Positions 1 to 50,371 of a DNA stretch of 50,371 nucleotides are shown here, piece by piece (within the stretch, counting starts at the first letter, position 1; each line of letters starts with the position of its first letter). The stretch lies in contig JAAYPI010000048.1 in the NCBI GenBank assembly GCA_012519885.1, forward strand, positions 1 through 50,371, given 5' to 3'. A program made the position numbers and the translations under genes. Source of the stretch: Bacteroidales bacterium. GTDB taxonomy: Bacteria > Bacteroidota > Bacteroidia > Bacteroidales > Paludibacteraceae. Below the pieces are notes generated by a model. That model ran no database searches and had not been told where the DNA came from. It saw nothing but the letters and a program-made list of their open reading frames with translations.

Positions 1-2
1 AG

Positions 3-75
3 AGCGGAAAACGGGACTCAAACCCGCGACCCTCAGCTTGGAAGGCTAATGCTCTATCAACTGAGCTATTTCCGC
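3..75 (-). tRNA. tRNA-Gly (anticodon TCC)
   Basis: Read on the minus strand, this 73-nt segment folds as a cloverleaf. The 7-bp acceptor stem is GCGGAAA/TTTCCGC, the D-arm contains AGCTCAGTTGATAGAGC, the anticodon loop CTTCCAA gives TCC (Gly), and the T-arm contains GGGTTTGAGTCCC. No CCA is encoded after the discriminator base. It is the last of three tRNAs spaced 7-10 nt apart and probably transcribed together. In related genomes such a cluster precedes tuf, which would lie just beyond the left edge. Confidence 0.97.
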
Positions 76-82
76 AATTTTG

Positions 83-165
83 TGGGCAGTGATGGATTCG
101 AACCACCGAAGTCGAAAGACAGCTGAGTTACAGTCAGCCCCATTTGGCCACTCTGGTAACTGCCC
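83..165 (-). tRNA. tRNA-Tyr (anticodon GTA)
   Basis: This is an 83-nt class II tRNA on the minus strand. The acceptor stem is GGGCAGT/ACTGCCC with discriminator A. The anticodon loop is CTGTAAC with anticodon GTA (Tyr), followed by a long variable arm and a T-arm with GGTTCGAATCC. No CCA is encoded. The long variable arm fits bacterial tRNA-Tyr. It is separated from its tRNA neighbours by 7 and 10 nt. Confidence 0.97.
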
Positions 166-175
166 GTATACCTTG

Positions 176-249
176 AGCCTTCAGAGGGATTCGAACCCAC
201 GACCCCGAGATTACAAATCACGTGCTCTGGCCAACTGAGCTATGAAGGC
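176..249 (-). tRNA. tRNA-Thr (anticodon TGT)
   Basis: This is a 74-nt cloverleaf on the minus strand. The acceptor stem is GCCTTCA/TGAAGGC, the D-arm contains AGCTCAGTTGGCCAGAGC, the anticodon loop TTTGTAA gives TGT (Thr), and the T-arm contains GGGTTCGAATCCC. No CCA is encoded. It is the first tRNA after hpf. The hairpin at 265-297 stands directly in front of it. Confidence 0.97.
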
Positions 250-264
250 ATTTTTCGGCTAAAA

Positions 265-297
265 AGCCGTTCTAACAAAAATCTTGCTAAAACGGCT
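265..297 (-). terminator. Strong hairpin between hpf and the tRNA cluster
   Basis: On the minus strand a 14-bp stem (284-297 pairing with 265-278, a few G-T pairs, 5-base loop) is followed by TTTTT, as in an intrinsic terminator. The 3' arm can instead form a smaller 5-bp hairpin with 256-260 (CGGCT/AGCCG), which lacks a T-run. It probably ends or attenuates the rpsU-xerC-hpf transcript, or acts as a processing site before tRNA-Thr. Confidence 0.7.
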
Positions 298-347
298 TGC
301 AAATGTAGAGCTTTTTTTTGGAATACCAAAACAAATTGTAAAAAAAA

Positions 348-647
348 CTATTTAACTGATTTTTTTTCTTTGTATTTTTCTAATTGGCGTTCTATTGCCT
401 CTAGGGCTTCGTCAACTGATTGCTCAAAAGTATTGCTTGTCTTGGTTGCAAATAATTCTGCTTGTGGAGCAAAGACCTTAATGTCGGCTTGTTTATTTTC
501 GATGCTTTCTGGTTTTACTACTTTAAGTATTACTTCTATTAATGAAATGGAATCATCTTTTTTATTCAGTTTTGTGGCTTTTTTTTGAATATACGCTTCT
601 AATTTTTCTGAGGCGTCAAATTTAATGCTTTGAATTTTTACTTCCAT
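348..647 (-). CDS. hpf: Ribosome hibernation-promoting factor, HPF/YfiA family (short form)
   Basis: This 99-residue protein matches the single-domain HPF/RaiA family: a beta-alpha-beta-beta-beta-alpha fold that binds the 30S decoding centre and stabilises inactive ribosomes. The sequence opens MEVKIQSIKFDAS, has the central EVILKV strand, and ends in a helix with EALEAIERQLEKYKEKK. It lacks the C-terminal dimerisation domain of long HPF. It lies 17 nt behind xerC and ahead of the tRNA cluster, an order usual in Bacteroidales (rpsU-xerC-hpf-tRNAs-tuf). Expression probably depends on the rpsU promoter. Confidence 0.9.
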   Translation of the reverse strand: MEVKIQSIKFDASEKLEAYIQKKATKLNKKDDSISLIEVILKVVKPESIENKQADIKVFAPQAELFATKTSNTFEQSVDEALEAIERQLEKYKEKKSVK

Positions 648-664
648 AATTGTATTTTTTTTAG

Positions 665-1549
665 TTATTCTCTTGGATGAGCTTGTTTATATATTTTTTT
701 TAATTGTTCAAATGTTGTATGTGTATATACTTGTGTTGCGGCTAAGTTTGCATGTCCGAGTAGCTCTTTCACGGCATTTATTTCAGCTCCATTATTTAGT
801 AGTGCACTTGCAAATGTATGTCGAATGATATGAGGGCTTTTTTTTGATATTGAGCTAACTTTTCCGATATAATCTTGCACAATACGATAAATTAACATTG
901 GGTATGCTTGTCCTCCTTTATTATTTACGATAAAGTTATCGGAAGAGTTTTCAAAAGTTTTTCTCTTCATATCCAAATACTTAGTAATTGATTCTTTGAG
1001 TGAATTACTAAAAGGAATAAGCCTCTGCTTATTTCCCTTTCCAGTTACACGCAAAGTTAAGGAAAATAAATTGAAATCACAATCTTTTAGGTTGATTAAT
1101 TCTGCTCTTCGCATGCCAGTATGGTAAAATAATTCAATGATAATTTTATCTCGAGAATTTTCAAATGCCGATTTTGTAAAAATATCTTCACTTGAAAGTA
1201 ATTCTTCCATTTCAGTTGTCTTTATGCATTGAGGTAGTCTCTTTTTGTTTTTTAGAGCATGAATGCGGAGAAAAGGATTGGTTGTTTGTATTCCTTTTTT
1301 TTTGCAGTAGGTATAAAAAGATTTAAGTGAGGATATTTTTCTATTGATACTAGCAACACTATATGTAGATTGCTTTAGTGAAACTATCCAATTTCTTGCC
1401 AAAGAGGCATCGATGGAAGTAAAATCGCACATGTTGGTCTGGGCACAGACAAATTGTTCAAATTGCAGAAGATCTTCCTTATATGCAAGAACAGTATGAG
1501 AAGAATATTTCCTCTCATACTGTAAATAATCTATGAATTCGTTTGTCAT
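665..1549 (-). CDS. xerC: Tyrosine recombinase XerC/XerD-like
   Basis: This 294-residue protein has the N-terminal SAM-like DNA-binding domain (about 1-85) and a C-terminal catalytic domain. All expected catalytic residues are visible: R147 in TGMRRAEL, K171 in TGKGNKQR, H240 and R243 in HIIRH, H266 in LLGHANL, and the nucleophile Y275 in QVYTHT. Length and position between rpsU and hpf fit the chromosomal dimer-resolution recombinase rather than a mobile-element integrase. It probably acts with a second Xer protein at dif. No dif-like site was recognised in the window. Confidence 0.9.
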   Translation of the reverse strand: MTNEFIDYLQYERKYSSHTVLAYKEDLLQFEQFVCAQTNMCDFTSIDASLARNWIVSLKQSTYSVASINRKISSLKSFYTYCKKKGIQTTNPFLRIHALKNKKRLPQCIKTTEMEELLSSEDIFTKSAFENSRDKIIIELFYHTGMRRAELINLKDCDFNLFSLTLRVTGKGNKQRLIPFSNSLKESITKYLDMKRKTFENSSDNFIVNNKGGQAYPMLIYRIVQDYIGKVSSISKKSPHIIRHTFASALLNNGAEINAVKELLGHANLAATQVYTHTTFEQLKKIYKQAHPRE

Positions 1550-1609
1550 ACAAATGAGTGTCTATTTCTCAGAAACAAATGTACAACATTTATGCTAGAA
1601 ATACAAAAA

Positions 1610-1801
1610 TTATTCTTCGCTTAAGTGAAGTTTTTGTACGTAGACTGCGTGAATTTTTTGTTGTCTTTTTTCAATAGAAGGTTTAGTAAAAGCTTGACGG
1701 TTTCTAAGTTCTTTTACTACTCCTGTTTTTTCAAATTTTCTTTTAAATTTTTTTAGGGCTCTTTCAATGTTTTCGCCTTCTTTAACTGGTACAATAATCA
1801 T
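1610..1801 (-). CDS. rpsU: 30S ribosomal protein S21
   Basis: This 63-residue, Lys/Arg-rich protein begins MIIVPVKEGENIERALKKF, the characteristic bS21 start, followed by RKFEKTGVVKELRNRQ. It is a small-subunit component near the mRNA exit platform. It is the first gene of the minus-strand rpsU-xerC-hpf unit. A good Bacteroidetes-type promoter lies 40-70 nt upstream (1842-1873). Confidence 0.95.
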   Translation of the reverse strand: MIIVPVKEGENIERALKKFKRKFEKTGVVKELRNRQAFTKPSIEKRQQKIHAVYVQKLHLSEE

Positions 1802-1841
1802 TTCTTCTTGTTTTTAATAATGATGTATAATTTTGAGGGGA

Positions 1842-1873
1842 CAAAAATACAGAATCATTTTTTGATTGACAAA
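1842..1873 (-). promoter_or_regulatory. Promoter of the rpsU-xerC-hpf unit
   Basis: On the minus strand a TTTG element (1870-1873) lies 20 nt before TATTTTTG (1842-1849), matching the Bacteroidetes -33/-7 consensus TTTG...TAnnTTTG. The predicted transcript start is about 35 nt upstream of the rpsU start codon. Confidence 0.65.
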
Positions 1874-1978
1874 TATTTATTCATCTTTTTTTTGTATTCT
1901 ATTTTTAAAAAAATGTCAAAAAATGTTTTTATAGGGTTTTTGATTGAAAAAGCTAGATGTAATTACAATAAATTAATG

Positions 1979-1986
1979 TAATTTTG
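1979..1986 (+). promoter_or_regulatory. Candidate -7 element for the aminopeptidase P gene
   Basis: TAATTTTG matches TAnnTTTG and ends 18 nt before the ATG at 2005. No TTTG is seen at the proper distance upstream, so the support is partial. Confidence 0.4.
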
Positions 1987-2004
1987 TTGGTCAAATTTGT
2001 ATAA

Positions 2005-3786
2005 ATGAATAGTATAACTACACCGACTAGCAGATTAAAATTGTTGCAACAAAGCATGCAACGATGTGGTATATCAGTATGTGTGATTCCACATGCCGAT
2101 ATGCATCAGAACGAATATATAAGTAAGTCGGATGCTTATTTAGAATTTTATTCAGGTTTTACTGGTTCCGCAGGGACATTGGTAGTAACTTTAGATTTTA
2201 TAGGATTATGGACAGATGGACGTTACGCAATTCAGGCAAAACAAGAAATAAAAAATACGCCCATTCATCTTTTTGTAGAGGGAGTGGATGGGGTCGTCGA
2301 TTTTTTTACATGGATTGAGCAGTGCATTATAGAAGGGAATATTCTTGGAATAGACGCTTCCTTGTTTTCGTATAATCACTATACAAAAATTTGTAAATTA
2401 TGTAAAAAACGCAATGTAGAACTTAATCTTTCCTTTCAGCCGATAGATGAGCTATGGATAAATAGACCAAAGGCTGCTTTTCAATTACCCTTTATATTAG
2501 ATCAGCACTTTGTTGGTGAATATGTAGAATCCAAGTTAAAAAGAGTAAGAGACAAAATGTCTTTATTGGGAGCTACTAGTTATTTATTGTCTGCTTTGGA
2601 TGAAATAGCTTGGTTGCTGAATTGCAGAGGGAGTGATATTGCATATAATCCTGTTTTTAAGGCGTATATGTTGATAACTCATGATCAATGTGTGGTATTT
2701 TTGAATAGAAAAGTCTGCAATGCATTGCTGTTTTCGTATTTTTCGTCGTGTGGAGTGATGGTATATGACTATGAATTTATTTTATCGTATTTGCAATCAA
2801 TACGAAATGCCAACGTATTATTTGATGGAACGATGGTGAATGCAGCTATGATTGAGGCTCTTGATGCATCCAATAAAAAGATTAATGTTTCTTCTCCTAT
2901 TGCACAATTAAAAGCAATCAAAAATGAAGTAGAAATAGAAGGTTGTAGGCGTGCTATGCGTAAGGATGGTGTAGTCTGGGTTAAGTTATGGCAATGGATT
3001 GAAACTGAATTAGCCTTATCCAATACATTATCTGAGGATTTAATTGCAAAAAAAATAACTCAACTGAAGGAGAAACAAGAGGAGTTTGTGTGTGAAAGTT
3101 TTAAATCAATTGTTGCGTTTGCACAAAATGCTGCTATTTGTCATTATGCTATTTCTAGTAATCAATTAGTTAGAAAAGAGAGCTTACTATTGGTAGATAC
3201 GGGAACACATTATCTTCATGGTACTACAGATACAACACGTGTTATTGGCTTAGGCGAATTGTCTTCTATGCAAAAAAAAGAAGTAACCTTGGTATTAAAA
3301 GGTCATATTGCATTGGCACAAGCTGTATTTTTAAAAGGGACAAAGGGGTTTCAGTTAGATGCTTTAGCTCGTCAGTTTTTGTGGAAAGATGGCTACGATT
3401 ATGCACATGGCACTGGACATGGTATAGGGCATTGTCTGAATGTGCACGAAGGTTATGCTTCAATTAGTCCTCGTGCAGTACAAGTGGCATTGCAGCCTGG
3501 TATGTTAATTACGAATGAACCTGGTTTGTATAAAGAAAACGAGTATGGGATGCGTATTGAAAATGTAATGTTAGTCAAGGAAGTGGGTAATGATAGGAGT
3601 GGTAGATTTTTGTGTTTTGAGACGCTAACGTTGTGTCCTATTGATATGCAGATTATAGATAAAACGATGTTGACAGAGGAGGAACTTATCTGGCTAGAAC
3701 AATATCAACAAAAAGTATTTGATGAATTATCGCCCTATTTGACAGAAGAAGAACGAGTATGGTTAAAAAATAAAATAACAAATTAA
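2005..3786 (+). CDS. pepP: Xaa-Pro aminopeptidase (M24B, aminopeptidase P family)
   Basis: This 593-residue protein has the three-part architecture of large aminopeptidase P: two creatinase-like N-terminal domains (about 1-300) and a C-terminal pita-bread M24 domain. Metal-ligand motifs are visible in order: LLVDTGTHYLHGTTDTTR (two Asp), GTGHGIGH (His), NEPGLY (Glu) and GMRIENVM (Glu). It removes N-terminal residues preceding proline using two divalent metal ions. There is no signal peptide, so it is probably cytoplasmic. The next gene starts 43 nt downstream. Confidence 0.93.
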   Translation: MNSITTPTSRLKLLQQSMQRCGISVCVIPHADMHQNEYISKSDAYLEFYSGFTGSAGTLVVTLDFIGLWTDGRYAIQAKQEIKNTPIHLFVEGVDGVVDFFTWIEQCIIEGNILGIDASLFSYNHYTKICKLCKKRNVELNLSFQPIDELWINRPKAAFQLPFILDQHFVGEYVESKLKRVRDKMSLLGATSYLLSALDEIAWLLNCRGSDIAYNPVFKAYMLITHDQCVVFLNRKVCNALLFSYFSSCGVMVYDYEFILSYLQSIRNANVLFDGTMVNAAMIEALDASNKKINVSSPIAQLKAIKNEVEIEGCRRAMRKDGVVWVKLWQWIETELALSNTLSEDLIAKKITQLKEKQEEFVCESFKSIVAFAQNAAICHYAISSNQLVRKESLLLVDTGTHYLHGTTDTTRVIGLGELSSMQKKEVTLVLKGHIALAQAVFLKGTKGFQLDALARQFLWKDGYDYAHGTGHGIGHCLNVHEGYASISPRAVQVALQPGMLITNEPGLYKENEYGMRIENVMLVKEVGNDRSGRFLCFETLTLCPIDMQIIDKTMLTEEELIWLEQYQQKVFDELSPYLTEEERVWLKNKITN

Positions 3787-3829
3787 TGAGATACATAATT
3801 TTATAGAAAGAAATTAAATTAAAAGCATC

Positions 3830-5245
3830 ATGAAAAAATATTGTTTGATAGTATGTATTATTCTACTCCCATTGTTAGTTGTAGCACAAAAGAAAGAGAT
3901 TAAAGCTTATTCTATTGAACTCAATTTGCCTCACCTAAAAAGTGAGAAAGTGTATTTGGGAAGATATGTTATGGGTAAGCCATATTCCAACGATTCTATT
4001 GTGTTGGACACAAAAGGGCGTGGCGTTTTTCAAGGATCAAAGCCCTTAGATGAGGGATTGTTTATGTTGTATTTTACGGATGGCAAATATGTTGATTTTA
4101 TGGTTGGGAATGAACAGCATATTTCGGTGAAAGGAGATACGTTACATTTGCCAGCAAATCTTCAGTTTAGTGGAGCAAGCCAAACAAAAGATTTTTTTCA
4201 GTATATGCGTTTTTTAACCACATTGCAACAGGATTATGGTCGTAAACAAGAACAACTAAAAGCGACGGTGGATGACGATACTAAAAAACAAGTAGAAAAA
4301 GAGTTGGAGGCTTTAAGTCAACAGTTACTTACACAGCAAAATGAGCTCATTGCTAACTATCCCACTGGTATGGTCTCTGTTTTTATTAAAGGTTTACGTA
4401 TACCAGATATGCCAGAAGATGTTGAAAATCAGGCAACAAGTGATAGTCTGAAACAGGTGATGCGTTATTTATTTTACAAAAAACATTACTTTGACAATGT
4501 TAATTTTTCTGATATTCGTACGTATAATACTCCGTATATTGTTAGTAATTTAGAAACCTATCTAAATAGGGTACTTGTGCAACATCCAGACTCCATTGTT
4601 CCTGCAGCGATTGATTTAGTTGAAAAAAGTAAAGGGAATGATAAAACGTTTCAGATGATGACAAGTTTTATGCTTAATTATGGTGTTAAGAGTACTATGA
4701 TGGGAATGGACAAGCTTATGGTAGAATTGGGCAATAGGTATTATTTAACAGGAAAGGCGACTTGGGCAGATTCTACTTTAATTGAAAGTTTACGAAAAGA
4801 AATTAAAAAGATAGAAACGTCCTTGGTAGGTATGAAGGCTTCTAATATGTATTTAGCTAATGAAAAAGGGGAGTACTCTGATTTTTATTCCATGTTCGGA
4901 GAACAGCTGACGGTATTGTATTTTTTTGAGCCAGATTGTGGTCATTGTAAGAAGGTTACACCATTATTACGTAGTTTTTATGAGAAATATAAAAATGATA
5001 AAAGAATCAATATTGTAGCTGTATATATGCTTTTAGATAAGAAAGAATGGTCTGATTTTATTGAAAAAAATCAATTACAAGCATTTACGAATGTTTGGGA
5101 TCCAAACCGAGTTTCTCGGTTTTGGGAGCTTTATGATGCTTCTACTACACCCATGATGTATGTGATGGATAAGAATAAAAAGATTTTAGCAAAAAAAATA
5201 GATGTTGAAACTTTGGAAATGATTGTAAAATACGAACTTAAATAA
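3830..5245 (+). CDS. TlpA/thioredoxin-fold protein with DUF4369-like N-terminus
   Basis: The 471-residue product has a signal peptide (about 1-19, ending VVAQ). An N-terminal beta-rich region resembles DUF4369, followed by a charged helical middle (about 120-330). A C-terminal thioredoxin-like domain carries the active-site CGHC (C370, C373) in FFEPDCGHCKK, with a cis-Pro segment TTPMMYV. Bacteroidetes have many such exported disulfide reductases. The substrate is unknown. It is probably periplasmic or anchored facing the periplasm, although no lipobox Cys is present. It lies 7 nt before the gamma-carbonic-anhydrase-like gene, so the two are likely cotranscribed. Confidence 0.8.
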   Translation: MKKYCLIVCIILLPLLVVAQKKEIKAYSIELNLPHLKSEKVYLGRYVMGKPYSNDSIVLDTKGRGVFQGSKPLDEGLFMLYFTDGKYVDFMVGNEQHISVKGDTLHLPANLQFSGASQTKDFFQYMRFLTTLQQDYGRKQEQLKATVDDDTKKQVEKELEALSQQLLTQQNELIANYPTGMVSVFIKGLRIPDMPEDVENQATSDSLKQVMRYLFYKKHYFDNVNFSDIRTYNTPYIVSNLETYLNRVLVQHPDSIVPAAIDLVEKSKGNDKTFQMMTSFMLNYGVKSTMMGMDKLMVELGNRYYLTGKATWADSTLIESLRKEIKKIETSLVGMKASNMYLANEKGEYSDFYSMFGEQLTVLYFFEPDCGHCKKVTPLLRSFYEKYKNDKRINIVAVYMLLDKKEWSDFIEKNQLQAFTNVWDPNRVSRFWELYDASTTPMMYVMDKNKKILAKKIDVETLEMIVKYELK

Positions 5246-5252
5246 AAAAACA

Positions 5253-5768
5253 ATGGCTTTAATAAAATCAGTTAGAGGATTTAATCCAAGCATAGGTAAA
5301 GACTGTTACTTGGCAGAAAATGCCACGATTGTGGGTGATGTGTCGCTTGGAGAAGGTTGTAGCGTGTGGTTTAATACTGTATTACGTGGCGATGTTAATA
5401 CAATAAAAATAGGTAATCATGTAAATATTCAAGACGGGGCAGTTTTACATACATTGTACCAAAAATCTACGATAGAAATAGGTAATTACGTTTCTGTTGG
5501 ACATAATGTTACGATTCATGGAGCAAGCATTAAAGACTATGCTCTAATAGGTATGGGTAGTACGGTACTCGATCATGTAGTAGTAGGAGAAGGGGCTATT
5601 GTAGCCGCTGGTGCCTTGGTATTAAGTGGCACTATTATTGAGCCACATACTATTTGGGCTGGTGTGCCTGCAAAATTTGTGAAAGCTGTTGACCCAGAGC
5701 AATCAAAAGAAATTAATCAACGCATAGCTCATAATTATGCTATGTATGCAAGTTGGTATAAGGAGTAA
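5253..5768 (+). CDS. Gamma-carbonic-anhydrase-like hexapeptide protein
   Basis: This 171-residue protein consists of left-handed beta-helix hexapeptide repeats (GNHVNIQDG, GNYVSVGHN, IGMGSTV) and a short C-terminal helix, as in the YrdA/PaaY/CaiE group. The family's three zinc-binding histidines can be placed at VLHT, VGHN and TIHG. The family includes active gamma-carbonic anhydrases and proteins of unknown activity, so the catalytic role is inferred. The gene follows the thioredoxin-fold gene by 7 nt and ends before a promoter-containing gap. Confidence 0.85.
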   Translation: MALIKSVRGFNPSIGKDCYLAENATIVGDVSLGEGCSVWFNTVLRGDVNTIKIGNHVNIQDGAVLHTLYQKSTIEIGNYVSVGHNVTIHGASIKDYALIGMGSTVLDHVVVGEGAIVAAGALVLSGTIIEPHTIWAGVPAKFVKAVDPEQSKEINQRIAHNYAMYASWYKE

Positions 5769-5805
5769 AAAATGTTGAAGATTTTTTTTAATAATAAATT
5801 CTATT

Positions 5806-5834
5806 TTTGTTTTGATTGAAAAAGTGTAACTTTG
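5806..5834 (+). promoter_or_regulatory. Promoter of the DUF1599-doxX-tpiA unit
   Basis: TTTG at 5806-5809 lies 17 nt before TAACTTTG at 5827-5834, a consensus TAnnTTTG -7 element. The predicted start is roughly 20 nt before the ATG at 5861. Confidence 0.65.
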
Positions 5835-5860
5835 TGGCTTATTATCAACGTATTTAACCC

Positions 5861-6400
5861 ATGACAACAGAAGACCAATATCAACATAGTATTGCAACGT
5901 GCGGGGATGTTTTCTCAAAAAAATTAAAAGATTATGGTGCGGCTTGGCGTATAATGCGTCCAAAATCTATTACAGATCAGCTTTTTATTAAAGCCAATCG
6001 TATAAGGAGTATTGAAATAAAGGGTACTTCAAAAATTGAGGAAGATATTCGTGCTGAATTTATAGCTATAGTAAATTATGGTATTATTGGTTTGATACAG
6101 TTAGAGTTAGGTGTTGCAGAAGTAGATGATTTACCAGCAGAAAAAGCCTTGGTAATCTACGATGGCTATGCTCAAAAAGCTTTCGATTTGATGATGGATA
6201 AAAATCATGATTATGACGAAGCTTGGCGTAGTATGCGTATTAGTTCGTATACAGATTTAATACTGATGAAGATATACAGAACAAAACAAATTGAAGATAA
6301 CGATGGGAAAACGTTAATATCAGAAGGGGTGGATGCCAACTATTTTGATATGATTAATTATGCCATATTTGGATTAATTAAATTGCATTACGAATCTTAG
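5861..6400 (+). CDS. DUF1599 (nucleotide-modification-associated domain 1) protein
   Basis: This 179-residue protein contains two similar halves, each with a DY...AWR.MR..S.TD motif: DYGAAWRIMRPKSITD near 30-45 and DYDEAWRSMRISSYTD near 115-130. Each half is followed by the segment IVNYGIIGLIQLE or MINYAIFGLIKLH. This internal duplication is typical of DUF1599 in Bacteroidetes. The biochemical role is unknown; the name comes from domain co-occurrence elsewhere. The next gene begins 2 nt after the stop, so the two are translationally close, and tpiA follows. Confidence 0.85.
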   Translation: MTTEDQYQHSIATCGDVFSKKLKDYGAAWRIMRPKSITDQLFIKANRIRSIEIKGTSKIEEDIRAEFIAIVNYGIIGLIQLELGVAEVDDLPAEKALVIYDGYAQKAFDLMMDKNHDYDEAWRSMRISSYTDLILMKIYRTKQIEDNDGKTLISEGVDANYFDMINYAIFGLIKLHYES

Positions 6401-6402
6401 AG

Positions 6403-7641
6403 ATGAAACAATTAGTGTTATTTATTTGTAGAATTTTATTTGGACTGGTGTTTATGTTTTCAGGCTTTGTTAAGGCTGTGGATCCACTTGGTTCGATGTA
6501 CAAATTTGAAGATTATTTTATAGCCTTTGGCTTTACTTCGCTGGCTCCGTTGGCACTATTTTTGGCTATTGCGTTGGCTGCATTAGAGTTTCTTATTGGA
6601 GCTAACCTAGTATTAGGGGTACATATTAAAAAAACATCATGGTTGGCGTTGTTTTTCATGGCTTTTATGACTCCCCTTACTTTATACATTGCTATTGCTA
6701 ATCCAGTAGCCGATTGTGGATGTTTTGGCGATGCTTGGATTATTGATAATTGGACGACCTTTTACAAAAATATCTTATTTTCTATTTTGATTATCACTAT
6801 TTTTATTTTTCGTAATGAGGAAAAGATTCATCTGGCAAACAGAACACAATGGATGATGAGTGGTTTTGCTATATTGTTTAGTGTTGCTGTTTCTGTGTAT
6901 GGGTATATGCGGTTGCCAATATTTGATTTTCGTCCGTATAAAATTGGAGCAAATATCATTGAAGGAATGACCATTCCAGAGAATGCCCCACAGGATGAAT
7001 ATCTCACTACCTTTATATACGAAAAAGAAGGAAAGCAAAAGGAGTTCACTTTAGATAATTTTCCAACAGGAGATTCTACTTGGACATTTGTGAAACAACA
7101 ATCCGTACTTATATCAAAAGGTTTTCGTCCTGCAATACATGATTTTTCAATTGATTATCAAGGAGAGGATATTACAGATATTGTATTGGAAGATAGTAAT
7201 TATACTTTTTTAGTGATAAGCTCTAAGTTAGAAGATTATAGTCAGTGTTATTCTGATAAGATAAACAAGTTGTATGCTTATGCACAACAAAATGGATATT
7301 CGTTTTATTGCCTAACGTCATCTTTTGGCGATGCAGTAGAAAATTTTAGAACGCTAACAGGGGCAAATTATCCAATAGCATTTTCTGATGAGGTAACACT
7401 GAAAACCATTATAAGAACAAATCCAGGTGTATTGTTGGTGAAAAATGCAACCGTGTATAATAAGTGGCATTGTGCAAATCTTCCCGATTTTTCAGCCCCG
7501 ATAGAGGATACTGTATTTATTGATGTGAATTATCCTCACTTATGGAAGACGGTAGTGTGGTTACTTTTATTATTTAGTATACCTGTAGCTCTAATATATG
7601 TGTTAGATAAAAAATCAACGATTCATAATAAAACAAATTAA
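6403..7641 (+). CDS. DoxX-like membrane protein, BT_3928 family
   Basis: The 412-residue protein starts with about four transmembrane helices (roughly 5-135) of DoxX/MauE type, including MFSGFVKAVDP and a PVADCGCFGDAW loop with two Cys. Another helix follows near 150-165, then a soluble domain, then a C-terminal helix (about 378-398). The soluble part (about 170-375) looks like a thioredoxin-like fold without a CXXC. The gene order DUF1599-this-tpiA is conserved in Bacteroidetes. Function is unknown. A membrane redox role is suggested by the MauE-like part and the paired Cys, but not shown. Confidence 0.8.
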   Translation: MKQLVLFICRILFGLVFMFSGFVKAVDPLGSMYKFEDYFIAFGFTSLAPLALFLAIALAALEFLIGANLVLGVHIKKTSWLALFFMAFMTPLTLYIAIANPVADCGCFGDAWIIDNWTTFYKNILFSILIITIFIFRNEEKIHLANRTQWMMSGFAILFSVAVSVYGYMRLPIFDFRPYKIGANIIEGMTIPENAPQDEYLTTFIYEKEGKQKEFTLDNFPTGDSTWTFVKQQSVLISKGFRPAIHDFSIDYQGEDITDIVLEDSNYTFLVISSKLEDYSQCYSDKINKLYAYAQQNGYSFYCLTSSFGDAVENFRTLTGANYPIAFSDEVTLKTIIRTNPGVLLVKNATVYNKWHCANLPDFSAPIEDTVFIDVNYPHLWKTVVWLLLLFSIPVALIYVLDKKSTIHNKTN

Positions 7642-7653
7642 ACAAAAACGAAA

Positions 7654-8409
7654 ATGAGAAAAAACATTGTAGCAGGAAACTGGAAAATGAACAAAACCCT
7701 ACAAGAGGGTATTGCATTAGCAACGGAGTTAAAGGATGCTTTGGTAGGAACAACACCTAACTGTGATGTTGTAATTGGCACACCCTTTATTCATTTAGCA
7801 ACAGTAGTAGAAACTGTAAAAAAATCACCTATAAAAGTAGCGGCTCAAAATTGTGCTGATAAAGAATCAGGGGCTTATACTGGAGAGGTTTCAGCTTCTA
7901 TGATTAAATCTACAGGCGTTAATTATGTGATTTTGGGACATTCAGAAAGAAGAGCTTATTATGGCGAAACTTTTGAAATTTTAAGAAATAAAGTATTGCT
8001 TGCATTAAAAAATGAACTTACACCTATATTTTGTATTGGCGAATTAAAGGAAGAACGTGAAGCAAATAAACAAAATGAAGTAGTAAAAGCCCAATTAGAA
8101 GGTTCAGTTTTTAATTTGTCTGCTACAGATTTTGGTAAAATAGTTATTGCTTATGAGCCTGTATGGGCTATTGGAACAGGATTAACTGCAACCTCAGAAC
8201 AAGCACAAGAAATACATGCTTTTATTCGTAGTTTAATTGCAGATAAATATGGCAAAGAAGTAGCTGATAGCACTAGTATCCTTTATGGAGGTAGTTGTAA
8301 TGCAGGAAATGCAGCAGAGTTATTTTCTAAGCCAGATGTAGATGGAGGATTAATTGGTGGAGCATCGCTTAAAGCAGTTGACTTTAAAGCAATTATTAGT
8401 GCGTTTTAA
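7654..8409 (+). CDS. tpiA: Triosephosphate isomerase
   Basis: This 251-residue TIM-barrel enzyme interconverts dihydroxyacetone phosphate and glyceraldehyde-3-phosphate. The catalytic motifs are present: NWKMNKT (Asn/Lys), ILGHSERR (catalytic His), [11 protein letters not shown] (catalytic Glu and flexible loop), and [12 protein letters not shown] with GGLIGGASL (phosphate binding). The length is normal. It is the last gene before a strong intrinsic terminator at 8431-8460. Confidence 0.97.
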
Positions 8410-8430
8410 TTGGTTTTGGTAATTAAATTT

Positions 8431-8460
8431 AAGCCATCCTTTTGTAAGGATGGCTTTTTT
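8431..8460 (+). terminator. Intrinsic terminator after tpiA
   Basis: A perfect 11-bp stem (8431-8441 with 8446-8456, AAGCCATCCTT/AAGGATGGCTT) with a 4-base loop is followed by a run of T, 21 nt after the tpiA stop. Confidence 0.92.
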
Positions 8461-8493
8461 GTCTAAATAGTTTTATAAATCCGAATATAAAGG

Positions 8494-8501
8494 TATTTTT
8501 G
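8494..8501 (+). promoter_or_regulatory. Candidate promoter for rdgB-porZ
   Basis: TATTTTTG fits the TAnnTTTG -7 consensus just after the tpiA terminator and about 30 nt before the rdgB ATG. The -33 position holds TTTT (8471-8474) instead of TTTG. Confidence 0.45.
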
Positions 8502-8530
8502 TAAGGTAAAACTTGATATTTTGAATTAGG

Positions 8531-9121
8531 ATGAAACATACATTTATTTTTGCTACAAATAATAAACATAAATTAGAAGAGATTCAGCAAATAGTTGGGG
8601 ATAAATTATCAATCTTGAGTTTACAAGATATGAACTTTAGAGAGGATATTCCAGAGAATGAACCTACTATCGAAGGGAATGCATTGTATAAAGCTCGATT
8701 TATTTACAATCGTTTTGGCAAAGATTGTTTTGCTGATGATACGGGTTTGGAGGTAGTTGCGTTGAATGGTGAACCTGGCGTTTTATCAGCACGTTATGCG
8801 GGAGAAGAAAAAAATTATCAGTCCAATAATGAATTATTGCTAAAAAATCTTAACCCATTTCCGAATAAGTCAGCACGTTTTAAAACTGTGATTGCGTGTG
8901 TGTTAGAGGGAAGAGAGTATGTGTTTGAGGGTATAATTGAGGGTACTATTGTTAATGAACCAAAAGGAAAAAATGGATTTGGATATGATCCGATTTTTCA
9001 ACCATCTGGATATCAACAGACTTTTGCAGAATTATCTGAAGAAGTTAAAAATACAATTAGTCATCGGGCTAGAGCCATGGAAAGTTTATTTATGTTTTTG
9101 CAACAAAATCATATTATTTAA
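8531..9121 (+). CDS. rdgB: XTP/dITP pyrophosphatase (Ham1/RdgB family)
   Basis: This 196-residue enzyme hydrolyses non-canonical purine nucleoside triphosphates (dITP, XTP) to monophosphates, keeping them out of DNA. Family motifs are in order: FATNNKHKLEEI (N-terminal phosphate-binding SxNxxK type), FADDTGLEV, GVLSARYAG, GKNGFGYDPIF, and the C-terminal SHRARAM. The length is standard. It lies 25 nt upstream of porZ and may share its transcript. Confidence 0.95.
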   Translation: MKHTFIFATNNKHKLEEIQQIVGDKLSILSLQDMNFREDIPENEPTIEGNALYKARFIYNRFGKDCFADDTGLEVVALNGEPGVLSARYAGEEKNYQSNNELLLKNLNPFPNKSARFKTVIACVLEGREYVFEGIIEGTIVNEPKGKNGFGYDPIFQPSGYQQTFAELSEEVKNTISHRARAMESLFMFLQQNHII

Positions 9122-9146
9122 ATCAAAGCAAATAAATCTTTATAGT

Positions 9147-11465
9147 ATGCGAAAAATCATCTTTTTGTTTCCATTTCTATTTTTTTCTAGTATCGTATTC
9201 TCTCAGATTGCTGTGGGAGAGTGGCGTATGCACTTTTCATATAATTCTACGACCAATGTTGTAGTAACACCTAAGAAAGTGTATGCTATAGCAGATAATA
9301 AATTGTTTTCGGTGGACAAAAAAGATTTTTCTATTCAAACCTATTCTAAACTGTCGGGATTGAACTCAAATGAAGTTTCGTTGTTAGCTTATGATGAGAT
9401 TAGTAATTTGCTAATAGTGGTATATACAAACTCCAATATAGATATTATTGATCAGAAGGGAGGTATCTATAATATTGCTGATTTGTATCGAAAAAATATG
9501 ACAGTAAGCAAAAAAGTTAATCATATTTATTTTGATCAAGGTTTAGCGTACTTTTCGTGTGATTTTGGAATTATGGTATTAAACTTAGCTAAAAAGGAAA
9601 TTGCCAATACCTATATCATTGGAGATAATGCCACTATGTCTGCAGTATATGCTGTAAATTCCGATGAAACGTATTTATATGCACTTACCAGTGAATCTAT
9701 TAAAAAAGCCCCTAAACAAGGTGTAAATTTATTGAATTTTGAAAATTGGTTGGTTGCTATGAGTTTGCCTGATGATTCGCAGTTATTTAGAGATATGGAT
9801 GTATTTAATAATAAGTTTTATGTCGCCAAAAATAATGAGAATGTATATGTGTATGAAGAAGGTCAATGGCTAGTGTTTTACGCTAATGATGCACAGCTAG
9901 CTATTTCTATTCAAACGATAGGTAACCATTTTATTATAAATGCTTCCAATTCCTTGTTGTGTTATACGAAAGATTTAACCGTAGAACAACTGACTGACAT
10001 AGTAGTATCTGATTCGTGGTACGATGATACAGAAGGTGTTTATTGGATTGCATCAAAGACATCAGCACTTCTTCGGTATAAAAAAGGGGAAGGGGTATTA
10101 GGTAGATATAAGCCGTCATCTCCGTATTTAAGTACTGCTCAAAAGATGTATTATAACAATGGTAGAATATTGGTTGCTCCTGGCAAAAGTTGGGATGATA
10201 GATATAGTATACCTGGAGCAGTTTTATTATTTGAGGATGAAAAATGGACTGAATATACATCCGAAAATTCGGGAGTGTTACAGTATTCTTATTGGTTTGC
10301 AGATGTGGTTTCTATAGCAGTTGATCCTGTGGATAAGAATAAATTATATGTTAGTACATGGGGAGAAGGGGTGTATGTGTTTGAAAATGGTGTGGCTACT
10401 CAATTGTTTAATGGTTTAAATACAGAAGGTGCGTTAGAAACGGCAGAGCCGAGCAATCATAATTTTTATAGAATAGATGGATTAGTTTTTGATAAAAATA
10501 AAAATTTATGGATGGTTAATTCTCTTGCTAGTAAAGGTTTAAAAATGAAAACTTATGATGGAAAATGGCATTCTTTCAATTATCCTAGTTTAGCAAATAA
10601 ATTTCTGTTAAGGCATTTATTATTGCATTCTCGGGGTCAAAAGTGGATTGTTTCGTCTACAAGTTCAGGGAGAGGAATTTTTGTGATAGATGATAATGGA
10701 ACCATTTTAGATGAGTCGGATGATAGAACTCGTTTTTATACTTCTTTTACTGATAGAGATGGAAATGTTATTGTCCCTTCTTATTTTTATTCGATAGCTG
10801 AAGATAAAGATGGAACAGTGTGGCTTGGAACAGATAAAGGTCCATTGTTGATGACCAATGTGAGTAAAGTATTTGACAACACATATACATGTACTAGGGT
10901 TAAAATCCCTAGGAATGATGGTACAATATTGGCTGATTATTTATTAGATAATGAAGAAATACGTGCTATAGCAATTGATGCAGCTAATAGAAAATGGATA
11001 GGCACAGGCAATTCAGGAGTATATCTATTGTCAGCAAATGGTCGGGAAACAATTCATCATTTTACTGTAGATAATAGTCCATTGTCTTCGAATAAAATTG
11101 AATCCATCGTTATTCAAGAAGAAACTGGGGAAGTGTTTTTTTCTACACAGGATGGTCTAATTTCTTATCGTTCAGATGCTACAGTAGGAAAAAAAAGTTT
11201 TGAAAAAGTAGAAGTATTTCCTAATCCTATACGACCCGATTTTCAGGGGCTAATTACTGTTAGAGGGTTAGTTGCCAACACAGAAGTTCGTATTGTTGAT
11301 CAGTCAGGTTTGTTGGTCTTTTCTGGTGTAGCTACTGGGGGATCAATTGTGTGGGATGGGATGAATTTTGCCAATCATCCTGTTGGCTCTGGTGTGTATT
11401 ATGTATTTTCTGTTAATGCCGATGGCACAGAGCATGGCTCAACTAAGTTTATGATTATTCGTTAG
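9147..11465 (+). CDS. porZ: Type IX secretion system protein PorZ
   Basis: I place the start at the ATG at 9147. An in-frame ATG at 8937 exists, but it lies inside rdgB and would hide a clear signal peptide (MRKIIFLFPFLFFSSIVFSQ). The 772-residue product has repeated beta-propeller blades through about residue 670. A C-terminal beta-sandwich follows (about 680-772: VEVFPNP, RIVDQSG, GVYYV), resembling a T9SS sorting domain. This matches PorZ, a surface component of the attachment complex that delivers anionic lipopolysaccharide to PorU in Porphyromonas. The stop overlaps the convergent folK gene by 4 nt. Confidence 0.88.
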   Translation: MRKIIFLFPFLFFSSIVFSQIAVGEWRMHFSYNSTTNVVVTPKKVYAIADNKLFSVDKKDFSIQTYSKLSGLNSNEVSLLAYDEISNLLIVVYTNSNIDIIDQKGGIYNIADLYRKNMTVSKKVNHIYFDQGLAYFSCDFGIMVLNLAKKEIANTYIIGDNATMSAVYAVNSDETYLYALTSESIKKAPKQGVNLLNFENWLVAMSLPDDSQLFRDMDVFNNKFYVAKNNENVYVYEEGQWLVFYANDAQLAISIQTIGNHFIINASNSLLCYTKDLTVEQLTDIVVSDSWYDDTEGVYWIASKTSALLRYKKGEGVLGRYKPSSPYLSTAQKMYYNNGRILVAPGKSWDDRYSIPGAVLLFEDEKWTEYTSENSGVLQYSYWFADVVSIAVDPVDKNKLYVSTWGEGVYVFENGVATQLFNGLNTEGALETAEPSNHNFYRIDGLVFDKNKNLWMVNSLASKGLKMKTYDGKWHSFNYPSLANKFLLRHLLLHSRGQKWIVSSTSSGRGIFVIDDNGTILDESDDRTRFYTSFTDRDGNVIVPSYFYSIAEDKDGTVWLGTDKGPLLMTNVSKVFDNTYTCTRVKIPRNDGTILADYLLDNEEIRAIAIDAANRKWIGTGNSGVYLLSANGRETIHHFTVDNSPLSSNKIESIVIQEETGEVFFSTQDGLISYRSDATVGKKSFEKVEVFPNPIRPDFQGLITVRGLVANTEVRIVDQSGLLVFSGVATGGSIVWDGMNFANHPVGSGVYYVFSVNADGTEHGSTKFMIIR

Positions 11466-11935
11466 TCTTCCTTTTCAAGTCTTAAAAGCATCTGTTTTGT
11501 AGATAGTTGAAGAATTGGATGTATCAATTCTGGGGCTATTTCTAAAAGGGGTTTTAATACAAACACTCGTGTATGCAAATGTGGATGAGGAACTGTTAGG
11601 GTTTCAACGTTAATAATAGAATCATTATAATATAAAATGTCAATATCAATTGTTCTATCTTGGTAGTTTCCATCTATAGATTTGGCATTCCTTCCAAGTT
11701 TTTTTTCGATTTCGAGAATGGTCTCTAAGATTTTTTGTGGACTTAAAATAGAATACACACAAATTACTTTATTAAGAAATTTGTGTGTAGAAATAAATCC
11801 TTCAGGGTTTGTTGTATGGACTGAAGACGCATGTATAACTGTACCAATTTTCTCGTTAATAAGGGATTCCGCTTCCGATAGAATTCGCTTTTTATTCCCA
11901 ATATTACTTCCTAGAGCTAGGTATACGACATTCAT
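11462..11935 (-). CDS. folK: 6-hydroxymethyl-7,8-dihydropterin pyrophosphokinase
   Basis: This 157-residue HPPK transfers pyrophosphate from ATP to hydroxymethyl-dihydropterin in folate synthesis. Motifs include YLALGSNIGNK at the N-terminus, DRTIDIDILYY (metal-binding Asp pair and pterin site), and PHPHLHTRVFVLKPL near residues 120-135. It follows typA by 5 nt on the same strand, so it is probably cotranscribed. Its end overlaps the end of porZ by 4 nt in a convergent arrangement. Confidence 0.95.
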   Translation of the reverse strand: MNVVYLALGSNIGNKKRILSEAESLINEKIGTVIHASSVHTTNPEGFISTHKFLNKVICVYSILSPQKILETILEIEKKLGRNAKSIDGNYQDRTIDIDILYYNDSIINVETLTVPHPHLHTRVFVLKPLLEIAPELIHPILQLSTKQMLLRLEKED

Positions 11936-11940
11936 TGATT

Positions 11941-13740
11941 TTATTTTGCTTTCGCTCTTTTTCTGTCATTTTCGTCAAGAAGAATTTTTCGCAATCGCAT
12001 TGAATTTGGTGTTATTTCAACATATTCATCTTCTTTAATGTATTCTAAAGCCTCTTCTAAACTAAATACAATAGGAGGAACGATGCGTACTTTGTCATCC
12101 GAACCAGATGCACGCATATTCGTTAGTTTCTTCGATTTCGTTACATTTACCACCATATCTCCTTCTTTAGAATTTTCACCAACTACTTGTCCAGCGTATA
12201 TTTCGTCTTGAGGAAAAATAAAGAACTTTCCTCTATCTTGTAATTTGTCAATAGCATACGCAAATGCAGTACCACTTTCCATTGCAATAATTGATCCATT
12301 GCTTCTTCTCTCAATTTCACCTTTGTAAGGAGCATATTCTATAAAACGATGAGCCATTACAGCTTCACCTGCTGTAGCCGTTAGCATATTGGTTCGTAAG
12401 CCAATAATCCCCCTAGAGGGAATCATAAATTCCATGTGTACGCGATCACCTTTACGTTCCATAATAGTCATTTCTCCTTTACGCACGGCAACTAACTCAA
12501 TTACTTTACCAGAAACTTCTTCTGGTACATTTATGGTTAATAATTCAATAGGTTCATGTTTTACATTATCAATTGTCTTAAAAATAACCTGTGGCTGTCC
12601 TACTTGTAATTCATATCCTTCGCGTCGCATTGTTTCGATTAATACGGATAAGTGGAGTACTCCACGTCCATATACGTTCCACGAATCGGCTGTTTCTGAT
12701 TTTACAACTTGTAATGCTAAGTTTCTGTCTAATTCTTTCATCAAACGCTCGTGAATATGCCGTGAAGTAACAAATTTTCCATCCTTACCAAAAAATGGAG
12801 AGTCGTTAATTGTAAATACCATACTCATTGTAGGTTCGTCTATAGCGATAGGAGGTAGCGGATCTGGTTTTTCAAGATCAGTTATGCTATCGCCAATATC
12901 AAAATTATCAATACCAATTAACGCACAAATTTCACCTGAGGATACACTTGGTACTTTTAATTTGTTAAACCCTTCAAATACATTTAATTCTTTTATTCGA
13001 GATTTTACGATACTTCCATCGCGTTTAACTAAAGCCACATCCATATTTTCTTTTAATGTGCCTCTATGAATGCGTCCAATTGCTATACGACCTACATACG
13101 ATGAATAATCTAAGGATGTTATTAATAATTGAGGGGTACCTTCCAGTTTTTTAGGAGCAGGAATATGTTCAATGATAGCATCTAGTAAAGGGAAAATAGT
13201 ATCTGTTTGTTTGGACCAAGAGTCAGACATCCAGTTCTGTTTTGCAGAGCCATAAATAGTTGGGAAGTCTAGTTGTTCTTCTGTAGCATCCAAACTAAAC
13301 ATGAGTTCGAATACCGCTTCGTGTACTTCATCTGGGCGACAATTTGGTTTATCTACTTTGTTTATTACAACGATTGGCTTTAGACCTATTTGAATGGCTT
13401 TTTGCAACACGAAACGTGTTTGTGGCATTGGACCTTCAAATGCATCCACTAATAGCAACACACCATCAGCCATATTTAACACACGTTCTACTTCACCACC
13501 AAAATCGGAGTGACCAGGAGTGTCAATGATATTAATTTTGTAATCTTTATAGCGGATAGAAACATTTTTAGATACAATTGTAATGCCTCGTTCTCGCTCA
13601 AGGTCATTATTATCCATAATTAATTCTCCCACTTTTTCGTGTTCTTTGAACAGTGAACCCGCTAATAACATTTTATCAACTAATGTTGTTTTTCCGTGGT
13701 CAACGTGTGCAATAATCGCAATATTTCTAATCTTTTGCAT
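11941..13740 (-). CDS. typA: GTP-binding protein TypA/BipA
   Basis: This 599-residue translational GTPase has an EF-G-like G domain with [14 protein letters not shown] (P-loop), RGITI (switch), [12 protein letters not shown] (G3) and NKVDK (G4). The domain II and III/V homologues follow, then the BipA-specific C-terminal region. It binds ribosomes at the A-site and assists assembly and stress adaptation. The length is normal. folK follows closely. Confidence 0.96.
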
Positions 13741-13760
13741 ATAGTTTTTATTTGAGGATG

Positions 13761-13768
13761 CAAAGGTA
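13761..13768 (-). promoter_or_regulatory. Candidate -7 element for typA-folK
   Basis: On the minus strand this reads TACCTTTG (TAnnTTTG), ending 20 nt before the typA ATG. No convincing -33 element is seen. Confidence 0.45.
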
Positions 13769-13804
13769 GTCAGAATATTTTTATCTGTACTATAATTTTG
13801 ATTA

Positions 13805-14638
13805 TTACAGCGAAATTCTTTCTGCTTTTATCGTTTCTTTTAAGAAGATGGAGGCGGAGGAAATAAATTTAAGCTCAGATTCAGTAGTATAAAACATACA
13901 TTGGTGGTTTTTAGCTAATTTTGTCTCTATTTCAGGATGACGCAAAAGATAGTTCTCTAAACTTTGAGCAACAATTTCGCCCTGAGAGATAATATTGATA
14001 TGTGACGGTAAGATGTGCTTAATTTTTTTCAATAACAATGGGTAATGTGTACATCCCAATACAATCGCATCAATAAATTTGTCTTTGTTAAGTAAGTTTG
14101 AAAGATACTTATGCACAAAAAAATCAGCACCATCACTTTCATGTTCATTGTTTTCAATAAGAGGCACCCACATCGGACAAGCTTGATCCACTACTGTAAT
14201 ATGCGGATATAGTTTATTTATCTCTATAGTATACGATTGAGATTGAATGGTGCCTTCCGTTCCCAAAATGCCAACATGTTTAGATTGGGTGCAAGTGTCT
14301 AGTTGTTCTACTGTTGGGCGAATTACCCCTAGTATTCGTTTTTGCGGAAATAGTATTGGTAAGTCTTTTTGTTGAATCGTACGTAGTGCTTTTGCCGAGG
14401 CTGTATTGCAAGCCAAAATAATTAACTCACAGTCCATCTTGGCTAGTTTCTTTACGCATTCCAGTGTGTACTGATACACTACTTCGAACGAACGTGTTCC
14501 ATATGGCGTTCGAGCATTATCTCCAAGGTAAACATAATCATACTCGGGTAGTTTTTTTCTAAACTCCTCTAAGATAGTTAATCCTCCATAACCAGAGTCA
14601 AAAACACCTATACGGGATATTCTACTTCCTTTATGCAT
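13805..14638 (-). CDS. murI: Glutamate racemase
   Basis: I choose the ATG at 14638 (277 aa, starting MHKGSRISRIGVFDSGYGG). The nine residues added by an upstream ATG at 14665 would lie inside a terminator-like hairpin. The enzyme makes D-glutamate for peptidoglycan. The two catalytic cysteines are in LACNTASAKAL and VLGCTHYPLL; the N-terminal DSGYGG and YLGDNARTPYG motifs are intact. It follows the two Skp-like genes, as in other Bacteroidales. The hairpin at 14641-14689 separates them and may limit its expression. Confidence 0.93.
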   Translation of the reverse strand: MHKGSRISRIGVFDSGYGGLTILEEFRKKLPEYDYVYLGDNARTPYGTRSFEVVYQYTLECVKKLAKMDCELIILACNTASAKALRTIQQKDLPILFPQKRILGVIRPTVEQLDTCTQSKHVGILGTEGTIQSQSYTIEINKLYPHITVVDQACPMWVPLIENNEHESDGADFFVHKYLSNLLNKDKFIDAIVLGCTHYPLLLKKIKHILPSHINIISQGEIVAQSLENYLLRHPEIETKLAKNHQCMFYTTESELKFISSASIFLKETIKAERISL

Positions 14639-14640
14639 AT

Positions 14641-14689
14641 AAAACAACAGGAAGATAGAGTACACTATTTGTCTACTTTTCTTCCTGTT
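14641..14689 (-). terminator. Hairpin/terminator between skp2 and murI
   Basis: On the minus strand AACAGGAAGA (14680-14689) pairs with TCTTCCTGTT (14646-14655). The 24-nt loop can form an inner AGTA/TACT helix, and TTTT follows after one base. It begins 17 nt after the skp2 stop and ends only a few bases before the murI start codon, so it may terminate the operon partially or control murI translation. Confidence 0.6.
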
Positions 14690-14706
14690 TGCTATCAGTA
14701 AATTGT

Positions 14707-15225
14707 TTATTTTAAATTCAACTTTTGTTTTACTAATGGTAAAATATCTACACTTTTGGTCGACATATAAGCGAATGTACCAGGTGTGGTTACATCAAAA
14801 ATATAGATAAATCCGTTTTCGTCTCCAATCGTTTTGATAGCATCATTTATTTTTGCCTCAATCGGTGCTAATAATTCTGATTGTCTTTTCTTTAGGGCTT
14901 CGTCTGCATTTTTTGAAAATTCTTCAATACTTGCATATAAACGTTGTAATTCTGTTTCTCTATATTTTTTTATAGCAGCATCAAGTGTTGCTTGATTTGC
15001 AACATAATCTTGTTGTTTCTTTGTAAATTCTTCCTCTAGCTTTTTACTTTCTACTTTGTAGTTAAGCAATAAAGCTTCCAGCTCTTTCATTGCTGCATCG
15101 GCTTCTGGCATTAAAGAAAAGACATCTTGTTTATTGATATGACCAAATTTTGGTACATCATTTGTTTGTGCAAATAAAGAAAAAGAAAATGCGATACATA
15201 AGCTAATAATGATGCTTTTTTTCAT
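14707..15225 (-). CDS. OmpH/Skp-family periplasmic chaperone (second copy)
   Basis: This 172-residue protein has a signal peptide (about 1-20, ending LFAQ). A short beta segment (FGHINKQDVFSLMPE) and a long charged coiled-coil (about 40-125) follow, then a C-terminal beta region, the Skp/OmpH layout. Skp trimers hold unfolded outer-membrane proteins for the BAM complex. It lies 34 nt downstream of another Skp-like gene, a tandem arrangement common in Bacteroidetes. The two proteins are clearly diverged, so they may serve different clients. Confidence 0.9.
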   Translation of the reverse strand: MKKSIIISLCIAFSFSLFAQTNDVPKFGHINKQDVFSLMPEADAAMKELEALLLNYKVESKKLEEEFTKKQQDYVANQATLDAAIKKYRETELQRLYASIEEFSKNADEALKKRQSELLAPIEAKINDAIKTIGDENGFIYIFDVTTPGTFAYMSTKSVDILPLVKQKLNLK

Positions 15226-15259
15226 AATGTTATTTTTATTTTAATGAGTAAAATTGGTT

Positions 15260-15775
15260 TTATCGTACATATCCCATGCGTTGTAATACTTCGTCGCTAA
15301 TATCAATAGTAGGGGATGCAAAAATAATATTATTTCCAGACGCTCTGTCCAAAATTAATTGAATATTTTTATTTTCTGAGATTTCTTTTACAGCATTATA
15401 AATCTCATCTTGAATAGGTTTGAGAAGGCTTTCTTTTTTCTTAAATAATTCTCCTTCAGCACCAAAATATTTCTTTTTCAAATCCATTGCTTCTTTTTCT
15501 TTTGCAATGATTGCTTCTTCTCTTTTTACCTTCATTTCATCTGATAAAAATACCATTTCTGTTTGATAATTTTTATACAATGTTTGAGCTTCAGTGGTGA
15601 GAGCTTCGATTTCCTTTTCCCATTGTTTTGAACTTTGGTTAAGTTGTTCTGTAGCAGACTCGTAAGTTGGTATTTGTTGCAATATATATTCGATATCTAC
15701 CAATGCAAATCGTTGAGCCTGCATCGCTGTGAAACTAAGGACAAAAATGCCTACTAATAGAAGTGTTTTTTTCAT
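15260..15775 (-). CDS. OmpH/Skp-family periplasmic chaperone (first copy)
   Basis: This 171-residue protein has a signal peptide (about 1-20, ending MQAQ), the family's start FALVDIEYILQQIPTYE, and a long Glu/Lys-rich coiled-coil. The end is VQLILD-like (IQLILDRASGNNIIFASP), giving the Skp tentacle architecture. It is predicted to escort outer-membrane proteins across the periplasm to BamA, encoded in the same operon. Unlike the usual order, a methyltransferase gene separates it from bamA. Confidence 0.92.
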   Translation of the reverse strand: MKKTLLLVGIFVLSFTAMQAQRFALVDIEYILQQIPTYESATEQLNQSSKQWEKEIEALTTEAQTLYKNYQTEMVFLSDEMKVKREEAIIAKEKEAMDLKKKYFGAEGELFKKKESLLKPIQDEIYNAVKEISENKNIQLILDRASGNNIIFASPTIDISDEVLQRMGYVR

Positions 15776-15796
15776 GTCTTTTACATTTTAAGATTA

Positions 15797-16645
15797 CTAA
15801 CTAAGTTGATTTCTTTTTTCAAAAACAATAATATCTTGAAAATCAATTTTATCTGTTTTTTCTATACCTCGCCACCAACCTTTAATACTGTGTTTAATAC
15901 TAAGTTGATGTTTCTCAGCTAAAGAGTGAATAAATGCTTCATCAAATGCAATATTAGCTTCTTTTACTTTTTTATCAAGCAAGCGATAATCTCCGTAGTC
16001 GTAACTAAATTGAAAGCTCCTTTCTGTTGAGGAGAAATTTTCTTGTTTATTAAATAGGAAGAATGTGGCATAACACATCCCTTTTGGTTTTAATACATCA
16101 CTAATCTGTTCTATATAATTAGCAACATCGTTTGGCATCATATGTGTGAATACCGATGTTAGAACTACGATATCGAAGTACGACTTTGAATAAGGAAATT
16201 TAAATTGCTCAGCTTTTGCTTTGGTGGCAGTGTTGTATAAGGTATTGTTTAAGTCAATATGTGAAAAATTGAAATGTGGATATGACGGAGTAATATGTTT
16301 TTTGCACCAATCTATACCTGTTTTAACAATATCAAAACCCTCATAAGTGCCATTGGTTGATAAAAAAGATGTGAGTGGTATAGCAAATCGCCCAATTCCA
16401 CATCCTACATCCAATACATGATGGTGGGGTTGAAGGTGTGTATATGATTGAACCAAAGAAAGAATACGTTTACCTTGTATTTCAAAATCGCCCGAACCTA
16501 TATACATCATCCCTCTCGGTGGAATCATCTTGTTTCTGTTTCCTTTTAGTCTATCCATTATGTCTATAGGTAAATATACAACATACCGCACAATGTACCT
16601 CATAGTGGGGCTCAATATGTAGTATATTTTTCGTAGTATATTCAT
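15797..16645 (-). CDS. Class I SAM-dependent methyltransferase
   Basis: This 282-residue protein has the Rossmann-type SAM-binding glycine motif VLDVGCGIGRF (about 77-87), an acidic residue in GFDIV (about 103-107), and a methyltransferase-11-like core with FDIVVLTSVFTHM. Hydrophobic stretches near the N-terminus (about 5-30) suggest membrane association. The substrate is unknown; lipid or glycan modification is only a guess from the envelope context. It sits between bamA (60 nt upstream) and the first skp gene (21 nt downstream), where most relatives have no gene. Confidence 0.85.
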   Translation of the reverse strand: MNILRKIYYILSPTMRYIVRYVVYLPIDIMDRLKGNRNKMIPPRGMMYIGSGDFEIQGKRILSLVQSYTHLQPHHHVLDVGCGIGRFAIPLTSFLSTNGTYEGFDIVKTGIDWCKKHITPSYPHFNFSHIDLNNTLYNTATKAKAEQFKFPYSKSYFDIVVLTSVFTHMMPNDVANYIEQISDVLKPKGMCYATFFLFNKQENFSSTERSFQFSYDYGDYRLLDKKVKEANIAFDEAFIHSLAEKHQLSIKHSIKGWWRGIEKTDKIDFQDIIVFEKRNQLS

Positions 16646-16705
16646 ATAGTTTTAATCGTTTGACTGTATTGTTGTTCTAATGTTTAATTTAATAAGATAT
16701 ATTAA

Positions 16706-19315
16706 CTAAAATTCTCGTCCAATTACAAAGTGCAATTGACTACCACTTATGCCTGTACTACTCACTGCATTGTCTTTATCAAAACCATATGCCCAATCAA
16801 GGCCTAATAAACCAAACATAGGCATAAATAATCGAATACCTACCCCCGCAGCTCTTTTCAAGTTGAAAGGATTAAAATTATGAAAATCTTTCCATGCATT
16901 TCCTGCCTCTACAAAACCTAACGCCCAAATAACGGAGGTTTCTTCAAGTAACAATGGATATCGCAACTCAAGAGACAGCTTTGTATATATATTTCCTGCT
17001 TGTCCACCATTATCATAATAAGGGGTTAAGGAGCCATTTTTATACCCTCTAAGTGCAACTGTTTCTGTTGCATATGTACTACTATATCCTGTCATCCCAT
17101 CACCTCCTACATAAAAAGTTTCAAAAGGAGAACGTTTGTCTTTATTGAAATACCCTAAAAAGCCATACTCTGCTCTACTAAATAATACCAGTTTAGCATC
17201 ATTAGATAGAGGGGTAAACATTTTGGCATTAAACTTTATTTTGTAATACTCAATCCACTTGTATTTTTCGGTGTCAGACATTGTACTATAATCTTTGTTG
17301 TCAAAGAGAGAATAAGGCAGTGTTGAACTAGCTGAAATGGAGAAGTCTGACCCATTGCGCGTGTAGATTGGTTGGTCTAATGAGTTACGATTAAGTGTTA
17401 CTGTAAAGTTAAGGTTATTAGCCCTTCCAGTAGAAAATGCAAAATAATCCCAATTACTTAAATTATAATTTTGATACGAGGCTTGTCCATATATAGAAAA
17501 ATAATCATCGGGCCAATTAAGTCGAGTACCTAAGCCTGCTGAAACGCCAAGAGTTTTGATGTATTTGTCTGGATCATAGCTAGATGCATACCAATAGTTT
17601 TGGCTATTTTCATCATATGTACTATTGTAGTAATACGATGATGAATTATAATACGAACTATAGTTGCTACTCATGCCCGATTGAATAGAATAATAGGCTG
17701 ATAATGACAAGGAGTTTGGTCTTTTTCCACCTAGCCATGGTTCAAGAAAAGATATACTATATGCTTGATAATAGGACCCATTTGTTTGTGCTCTCAGTGT
17801 TAACGTTTGTCCATCTCCCTGTGGAAGTGGTTTGTATTTTGAAAAGTCAAACATGTTTTGAATAGAAAAGTTAGTAAATTTTAAGCTTAAAATACCTACT
17901 ACACTTGTTTGTCCGTATCCTGCTGATAATTCTATTTGGTCATTTCGTTTTGATTCTAAAACGTATGTTAAGTCAACAGTTCCATCGCTCATATTTGGAT
18001 TAACTTGAATATCCATTTTACCTTCCTCTGTGGCAAAATGTCCTGTACTGCCAATTTCTCGCATGGAACGCATAATGTCTGCTTTGCTAAACAAATCTCC
18101 AGGTTTGGTTCTTAGCTCACGCCTCACAACATTTTCGTATAATATATCACTTCCCACAATATTTACTCTATTGATGCGTGCTTGTTTGCCTTCGTTAATG
18201 CGTATTTCAAAATTGATAAGACTGTCTTTGATGCTTGTTTCAATTAGTTGAAGATTGAAAAATAGGTAGCCATTATTCAAGTATAGGTTATTAATACCAT
18301 CTTCATCATCGTAAATGCGTTGATTGAGTAGTTTTTGATTAAAAATATCCCCACTTTTAATAGACAATGTTCTTGATAGCAGATCCGTGGTATATACAGA
18401 GTTTCCTAACCATGAAATAGTACCAAAATAATATTTTTGACCTTCATCAACACGAATATGTACCGTAAGTGTTTTTTTATCATCATTTACATAGACAGAA
18501 TCCCATACGATACGGGCATCTCTATATCCTATCTCGTTGTATTTTTCAATAAGAGATATTTTATCTTTTTCATATTCTGCAGGAATAAATTTTTTACTTC
18601 TGAAGAAATTGAAAATATTGTTTTTATCATTGGTCTTTTTCATCACAGCATCTATTTTTTTAGTGCTCAATGTGTTATTCCCTTCAATAAGTAATTTATC
18701 CACTTTTATTTTAGCATGTTTGTTGACATAAATATCTACAATAGAAGTGTTGAGTTGATTAACGTTATCTCTACTATACACTGAAACATCTACCAAATAA
18801 TAGCCTTTTTCAATAAAATATTTCCGAATATAATTGGTCGTTTTATCTATATTATTTGCACTTAACTCATTACCTACCGACATGGCACTATTCTTTAAAA
18901 TATCTTCTTTCTCTGTCTTTTTTACTCCATGTATATTTATTTCAGATATTTTAGGTAATTGATCAATATGTAGATTAAGCCATATTTTATTATCAAATAC
19001 GGAGGTTATTTCTAGTCGTACAGAAGAGAATAGACCTTGTTTCCAAAAACGTTTAATAACATTGGCTGTGGCGTCTCCCGGTAGTGTGATTTTATCTCCT
19101 ACCGCTAGTCCTGAGAGACCAATCAGCGTTTGTGTATCATAATGGTGATGACCAGACACAGAGATGTCTGCTATTTCATATTCTTTAGGACTTTCATAAT
19201 CAATACGGATGGTTGTATTGTTATCTTGTGCAATCATCAAAAGAGGTAGAAACAAAAAGCTTACAATGCCACACATTTGTTTCGAAATAATATACAAATA
19301 ATTTTTTTTGTTCAT
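16706..19315 (-). CDS. bamA: Outer membrane protein assembly factor BamA
   Basis: This 869-residue Omp85 protein has a signal peptide (about 1-30, ending LMIAQ). About five POTRA domains follow (roughly 45-440), with repeated GN..Y/T and G..F.K motifs. A C-terminal 16-strand barrel ends in FVIGREF, with the conserved barrel motif VGIRLFMP. It inserts outer-membrane beta-barrels, presumably including PorP, PorG, the T9SS pore and TonB-dependent receptors. A Tyr/Ser/Asn-rich insertion lies in an extracellular-type loop near 545-575. The gene follows uppS by 3 nt. Confidence 0.95.
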   Translation of the reverse strand: MNKKNYLYIISKQMCGIVSFLFLPLLMIAQDNNTTIRIDYESPKEYEIADISVSGHHHYDTQTLIGLSGLAVGDKITLPGDATANVIKRFWKQGLFSSVRLEITSVFDNKIWLNLHIDQLPKISEINIHGVKKTEKEDILKNSAMSVGNELSANNIDKTTNYIRKYFIEKGYYLVDVSVYSRDNVNQLNTSIVDIYVNKHAKIKVDKLLIEGNNTLSTKKIDAVMKKTNDKNNIFNFFRSKKFIPAEYEKDKISLIEKYNEIGYRDARIVWDSVYVNDDKKTLTVHIRVDEGQKYYFGTISWLGNSVYTTDLLSRTLSIKSGDIFNQKLLNQRIYDDEDGINNLYLNNGYLFFNLQLIETSIKDSLINFEIRINEGKQARINRVNIVGSDILYENVVRRELRTKPGDLFSKADIMRSMREIGSTGHFATEEGKMDIQVNPNMSDGTVDLTYVLESKRNDQIELSAGYGQTSVVGILSLKFTNFSIQNMFDFSKYKPLPQGDGQTLTLRAQTNGSYYQAYSISFLEPWLGGKRPNSLSLSAYYSIQSGMSSNYSSYYNSSSYYYNSTYDENSQNYWYASSYDPDKYIKTLGVSAGLGTRLNWPDDYFSIYGQASYQNYNLSNWDYFAFSTGRANNLNFTVTLNRNSLDQPIYTRNGSDFSISASSTLPYSLFDNKDYSTMSDTEKYKWIEYYKIKFNAKMFTPLSNDAKLVLFSRAEYGFLGYFNKDKRSPFETFYVGGDGMTGYSSTYATETVALRGYKNGSLTPYYDNGGQAGNIYTKLSLELRYPLLLEETSVIWALGFVEAGNAWKDFHNFNPFNLKRAAGVGIRLFMPMFGLLGLDWAYGFDKDNAVSSTGISGSQLHFVIGREF

Positions 19316-19318
19316 GCT

Positions 19319-20074
19319 TTACACTTGTTCACTTGTTTTACCAAATCTACGTTCTCTTTTTTGATAATCAATTATTGCTTTTTGAAATTCTTCTTTTGTG
19401 AAATCTGGCCACAAAATAGGCGTAAAATACAATTCGGCATAGGATAATTGCCATAATAAGAAATTACTGATGCGGAATTCGCCACTTGTCCTAATTAATA
19501 AATCGGGATCGGGGATTGTGCGAGTTGTTAAATATGACGAAAATAGTTCTTCGGTAATATCATTTACCGACAATGTATTTTGTTTCACTTTTTCAGCGAT
19601 GTGTTTTGTTGCATCTAGAATTTCCCATCTTGATGAGTAACTTAATGCCAACACTAATGATAATCCAGTATTTTTAGATGTAGTTTCTATGCAATGGTTT
19701 AAACGTAATCGAGCACTTTCTGGCAAGCGACTCGTGTCTCCAATACTTAGTAGACGTACATTGTTTTTGTTTAGTGTGGGTGTTTCTGCTTCAATGGTTG
19801 CAACCAAAAGTTCCATTAAGCCTTTTACTTCATCATCTGGTCTGCACCAGTTTTCTGTAGAGAAAGCATATAAAGTCAAAAATTTAATCCCAATCTCAGC
19901 GGCAAATTCGGTGCTTTGCCGTATAGCTGTAATCGCGTTTTGATGACCAAATAACCTGTTTTTCCCTATTTGTTTAGCCCACCTTCCATTGCCATCCATA
20001 ATAATGGCTACATGCGTAGGAACTTTGGTAGTATCAATGTTGTTTAAATAGCTGTTCATATCTATTATCGGCAA
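19319..20074 (-). CDS. uppS: Isoprenyl transferase (undecaprenyl diphosphate synthase)
   Basis: This 251-residue cis-prenyltransferase condenses isopentenyl diphosphate onto farnesyl diphosphate to make the C55 carrier for peptidoglycan and O-antigen. Motifs are VAIIMDGNGRWAK (catalytic Asp), the YAFSTENW region, and RTSGEFRISNFLLWQ near the C-terminus. The ATG overlaps the end of porG by 10 nt and bamA starts 3 nt after the stop, so the three genes are tightly coupled. Confidence 0.96.
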   Translation of the reverse strand: MPIIDMNSYLNNIDTTKVPTHVAIIMDGNGRWAKQIGKNRLFGHQNAITAIRQSTEFAAEIGIKFLTLYAFSTENWCRPDDEVKGLMELLVATIEAETPTLNKNNVRLLSIGDTSRLPESARLRLNHCIETTSKNTGLSLVLALSYSSRWEILDATKHIAEKVKQNTLSVNDITEELFSSYLTTRTIPDPDLLIRTSGEFRISNFLLWQLSYAELYFTPILWPDFTKEEFQKAIIDYQKRERRFGKTSEQV

Positions 20075-20772
20075 AATCTGCGTGTGTTAAATAAGTTATA
20101 CGATAAGCTAATACTAGCAAGAGAATACCAATCAGTGTCAAAAAATGATGTATTCTTTGTTTGATATGGATTTGATAAAATCTTACTTTCACTGTTACTA
20201 ACATCTAAATCATCAATAAATAATTTATTGATTTTCCATTCTATCCCCAACGTAAATCGGTCATTCATTTTCCATTTTCCTCCAATACCCATTGGAATAG
20301 TAAATTTATATACATTATCTCCTATATAGATGTTGTTATACGCCAAATATCCCATGCCTATCATAAAGTAGGGGGTAATTGAATTATGACTATTATAATA
20401 TTTCGATTGACCTAAATCAAAAAAATTAAATTGCAAATTTAAGCCAATATCAATAAGTTTTCTATCAAAATATCCAAACTGTTGGTTTGGAAAGATGTAG
20501 TTAAAATCCCTACTATCTCCTTCTATTGTAGCTGCTATAACGTGAGCTTTCAACGCATAGCGTGTGTCAATATTATAGACATAAAACCCACCATACGCTA
20601 CATTCGTTTTATGAAAAGGGAGAGAAAGGTTGGCATCTCCCAAATAAAAAGAGCCTCCTCCTGTAATCCCAATTTCATGATTATACTGTGCGTTTGCTAT
20701 CGAATATAAGGAAACGAATACACCAAACAGGACACATTTTTTTATGCCTTTCATTTTTTTCATACTTTTCAC
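20065..20772 (-). CDS. porG: Type IX secretion system protein PorG (DUF6089 family)
   Basis: This 235-residue outer-membrane beta-barrel protein has a signal peptide (about 1-28, ending IANAQ), followed by YNHEIGITGGGSFYLGD, typical of the DUF6089/PorG family. In Porphyromonas, PorG contacts the PorK/PorN ring and is encoded directly upstream of uppS-bamA-skp, as here. Alternative ATGs 3 and 6 codons downstream could also serve as the start. The call rests on family appearance and synteny; a generic OmpA-like barrel of unknown role is the alternative. Confidence 0.78.
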   Translation of the reverse strand: MKSMKKMKGIKKCVLFGVFVSLYSIANAQYNHEIGITGGGSFYLGDANLSLPFHKTNVAYGGFYVYNIDTRYALKAHVIAATIEGDSRDFNYIFPNQQFGYFDRKLIDIGLNLQFNFFDLGQSKYYNSHNSITPYFMIGMGYLAYNNIYIGDNVYKFTIPMGIGGKWKMNDRFTLGIEWKINKLFIDDLDVSNSESKILSNPYQTKNTSFFDTDWYSLASISLSYNLFNTRRFCR

Positions 20773-20828
20773 TTAGTACGTATTCTTATAATCGATATAA
20801 TCTCTTTTTTTAGTTGATATTGAGCCAA

Positions 20829-20864
20829 CAAATATACTGAATATCTTCTTATTAATCGGTCAAA
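20829..20864 (-). promoter_or_regulatory. Candidate promoter of the porG-uppS-bamA operon
   Basis: On the minus strand TATATTTG (20829-20836) fits the -7 consensus and TTTG occurs at 20861-20864. The 24-nt spacing is slightly long. It lies 57 nt upstream of the porG ATG, just past the porN terminator. Confidence 0.45.
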
Positions 20865-20902
20865 CACTCTCATTATTCCATTATATTTAACAAAATATAA
20901 GT

Positions 20903-20944
20903 AAAACAGAAAAGTCGCTGATGATGCAGCGACTTTTCTGTTTT
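20903..20944 (-). terminator. Terminator of the porP-K-L-M-N operon
   Basis: This is a perfect 18-bp inverted repeat (20903-20920 with 20927-20944) around a 6-base loop. The stem ends AAAA/TTTT, so it supplies its own T-run in the minus direction. It begins 16 nt after the porN stop codon. Confidence 0.93.
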
Positions 20945-20960
20945 TATGATTTACGTGTGA

Positions 20961-21848
20961 TTAGTATTCCCACAAATCTTGTTCAAAATTGAATATCTCG
21001 TTTTTGATACGTTCTTGCTCTCGATTCATTTGTTCTGCCGTACTATTATATTGCAATAAGTTTCGATTACGTGTACTTGATTCTTTATAGATATAACTAC
21101 CAAACCTTCGTTTGATAAATAAATCATCCATCGTTTCGCGAGCACCATTATTTCTATCTGATACCAATATTTCATTTTGAGCCAAATAAGGTCTTAGCAG
21201 ATCAAAAGGGACCCAAAATAAAGGATATTTCTGCAATCCTAAATCATAATCTTGACGATACCAAATCGGACATATTGCCATAATACGTACGTTAAAGTGA
21301 GAATTGTGTTTATCAAAATACCACACTTCTTTTACGTAATATTTTAAAATCTCTCTATTAGGAATATCACTTTCATCAAACTCAACAATTGTTGTATCAC
21401 CAGATACTGAATCCCTTTTTACAGGTCTCACCATTCCATACTTAGAAAAAATGTCATCAAATTTGACAAGCTCATTTTCAGTAAAAAATTCAACATTGTC
21501 TTTGTATGAATAACATTTAATTTGATCTCTTTCAAATAATCTAAAAATGGTAGTGAATAAACTTTGACGATTATCACTTGTTTCTTCAGGGAAGTAAAGT
21601 GGAAAATTCATCTTTTCTCTAAGGTCAACAATGCGATACACCACCTTTTGCCAAATAATATCATCTGCCCTTGGGTTGTTGTATTCAATTGGTTTTCTTT
21701 CCTCCAGTGATACTGAGGTTGGAATATTGGTAGCAAGTTCTCCATTTTCGCCAAAGAAAGAAACCCCTCCTTCTTCTTGTGCTACAGCCATATTGCCAAG
21801 CATCAAGAATAACCCTGCGAAGAATAGTTGATAAAACGTTTTTTTCAT
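20961..21848 (-). CDS. porN: Type IX secretion / gliding motility protein PorN (GldN)
   Basis: This 295-residue protein has a signal peptide (about 1-23, ending MAVAQ). The GldN family signature follows: DDIIWQKVVYRIVDLREKMNFPLYFPEE, split near 62-90, with a Trp-rich NVRIMAICPIWYRQD segment. PorN forms the periplasmic ring with the lipoprotein PorK under the outer membrane and contacts PorM. It is the last gene of the operon, 12 nt after porM, and is followed by a strong terminator. Confidence 0.94.
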   Translation of the reverse strand: MKKTFYQLFFAGLFLMLGNMAVAQEEGGVSFFGENGELATNIPTSVSLEERKPIEYNNPRADDIIWQKVVYRIVDLREKMNFPLYFPEETSDNRQSLFTTIFRLFERDQIKCYSYKDNVEFFTENELVKFDDIFSKYGMVRPVKRDSVSGDTTIVEFDESDIPNREILKYYVKEVWYFDKHNSHFNVRIMAICPIWYRQDYDLGLQKYPLFWVPFDLLRPYLAQNEILVSDRNNGARETMDDLFIKRRFGSYIYKESSTRNRNLLQYNSTAEQMNREQERIKNEIFNFEQDLWEY

Positions 21849-21860
21849 TTCAGTGAAATT

Positions 21861-23414
21861 TTAATTTACAATAACTTCAATAGGAGGCAATATGCGTTCA
21901 ATACCATCAGGACCCTTAGCACGAACACGTGAAATAAAGAATTTTCTACCTCTAGGCATTTGTCTCATAGTTGCCATTTGCTTGGCAGAGAAAGAATTGT
22001 TGTTACTTGTTTCTACAATAGTATTACCCATTGAATCGAAGAAGTTAACATCAAAACCTAACACTTGATAACGTACATCTAAGTCAGCATCATCTAAAGC
22101 TGCCCTAATTCCATTTGATCCTACCAATTGTGCTTTTGGAAAAGGTTTACTTCCTTTATATTGTTGTAGATGTCCTTTATCATCTCTAAATTCGATATAT
22201 GCTATTGGAGGTGGAAGAGGTTTTACTCTAAACGGTTTAGAACCGATTGTTTGTACACGTCCATCAGCCATTTTTGCAGAAACAGAGATATTGCAATCTT
22301 GACCCACACGAGGATTGATATTCCATCCTTTTGCTGTGCGAGTAAGAGCACCATTGTTAACGCTTACATTGATGTTTTGAGCAGGAATACCTGGTACAGA
22401 AACACTAATTGGGTTTTGAATACCAGCATATAGTACGTTCATCATATCTGCCGAAATAATTGCAGTAGGTTCGCCTACGATATATGAACTTTCAAAACCG
22501 TATTCCGCAGTACTTCCATCAGGACGAGGTAAACGTATAGTTCCTTTTACTGGGAAAGTTCCAACAGAACCCGCTTGTACAATATATTCGTTGCCATCTA
22601 ATTGCTTTCCATTTACAGTAATGGTAGGTTTTTTAGTAGAGTCTTGTGCAGCTAATACAATTTTAGCTGAGTAACGACCACCTCTAGTTACATAATTAGA
22701 TTCTGAAATTACAAGTCCTTCAATTTTATTTACACGGAAGTCTCCTGCATCAATTTGGTTTTTTAGGTAATTTACTACTTCTAATTCAGTGTGTTTTAGG
22801 TCTGCTTGCACTTTTGTGAGTAAAGTTATAGAAGCAACTACAGGCATTGACTCAAAAATGGCTCCTTCCCAAGATATTTTATCTCCATTTTCTTTAGTAA
22901 TCATTCCTGTATTATAAGTGCGATTTAAGTAGTTTGCCTTTGCTGAATCTTTACCTACATATTTAAGCATTTCATCTCTGTAAAGTTCAATTGCCTCTTT
23001 CATTTTTTTAGCTCTACCTGTAACAAGAGCCACTTGACCACCAGCATCAAGGTTAGATTTGCTTTTAATGTTATTCACATCACCGTCATCACCATCAGCT
23101 TGTTTTACGATATCAACTTTTAAGTCTTCGATCATCTGATACATTTCGGCTGTTTTTGCTTTTACTGCATTTGCTTTTTCAAGCCATTCGCCAACACGTC
23201 CAGGATTTTGAGATTTTAAATCTTCAAATTGTCCATAAAGGATTGTGTTTTGCATTTCAGTTGTTGATTTACTTTCGTTCAAGCTTGCATGAACCAAGGT
23301 AAACCCATTCAGTACGTCAGCAGATACGTTCAATGCAAGCATTGCCGTAAGTACCAGGTACATCATACCTATCATTTTCTGTCTCGGGGTTTCCGGACAA
23401 TTAGCTGCACCCAT
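21861..23414 (-). CDS. porM: Type IX secretion / gliding motor protein PorM (GldM)
   Basis: This 517-residue protein has a single N-terminal transmembrane helix (about 14-31) preceded by TPRQKM. R11 matches the Arg that in GldM is important for coupling with PorL. The long periplasmic part forms four domains (helical D1 about 40-220, then beta domains) reaching toward the PorK/PorN ring. PorL and PorM make the proton-driven rotary motor of T9SS. It lies 46 nt after porL. It carries the typical N-terminal Cys-containing start MGAANCPETP. Confidence 0.95.
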   Translation of the reverse strand: MGAANCPETPRQKMIGMMYLVLTAMLALNVSADVLNGFTLVHASLNESKSTTEMQNTILYGQFEDLKSQNPGRVGEWLEKANAVKAKTAEMYQMIEDLKVDIVKQADGDDGDVNNIKSKSNLDAGGQVALVTGRAKKMKEAIELYRDEMLKYVGKDSAKANYLNRTYNTGMITKENGDKISWEGAIFESMPVVASITLLTKVQADLKHTELEVVNYLKNQIDAGDFRVNKIEGLVISESNYVTRGGRYSAKIVLAAQDSTKKPTITVNGKQLDGNEYIVQAGSVGTFPVKGTIRLPRPDGSTAEYGFESSYIVGEPTAIISADMMNVLYAGIQNPISVSVPGIPAQNINVSVNNGALTRTAKGWNINPRVGQDCNISVSAKMADGRVQTIGSKPFRVKPLPPPIAYIEFRDDKGHLQQYKGSKPFPKAQLVGSNGIRAALDDADLDVRYQVLGFDVNFFDSMGNTIVETSNNNSFSAKQMATMRQMPRGRKFFISRVRAKGPDGIERILPPIEVIVN

Positions 23415-23460
23415 ATTGTTTTATTATTTATTTTAAATTAGGTTAAACAATTCTTGTTAA

Positions 23461-24279
23461 TTACACTCTTGCGTTAAACGCATTAAGCATATTACCATAT
23501 ACGTTGTTCAAGCTGCTAATTTGTTGTGTTAATTTGGTAGCTTGTGCTTTAAATGCTTCAGTTTCGTTAGCAGCATCATTCATTGCTGTTTTAATTTTAC
23601 CCATATCAGTAGTCATTCCTTCTAACATTTGAGCTTGTGATCCGATGTTTTTCAATTGCAGTTCGTAGCTAGCATTGATAGAAGAAAGGTTACGTGTGAT
23701 GCCTTGCATTTCTTGCATATAACCTTTAGCATCAGAAGCTGCTGCAGTCATACTTTCTGCTACTGTTCTATATGATTGGAACAATGAATCAGAAGAGTTT
23801 TTAAGACCTACTTGAGTAGAAGCAAAAGCACTGATAGCTTCAGAAGCAACGTTCATGTTTTTAACATAATTAGATGAAGCTGCACTTGCTTGTGAAATAT
23901 CTGCAAATTGAGAAGCTGTTTCACTTATTTTACGGATACCTTCTTTTAATTTTTCTACATCATCTTGTGGTAATGGATTAACTCCAGATACGCTTAATGG
24001 TGCACCAGCTTTTACTTTTGGAGCTCTTTCTTCTGCTTCTCCACCATCTAATTCTGGATAAACGATACTCCAATCATATTCTTTGTGTGGGTCTTCAAAT
24101 GCAGACATTGCAAATAGTAATGCCTCAACACCCATACCGACTGATAACATAATACCAGCACCGGGGAAGTGCATAATTTTAAATAAAGCGCCGATGATAA
24201 CTAATGCAGCACCAAAGCCATACGCCTTTGCCGTCATTTTTTTCCCTTGAGGGCTACTTAAGAAACTTCCTTTAGACAT
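23461..24279 (-). CDS. porL: Type IX secretion / gliding motor protein PorL (GldL)
   Basis: This 272-residue inner-membrane protein has two N-terminal transmembrane helices (about 20-36 and 41-60) and a cytoplasmic coiled-coil tail. E52 in MGVEALLF matches the membrane-embedded Glu implicated in proton use by GldL/PorL; K34 and H37 lie near the end of helix 1. It is the stator-like ring around PorM. The cytoplasmic part (about 110-272) is Ala/Ser-rich and helical. It lies 56 nt after porK. Confidence 0.95.
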   Translation of the reverse strand: MSKGSFLSSPQGKKMTAKAYGFGAALVIIGALFKIMHFPGAGIMLSVGMGVEALLFAMSAFEDPHKEYDWSIVYPELDGGEAEERAPKVKAGAPLSVSGVNPLPQDDVEKLKEGIRKISETASQFADISQASAASSNYVKNMNVASEAISAFASTQVGLKNSSDSLFQSYRTVAESMTAAASDAKGYMQEMQGITRNLSSINASYELQLKNIGSQAQMLEGMTTDMGKIKTAMNDAANETEAFKAQATKLTQQISSLNNVYGNMLNAFNARV

Positions 24280-24335
24280 TTTTGTGTGATTTTTAGGTTA
24301 ATAGATAATTTATTATTAATTTATTATTAATTTAT

Positions 24336-25748
24336 TTAGTAATTTGCTCCGATTACACTTCTTACACAACGGAATCCAATATACGAACGTGATTCTGTTT
24401 GGTATTCATAAGTTCTAGTGCCACATTGTAAATAGAATCCTATGTCTTTCCATGAGCCACCACGAATAACTTTACGTTTCATGATTTCAGGATCGCTTGC
24501 TTTGGCATTGTATTGATAACTTGGATTCAAGTCGTTCACAAAACTATAATTAGATTCGTGAAACGCAGACGAAGTCCATTCTGCAACGTTGCCTGCCATA
24601 TCATACAATCCGTAATTATTAGGAGGGAAAGAAGCTACTTTAGCAGCGACCATATGTCCATCAACTGTGTAATTACCTCGTTGAGGTTTAAAGTTTGCCA
24701 TATAGCAACCTTTTGCAGTACGGATATAATTTCCACCCCATGGGTACATAGATAAATCGCGACCACCACGAGCGGCGTATTCCCATTCAGACTCAGCAGG
24801 GAGGCGGTAATCTTGTACAATATGACGTTTGTTGTCTATTTGTGCTTTATTGTAGAAATTTGTTCTCCAATGGCAGAAAGCATTTGCTTGCTCCCAGTTG
24901 ACGCCTACAACAGGATAGTCTCCATAACCGTCGTGATAGAAATACATTTTCATGTATGGCTCGTTGTATGCATAGGTAAAGTCGCGTACCCAAGAAAGAG
25001 TATCTGGATAAACATTAATTATTTTAGAAGAAATAAAATCTCTTCTGTTTTTTAATTCAACAAATTTTGTTTGATTTACGATATAACCTTCTTCTGTAAT
25101 ATAGGCAGTATCTTTTTTTACCATTACATCAGCACTATCTTTTCCTTTACCTAGTAAGGATAAATCTGCTTCAAATTTACCTGTATTTGTGTTAAACTTG
25201 TTGCGTTTTAAGGCTGCTTGATTATAGTCAATCCATGAATATTTGTAATGGAGGATATGTCCATTCAATTCTTTTGTAAGAGCAATTGATTCGTCATCAG
25301 CATAAAACATTGCATCTATAGCTTCTGCTTGTTCTTCATTTGCTTTTGACCATGGAATTTTTGGTTTCCAGTTAATTCTAGGTTTTTCTAGTTCATTTCC
25401 TCTTTTGTCTTGTGTAACAAGGAAAGCTTCATCTACTTCACCAAGTTTAGTACGTGCGATTGAGTCACGTACCCAATACACAAATTGTTTGTACTCACGG
25501 TTTGTGATTTCGGTTTCATCCATCCAAAAAGCATCTACTGAGACCACTTTAGATTGAGAAGAAAGAGCCCAGTTCGCATCTTGATCGTTGGGTCCCATGG
25601 TAAAGGATCCAGATGGGATAAACACCATACCATAAGGGGTGGGATCTTTCCATGCATCACCTTGTACACCAACTAATTCTCCATTTCCTTTGTTACTGCA
25701 ACTAACAAGGGCTGCAAGAGCGCCAAATAAAATAAGTAATTTTTTCAT
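24336..25748 (-). CDS. porK: Type IX secretion lipoprotein PorK (GldK)
   Basis: This 470-residue outer-membrane lipoprotein has a lipobox (LAALVSC) with the lipidated Cys at residue 17. A formylglycine-generating-enzyme/sulfatase-modifying fold follows (motifs GSFTMGPND, WMDETEITNREY, RLPAESEWEYAARGG, DMAGNVAEWTSSA, VIRGGSWKD). PorK uses this fold structurally and forms the ring with PorN. It lies between porP (20 nt upstream) and porL, the canonical order. Confidence 0.95.
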   Translation of the reverse strand: MKKLLILFGALAALVSCSNKGNGELVGVQGDAWKDPTPYGMVFIPSGSFTMGPNDQDANWALSSQSKVVSVDAFWMDETEITNREYKQFVYWVRDSIARTKLGEVDEAFLVTQDKRGNELEKPRINWKPKIPWSKANEEQAEAIDAMFYADDESIALTKELNGHILHYKYSWIDYNQAALKRNKFNTNTGKFEADLSLLGKGKDSADVMVKKDTAYITEEGYIVNQTKFVELKNRRDFISSKIINVYPDTLSWVRDFTYAYNEPYMKMYFYHDGYGDYPVVGVNWEQANAFCHWRTNFYNKAQIDNKRHIVQDYRLPAESEWEYAARGGRDLSMYPWGGNYIRTAKGCYMANFKPQRGNYTVDGHMVAAKVASFPPNNYGLYDMAGNVAEWTSSAFHESNYSFVNDLNPSYQYNAKASDPEIMKRKVIRGGSWKDIGFYLQCGTRTYEYQTESRSYIGFRCVRSVIGANY

Positions 25749-25768
25749 ATCTAATTCTTAGGTTAAGC

Positions 25769-26713
25769 TTATAAATGTCGAATGCTTTTGTATGTCTGTT
25801 TTTTCGAAAATTCAATTTTAAAACTATATGATAATGACAATTCATGAGATCCAACACTAGTATATATCATGGATGAAATTGGTAAATCAAATGCATATCC
25901 TATTGTTAGTCCATTTGCCAATTGCATACCTACTTGAAAAATAATAGCATCTTGAAATCTGTATCCTAATCCGCCCCAGTATTTTTCTTTGTATTGTATG
26001 GTTGACCCTAGTTCACATTGCCATGTTGCAAAATCAGTTTTCACTAAAACTGATGGTTGTATTAGGTATAACGAACTTATTGTCTTTATATTGTATATAC
26101 CAACTAAATTTATGTTCATTGGAGTATTATACTCTGTGTTGCTCAATTGATATGTTGGAGATACAATATTCTGTAGTGCTACGCCAAGCAAGTATGTTTC
26201 ATTTTTGACCATGGCTCCAACGCCGATATCTGTTTTTAAATCAGATATTTCGGAACCTGTTGGAATGGCAGGATCATTTGGCGAATGAAAATCACTTGTT
26301 CCTGTCGTTGCATCTTTTACATTAACCCCAATACTATTAAATTGTATATTCAATCCTCCACTGAGGCTTGTTTTTTCATTTATTTTTTTGTGATATGCAT
26401 ACTTTAAGACAATAGACTGGTTTGTAAAAAGACCAATCCCTTGATTTAAAAATCCGATACCAGCACCATGTTTGGAGTTTTCAACGGAAAAGGGTAACTC
26501 AATATTCATATACGTAATTTGAGGTGCTCTTTTGATGTTCAACCACTGTTGACGGTGTACTCCAGATATATGTATCATCTCGTTTATTCCAGTAGATGCT
26601 GGATTAATGGCATTCAAATTTAGTGTGTAAAGACTAAATTGCATATTTTGTTGGGCAATACCATTGATAGTAGTAGCAACAAAAAACAACCATACGAGAA
26701 GTTTTTTTTTCAT
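25769..26713 (-). CDS. porP: Type IX secretion outer-membrane protein PorP (PorP/SprF family)
   Basis: This 314-residue protein has a signal peptide (about 1-20, ending NGIAQ). The family signature QFSLYTLNLNAINPASTG precedes a beta-barrel with aromatic strand ends. In T9SS, PorP/SprF proteins bind PorE or act near the translocon. It is the first gene of porP-porK-porL-porM-porN, the order seen in Porphyromonas, which argues for PorP proper rather than an accessory SprF paralogue. Confidence 0.92.
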   Translation of the reverse strand: MKKKLLVWLFFVATTINGIAQQNMQFSLYTLNLNAINPASTGINEMIHISGVHRQQWLNIKRAPQITYMNIELPFSVENSKHGAGIGFLNQGIGLFTNQSIVLKYAYHKKINEKTSLSGGLNIQFNSIGVNVKDATTGTSDFHSPNDPAIPTGSEISDLKTDIGVGAMVKNETYLLGVALQNIVSPTYQLSNTEYNTPMNINLVGIYNIKTISSLYLIQPSVLVKTDFATWQCELGSTIQYKEKYWGGLGYRFQDAIIFQVGMQLANGLTIGYAFDLPISSMIYTSVGSHELSLSYSFKIEFSKKQTYKSIRHL

Positions 26714-26788
26714 AAATAATATGGCGGCTAAGCTAAACCTTAACCACTAGGATAAATTGCCGCTTGCTATTTATTAACAGATTTTTTG

Positions 26789-26796
26789 CAAATTTA
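26789..26796 (-). promoter_or_regulatory. Candidate -7 element of the porPKLMN operon
   Basis: On the minus strand this reads TAAATTTG (TAnnTTTG). A transcript starting near 26782 would have a leader of about 70 nt. Within it, GCGGC (26759-26763) can pair with GCCGC (26724-26728) just before the start codon. No -33 element at the proper spacing is clear. Confidence 0.4.
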
Positions 26797-26826
26797 TTGT
26801 GTAAAACAACAAAAATGCAGAAAAAA

Positions 26827-27048
26827 TCAATATTCATCTTCGTTAAAGAAGAAATCTTCTTTACTGGGATAATCAGGCCAAATATCTTCTATTGTTTCAT
26901 ATATTTCACCTTCATCCTCCATCTCTTGCAGATTTTCAATTACCTCTAAAGGAGCTCCAGACCTAATCGCGTAATCTATCAACTCATCTTTGGTGGCTGG
27001 CCAGGGTGCATCTTCTAATTTTGATGCTAACTCTAACGTCCAATACAT
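26827..27048 (-). CDS. DUF2795 domain protein
   Basis: This 73-residue acidic protein starts MYWTLELASKLEDAPWPATKDELIDYAIRSG (positions 1-31, split here for reading: YWTLELASKLEDAPWPATK then DELIDYAIRSGAP). This matches the small DUF2795 family of Bacteroidetes and other bacteria. A tail rich in Glu/Asp/Phe follows. The function is unknown. It is flanked by the porP promoter region and the adenosyltransferase gene 100 nt away. Confidence 0.85.
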   Translation of the reverse strand: MYWTLELASKLEDAPWPATKDELIDYAIRSGAPLEVIENLQEMEDEGEIYETIEDIWPDYPSKEDFFFNEDEY

Positions 27049-27148
27049 ATCATTCGATTATTAAGTTTTATTAAAAAATCCACTAAAACTGCTCGCAAAG
27101 ATAAAAATATTTTTTTAGTTTGCAATACTTTCTTTACAATTTTTTAAA

Positions 27149-27664
27149 TTACAATTTTGTTAATTTTCGTGCGAGTACATATAAAAAATCAGACAGTCTG
27201 TTGATAAATATGGCTGCATTTTGTTGATGGGGGTGTAGAGTAATGTCATATATTCTTCTTTCGGCACGTCTACAGATTGTTCTACATACATCGCAATATG
27301 CAGAGCTAAGTGTTTCTCCTGGTATAACAAACCCTTTTAATGGGGGCATTAATTGCGTGTATGTATCAATTTTTTCTTCTAAATAGGTTATTGCACTAGT
27401 ATCGAAAGTGTACTTCAGGGCTAATTCACTATGATTGTCGTAGTCAATAGCAAATATGGCATTAACTTGAATCATATTTTGTTGAATATATTCAATTTCT
27501 TTTTTGTGTATATCTTCTATATCTTGGTTTTTTAAGATACCTAGAAAACTTGTCAATTCATCAAATGTTCCGTAAATTTCTAAACGTGGGTCGTTCTTTT
27601 CTACTCTAGTGCCTCCTAGTAGCCCAGTGCTACCTTTGTCTCCAGTCTTTGTGTATATTTTCAT
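27149..27664 (-). CDS. PduO-type cob(I)alamin adenosyltransferase
   Basis: This 171-residue helical-bundle enzyme transfers the adenosyl group of ATP to cob(I)alamin, giving coenzyme B12. The N-terminal ATP-binding loop KIYTKTGDKGSTGLLGG and the C-terminal CRTICRRAERRI motif are present, as is DELTSFLG in place of the common DELNS. It is followed by an SAM methyltransferase gene on the upstream side (22 nt gap), without obvious functional link. Confidence 0.93.
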   Translation of the reverse strand: MKIYTKTGDKGSTGLLGGTRVEKNDPRLEIYGTFDELTSFLGILKNQDIEDIHKKEIEYIQQNMIQVNAIFAIDYDNHSELALKYTFDTSAITYLEEKIDTYTQLMPPLKGFVIPGETLSSAYCDVCRTICRRAERRIYDITLHPHQQNAAIFINRLSDFLYVLARKLTKL

Positions 27665-27686
27665 GAGTTGAAACGTGTTTTGTGAT

Positions 27687-28472
27687 TTAATAGTAAATTG
27701 TATAGTGTTTTTTCTTTAGTTCGGGGTCAATAAAAACGATACCGATACTAAATAAATCGATGGATACTTGAATACGGGTGTCTGCACATATTTCTTCCCA
27801 TGCTTCTTTCATTTCTTTCGACCAATAAATATCATCGAATATAAATAGTGCTTTTTTCCCAATTTTATCCATACACATATTGAAATAAGATAGTGTAGGT
27901 TCTTTTTTGTGGTTAGCGTCAAAAAATATCATATCAATTTGAGCTGAATTGGCTAAGAAGAGTGGAAGTTGAGTAGTAATATCTCCTGTAATTATGCTAA
28001 TATTGGAAAGGTGAAGTGTATCCATGTTGTTTTTGGCTATTTTAGCAATTTCGGTAGATCCTTCAAATGAAAAAACCTTAGCTTGTTTATTTGCAGAAGC
28101 TATGTAAGAGCTTGTAATGCCTAGGCTTGTTCCTAATTCAATAATAGTAGTAGGTTTGTAAAATGCAATGATTCGGAAAATTAACTGAGCAAATTTTTTG
28201 CTTTTGAGGCTTTTGCGAGCGATAGAACTGATTTTTCTATGATTTGAGCGTCCGGTTCCAAAATCATCCACAAATATTTTTTGATTGTTTTGGCACAAAA
28301 GTTGGCGTGTTTTTTCTATTTCTTCAAAACAATAATAGGGCTGTTTTTCTTCTAAGATATCGGTAATAAATGCAAAAACAAAGGGGGAATGAACGCCATG
28401 TCCTTTACGATGTTTTGCATATATTTTATAGCGAAAAAATTGAAAGATATGCCATATTTTTTGTTGCCACAT
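27687..28472 (-). CDS. Class I SAM-dependent methyltransferase (O-methyltransferase-like)
   Basis: This 261-residue protein has an N-terminal segment RKGHGVHSPFVFAFI characteristic of a Bacteroidetes methyltransferase group. The SAM site is IIELGTSLGITSSYIA (about 112-127), with an acidic FSFEGS and a metal/active-site-like FFDANHKKEP and FIFDDIYWS. The architecture resembles caffeoyl-CoA O-methyltransferases. The substrate is unknown. It lies 35 nt after hflX and 22 nt before the adenosyltransferase, so it belongs to the same transcription unit. Confidence 0.82.
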   Translation of the reverse strand: MWQQKIWHIFQFFRYKIYAKHRKGHGVHSPFVFAFITDILEEKQPYYCFEEIEKTRQLLCQNNQKIFVDDFGTGRSNHRKISSIARKSLKSKKFAQLIFRIIAFYKPTTIIELGTSLGITSSYIASANKQAKVFSFEGSTEIAKIAKNNMDTLHLSNISIITGDITTQLPLFLANSAQIDMIFFDANHKKEPTLSYFNMCMDKIGKKALFIFDDIYWSKEMKEAWEEICADTRIQVSIDLFSIGIVFIDPELKKKHYTIYY

Positions 28473-28507
28473 AGTTGGTATTGGGTCTTAGGTTTAATTA
28501 TACTTGT

Positions 28508-29725
28508 TTATTCCTCTGACGTATCATCATCGTATTGTTGGTACAAAAAGTCGTTGTATGGGAATCGGGTGGTATGAATTTCTTTTGCTCGTTCGTATAG
28601 CAAGTCTTTTAATGTTTCTATATTTGTTTTTTCTTTTGCAGAAATAAATATACAGTTTTGTTTTAGTTTTGACATCCACGTTTCCTGTAGTTCTTGCAGT
28701 GAAATATTTTCTTTTCGTAAGGGGGTTAAATCATCTTCATCTTTTTTTTCGTACGTAAACGCATCAATTTTGTTAAAGACAAGAATGGTTAATTTTTCTT
28801 TGTTATCAATTTCATGCAGTGTTTTTTCTACTACTTCAATTTGTTCTTCAAATGCGGGATGAGAAATATCTACGATGTGTACTAGTATATCGGCTTCTCT
28901 TACTTCATCTAGAGTTGACTTGAATGATTCGACTAAGCCATGAGGCAATTTTCTGATAAAACCTACTGTGTCAGATAGTAGAAATGCGAGATTGTTAATC
29001 GTAATTTTTCTAACGGTAGTGTCGAGAGTGGCGAATAATTTATTTTCGGCAAATACATTTGATTTACTGAGCAAGTTCATTAAAGTTGATTTGCCTACAT
29101 TTGTGTAACCAACTAATGCTACTCTAACCATTTTGCCACGATTTTTGCGTTGAATGGTTTTTTGTTTATCTATATGGATTAATTCTGCTTTAAGTCTAGC
29201 TATTTTGTCTAATATTATACGTCTGTCTGTTTCAATTTGAGTTTCGCCCGGACCTCTTAATCCGATACCTCCTTTTTGGCGTTCGAGGTGAGTCCATAAA
29301 CGTGTTAATCGGGGTAAGAAATATTCGTATTGAGCGAGTTCAACTTGTGTTTTTGCGTGAGCTGTTTGTGCTCTTTTTGCAAAAATATCTAAAATCAGAC
29401 TTGTTCTGTCTAGGGCTTTAGCTTCTAGTGTGTTTTCGATATTGCGGAGTTGAGAAGGGGATAATTCATCATCAAAAATAACGAGGTTGATTTCTTGTTC
29501 TTGTATAAAGTTTTTTATTTCGAGTAGTTTTCCTTTTCCCACATAGGTTTTTGTATTTGGGAGCTCTACTCGTTGGTAAAACTCTTTTATGACAATAGCT
29601 CCAGCAGTTTCTGCCAAAAACGCGAGTTCTTTGAGATACTCTTTTGATTTTGTTTCATTTTGTTGTTGGGTTATTAGACCAACTAATACTACGCGTTCAA
29701 TATGTATTTCAGAATGAGAAATCAT
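28508..29725 (-). CDS. hflX: GTPase HflX
   Basis: This 405-residue protein has the HflX N-terminal domain (about 1-190, with GKGKLLEIKNF and DRTSLILDIFAKRAQT) and the GGIGLRGPGETQIETDRR linker motif. A G domain follows: VGYTNVGKSTLMN (P-loop), DTVGFIRKLPH (G3), NKID (G4). HflX rescues stalled or heat-damaged ribosomes by splitting subunits. It lies just after the tonB terminator, and no clear promoter was seen in the 14-nt space between them. Confidence 0.95.
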   Translation of the reverse strand: MISHSEIHIERVVLVGLITQQQNETKSKEYLKELAFLAETAGAIVIKEFYQRVELPNTKTYVGKGKLLEIKNFIQEQEINLVIFDDELSPSQLRNIENTLEAKALDRTSLILDIFAKRAQTAHAKTQVELAQYEYFLPRLTRLWTHLERQKGGIGLRGPGETQIETDRRIILDKIARLKAELIHIDKQKTIQRKNRGKMVRVALVGYTNVGKSTLMNLLSKSNVFAENKLFATLDTTVRKITINNLAFLLSDTVGFIRKLPHGLVESFKSTLDEVREADILVHIVDISHPAFEEQIEVVEKTLHEIDNKEKLTILVFNKIDAFTYEKKDEDDLTPLRKENISLQELQETWMSKLKQNCIFISAKEKTNIETLKDLLYERAKEIHTTRFPYNDFLYQQYDDDTSEE

Positions 29726-29739
29726 AGCTTATATAGGTT

Positions 29740-29769
29740 AAAAAAGCCTCACCAAATCGGTAAGGCTTT
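29740..29769 (-). terminator. Terminator after tonB
   Basis: On the minus strand an 11-bp stem (29759-29769 with 29743-29753, one G-T pair, 5-base loop) around AAAGCC/GGCTTT runs into T6. It begins 14 nt after the tonB stop and lies directly before hflX. Confidence 0.88.
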
Positions 29770-29782
29770 GTTTTTGTACTAT

Positions 29783-30469
29783 CTATCCTATTCGGAACCG
29801 AATTGGTAATGTGTATTTTACACGCACATTTTTACCTCCTTGTCGTCCTGGATTCCATGGTGGCATTGCTTTTACTACACGAACAGCTTCTTTGTCTAAA
29901 CTTTCTTCTACTCCGCGTACAACTTCTACGTCCACAATTTTACCGTCTGTATTTACCACAAATTGCACTACTACACGCCCTTGTATTCCGTTTTCTTGAG
30001 CAATAACAGGGTAGCGAATGGTTCGGTTGATGAATTGACTCATAGCAGCCTCTCCACCAGGGAACTCTGGCATACGCTCTACTACTACGTGTATTCTATT
30101 TTCTTCAGGATCTTCTACTGGTGCTGCAATAGGAGCTTGAATTACTACTTTTTTATTTTTATCATCTTCAGAATCAAAATCTTTTGTCTGAATATCCTCT
30201 TTGTCATCACGAATATCAATGATATCACTTAAAACGGTTTCTTGGATAGGTGGCGGTGGTGGTGGGGGGGGGGCATCACGGAAAGTTACCTCAATCATCT
30301 CTTCGTCTTCTACAAATTCTCCTTGAATTGCATCATCATACACTTTGATTTCATTTTTAGACCATTCGAATGCAATGAACATAATTCCAAGGGCTAGAAC
30401 TAAACCAATCAGAATTGCCATTGTTTTTTTGTTTTCCAAATTGGCTTTTGGGGTCTTTTTTATTTCCAT
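29783..30469 (-). CDS. tonB: Energy transducer TonB
   Basis: I set the start at ATG 30469 (228 aa, MEIKKTPKANLENKKT). An upstream in-frame ATG at 30514 would add 15 residues lacking family resemblance. One transmembrane helix (about 18-36) is followed by an acidic and proline-rich periplasmic stretch with eight consecutive Pro. The C-terminal TonB domain carries FPGGEAAMSQFI, YP.IAQENGIQGRVVVQFVV, and the closing YTLPIRFRIG. It couples ExbBD energy to TonB-dependent receptors. Three Pro codons lie in a run of ten C/G (30264-30273), a possible slippage site. Confidence 0.93.
   Translation of the reverse strand: MEIKKTPKANLENKKTMAILIGLVLALGIMFIAFEWSKNEIKVYDDAIQGEFVEDEEMIEVTFRDAPPPPPPPPIQETVLSDIIDIRDDKEDIQTKDFDSEDDKNKKVVIQAPIAAPVEDPEENRIHVVVERMPEFPGGEAAMSQFINRTIRYPVIAQENGIQGRVVVQFVVNTDGKIVDVEVVRGVEESLDKEAVRVVKAMPPWNPGRQGGKNVRVKYTLPIRFRIG
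30264..30273. repeat. G10/C10 homopolymer within tonB
   Basis: Ten consecutive G on the plus strand (C on the coding strand) occur in the Pro-rich linker codons GCC CCC CCC CCA of tonB. Such a run is unusual in this AT-rich sequence, where other Pro codons in the linker are CCA/CCG/CCT. A one-base change would shift the frame before the C-terminal domain. Confidence 0.9.
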
Positions 30470-30503
30470 ATACGTTGAAGTTTGTCGTTTACACAGTTGC
30501 TTG

Positions 30504-30511
30504 CAAATGTA
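30504..30511 (-). promoter_or_regulatory. Candidate -7 element for tonB
   Basis: On the minus strand this reads TACATTTG (TAnnTTTG). It lies 34 nt upstream of the chosen ATG at 30469. If real, the start at 30514 is excluded, because it would precede the transcript. Confidence 0.45.
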
Positions 30512-30616
30512 CAATATTTTTTTTTAATAGCTTGTATATCCTGTAATTTTTTACTGATATTTTTTTTTGAACTTGATTTTGTTGCTTAGTAACATCGTTA
30601 TTTACCACAAAAGATG

Positions 30617-30624
30617 TATATTTG
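30617..30624 (+). promoter_or_regulatory. Candidate -7 element for porQ-cmk-ispH-uvrA
   Basis: TATATTTG matches TAnnTTTG and ends 22 nt before the porQ ATG at 30647. It is divergent from the tonB promoter about 106 nt away. No TTTG at the proper upstream spacing is seen. Confidence 0.45.
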
Positions 30625-30646
30625 AATGTTTTTTTAGTATAACGAA

Positions 30647-31651
30647 ATGAAGGTAAGAATTAATATATTTATGTCGGTTGTTTTACTGTTTAGTACCTAC
30701 ATACAGGCACAATCGCTTTTTACTATGAGTTTTTTAGAGCAACCGGTTTCTGCTCATCATGCTGCTTTAGGAGGGAATAATACATCTTATTTGGGGCATG
30801 ATATTTCTTTTTTAGTATCCAATCCGGCGTTATTGTCTATTCAATCATCCAACGAGTTGTCTGTGAATGTGGCAAGTTATTTTGCTGGGTCAGGTTATGG
30901 TTCAGGAATATATAGTCGTTTGTTACATGAGCGAGGCATGTTAGGGGCGGGATTTCAGTATATGGGGTATGGAGAGTTTACTGGATTTGATGAATATGGT
31001 GTAGAAACGGGGACGTTTTCGGCACGAGATGTTGCGTTCTTTGTGAGTTATTCACAACAGTTGAATAATTATTTTAGTATTGGAGCTACGGTTAAGCCTG
31101 TGTTGGGGGTTTACGAACGCTATGTGTCATATGCATTGGCTGGGGATATGGGAATAGTTTTTATGGACAAGGAAAATGGCTTGCAGGTTGGGTTCTCTGC
31201 CAAAAATATTGGAGTAAGATTTGCTGGGTATGAATCTGATGAATCAGCTTCTATGTTGCCCTTAAATTTGAGTCTTGGAGCCTCAAAAAAGCTATTGCAT
31301 GCTCCTTTTGTGTTTCATCTAACAATGCAACAGTTACAACGTTGGACGTATGATGTGTCTACAAATGTTGATTCTACATCCATATCTTTTGTGGGGGAGT
31401 TGGCTCGCCATTTTATTGTGGGGGTAGATGTATTGCCTCCTTCTGATAAGTTTTGGCTAGCATTATCGTATAATTTTTTACGCGGACAGGAACTTCCTGT
31501 TCCTGAAATATTTTCTTTGAGTGGTTTTTCTGGCGGTATTGGTTTTTTTATAAAGGATGTTGAGTTAGGCATTGGTTTTGGGTCATACCATCAGGCTGCA
31601 ACTACTTTACATATCTCATTGCGTACAGATTTAACGAAATTTGGATTGTAG
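30647..31651 (+). CDS. porQ: Type IX secretion system protein PorQ
   Basis: This 334-residue outer-membrane barrel protein has a signal peptide (about 1-22, ending IQAQ). The family start is FLEQPVSAHHAALGGNNTSY, with SFLVSNPALL, and the length is typical. PorQ belongs to the T9SS attachment complex with PorU, PorV and PorZ. The order porQ-cmk-ispH matches Porphyromonas, which strengthens the call. It is the second attachment-complex gene in this window besides porZ. Confidence 0.9.
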   Translation: MKVRINIFMSVVLLFSTYIQAQSLFTMSFLEQPVSAHHAALGGNNTSYLGHDISFLVSNPALLSIQSSNELSVNVASYFAGSGYGSGIYSRLLHERGMLGAGFQYMGYGEFTGFDEYGVETGTFSARDVAFFVSYSQQLNNYFSIGATVKPVLGVYERYVSYALAGDMGIVFMDKENGLQVGFSAKNIGVRFAGYESDESASMLPLNLSLGASKKLLHAPFVFHLTMQQLQRWTYDVSTNVDSTSISFVGELARHFIVGVDVLPPSDKFWLALSYNFLRGQELPVPEIFSLSGFSGGIGFFIKDVELGIGFGSYHQAATTLHISLRTDLTKFGL

Positions 31652-31665
31652 AAAATGCGTTTTGT

Positions 31666-32364
31666 ATGACTAGGAAAAAGATTATCATAGCCATAGATGG
31701 ATATTCATCATGTGGTAAAAGTACGATGGCAAAGGAATTAGCTACCTCTATAGATTATATATATGTAGATACTGGAGCTATGTATAGGGCTGTAACATGG
31801 TATTGCATTGAGAATAATATAGTACAAAATGATGTGCTTGCGGTAGATAAGCTCGTTTCTCTTATGCCAAACATATGTGTTGAGTTTTATAGAACGGGTG
31901 ATGGCTCTGTTCATACAAAGCTAAATGGGAAGGATGTAGAGAAAGAAATTAGAGGGATGCTTGTGTCTCAGTATGTAAGCAAGGTAAGTGCCTTACGATT
32001 TGTGCGAGAAGCTATGGTAACTTTACAGCAAAAGATGGGAGAACAAAAGGGGATTGTGATGGACGGACGTGATATTGGAACTGTTGTTTTTCCGCAGGCT
32101 GAATTAAAAATATTTGTAACAGCAGATGCACGTATTCGTGCTAAAAGACGATATGATGAATTGATAGCGAAGGGAGAGGTTGTTTGTTTTGATGATATTT
32201 TAGCAAATATACGAGAGCGGGATTTTTTAGATGAAACTCGAGAAGAGAGTCCCTTGCGTAAAGCCCCTGATGCATTGGTCTTAGATAATGGGGTTTTGAG
32301 TATGGAAGAGCAAAATACTTGGTTGATGAATCAATATAAAAGGGTACTATGCGAGATATATTAG
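31666..32364 (+). CDS. cmk: Cytidylate kinase
   Basis: This 232-residue NMP kinase phosphorylates CMP and dCMP. It has the P-loop DGYSSCGKSTMAKELA, DTGAMYRAVTW for CMP binding, and MDGRDIGTVVFPQAELKIFV with the R-containing lid RAKRRYDEL. The length is normal. It lies 14 nt after porQ and overlaps ispH by 16 nt. A second, distant cytidylate-kinase-like gene is at 49340-49948. Confidence 0.96.
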   Translation: MTRKKIIIAIDGYSSCGKSTMAKELATSIDYIYVDTGAMYRAVTWYCIENNIVQNDVLAVDKLVSLMPNICVEFYRTGDGSVHTKLNGKDVEKEIRGMLVSQYVSKVSALRFVREAMVTLQQKMGEQKGIVMDGRDIGTVVFPQAELKIFVTADARIRAKRRYDELIAKGEVVCFDDILANIRERDFLDETREESPLRKAPDALVLDNGVLSMEEQNTWLMNQYKRVLCEIY

Positions 32365-33212
32365 TGGAAATTGACGAAGGGTCAGGATGTTGTTTTGGAG
32401 TGGTTAATGCTACAGAAAAAGCTGAAAAGACATTAGAAAAGGAAGGTATATTATTTTCACTAGGAGATATTGTTCATAATAGTGAGGAGGTTAGTCGTTT
32501 GTCTAATAAAGGGTTAAAGTCGATTGATAATGAGCAATTTGAACAGCTAGCTAATACCAAGGTATTGATACGTGCACATGGGGAGCCTCCTAGTACATAT
32601 CAAAAAGCGAAAGAAAGAGGCATACAATTAGTAGACGCCACATGTCCTGTGGTATTAAAATTGCAGAAGCGAATTGCAGAAGCGTATATGAATTGTAAAA
32701 ACAATACACAAATAGTGATATATGGGAAGATAGGTCATGCAGAGGTTGTTGGGTTAGTTGGACAAACAGCTGGAGAAGCTATTGTTATTGAGAATTGCTT
32801 GCAGTTAGATAAGTTAGATTTTACAAAGAATATTCTCTTGTTTTCTCAAACGACTCAATCTATAGATGGGTTCAAGGAGATTGTAGCTGCCATAAAGGGG
32901 AAAATAGCTAACGATGTTAATTTTGATTATAAAGACACCATATGTAGACAAGTAGCAAATAGGACTCCACGTATAAAAGCATTTGCCTTAAATCATGAAG
33001 TGGTGTTTTTTTTGAGTGATAAAAAGAGTTCTAACGGAAAAGTATTGTATGAGGAGTGTAAGAAGATTAATCCACGTACTTATTTTTTAAATAACCCCGA
33101 AGAATTTGATAAAACGGTACTAGAGGGAGTACATTCTGTAGGAATTAGTGGGGCTACTTCCACACCCAAGTGGCAGATGGAGAAGTTGAAACAGTTGATT
33201 TTGCTTTCATAA
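32349..33212 (+). CDS. ispH: 4-hydroxy-3-methylbut-2-enyl diphosphate reductase
   Basis: This 287-residue 4Fe-4S enzyme carries out the last MEP-pathway step, yielding IPP and DMAPP. The three cluster cysteines are in GCCFGVV, DATCPVV and DTICRQV. GHAEVVGL contains the catalytic Glu region, and ISGATSTPKWQ the substrate-binding Ser/Thr segment. The start overlaps cmk by 16 nt. IPP made here would feed UppS, encoded elsewhere in the window. Confidence 0.96.
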   Translation: MRDILVEIDEGSGCCFGVVNATEKAEKTLEKEGILFSLGDIVHNSEEVSRLSNKGLKSIDNEQFEQLANTKVLIRAHGEPPSTYQKAKERGIQLVDATCPVVLKLQKRIAEAYMNCKNNTQIVIYGKIGHAEVVGLVGQTAGEAIVIENCLQLDKLDFTKNILLFSQTTQSIDGFKEIVAAIKGKIANDVNFDYKDTICRQVANRTPRIKAFALNHEVVFFLSDKKSSNGKVLYEECKKINPRTYFLNNPEEFDKTVLEGVHSVGISGATSTPKWQMEKLKQLILLS

Positions 33213-33247
33213 ATCAGCTTTTGGGGGATTGAAGCAATGGGGATAGG

Positions 33248-36046
33248 ATGAAAAAAAAAGAAACAATATATATAAAAGGGGCTCGTGTCAATAATTTAAA
33301 AAATATTGATGTAGCAATACCTCGTGGTAAGTTTGTGGTTATAACAGGTGTTTCGGGTTCAGGTAAGTCATCGTTAGCATTTGATACCTTATATGCCGAA
33401 GGACAACGTAGGTATGTGGAGAGTTTGTCATCGTATGCACGCCAATTTTTAGGACGCATGAGTAAACCCGAAGTGGATGCCATAATAGGTATTCCTCCAG
33501 CCATTGCTGTAGAACAGAAAGTCAAAACACGCAATTCGCGTTCCACAGTTGGCACATCTACCGAAATTTACGACTATTTGCGGATGTTGTTTGCTCGTAT
33601 AGGCAAAACTTTTTCGCCTATCACTGGAGTAGAAGTCAAAAAACATCAAACCAAAGATGTACTTGATTTTATAACATCGTTGCCAGAAAACTCGCGTGTT
33701 GCTTTATTAGCTCCTGTGATACCAACAACAGATGAAACGATAGAAGAGTTAGTTGAATCGTTACTGAAACAAGGTTTTAGTCGTATGTTATATAATGGCG
33801 AGTTTGTGCCATTAGGTGAGTGTTGTGATCAACAATTATCAACAGCAATGTGTGAATTATTGATTGACCGATTTCCTGTAACCCATGATGCTCTTTCTCT
33901 TAATCGAATTGCCGACTCTGTAGAAACTGCCTTTTACGAAGGCAAAGGAGTGTGTATTGTTGCAGAGTTCGATAGCAATGGGAAGTTGACAAGCAAAACT
34001 GAATTTTCAAAAATATTTGCTGCGGATGGTATCGTGTTTGACGAGCTCACAGAGCAAATGTTTAGTTTTAATAATCCTTTAGGAGCGTGTCCTCGATGCG
34101 AAGGTTTTGGTATGATTATTGGGATAGATGAAGATTTGGTTGTGCCCAATAAGACCCTTTCGGTATACGATGATGCTGTGGCATGTTGGAAAGGAGAAAA
34201 GATGAGTGAAGATAAACTTAACTTGATAAAGCATGCTGATAAATTTGATTTTCCTGTTCACAAACCGTATGCTGCATTAAGCCCTGAGCAAAAAAAACTA
34301 CTTTGGACTGGGAACAGCTATTTTTATGGAATAAACGATTTTTTTACATTTTTAGAACAAAATCAGTACAAGATTCAATACCGTGTAATGCTGAGTCGCT
34401 ATAGAGGAAAAACGGTATGCCCTGTTTGTGCGGGTTCGCGATTGAGAAAAGAAGCTTTATACGTGAAAATTCATGGCAAGACGATACACGATTTGGTTAC
34501 TATGTCTATTACTGATTTGCTTTTATTCTTTCAGCAGACTTCATTTACTGAATATGAAAAAGCCGTGGCTACACGTTTGCTTACAGAAATCATGAATCGT
34601 TTACGCTATTTACAAGAAGTAGGATTAGAATATTTGACCTTAAATAGGTTATCTAACACCTTGTCGGGAGGTGAAAGTCAGCGAATTAATCTTGCTACTT
34701 CGTTGGGTAGTAGTTTGGTTGGCTCGTTATATATTCTTGATGAGCCAAGCATTGGTCTGCATCCCAGAAATACCGCTATGTTGGTAGGTGTACTAAAGAA
34801 ATTACAGGCATTGGGAAATACAGTGGTAGTGGTAGAACATGATGAACATATTATGCGTGAAGCCGATTGGCTTATAGATATAGGACCAGATGCAGGAAGA
34901 TTAGGAGGAGAAGTGGTATTAGAAGGCAATCCACAGTCAATCCTTGTGGCTAATACATATACCGAAGAACAAAAAAAACGCTCGCACACATTGCGTTATT
35001 TACTAGGAGAAGAAGCGATACCTATGCCAACTACACGCAGAAAGTGGTCTAATTATTTGTATATAGAAAATGCTAATGAGCATAATTTGAAGAATATTTC
35101 GGTAAAATTTCCGTTGAATGTACTGACTGTAGTTACTGGTGTAAGTGGCTCGGGAAAATCTACTTTAGTACGTTCTATATTATATGCATCACTTCGGCGT
35201 CATTTTGGTATGGCGGCTGACCGTGTGGGTAGTTTTGGAAAATTATCTGGAAGTTTGCATTTGGTTAACGCCATAGAGTTTGTTGACCAAAATCCGATAG
35301 GGAAATCATCTCGTTCTAATCCGTGTACTTATCTGAAAGCCTATGATGAAATAAGAAAATTATTTTCAGAACAACAATTAGCCAAACAAATGGGTTTTAC
35401 TGCTGCACATTTTTCGTTTAATGTACCTGGAGGTAGATGTGAAGAGTGTCAAGGAGAAGGTACGATAACGATACCTATGCAGTTTATGGCTGATGTGGTA
35501 CTAGAGTGTGAGGCGTGTCATGGTAAGCGGTTTAAGCAAGATGTGTTGGAGGTAACATACAAAGGAGTTAGCATTGCTGATGTGTTGGATATGACAGTTG
35601 ATCAAGCCATTCAATTTTTTGCAGCAACGCCTGAATCTACAACAAAGAAAATAGTAAAACGCTTACAACCATTACAAGATGTGGGTTTGGGTTATGTTAT
35701 GTTGGGACAATCGTCGAGTACCTTGTCGGGAGGGGAGAGTCAGCGTGTGAAATTAGCCTCATTTTTGAGCAACGAAACTCAAGAGCATACGATTTTTATA
35801 TTTGACGAACCTACTACTGGGTTGCATTTTAATGATATTAAAGTATTGATGCAAGCATTTAATACTCTTATTGACAAAGGACATACCGTTATTATTATTG
35901 AACACAATATAGATGTGATTAGAGTTGCCGATCATATAATTGATTTAGGTAAAGAGGGAGGAGATAAGGGAGGTTATATTGTATTTGAAGGGACTCCGGA
36001 TGAGATAAAAAACTGTGCTGATTCGTATACAGGAGTTTATTTGTGA
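33248..36046 (+). CDS. uvrA: Excinuclease ABC subunit A
   Basis: This 932-residue DNA-damage recognition ATPase of nucleotide excision repair has two ABC modules. The first has [20 protein letters not shown] (P-loop) and [12 protein letters not shown]. The second has [16 protein letters not shown] and [14 protein letters not shown]. Zinc-finger CXXC pairs are visible ([16 protein letters not shown] and [16 protein letters not shown]). The length is standard. It ends at a hairpin shared with rpsA. Confidence 0.97.
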
Positions 36047-36064
36047 TAGCACATTGGAAAAAAA

Positions 36065-36098
36065 TAAAGGCGATACTTGATGAAGAGTATCGCCTTTA
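36065..36098. terminator. Shared terminator between uvrA (+) and rpsA (-)
   Basis: A perfect 13-bp stem (36065-36077 with 36086-36098) around an 8-base loop lies between the convergent stops. On the minus strand it is followed by a T-rich run (TTTTTTT near 36058-36064), so it should work best for rpsA. On the plus strand the tail is weaker. Confidence 0.88.
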
Positions 36099-36118
36099 AT
36101 TATATAGTGAAAGATAGC

Positions 36119-37972
36119 TTATTCTTTGTCTTTTTTATCTTTTTTATCTTTCTTTTCTTTCTTTTCTTTTTTGTCCATTTCTTCTTTCAAAGCAGCCAAA
36201 CCGCTAATATCGCCTAAAGTAGTTTTTTCCATTGCTGGAGCTGATTCTACTTTTTCTTCTTTGGCTTTTTTTGTTCTTTTTGGTTTTTCTTCTGTGCTAG
36301 CTGGAGTTGCTACTGTTTCTTCTGTTACGGTAGCTGCTTTTTGAGCATCTTCGAAAATACGGCTATGAGAAAGAATGATACGTTTAGCATCTTTGTTAAA
36401 TTCAATTACTTTGAATGCTAGTTTTTCGTCAATTTTAGCTTGCGAACCATCTTCTTTTACTAAATGTTTAGGAGTTGCAAAACCTTCTACACCATATTGA
36501 AGAGAGATTACTGCCCCTTTGTCGAATAGTTCTATGATAGTACCTTCGTGAACAGAGTCGTTTGTAAAGATAGTTTCGAATACATCCCAAGGATTTTCTT
36601 CTAATTGTTTGTGACCAAGGCTTAAGCGACGGTTTTCAGCATCAATTTCCAATACTTGAATTTCGATAGATGCACCAATTTGAGTAAATTCTGATGGGTG
36701 TTTGATTTTTTTAGTCCACGAAAGGTCAGAAATATGGATTAAACCATCTACGCCTTCTTCAATTTCTACAAATACACCAAAGTTAGTAAAGTTACGTACT
36801 ACTGCATTGTGTTTGCTTCCGATTGGATATTTAGCTTCGATATTTAACCATGGGTCTTCTTTTAGTTGTTTGATACCCAATGACATTTTTCTTTCGTCGC
36901 GATCAAGGGTTAAAATAACAGCTTCTACTTGGTCGCCAATTTTAACGAAATCTTGAGCAGTGCGTAAGTGTTGCGACCAGCTCATTTCTGATACGTGGAT
37001 TAAACCTTCTACGCCAGGAGCAATTTCGATAAATGCACCGTAATCGGCTACTACTACAATTTTACCTTCTACTTTATCGCCTACTTTTAAGTTTTCGTCA
37101 AGAGCAGCCCATGGGTGAGGAGTAAGTTGTTTTAAGCCTAAAGCAATACGTTTTTTGTCATCATCAAAATCAAGGATTACAACGTTCAATTTTTGGTCTA
37201 GTTGTAAAATTTCTTCTGGATGGTTGATACGACCCCAAGAAAGGTCTGTGATATGGATAAGACCATCTACGCCACCAAGGTCGATAAATACACCATAAGA
37301 AGTGATGTTTTTTACAGTACCTTCTAGTACTTGACCTTTTTCTAGTTTGCCGATAATGTCTTTCTTTTGAGCTTCTAATTCTGCTTCGATAAGTGCTTTG
37401 TGCGATACCACAACGTTTTTGAATTCGTGGTTGATTTTTACCACTTTGAATTCCATTGTTTTGTTTACGAATACATCGTAATCTCTAATTGGTTTCACAT
37501 CTATTTGAGAACCTGGTAAGAATGCTTCGATACCGAATACATCTACAATCATACCGCCTTTTGTGCGACATTTTACGAATCCTTTGATAATTTCTTCTTT
37601 TTCAAGGGCTTCGTTTACTCTATCCCAAGAGCGGTTTGCACGTGCTTTTTTGTGAGAAAGTACTAATTGTCCTTTTTTGTCTTCTTGCGATTCGATAAAT
37701 ACTTCTACTTTATCGCCTACTTTTAGTTCAGGATTGTAGCGAAATTCGCTAATTGGCACGATACCGTCTGATTTGTAACCGATGTTTACTACTACTTCGC
37801 GTTTGTCCATCGAAATAACAGTACCATCCACTACTTCGTTGGCATTTACTTGGTTGAGTGTTTGATTGTAAGCCTTTTGGAGGTCTTCTTTGCTAATTTC
37901 TGTGTAGGTAGCACCTTGTTCGTATGCTTCCCAGTCGAAACTCTCATCAGGTTGAATAAATTCTTTTGTCAT
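36119..37972 (-). CDS. rpsA: 30S ribosomal protein S1
   Basis: This 617-residue protein has six S1 (OB-fold) repeats. Their starts are recognisable at DGTVISMDKREVVV, KGFVKCRTKGGMIV, EGTVKNITSYGVFI, EGKIVVVADYGAFI, NAVVRNFTNFGVFV and EGTIIELFDKGAVI. The protein brings mRNA to the small subunit, important where Shine-Dalgarno sequences are weak, as in Bacteroidota. The C-terminal 70 residues are low-complexity, ending in repeated KKEK/KKDK units. A -7-like element lies 54 nt upstream. Confidence 0.96.
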   Translation of the reverse strand: MTKEFIQPDESFDWEAYEQGATYTEISKEDLQKAYNQTLNQVNANEVVDGTVISMDKREVVVNIGYKSDGIVPISEFRYNPELKVGDKVEVFIESQEDKKGQLVLSHKKARANRSWDRVNEALEKEEIIKGFVKCRTKGGMIVDVFGIEAFLPGSQIDVKPIRDYDVFVNKTMEFKVVKINHEFKNVVVSHKALIEAELEAQKKDIIGKLEKGQVLEGTVKNITSYGVFIDLGGVDGLIHITDLSWGRINHPEEILQLDQKLNVVILDFDDDKKRIALGLKQLTPHPWAALDENLKVGDKVEGKIVVVADYGAFIEIAPGVEGLIHVSEMSWSQHLRTAQDFVKIGDQVEAVILTLDRDERKMSLGIKQLKEDPWLNIEAKYPIGSKHNAVVRNFTNFGVFVEIEEGVDGLIHISDLSWTKKIKHPSEFTQIGASIEIQVLEIDAENRRLSLGHKQLEENPWDVFETIFTNDSVHEGTIIELFDKGAVISLQYGVEGFATPKHLVKEDGSQAKIDEKLAFKVIEFNKDAKRIILSHSRIFEDAQKAATVTEETVATPASTEEKPKRTKKAKEEKVESAPAMEKTTLGDISGLAALKEEMDKKEKKEKKDKKDKKDKE

Positions 37973-38025
37973 GTTTTTTGTTTCCTAATTAGTTGTTAGA
38001 CATTATGTTGATTAAAAATGAGCCG

Positions 38026-38033
38026 CAAAGGTA
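38026..38033 (-). promoter_or_regulatory. Candidate -7 element for rpsA
   Basis: On the minus strand this reads TACCTTTG, 53 nt upstream of the rpsA ATG, the same octamer as before typA, the esterase gene and feoAB. No good -33 element is visible. Confidence 0.5.
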
Positions 38034-38113
38034 ATGGTTTATTTTGAGATAACCCACTTTTTTGCAAAAATTTTTAGTGTAAAAATGCTGCAAATAGTTG
38101 ACTGCTTGATTCT

Positions 38114-38953
38114 TTAGTAATTCCCTTTTTGTAGAATGGTTAGTGTCATTTTGATGTCCTTTTCTGGTCGGTCGCCTGATAGGGTTTTGCTAACTGCTAT
38201 TTTATCAATAAGCTCTAGGTTGTCGATTACTTCGCCAAAAACGGTGTATTCATTGTCCAAAAAGGGTGTACCACCCAGCGTTTTGTAGTCGTTTTTGAGT
38301 GTTTCGGGCAGGGTGAATGATTGAGTAGCGAGTTCTTTTTCTACTTGAGCAATTAATTCTGTTTGTAGTTTTTCTAAGCCAGCAGTATCTTTGTTTATAC
38401 GTAGCTGTTTGATATTTTCTTTGTGTTGGTCGGCAAGGGCATAAAACAGTGTTTGTTTGGCTTTGTGTTTCGCTTGTTGTTCTGTTTGTTGTAGTTCGGC
38501 ATCGCCTATTTTGTTGCCTTGTACAATATAAAATTGACAACCCGATGAGGCTTTTTTAGGATTCATTTGGTCGCCTTGACGAGCGGCTGCCAATGCTCCT
38601 TTTTTGTGGTAATACTGTGGATACACAAATTCGGCAGGTATGGTATAACCCACATCGCCACTACCAAGCTGTTTGCCTTTGGGTGCGTTTTTCGATTGAG
38701 GGTCGCCTCCTTGAATCATAAATCCGTTGATAACGCGATGAAATAATAGGTCGTTGTAAAAACCTTGTTCAACTAATTTGATAAAATTATCGCGGTGTAG
38801 GGGAGTTTCGTTATATAATTTTACGGTCATATCGCCGTATTCGGTACTAATTTTTACGAGGGTGTGCGAGTTGGTTATTTGTGCGTTTGTCATAAAAGAG
38901 AATTGGGTAAGTGCGAGTATTAAAATGGTTTTGATTAAAAAAAGCGATTTCAT
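38114..38953 (-). CDS. Cyclophilin-type peptidyl-prolyl isomerase, exported
   Basis: This 279-residue protein has a signal peptide (about 1-24, ending MTNAQ). The cyclophilin fold (about 30-160) contains FHRVINGFMIQGGDP and GALAAARQGDQMNPKKASSG, with the QFYIVQG strand, and is closed by FGEVIDNLELIDKI near the C-terminus. A charged helical insertion (about 160-215) separates the two parts of the fold. It is probably a periplasmic folding helper. It follows the FeoB-associated small protein by 12 nt. Confidence 0.92.
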   Translation of the reverse strand: MKSLFLIKTILILALTQFSFMTNAQITNSHTLVKISTEYGDMTVKLYNETPLHRDNFIKLVEQGFYNDLLFHRVINGFMIQGGDPQSKNAPKGKQLGSGDVGYTIPAEFVYPQYYHKKGALAAARQGDQMNPKKASSGCQFYIVQGNKIGDAELQQTEQQAKHKAKQTLFYALADQHKENIKQLRINKDTAGLEKLQTELIAQVEKELATQSFTLPETLKNDYKTLGGTPFLDNEYTVFGEVIDNLELIDKIAVSKTLSGDRPEKDIKMTLTILQKGNY

Positions 38954-38965
38954 AAAAATGAAAAA

Positions 38966-39148
38966 CTAAGATTGTTTGTGTAGAATATCGTTGCATTCTT
39001 CTTTGAACTTGCAACTAGCACTATGGGCACAACTACCGCAGGCATTTTTTGCTGAATCGGACTGTTTAAACGTGCGATACACCCTCCATACTACCCACAA
39101 TAGGGCAAGTATGGAGATTGTAATGACTATGATAAGTTGTATATCCAT
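38966..39148 (-). CDS. FeoB-associated Cys-rich membrane protein
   Basis: This 60-residue protein has one transmembrane helix (about 4-23), then a basic stretch and a C-terminal Cys cluster C37, C40, C46, C52 in ACGSCAHSASCKFKEEC. This matches the small FeoB-associated Cys-rich family. In many genomes it follows feoB directly and may take part in ferrous iron transfer. Here an esterase gene intervenes. It begins 4 nt after the esterase stop. Confidence 0.85.
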   Translation of the reverse strand: MDIQLIIVITISILALLWVVWRVYRTFKQSDSAKNACGSCAHSASCKFKEECNDILHKQS

Positions 39149-39152
39149 TTAC

Positions 39153-40391
39153 TTATTTAATAGCTACTTTGGCAGAGCTGATTGTGCCGTTGTTTTCAAT
39201 AGATAGTAGATACAAGCCTTTGGGTAAATGACCCACAGCAATGGCTTCGTTTTCGTGAGCACTACCAGCGAGTATGATATTGCCTTGTAATGTGTACAGA
39301 GTATAGTTGCCACTAACAGATACATAGATATAATCGCTAGTAGGGTTAGGAGAAACGTTTACTTGAGCTACGTATGTGTCGGTAATAGAAGTAAGAATTG
39401 GTTCGTTGTTGAAAAATTTCCATGCTTCGGTAAATAGTTCGATGTCTTTTAATCCTGTTAGCATGTGGTTTGCCCCTTCAATTTTGTAAAACAAAAAGCG
39501 AGGTTTGCTTGCTGTTTGGTAGTCGTAGGCAGTTACCGTCATATTATCTTCTTCGGTAGCGTTGGGGATAGCAATTTCTTCGGCAGTAGTTGTATGGTTT
39601 TTGCCTGACAATAAGGTAACCAAGTCTTGGATAGGTGTATTAAATGTAGTTCCGTTGTATACCACTACTTCGTCGTTGGTGCTATGAAAATGGCAGGTGG
39701 CAACGGGGAAATCCCCTGATGTGCTTACCTCGGCACCCTTAAAACCGCTAATGATAGCCATAGCCGTAATTTGCGGATTAGCACTAAAAGCATATTTGTA
39801 TGCCATAGCACCACCCATAGATGCTCCTAGCATAAATACTTTTTCGTTGTTTACGGTGTAGGTATTTTTTGTTTTATTGATTACCTCGTTGATGTAGGCT
39901 ACATCGTCTATGTGTTGGTTGAGTATTACTTTTCCTGCAGCTGAAATTGCAGGGAAAAACTCAGGGAAAAGTAGTTGATATTCAAGTGGTAAATTTCCTG
40001 TAATGCTACTTACGGGAATGCTTACTCCTGCACCCCATACGCCCGTATTGGTAAACGAGGTAGCTTGATAAGAACCTATAACTGTTATAAAATCATTTAC
40101 TTCGGTATCTTGCTCATCTAAGGCTTGCAACGATAAAATAATGGTGTTGGTAACATCTGCCATAGTCGCTAGGTTGTAGCCTTGGTTTTCGAAAAAATTC
40201 ATGTTGCCATTTAGTCCGTGCAACAGGAGCAATACCTTGCTAGGTGTTTCGGCATTGTAGGAGCTAGGGATGTATTGCAGGTAGGTGCGTGTTTTGCCTG
40301 CTAACTCAAAGGTTTCGGTGGTTTTAGTAGCAGCCAATGCTGTAATTGATGCTACCAATAGGGCAATGCAAAGTGTAGTGATTTTTTTCAT
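39153..40391 (-). CDS. Secreted alpha/beta-hydrolase (PHB-depolymerase/LpqC-like esterase) with T9SS sorting domain
   Basis: This 412-residue protein has a signal peptide (about 1-21, ending LAAT). The alpha/beta-hydrolase core has LLLLHGLNGN (oxyanion region), GASMGG with nucleophile S191, STNDEV with probable acid D240, and GANHML with H309. A C-terminal type A T9SS sorting domain (about 341-412: VNVSPNPTSDYIYV, YTLQGNIILAG, LPKGLYLLSIENNG) marks it as T9SS cargo. The substrate is unknown. The gene lies between feoAB and the FeoB-associated protein. Confidence 0.87.
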   Translation of the reverse strand: MKKITTLCIALLVASITALAATKTTETFELAGKTRTYLQYIPSSYNAETPSKVLLLLHGLNGNMNFFENQGYNLATMADVTNTIILSLQALDEQDTEVNDFITVIGSYQATSFTNTGVWGAGVSIPVSSITGNLPLEYQLLFPEFFPAISAAGKVILNQHIDDVAYINEVINKTKNTYTVNNEKVFMLGASMGGAMAYKYAFSANPQITAMAIISGFKGAEVSTSGDFPVATCHFHSTNDEVVVYNGTTFNTPIQDLVTLLSGKNHTTTAEEIAIPNATEEDNMTVTAYDYQTASKPRFLFYKIEGANHMLTGLKDIELFTEAWKFFNNEPILTSITDTYVAQVNVSPNPTSDYIYVSVSGNYTLYTLQGNIILAGSAHENEAIAVGHLPKGLYLLSIENNGTISSAKVAIK

Positions 40392-40470
40392 ACAAGTTGA
40401 TGTTGTTTTATCTTATACGCTAGGTAAAAGCTAAACGCATAAGTAGTTTATACTAAGTTAGTTTACTATG

Positions 40471-40478
40471 CAAAGGTA
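40471..40478 (-). promoter_or_regulatory. Candidate -7 element for the esterase-Cys-rich-cyclophilin unit
   Basis: On the minus strand this reads TACCTTTG (TAnnTTTG). The predicted start is near 40464. A perfect palindrome ACTAA-G-TTAGT (40452-40462) lies at the expected transcript start. A leader inverted repeat (CTTATGCG/CGTATAAG, about 40422-40453) precedes the gene. Confidence 0.45.
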
Positions 40479-40522
40479 ATAAAGTTTTAGAAATTACTAC
40501 TTTTTTTAAGATTATTTTTTTT

Positions 40523-42988
40523 CTATAACAAACTCCCTAATTGAAAAATGAGAAATGCACATACCCATGCCAAAGATGTGCTGTATGCAATAGAGAATAA
40601 TCCCCATTTCCACGAGCCCGATTCGTTCTTAATAGCAATGATAGTGGCGATGCACGGAAAACTCAACAGAATAAAAATCATGTAGCCAAAAGCGATAAGC
40701 GGTGTAATTTGTTGCTTGCCCGAGGCATCGGTTACATGTTGTAGTTTATACGATAGTTCGGCTGAATTTTCGTCGGTTGCATTGTTGGTATATAATACGC
40801 CCAATGTGCTAACAACTAGCTCTTTGGCAGGTAGTCCAGCAATAAGACCAATTCCCATTTCCCAATTAAAACCCAGGGGTTTGATAATAGGGAGAATCGT
40901 ATTGCCAATTTTGCCAATATAACTCGTTTTTTGTTGTTGCGTGTTACGTTCCCATTGCAGTTTTTGCAGTTGCGTGTTGGTTTCCTCGGTGGTGGGAAGT
41001 GCTGTTAGTTGGTTGATTTTATCATCTAGTTGCGGTGTACGCGTTTCTGCTAAGGGAAAATACCCTAAAGCCCAGATAATGATAGATGCAAACAAGATGA
41101 TGGTACCCATTTTACGCAAGTATTGTTGCGATTTTTCCCACATATGGCGTAGAGTAGCCCTAGCCGTAGGCATTCGGTATGGTGGCAATTCCATTACAAA
41201 AGGCACATCTTCGGTGTTGAATAAAAAGCGTTTGAACAAACGAGCCGATATAATTGCCATGAGCATGCCAATGAGGTATAATCCAAGCATTACGAGTGAG
41301 GCACTGTTAGGGAAAAATGCCCCCGCAAACAACACATACACCGGTAGCCGAGCACTACACGACATAAAGGGTGTAGCTAGCATGGTTATCATGCGGCTAT
41401 TTTTGCTTTCGATAGTGCGTGTAGCTAAAATGGCAGGCACGTTGCACCCGAAACCCATTAACAAAGGCACAAACGATTTGCCGTGCAAGCCCATTTTGTG
41501 CATAATCTTATCCATAATAAACGCAGCACGTGATAAATAGCCAGAGTCTTCCATCAAGGAGATGAAAAAATACAAGATAAGGATATTTGGCAAAAAGATA
41601 ATAACCGAACCGATACCACGAATGATGCCATCGACCAGTAAATCTTTTACTGCACCAGCAGGCAAAAACGAAGCTACCCAATCGGCTAATGCACCCATAC
41701 CCATGTCAATCCAGTCTTGCGGATAAGCCCCCAAAGTAAAAGTAGCCTGAAACATAATCCACATAAAAAACAAAAAGATAGGATAGCCAATAATACGGTG
41801 CGTTACCAGAGAATCGAGTATTTTGGTAAGGTAAAAGGCATCTTTTTTCCCTTCGGTAAAAGTTTCGGCAAGAGCTCCCGCTATGAACCCATATTTTGCA
41901 TTGATAATAGCCGATTCGGTGTCGTCTTTTAGCTCATTTTCCAGAAAAGGAATTGCTTTTTCAGTATATCCCAAAATGTCTTTTTGGTTTGCCAGCGAGT
42001 GAATATATTGTTCGGCTTCTTTGTCTTTTTCGAGAAGTTTAACAGCAAAAAAACGAGCGGCAATATGACTTTTAAAATGAGCATCTTCTTTAATCAGGTC
42101 GTTGAGTTTGTCAATAGCCAATTGTAAATCGCCACCATGGTTGATATGTATATGGCGTACGGTAGGTTCATTCCCTTCGTAAACCTCTATTACTTTTTCG
42201 AATACGTGTTTGATTCCGTTTTTTTCGTTGTTGTATCCTTTTACGGCAACTGTGGGCACAATGGGTACACCAATCATTTTACCTAGTTGAAGGTAATTGA
42301 GCGTATGGTTGTGTTTTTCCAGTTCATCGTACATATTGAGTGCTATTACCATAGGCACGTCCATGTCGATGAGTTGTGTAGTAAGGTACAAATTGCGTTC
42401 GAGGTTAGAGGCTGATACAATATTGATGATTACATCGGGTGTTTCTTCAAAAATATGTTTCCGCACATAGCGTTCTTCGGGCGAGTAGGCAGCTAAGGAG
42501 TATGTGCCAGGAAGGTCGAAAATACGAAATTTATAATCGCCAAGTGTAAAATGTCCTTCTTTGGCATCTACCGTAATGCCACTGTAGTTGCCAACACGCT
42601 CGTGGCTACCTGAGGCAATGTTGAAAAACGAAGTTTTGCCAGAGTTTGGATTCCCTACTAAAGCTACGTTGATAATATGACCTGTTTTTTTAGCAATGGC
42701 GTCTAACGAAGAAGCTTCTATTGTACCAAAATAGTTGGATGTAGTAGAGCTCGCTAAGGCTTCCTTTTCGCTGATAACACGTATTAATTCAGCTTCGTTA
42801 CGACGTAGAGATACCTCGTAATCCATTACCTTGTATTTAATGGGGTCTTTTAAAGGAGCATTGAGCAGTACTTCTACCTTTTTGCCCTTGATAAAGCCCA
42901 TTTCGATAATGCGTTTGCGAAAATTGCCATGTCCTAGAACCTTTACTATAATGGCTTTTTCTCCTGTTTGCAAATCGGATAGACGCAT
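40523..42988 (-). CDS. feoB: Ferrous iron transporter FeoA-FeoB fusion
   Basis: This 821-residue protein joins an N-terminal FeoA-like SH3 domain (about 1-72) to FeoB. The G domain has GNPNSGKTSFFN (112-123), GNYSGITVDAKEG (switch), DLPGTYSL and NMYD. A cytosolic helical region is followed by about eight or more transmembrane helices with Gate-type motifs (FLPNILILYF, LLMGFGCNVPAI, TPFMSCSARLPVY). It imports Fe(II) across the inner membrane under anoxic conditions. The FeoA-FeoB fusion is common in Bacteroidota. The upstream region has a promoter and two matching palindromes. Confidence 0.96.
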   Translation of the reverse strand: MRLSDLQTGEKAIIVKVLGHGNFRKRIIEMGFIKGKKVEVLLNAPLKDPIKYKVMDYEVSLRRNEAELIRVISEKEALASSTTSNYFGTIEASSLDAIAKKTGHIINVALVGNPNSGKTSFFNIASGSHERVGNYSGITVDAKEGHFTLGDYKFRIFDLPGTYSLAAYSPEERYVRKHIFEETPDVIINIVSASNLERNLYLTTQLIDMDVPMVIALNMYDELEKHNHTLNYLQLGKMIGVPIVPTVAVKGYNNEKNGIKHVFEKVIEVYEGNEPTVRHIHINHGGDLQLAIDKLNDLIKEDAHFKSHIAARFFAVKLLEKDKEAEQYIHSLANQKDILGYTEKAIPFLENELKDDTESAIINAKYGFIAGALAETFTEGKKDAFYLTKILDSLVTHRIIGYPIFLFFMWIMFQATFTLGAYPQDWIDMGMGALADWVASFLPAGAVKDLLVDGIIRGIGSVIIFLPNILILYFFISLMEDSGYLSRAAFIMDKIMHKMGLHGKSFVPLLMGFGCNVPAILATRTIESKNSRMITMLATPFMSCSARLPVYVLFAGAFFPNSASLVMLGLYLIGMLMAIISARLFKRFLFNTEDVPFVMELPPYRMPTARATLRHMWEKSQQYLRKMGTIILFASIIIWALGYFPLAETRTPQLDDKINQLTALPTTEETNTQLQKLQWERNTQQQKTSYIGKIGNTILPIIKPLGFNWEMGIGLIAGLPAKELVVSTLGVLYTNNATDENSAELSYKLQHVTDASGKQQITPLIAFGYMIFILLSFPCIATIIAIKNESGSWKWGLFSIAYSTSLAWVCAFLIFQLGSLL

Positions 42989-43008
42989 TGATTGTAGTTT
43001 TTAGCTTA

Positions 43009-43040
43009 CAAAGGTAAGTATTTTATTTTTGCTTTGCAAT
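43009..43040 (-). promoter_or_regulatory. Promoter of feoAB
   Basis: On the minus strand TTG (43037-43039) stands 20 nt before TACCTTTG (43009-43016), a good Bacteroidetes-type -33/-7 pair. The start would be near 43002, giving a leader of only about 14 nt. Confidence 0.65.
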
Positions 43041-43041
43041 G

Positions 43042-43087
43042 ACTATAAGTAGTGAAAAATAGCCTGTTGACTCACTATAACTAGTGA
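43042..43087. promoter_or_regulatory. Two near-identical palindromes upstream of feoAB
   Basis: ACTATAAGTAGTGA (43042-43055) and ACTATAACTAGTGA (43074-43087) differ at one base and are exactly 32 bp apart, about three DNA turns. Each contains the inverted repeat ACTA-N4-TAGT. Relative to the predicted feoAB start they lie near -40 to -53 and -72 to -85, positions typical of regulator sites. The second copy also forms the inner part of the luxR terminator hairpin, so RNA function alone could explain it. Confidence 0.5.
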
Positions 43088-43097
43088 TGAGGCTATT
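43055..43097 (-). terminator. Terminator of the RIC-luxR unit
   Basis: On the minus strand AATAGCC (43091-43097) pairs with GGCTATT (43058-43064), with an inner TCACTA/TAGTGA helix (43072-43087). TTTTT follows. The luxR stop codon lies within the 5' arm. The stretch lies directly before the feoAB promoter. Confidence 0.8.
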
Positions 43098-43698
43098 GTA
43101 CGTCTTCTTGCTTAATTAGGTTGTTGAACAGGGCATATACAGTAAGTCCAGATATGGATTTAATCCCTGTTTTGCGGGTAATATTTTTACGGTGCGACAT
43201 TACCGTGTGGATAGAAATATTGAGAGTTGAGGCTATTTCTTTGTTTATTAAGCCTTTTACAACTGCAATAAGGACTTCTTGTTCGCGTTCGGATAATTCA
43301 GTGGTGTCTGTTTCGGTTATGTCAATTGTATCTTGTTCGATGATGTGTCTAATTTTTGCAGAGATTGTTTGTGCATCATCATAAATATCGATGATATCAT
43401 CGAATTGTTTTAGAAATTGACTGTCGGAATATTGACTGACAAAAGCAATGATAGATGCATGCGTACAATCTTTAAAAATAGATTTGATAGATAAGTTTTT
43501 ATGAAATCCAAACACAGCTGTATTCACAATAATAATATCTGCACGCAGTTGAGCTAGTTTTTGAGTAATTGTGTCTAATTCTGTAACGTGGTAGATTGAC
43601 TCCGCTATGTGCATTCGTTCTATAATTGATTGCAATCCAGCAAACACAATAGTAGAAGGTTCGATAATGATAATGCGTTGGTTTGTTTGTGTTATCAT
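43093..43698 (-). CDS. LuxR-family transcriptional regulator with degenerate receiver domain
   Basis: The 201-residue protein has an N-terminal response-regulator-like domain (about 6-120) and a C-terminal LuxR helix-turn-helix (about 133-195: LSEREQEVLIAVVKGLINKEIA, split at SEREQEVLIAVV and GLINKEIASTLNIS, then HTVMSHRKNI). In the receiver, the normal phospho-acceptor Asp appears to be N59 (IIIVNTAVFG), and the conserved Lys near the end is not seen. Phosphorylation is therefore doubtful. It lies 23 nt behind the RIC-like gene and directly upstream of feoAB. Confidence 0.87.
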   Translation of the reverse strand: MITQTNQRIIIIEPSTIVFAGLQSIIERMHIAESIYHVTELDTITQKLAQLRADIIIVNTAVFGFHKNLSIKSIFKDCTHASIIAFVSQYSDSQFLKQFDDIIDIYDDAQTISAKIRHIIEQDTIDITETDTTELSEREQEVLIAVVKGLINKEIASTLNISIHTVMSHRKNITRKTGIKSISGLTVYALFNNLIKQEDVQ

Positions 43699-43721
43699 AA
43701 TGGCATGTAGTAACTACTCAC

Positions 43722-44420
43722 TTAGTTTTGACTTTTTTCTATGCTTTCAACATATGGGATTAACACTTTATCTTCTATCAATGTATGTCGGTTGAGGTCT
43801 TCTTCGAATAAGAAAATATCGTATAGTAATTTATTGCGTTCACGGGAAGGGCAATCGTTGGGTACATATTTAATGATAATGTTTTTTAAGTCCCCTAGTT
43901 TCTCTTCAATATTGGTGTGGTTTTTTTCAAATTGTTGGATACCAAAACCTGGTGTTTTTTCTCCTGCAATCAGTTTATACACATAAGGAAAAACGCTACT
44001 ATCCTCGTATTCGAGGTGTTTGATTACTTCTTTTTTGTATCCATCAAAAAAAGTTTCGATAATACTATAATGCTTATTGGAGCAGGATTGGTTCATTGCA
44101 TGTATAGATTGTTCTATTTCTACAATGCGTTCAGTTAGATAGTATTGGTGCGAATTGGATAGATACGAGAGCAAAGTGTGTATGTCAATTGTTTGTATTT
44201 CGCTAGGTGTAGGCATATAATTGTCTTGCGTATAAATAGTGCATACGAGTAGAAAAAAATCTGTTGGAACAGCATAGTGGCTACACACTTCAGCTACGGT
44301 TTTTTCGCCAAACCCGAGAGGAATACCAAATCGGGTAATTACGGGCAACAGTTTGAAATTATGCAAAATAAGGTTAGCTAATTTCATCTGTGGAGTAAAA
44401 TGTATCTGTTTCATTGGCAA
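43722..44420 (-). CDS. Hemerythrin-domain protein, RIC/ScdA-like
   Basis: This 232-residue protein has an N-terminal segment (about 10-60) resembling the RIC/ScdA N-terminal domain, but with GIPLGFGEKT where the usual double-Cys motif would be. A hemerythrin-like helical bundle (about 85-225) follows. Candidate di-iron ligands are H91, H135, E139 (HLEYE), H168 (KNHTNIE), H212 and E216 (RHTLIED). RIC proteins repair iron-sulfur clusters or bind NO/O2. Pairing with a LuxR regulator next to feoAB suggests sensing, which is an inference. Confidence 0.85.
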   Translation of the reverse strand: MPMKQIHFTPQMKLANLILHNFKLLPVITRFGIPLGFGEKTVAEVCSHYAVPTDFFLLVCTIYTQDNYMPTPSEIQTIDIHTLLSYLSNSHQYYLTERIVEIEQSIHAMNQSCSNKHYSIIETFFDGYKKEVIKHLEYEDSSVFPYVYKLIAGEKTPGFGIQQFEKNHTNIEEKLGDLKNIIIKYVPNDCPSRERNKLLYDIFLFEEDLNRHTLIEDKVLIPYVESIEKSQN

Positions 44421-44455
44421 AGGAATAAGTATATTATGTAGGCAATTAACTCATA

Positions 44456-44463
44456 CAAAGATA
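44456..44463 (-). promoter_or_regulatory. Candidate -7 element for the RIC-luxR unit
   Basis: On the minus strand this reads TATCTTTG (TAnnTTTG), 35 nt upstream of the RIC-like ATG. Possible TTG at 44491-44493 is 27 nt away, too far for a good -33. Confidence 0.45.
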
Positions 44464-44577
44464 GGCGTTTTTTTTAGAAATCGTCCGCTTGCAATCAGAA
44501 AATTGTAGGTAAACGAACCACTAGTCAGTAATGGAGATATATCCTACGCGGAATATGCATACCTTTGTATTATAGTT

Positions 44578-44646
44578 TATCTAGTTTGTTTGTAGCAAAA
44601 AAGATTCTCTTTTATCCTCTAAAACGTCTATCTAGTTTTGTTTGTA
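44578..44646. repeat. Short direct repeat downstream of pyk
   Basis: TATCTAGTTTGTTTGTA (44578-44594) and TATCTAGTTTTGTTTGTA (44629-44646) are the same apart from one added T. They lie 51 bp apart in the 237-bp gap between pyk and the RIC-like gene. No role is known. The rest of the gap holds only the RIC promoter motif and a possible plus-strand TACCTTTG at 44560-44567. Confidence 0.6.
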
Positions 44647-44657
44647 AAGTAGTGATT

Positions 44658-46103
44658 TTAGAAGTTTGGTAAGATGTATTTTTCTCGTGATTCAAATATT
44701 TTCTTTACAGTATTTATTTCGAGGAAGGTAGTGCCAAAACCGATACCCAAGCTCCCACTTAAATAACATACAGTATCGTTGATGTTAATCCATTTTTCGT
44801 TAAGTAGAAACTGTAAACCTTTGATCATGTATTGTTGCGTGTTGTCGTTACCACTATCTTGAAAAAATGGAAAAACTCCATAGGAAAGAGCCAATAATCG
44901 GGTAGATCGTTCGTGATAGCAGATAGCAAAAATTGGGTTTTGACCACGATACGCCGCCAAATAGCGAGCTGTAAGTCCGCTGTAGGTGTCAGTAAAAATG
45001 GCTTTTGACCCTAAGTTAGAGCATGCTGAAACAGCAGCATTGCATAGGAAAGATGTGGTGTCGTTGGTGCTTATTTCAATAGGAATATCATTTTCCGCCA
45101 TTTTAGTTTTTTCGGCTTCTTTGGCTATTGTTGCCATGGTGCGTACCGCCTCTACCGGGTATTTGCCATAAGCTGTTTCGCCACTCAGCATTAACGCATC
45201 CGTGCGGTAGTAGATAGCGTTGGCAATATCAGTTACTTCGGCACGTGTTGGGCGAGGATTGTGTATCATGGTGTGTAGCATTTGCGTAGCTACAATCACT
45301 GGTTTTTTGGCTTGTACACATTTGCGTATTAAGCGGCGTTGAATTCCGGGTATTTTTTCTTGAGCTACTTCAATGCCTAAATCACCACGAGCAATCATTA
45401 CCCCATACGTTTGTTCCAATATTTCGTTGATATTATCAACCCCCTCTTGGTTTTCGATTTTTGAGATAATTTTTATTGGACTGTTGTGTTGGTCGAGTAT
45501 AGCTTGAATGTCTTTTATATCTTGTGCATTGCGTACAAAAGAGTGGGCAATAAAATCGATATCATTTTCAATTGCTATTAAGATGTTTTGTTTGTCCCGT
45601 TCGGTTAATGAGGGTAAATTGATGCGTACACCGGGTACGTTTACGCTTTTACGGATACCTAGCATACCATCGTTTTGGGCTTCGCATAGTAGGTAATCGG
45701 TTGTTTTTTCAATTACTTTTAGGTCAATTTCACCATCGTCGAACAAAATATCGTCGTTTACATTCAAGTCACGAACAAAAAACGGATAGTTAACATAAAT
45801 ATGCTCGTGGGTAGATATTTTATCTGGATTGCCTGAAATTTTGATTTTATCCCCTGTTTTTATATCAATGCCATTGCCTTGTACAATCGTTGTTCGTATT
45901 TCTGGACCCTTGGTGTCCATCAGTATGGCAATTTGGTTGCTAACTTCTCTGGTATTGTTTATGATGCGTAAAAATCCCTCCAAGTCGAGGTGTGCTGAGT
46001 TTAACCGCACAACATTCATTCCTTCGTTGTATAATTGGCGTAGAAAATCTACATCGCAACGCTTGTCGCTCATAGTGGCTATGATTTTTGTGGCTTTTGA
46101 CAT
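44658..46103 (-). CDS. pyk: Pyruvate kinase
   Basis: This 481-residue glycolytic enzyme converts phosphoenolpyruvate and ADP into pyruvate and ATP. Motifs are VVRLNSAHLD, LMDTKGPEIRT (Lys of the active site), IKIISKIENQEGV (catalytic Lys/Glu), VMIARGDLGIEV, and KPVIVATQML. The C-terminal domain (about 350-475) is present, with TYSGLTARYLAAYR. The length is standard. It is monocistronic by spacing. The 250-bp upstream gap holds a -7-like motif. Confidence 0.97.
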   Translation of the reverse strand: MSKATKIIATMSDKRCDVDFLRQLYNEGMNVVRLNSAHLDLEGFLRIINNTREVSNQIAILMDTKGPEIRTTIVQGNGIDIKTGDKIKISGNPDKISTHEHIYVNYPFFVRDLNVNDDILFDDGEIDLKVIEKTTDYLLCEAQNDGMLGIRKSVNVPGVRINLPSLTERDKQNILIAIENDIDFIAHSFVRNAQDIKDIQAILDQHNSPIKIISKIENQEGVDNINEILEQTYGVMIARGDLGIEVAQEKIPGIQRRLIRKCVQAKKPVIVATQMLHTMIHNPRPTRAEVTDIANAIYYRTDALMLSGETAYGKYPVEAVRTMATIAKEAEKTKMAENDIPIEISTNDTTSFLCNAAVSACSNLGSKAIFTDTYSGLTARYLAAYRGQNPIFAICYHERSTRLLALSYGVFPFFQDSGNDNTQQYMIKGLQFLLNEKWININDTVCYLSGSLGIGFGTTFLEINTVKKIFESREKYILPNF

Positions 46104-46210
46104 AAAAGCTTGTTATTAAATTAGGGGGAATTTTTATTCTTTTTTAAAAGAAAAACAGTGTATACTAAAGGGTAATTATAGAGTTATTGCTGCTTTCTTT
46201 TTTTCGGATG

Positions 46211-46218
46211 CAAAAATA
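46211..46218 (-). promoter_or_regulatory. Candidate -7 element for pyk
   Basis: On the minus strand this reads TATTTTTG, 107 nt upstream of the pyk ATG. If used, it gives a long leader. A -33 element at a normal distance is not evident. Confidence 0.35.
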
Positions 46219-46353
46219 CAAATAATATCAATAAAAAACTGAAAAACGCGACAAATTTTCTAGAAATGATATTTATTAGAGTTAATTTGTCTTAAAACGG
46301 TGTATTTTGCTTTTATATTGAAGATGAATTGCTTTCGATTATATGAATAGAAT

Positions 46354-47616
46354 CTATTCCCCATTTTTTATCTTGCTACTATATTGGTATATATATCTTG
46401 CAATAACACCAATAAGCAATAATCCAAAGCCAGAAACAATAACCATACATGGGAGAGAAAAAGCCATTACGATACACCCTATCAGTCCTAACCAAGGTAT
46501 TATAGAGCCATATATCTGTTCAATGCGAGGTTGACGAATAGCAGCTGCATTAGCTATGGTGTAATACAATAGAATGGTGAAAGTGGCTGTACGTACAACA
46601 AATGGGAAAGAACCGAATAGAGTGATTAACAAAATAATTGCCGAAGTGAATAAAATGGCTATATGAGGAACTGCTGTTTTTTTGTGAATCGATTCAAAAA
46701 AATGAGGCAAATCATTGCGGCGACCCATTGCCAAAAGCATGCGGCTAATACCTACTATCTGGCTTAGTAGTACGCCCAACATAGCTGTTGAGGCTCCTAA
46801 GGTGATAACAACAGACATACCTGGAGCTTGTATTCTGTCTGCTGCTAGTTGTAGTGGAGAATTCGTACTTGCCATAGATGGGGCTCCTAATACTCCCGTA
46901 GCCACTATAGATACGCCAACATATAGTAGTATTGCCACGGCTATAGTTATAATCACCGCTTTGGGGATTGTTTTTCGTGGGTTGCGAACTTCTTCGGCTA
47001 ATGTGGCTATACGTGCATATCCTGTGAAAGCAAAAAATAAGATAGCTGCAGATTCGGCTATTCCTTTCCATCCAAATGGAGCAAAAGGAATGAAATTTGT
47101 TTTATCAACACTTGGAATACCACCAACTACAAAATATAGTAGTGATAATAAGGTGATGAGTACAATAGCAATATTTATCGTTCCTACTTTTTGTATGCCC
47201 CACAAATTGGCAAACGTAAGCAATACAATGGCTGCAATAGAATATTCGATGGGAGAGAAATAGGGTATAAGTTGATGGAAATAGCTTCCTAAACCTATAG
47301 CCACAATGCCTCCTGCTGATAGTTTGCTTAATACAAACATCCATCCTGCAGAAAAGCCTAACGAAGGGGTTAGCAAGCGATACCCATATTCGTACGTACC
47401 TCCAGATTGAGGATAAACGGCAGCCAATTGTGATGAACTGAGCCCATTAAAAGTGGCTATTGTACCTGCTATCAATAAGCCTATGATAAAAGAAGGTCCA
47501 GATACACCAGCAGCAACTCCTGTAACAACAAATATACCTGCTCCAATAATCGCTCCTAAGCCAACAGCTACGGCATCTTTTAAGTCTAAACTCCTTTTTA
47601 GTTTATTTAGTTTCAT
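46354..47616 (-). CDS. APC-superfamily amino acid permease
   Basis: This 420-residue integral membrane protein has about 12 helices. The N-terminal signature is VGLGAIIGAGIFVVTGVAAG (helix 1 unwound segment), followed by YPQSGGTYEYGYRLLTPSLG, typical of the APC/AmAT family. FFAFTGYARIATLAEEVRNP marks helix 6. It probably moves amino acids by proton or substrate exchange; the substrate cannot be told. The end contains a palindrome GAATAGA-A-TCTATTC (46345-46359) over the stop codon. Confidence 0.9.
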   Translation of the reverse strand: MKLNKLKRSLDLKDAVAVGLGAIIGAGIFVVTGVAAGVSGPSFIIGLLIAGTIATFNGLSSSQLAAVYPQSGGTYEYGYRLLTPSLGFSAGWMFVLSKLSAGGIVAIGLGSYFHQLIPYFSPIEYSIAAIVLLTFANLWGIQKVGTINIAIVLITLLSLLYFVVGGIPSVDKTNFIPFAPFGWKGIAESAAILFFAFTGYARIATLAEEVRNPRKTIPKAVIITIAVAILLYVGVSIVATGVLGAPSMASTNSPLQLAADRIQAPGMSVVITLGASTAMLGVLLSQIVGISRMLLAMGRRNDLPHFFESIHKKTAVPHIAILFTSAIILLITLFGSFPFVVRTATFTILLYYTIANAAAIRQPRIEQIYGSIIPWLGLIGCIVMAFSLPCMVIVSGFGLLLIGVIARYIYQYSSKIKNGE

Positions 47617-47933
47617 AGTGTGTATGTTTGTTTAACCCTATCCCCACAATGTCTGTAAGTATAAAATCGTTGTTATCTATGTACAAAAGTATTGAAAAAG
47701 AGAATAACTATATGGTATAATAGTACTAAAAAATGGTATTTTTGAAGAATATACAGTATGGTTGGTTGTGTGTACGATTTTTTTCGTTGACTAGTATGGT
47801 ATGTTTGCCCATTCATTTTGAAAATAGAAAAGGAGATATCGTTACGTTGAATATTCTCCGAAAAAAGTATAAAAAATCAGTAGTATTTGTAAACTTTTCA
47901 CGAACTTTGTAGTTCTTCCAAAAAAAAACAACA
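47617..47933. other. Divergent intergenic region, APC permease / MATE exporter
   Basis: This is a 317-bp AT-rich gap without a convincing gene. Facing the permease there is TACTTTTG on the minus strand (47684-47691). Facing the MATE gene there are TATTTTTG (47737-47744) and TATGTTTG (47800-47807), both fitting TAnnTTTG, and a near match GAACTTTG (47902-47909) just before the A-rich leader. None has a well-placed -33, so the real start sites cannot be chosen from sequence. Confidence 0.5.
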
Positions 47934-49313
47934 ATGATTCAGAAACATTCTCCACTAAGTCTTGGTACAGAAAGTATTGGTAAGCTGTTGGCACAATATG
48001 CTATTCCTGCTATTGTAGCGATGACAGCTTCTTCTCTATACAATATCACGGATAGTGTTTTTATTGGGCATGGAGTTGGAGCTCTTGCTATATCAGGTTT
48101 AGCTCTTACTTTTCCGGTTATGAACTTAGCTGCGGCATTTGGTTCGCTCGTTGGAGCGGGAGCTTCTGCTCTTATGTCGATGCGATTAGGTCAAAAAGAC
48201 TATGACACTGCGAATAAAGTACTAGGGAACGTATTTGTGCTGAATATTATTATGGGGTTGGCATTTACAGGCATCATGCTTGTTTTTCTGAAACCTATTT
48301 TGTATTTTTTTGGTGCTAGCGAAGCAACACTGCCTTATGCGTATGATTATCTTCAGGTAATTCTTTACGGAAATGTAGTAACACATATGTATATGGGTCT
48401 TAATGCCTTGTTGCGTTCATCGGGTCATCCTCAGAAGGCAATGTATGCAACGATATGTTCGGTTATTCTTAATTTGGGACTTACCCCATTATTTATTTAT
48501 GTTTTTGGATGGGGTATTAAAGGGAGTGCTTGGGCTACTGTACTGTCACAACTCTTGATGTTGATATGGCAGATAACAATTTTTAGTAATAAAAAGAATT
48601 TTATTCATTTGAAGAAAGGAGTTTTTCGATTAGAAAAAAAGATAGTTCTCGATTCGTTTGCAATTGGATTATCTCCTTTTTTTATGAATGCAGCGTCATC
48701 TGTTATTATTATCGTTATCAATCAGGCATTAAGCCGTCATGGTGGGGATTTGGCAGTAGGTGCTTATGGAATTGTTAACCGTGTTGTTTTCCTTTTTGCC
48801 ATGGTAGTATTGGGACTTAATCAGGGAATGCAACCCATTGCAGGGTATAATTTTGGTGCCCAGCATTATGATCGTGTAGATAAAGTGCTGCGTACAACTA
48901 TTTTGTATGCCACAGGCATTATGATTTTTGGATTTATTATAGGGCAATTTTTCCCATTTTCTGTTGCATCTGTATTTACCACCGATGTGCAACTTACCGA
49001 ACATGCAGTAAAAGGCTTGCGTATTGTGATGATTTTTTTTCCAATTATTGGATTTCAGATGGTAACGGGCAATTTTTTTCAAAGTATTGGTCAGGCAAAA
49101 AAAGCCATTTTTCTTTCACTTACTAGGCAGATGATATTTTTGTTGCCTTGTTTGCTTATTTTCCCTTCCATATGGGGCGTGAAAGGTGTTTGGTTTAGTT
49201 TGCCTACAGCTGATCTAGCCTCAAGTTTGGTTGCAGGATGGTTGCTTAGTAAACAACTTAAACAATTTAAAAGGAGTAAACAGACTAAGTCGTGTGATGA
49301 AGTAGGGATTTAA
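47934..49313 (+). CDS. MATE-family efflux transporter
   Basis: This 459-residue protein has about 12 transmembrane helices in two related halves. The first starts with LLAQYAIPAIVAMTASSLYNITDSVFIG (split: PAIVAMTASSLYNITDSVF) and GLALTFPVMNLAAAFGSLVGAG. The second has LGLNQGMQPIAGYNFGAQ, a typical MATE motif. It exports cationic compounds in exchange for Na+ or H+; the substrate is unknown. It belongs to the DinF/NorM-like branch common in Bacteroidales. The next gene is 26 nt downstream, probably in the same unit. Confidence 0.93.
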   Translation: MIQKHSPLSLGTESIGKLLAQYAIPAIVAMTASSLYNITDSVFIGHGVGALAISGLALTFPVMNLAAAFGSLVGAGASALMSMRLGQKDYDTANKVLGNVFVLNIIMGLAFTGIMLVFLKPILYFFGASEATLPYAYDYLQVILYGNVVTHMYMGLNALLRSSGHPQKAMYATICSVILNLGLTPLFIYVFGWGIKGSAWATVLSQLLMLIWQITIFSNKKNFIHLKKGVFRLEKKIVLDSFAIGLSPFFMNAASSVIIIVINQALSRHGGDLAVGAYGIVNRVVFLFAMVVLGLNQGMQPIAGYNFGAQHYDRVDKVLRTTILYATGIMIFGFIIGQFFPFSVASVFTTDVQLTEHAVKGLRIVMIFFPIIGFQMVTGNFFQSIGQAKKAIFLSLTRQMIFLLPCLLIFPSIWGVKGVWFSLPTADLASSLVAGWLLSKQLKQFKRSKQTKSCDEVGI

Positions 49314-49325
49314 TTCAACGTTATT

Positions 49326-49331
49326 AGGAGG
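49326..49331 (+). promoter_or_regulatory. Strong Shine-Dalgarno site of the cytidylate-kinase-like gene
   Basis: A perfect AGGAGG stands 8 nt before the ATG at 49340. Such sites are rare in Bacteroidota, and I do not see one before the other genes I checked here. It fixes the start codon. Confidence 0.75.
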
Positions 49332-49339
49332 ATTTTTCT

Positions 49340-49948
49340 ATGAACAACAATTTTATTATTACCATTGGTAGAGAATTAGGAAGTGGAGGTCGCATTATAG
49401 GAGCTCAATTGGCGAAAAAACTGAATAGTGCGTTTTACGACAAAGAATTAATTCTAAGAGCCTCCAAAGAAAGCGGTCTGTCTAGCTCTTTTATGGAGCA
49501 AGTTGATGAGCATTTTAGTCCTATTCAGACAGGAGGGCTTTTGGGCGATTTTTTTCAACAATTTTATTTTAGTAGTGAATCTTGTTTTCAAATCCAAAGT
49601 GATGTTATTCGTGAGATTGCTGAACATGAATCTGCCGTAATAGTAGGACGTGGAGCTGATTATGTGTTGAGAGAACATCCGCGTTGTTTGAATATTTTTG
49701 TTACAGCTAACATGAGTGATCGTATACAACGTGTTGCCGAATCGCATACGATAAGTGAAGATGAAGCACGTATCCTTATTGAAAAAGCCGATAAAAAGCG
49801 TGCTTCTTTTTACAATTATTTTACGAGCAAAGAATGGGGCAGAGCAAAATCATATGATTTGTGTGTAAATTCTTCGGTATTTGGATTGGAAAAAACAACC
49901 GACTACATTTTTCAGCTTGTGAAAGATAGATTTTCTCCAATCCCCTAA
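49340..49948 (+). CDS. Cytidylate kinase-like family protein
   Basis: This 202-residue P-loop protein opens with IITIGRELGSGGRIIGAQLAKKL, the degenerate Walker A of the cytidylate-kinase-2 group (GRELGSGG instead of GxxGxGKS). FYDKELILRAS and VIVGRGADYVLREHP follow, then IFVTANMSDRIQRV. It is probably a nucleotide or small-molecule kinase. The substrate is not established. The canonical cmk is elsewhere in the window, so this is an extra paralogue. It is likely cotranscribed with the MATE gene. Confidence 0.88.
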   Translation: MNNNFIITIGRELGSGGRIIGAQLAKKLNSAFYDKELILRASKESGLSSSFMEQVDEHFSPIQTGGLLGDFFQQFYFSSESCFQIQSDVIREIAEHESAVIVGRGADYVLREHPRCLNIFVTANMSDRIQRVAESHTISEDEARILIEKADKKRASFYNYFTSKEWGRAKSYDLCVNSSVFGLEKTTDYIFQLVKDRFSPIP

Positions 49949-50371
49949 TCATTAAGATGCATTCTTGTTAGTGAATTGTAGCTACACACTATCAAATATA
50001 TAATAAAAGAAAACAAGATTTTTTTCGATATCGTGTGAGAGGCTCTGGTTGTTTGTTTTTGGTTGGCTTAAAAAAATCTCTGTTAAGCAGATTGAAAATC
50101 CTGATAGAATGTTCAAGGTCTTAAAGGTCGGATTTGGAAATCCGACCTGACGGGGTTGTTCTAGTGTTTTATTGTCGTTACAAACGACAAACTATAAACC
50201 CCTCGTTGTGAAAACGAGGGGTAGGGAGATAGAGGCAGTAGCCTGTAGCTTGTAGCCCCATATTACTAACTACCATTACTGTAGAACGTTTACAAAAACG
50301 TGGTTACGAATCTATGTCAACGTATTATCTTAAAATTGCTCCATTTCTTCATGAACCGTCCCGACACCACG
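49949..50371. other. Gene-poor right end
   Basis: After the cytidylate-kinase-like stop there is no recognised gene. The first 175 bases are AT-rich and show nothing clear. Then come three hairpins (50125-50222), a threefold GTAGCYT stretch (50238-50258), and a plus-strand reading frame open from 50242 to the edge with an ATG at 50314 (19 codons visible), which I could not identify. Confidence 0.6.
50125..50222. repeat. Cluster of three perfect hairpins (REP-like)
   Basis: Three inverted repeats occur within 98 bp. AGGTCGGATTT/AAATCCGACCT (50125-50148) has an 11-bp stem, TTGTCGTT/AACGACAA (50172-50190) 8 bp, and ACCCCTCGTT/AACGAGGGGT (50198-50222) 10 bp. They are more GC-rich than the surroundings. 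None is followed by a T-run on the plus strand, so they are unlike ordinary terminators. Repetitive extragenic palindromes mobilised by a RAYT-type transposase are the likeliest explanation, but a second copy cannot be checked here. Confidence 0.75.

Follow-up and report, generated by a model that had tools for sequence, protein, structure and literature searches.

Which protein, if any, reads the two near-identical palindromes that lie in front of feoAB in this Bacteroidales bacterium, and with what effect on the gene? The window, i.e. the whole stretch of 50,371 nucleotides analysed here, had been described from its letters alone as carrying two 14-mers with a single-base difference, at a distance of exactly 32 bp from each other. 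The sequence bears this out: ACTATAAGTAGTGA (43042-43055) and ACTATAACTAGTGA (43074-43087) are present, with the one-base difference and the 32-bp spacing. Our answer, which we hold with good confidence in spite of the lack of binding data, is that the twin constitutes the operator of the adjacent NarL/LuxR-type protein (Table 1), which activates iron acquisition under iron limitation. The operator has apparently not been described before; a literature search for the motif string returned nothing relevant, and no paper was found that ties a hemerythrin-LuxR pair to an operator.

Table 1. Positions of the features discussed in the text (numbering of the window)
Feature	Position	Strand	Remarks
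RIC/YtfE-like hemerythrin di-iron protein	43722..44420	minus	first gene of the RIC-luxR pair
LuxR/NarL-type regulator	43093..43698	minus	CdhR-like, with a pseudo-receiver domain; proposed to read the operator
Terminator-like hairpin after luxR	43057..43097	minus	U-run; contains the distal operator
Distal operator TCACTAGTTATAGTGA	43087-43072	minus	perfect 16-bp palindrome; exactly 32 bp from the proximal operator
Proximal operator TCACTACTTATAGTCA	43055-43040	minus	near-perfect 16-bp palindrome; feoAB sense strand
-33 element TTG	43039-43037	minus	directly adjoins the proximal operator (TAGTCATTG)
-7 element TACCTTTG	43016-43009	minus	Bacteroidetes TAnnTTTG; N20 after TTG
feoAB fusion (FeoA + FeoB, 821 aa)	40523..42988	minus	gene proposed to be controlled

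The good feoAB promoter that had been placed downstream of the twins is confirmed as well: TTG-N20-TACCTTTG agrees with the Bacteroidetes consensus, and 20 nt separate its -7 element from the feoAB start codon. Measured from the first base of the -7 box, the operator centres lie 31.5 bp (proximal) and 63.5 bp (distal) upstream, which corresponds to roughly -42 and -74, and the TTG beside the operator is also kept in relatives. Two other stretches that had been regarded as related to the twins, namely a palindrome with a 3-bp centre (40452-40462) and a half-like CACTAGT (44517-44523), obtained no operator score and cannot be upheld as related sites.

The core ACTA-N4-TAGT taken alone is not rare in the window (2 occurrences against 0.94 expected), and we rejected it as a genome-wide marker, since it is not enriched (44 sites against 68 in the reversed control); an identical 12-mer at C38:12637 was discarded as it sits within a coding sequence. 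The exact palindrome TCACTA-N4-TAGTGA, by comparison, occurs three times in the 2.28-Mb genome and not once in the reversed control, and all three occurrences belong to 32-bp twins, located before feoAB, at C50 and at C56. Twins of ACTA-N4-TAGT with zero mismatches at this distance are found in this genome only before feoAB and at C50:17022-17065, where the core of the second site is also perfect and where a small His-rich ORF and a TonB receptor follow. The C56 twin consists of a perfect distal site and, 32 bp later, a degenerate TACCCACAAAATGGGATTG at the promoter, and precedes a porin-like gene and an FMN-binding gene. With as many as 2 mismatches allowed, the twin pattern was no more frequent than its reversed control in relatives outside this genus, and only exact twins stand out. 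In the sister genome G001, whose LuxR protein is 77% identical, both feoAB sites and the 32-bp spacing are unchanged and the substitutions fall outside the sites; single near-matches at C17 and C85 of G001 lie in coding sequence and were set aside. As a side observation, L047:4633-5016 encodes a small His-rich membrane protein without a Pfam match before a TonB receptor, and similar pairs are found under the operator in other Bacteroidales.

A rival reading is that the palindromes act in RNA: the distal copy would be the stem tip of the luxR terminator, and the proximal copy a chance occurrence or an attenuator element. The distal copy does form the apical stem of a strong terminator-like hairpin in the luxR-feoAB intergenic region (-14.4 kcal/mol, z -4.4), and only this copy meets the criterion of an intrinsic terminator, a stable stem-loop followed by a U-run. 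The proximal copy, however, is nearly devoid of RNA stability (-0.2 kcal/mol); many unrelated genes have this site in front of them at one and the same distance from the -7 box, in DNA that precedes the expected start of transcription, and the twins at C50 and C56 of the same genome are outside any luxR terminator. We therefore give an explanation by RNA structure hardly any credence. The preliminary description itself would have been refuted by conservation limited to the luxR terminator hairpin, with no palindrome at -40; this is not the case, as the proximal site is kept in other families too, at an unchanged distance from the -7 box.

Conservation of the arrangement is seen, for instance, in two further genomes. 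G059, a member of another family, has the operator TCACTATTTATAGGGA in the interval from luxR to a porin-feoAB operon; G039 has TCACTACTTATAGTGA in front of a porin-imelysin operon. As in the window, 31.5 bp separate the operator centre from the downstream -7 box in both. The composite TCACTA-N4-TAGTGATTG-N20-TAnnTTTG recurs throughout the order, in front of feoAB, of TonB receptors (some accompanied by HemN), of flavodoxin-DUF2023, of porin-imelysin and of RIC-luxR. A first scan with the operator and the -7 box found matches in 61 of 295 Bacteroidales genomes, but its excess was modest (roughly 80 matches against 60 for the reversed pattern at up to 2 mismatches), and therefore the weight rests on near-exact matches. 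A second, stricter scan, in which the TTG was included, found matches in 110 of 393 genomes, with well over 100 matches against about 30 reversed-pattern hits by our own count of the control column. Family assignment was confirmed for a sample of the genomes. The 28 matches listed with no more than 1 mismatch of 21 are all followed, at a distance of 18-93 nt, by the start codon of an operon; these operons are led by feoAB, porin-feoAB, a TonB receptor or flavodoxin, several of the TonB receptors being followed by MFS and HemN genes. At 2 or more mismatches further targets are added (porin-imelysin, porin-FMN_bind, His-rich protein with TonB receptor, and RIC-luxR). The enrichment upstream of iron genes, which had been proposed as a check of the motif, is thus strong in the Bacteroidales scans. 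The sites of the position matrix were chosen by a pattern derived from this window. Positions left free by the pattern carry signal as well: about 98% of sites have A or T at the two central operator bases.

Composite sites also allowed us to evaluate the twin spacing, since the upstream DNA scored for second copies had no part in their selection. Among 151 distinct composite sites, a second copy is found 31, 32 or 33 bp upstream in 7, 19 and 6 cases, respectively, while any other offset between 16 and 144 bp accounts for at most 3 sites. Most of the 151 sites have one recognisable copy only, and some of them come from related species. From the peak at 31-33 bp we conclude that a spacing of three helical turns is a recurrent design, which supports the earlier proposal of two dimer sites three turns apart; before feoAB they lie in an activator-like position. 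The composite operator is also present at the enolase genes of several Bacteroides and a relative (L268, L297, L302 and L306), with a further copy 32-33 bp ahead of it; enolase is an unexpected member of an iron regulon. At L259 (G264:C36:107112-107189) a TonB receptor-HemN operon and a superoxide-dismutase-like gene are separated by an overlapping divergent operator.

The LuxR protein possesses a C-terminal GerE helix-turn-helix (PF00196, 58 bits against a cut-off of 23.5), with helix-turn-helix residues that are invariant in 28 homologues. Its receiver-like N-terminal domain is indicated by a profile match to full-length VraR (E 6e-22), and the predicted fold matches VraR, LiaR and FixJ. The criterion for a true receiver is not met: EP replaces the acidic pair, and the phospho-acceptor Asp is mostly replaced by N, which makes a kinase signal unlikely. 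The neighbouring hemerythrin-like gene, whose listed TTG start is followed within a few bases by an in-frame ATG, encodes a protein with residues of metal-ligand type (H91, H135, E139, H168, H212 and E216) that are invariant in 29 sequences. It shares with RIC/YtfE/ScdA the hemerythrin-type domain and the full set of conserved His/Glu ligands; it differs from them in being paired with a transcription factor and in scoring far below the cut-off of the curated RIC equivalog (TIGR03652, 50.7 against 204.7 bits).

A di-iron protein gene directly adjoining a regulator gene is also the arrangement of the CdhR pair. In Porphyromonas gingivalis this pair is PG1236-PG1237, and its counterpart in B. thetaiotaomicron is BT0519-BT0520; in Prevotella intermedia the hemerythrin and LuxR parts are fused as one protein (PMC10434189), which suggests by analogy that the two proteins work together. 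The systems resemble each other in the hemerythrin gene beside a LuxR-type regulator, the induction by iron depletion and the link to heme/iron uptake; they differ in that no operator was given for CdhR and its mechanism was called unclear (PMC10434189), whereas here a defined twin operator and a regulon of several operons are at hand. Upon iron depletion of B. thetaiotaomicron, the DUF2023 gene BT0516 and the flavodoxin gene fldA (BT0517) rise 598-fold and 326-fold, and the hemerythrin-LuxR pair BT0519-20 rises 16-20-fold (PMC10434189). These published data match several of our target types. We consider the LuxR protein a probable counterpart of CdhR; orthology to the PG1237 sequence was not tested. 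As an independent test of the CdhR link we looked at HmuY genes, with a largely negative outcome: only about 1 of the 30 loci sampled for hmuY, the gene reported to be the CdhR target, has the composite upstream, and P. gingivalis was not identified among these loci.

Among solved structures the closest relatives of the LuxR protein are VraR and LiaR of Firmicutes. Regulators of this kind likewise use 16-bp inverted repeats as operators, e.g. the CesR site, the 16-bp palindrome TCAGHCTnnAGDCTGA (PMC4447274). VraR, LiaR and CesR serve cell-wall stress through receivers that are phosphorylated by a kinase, while the present system combines a pseudo-receiver with iron genes, a 4-bp operator centre and a fixed twin spacing of 31-33 bp.

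We propose that one LuxR dimer would bind TCACTA-N4-TAGTGA directly beside the TTG -33 box, and that a second dimer would bind 32 bp upstream on the same helix face and cooperate with the first. The bound regulator may then bring RNA polymerase to feoAB when iron is scarce, on a signal whose most likely source is the hemerythrin-like di-iron protein encoded next to it, with its invariant metal ligands, because the receiver of the LuxR protein lacks the usual phosphorylation residues. The operator, the twin spacing, its phase relative to the promoter, the regulon and the recurrence beside RIC-luxR are observed; binding of the LuxR protein and the sensing or reporting of iron status by its di-iron partner are inferred without a direct test, and activation under iron limitation is inferred from position and published expression. 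Neither binding nor expression data exist for this organism.

The opposite sign of regulation, with the LuxR protein repressing feoAB in the iron-replete state, is conceivable, as a protein bound next to the -33 box could block the polymerase. Several target promoters (those of G059, G039 and C50), however, have a poor -33 element or none, which suits dependence on an activator. CdhR is also said to be an activator of hmuYR. The 2023 transcriptomic study states only that it 'regulates' hmuYR, and reports that hemerythrin-LuxR genes and operons of the target type rise together on iron depletion (PMC10434189), which again does not suit a repressor. We hold repression to be unlikely.

Operator and LuxR protein are also linked by genomic association. 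When the known RIC-luxR promoter loci were withheld from training, the resulting position matrix detected the composite upstream of 19 of 45 RIC-luxR operons on the coding strand, against 2 on the opposite one; high and low scorers are clearly separated. The RIC-luxR pairs of B. fragilis and P. vulgatus carry the operator, as do their counterparts of DUF2023-flavodoxin. In the window, G001, G059 and G041 the operator also occupies the gap that follows luxR. In a phylum-wide sample, G466 and G762 are among the strongest RIC relatives from outside Bacteroidales, and each has a RIC-luxR-feoAB arrangement and twin operators 31 bp apart before feoAB; in G445, also outside the order, TCCCCACAAATGGGGATTG follows luxR, and in G587 no operator was present in the stretch read. 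The tie between operator and regulator thus extends beyond one order, as an association and not as demonstrated binding. In the same sense, the recurrence at RIC-luxR supports the suggestion of the preliminary description that this may be a new operator for the adjacent LuxR protein.

These data could also be accommodated by a genuine iron-regulon operator with another reader, a protein of the Fur, DtxR or CRP/FNR family, RIC-luxR being only one of its targets. The 19 of 45 loci fit a target as well as an autoregulator, the target set (feoAB, TonB receptors, flavodoxin, imelysin) is of the kind shared with Fur and DtxR regulons and typical of the former, and a 16-bp palindrome with a 4-bp centre also suits CRP/FNR geometry. 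In contrast to such regulons, the operator here has an activator-like position, adjoining the -33 element and with 32-bp twins, which suits an activator better than a Fur repressor, and it is associated with the hemerythrin-LuxR pair, lying after luxR in several families and in outside-order genomes that keep RIC-luxR. To our knowledge, its sequence is unlike known Fur, DtxR or FNR boxes, although no matrix was run. We regard another reader as improbable, but a Fur-type protein is not excluded. Activation by the LuxR protein, our preferred reading, is further weakened by the rarity of the site at hmuY, by the absence of a recognisable operator from the window's own RIC-luxR promoter in matrix scoring, and by some sites outside the order that precede non-iron genes.

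Knowledge of iron control in Bacteroidetes is scarce, and the action of CdhR was called unclear in the 2023 study (PMC10434189). The present work contributes an operator that is concretely defined and fixed in its spacing, names candidates for the regulator and the sensor, and lists target operons. This turns the question of iron control into a simple binding and deletion test and makes the regulon predictable in any sequenced Bacteroidales genome. It is, in our estimate, an even question whether the main iron-starvation response of Bacteroidales and some deeper Bacteroidota runs, in place of Fur or in addition to it, through an iron-sensing pair: a hemerythrin-like di-iron protein and, gated by it, a LuxR-type activator that works independently of phosphorylation at twin operators.

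Several loci deserve separate mention. In Bacteroidota outside the order, L361 and L373 combine RIC-luxR-feoAB synteny with 31-bp twins, and L361 has two twin pairs. Near-perfect composite sites precede TonB receptors in L363 and L371, from genomes that are also outside the order and lack a close RIC homologue; another regulator of similar specificity possibly acts there. LuxR proteins with a closely similar helix-turn-helix are encoded at G021:C13, G029:C8, G032:C36, G056:C169 and G053:C51, several of them in frames of about 300 aa, and their genes are close to homologues of this genome's operator-carrying porin and TonB receptor genes.
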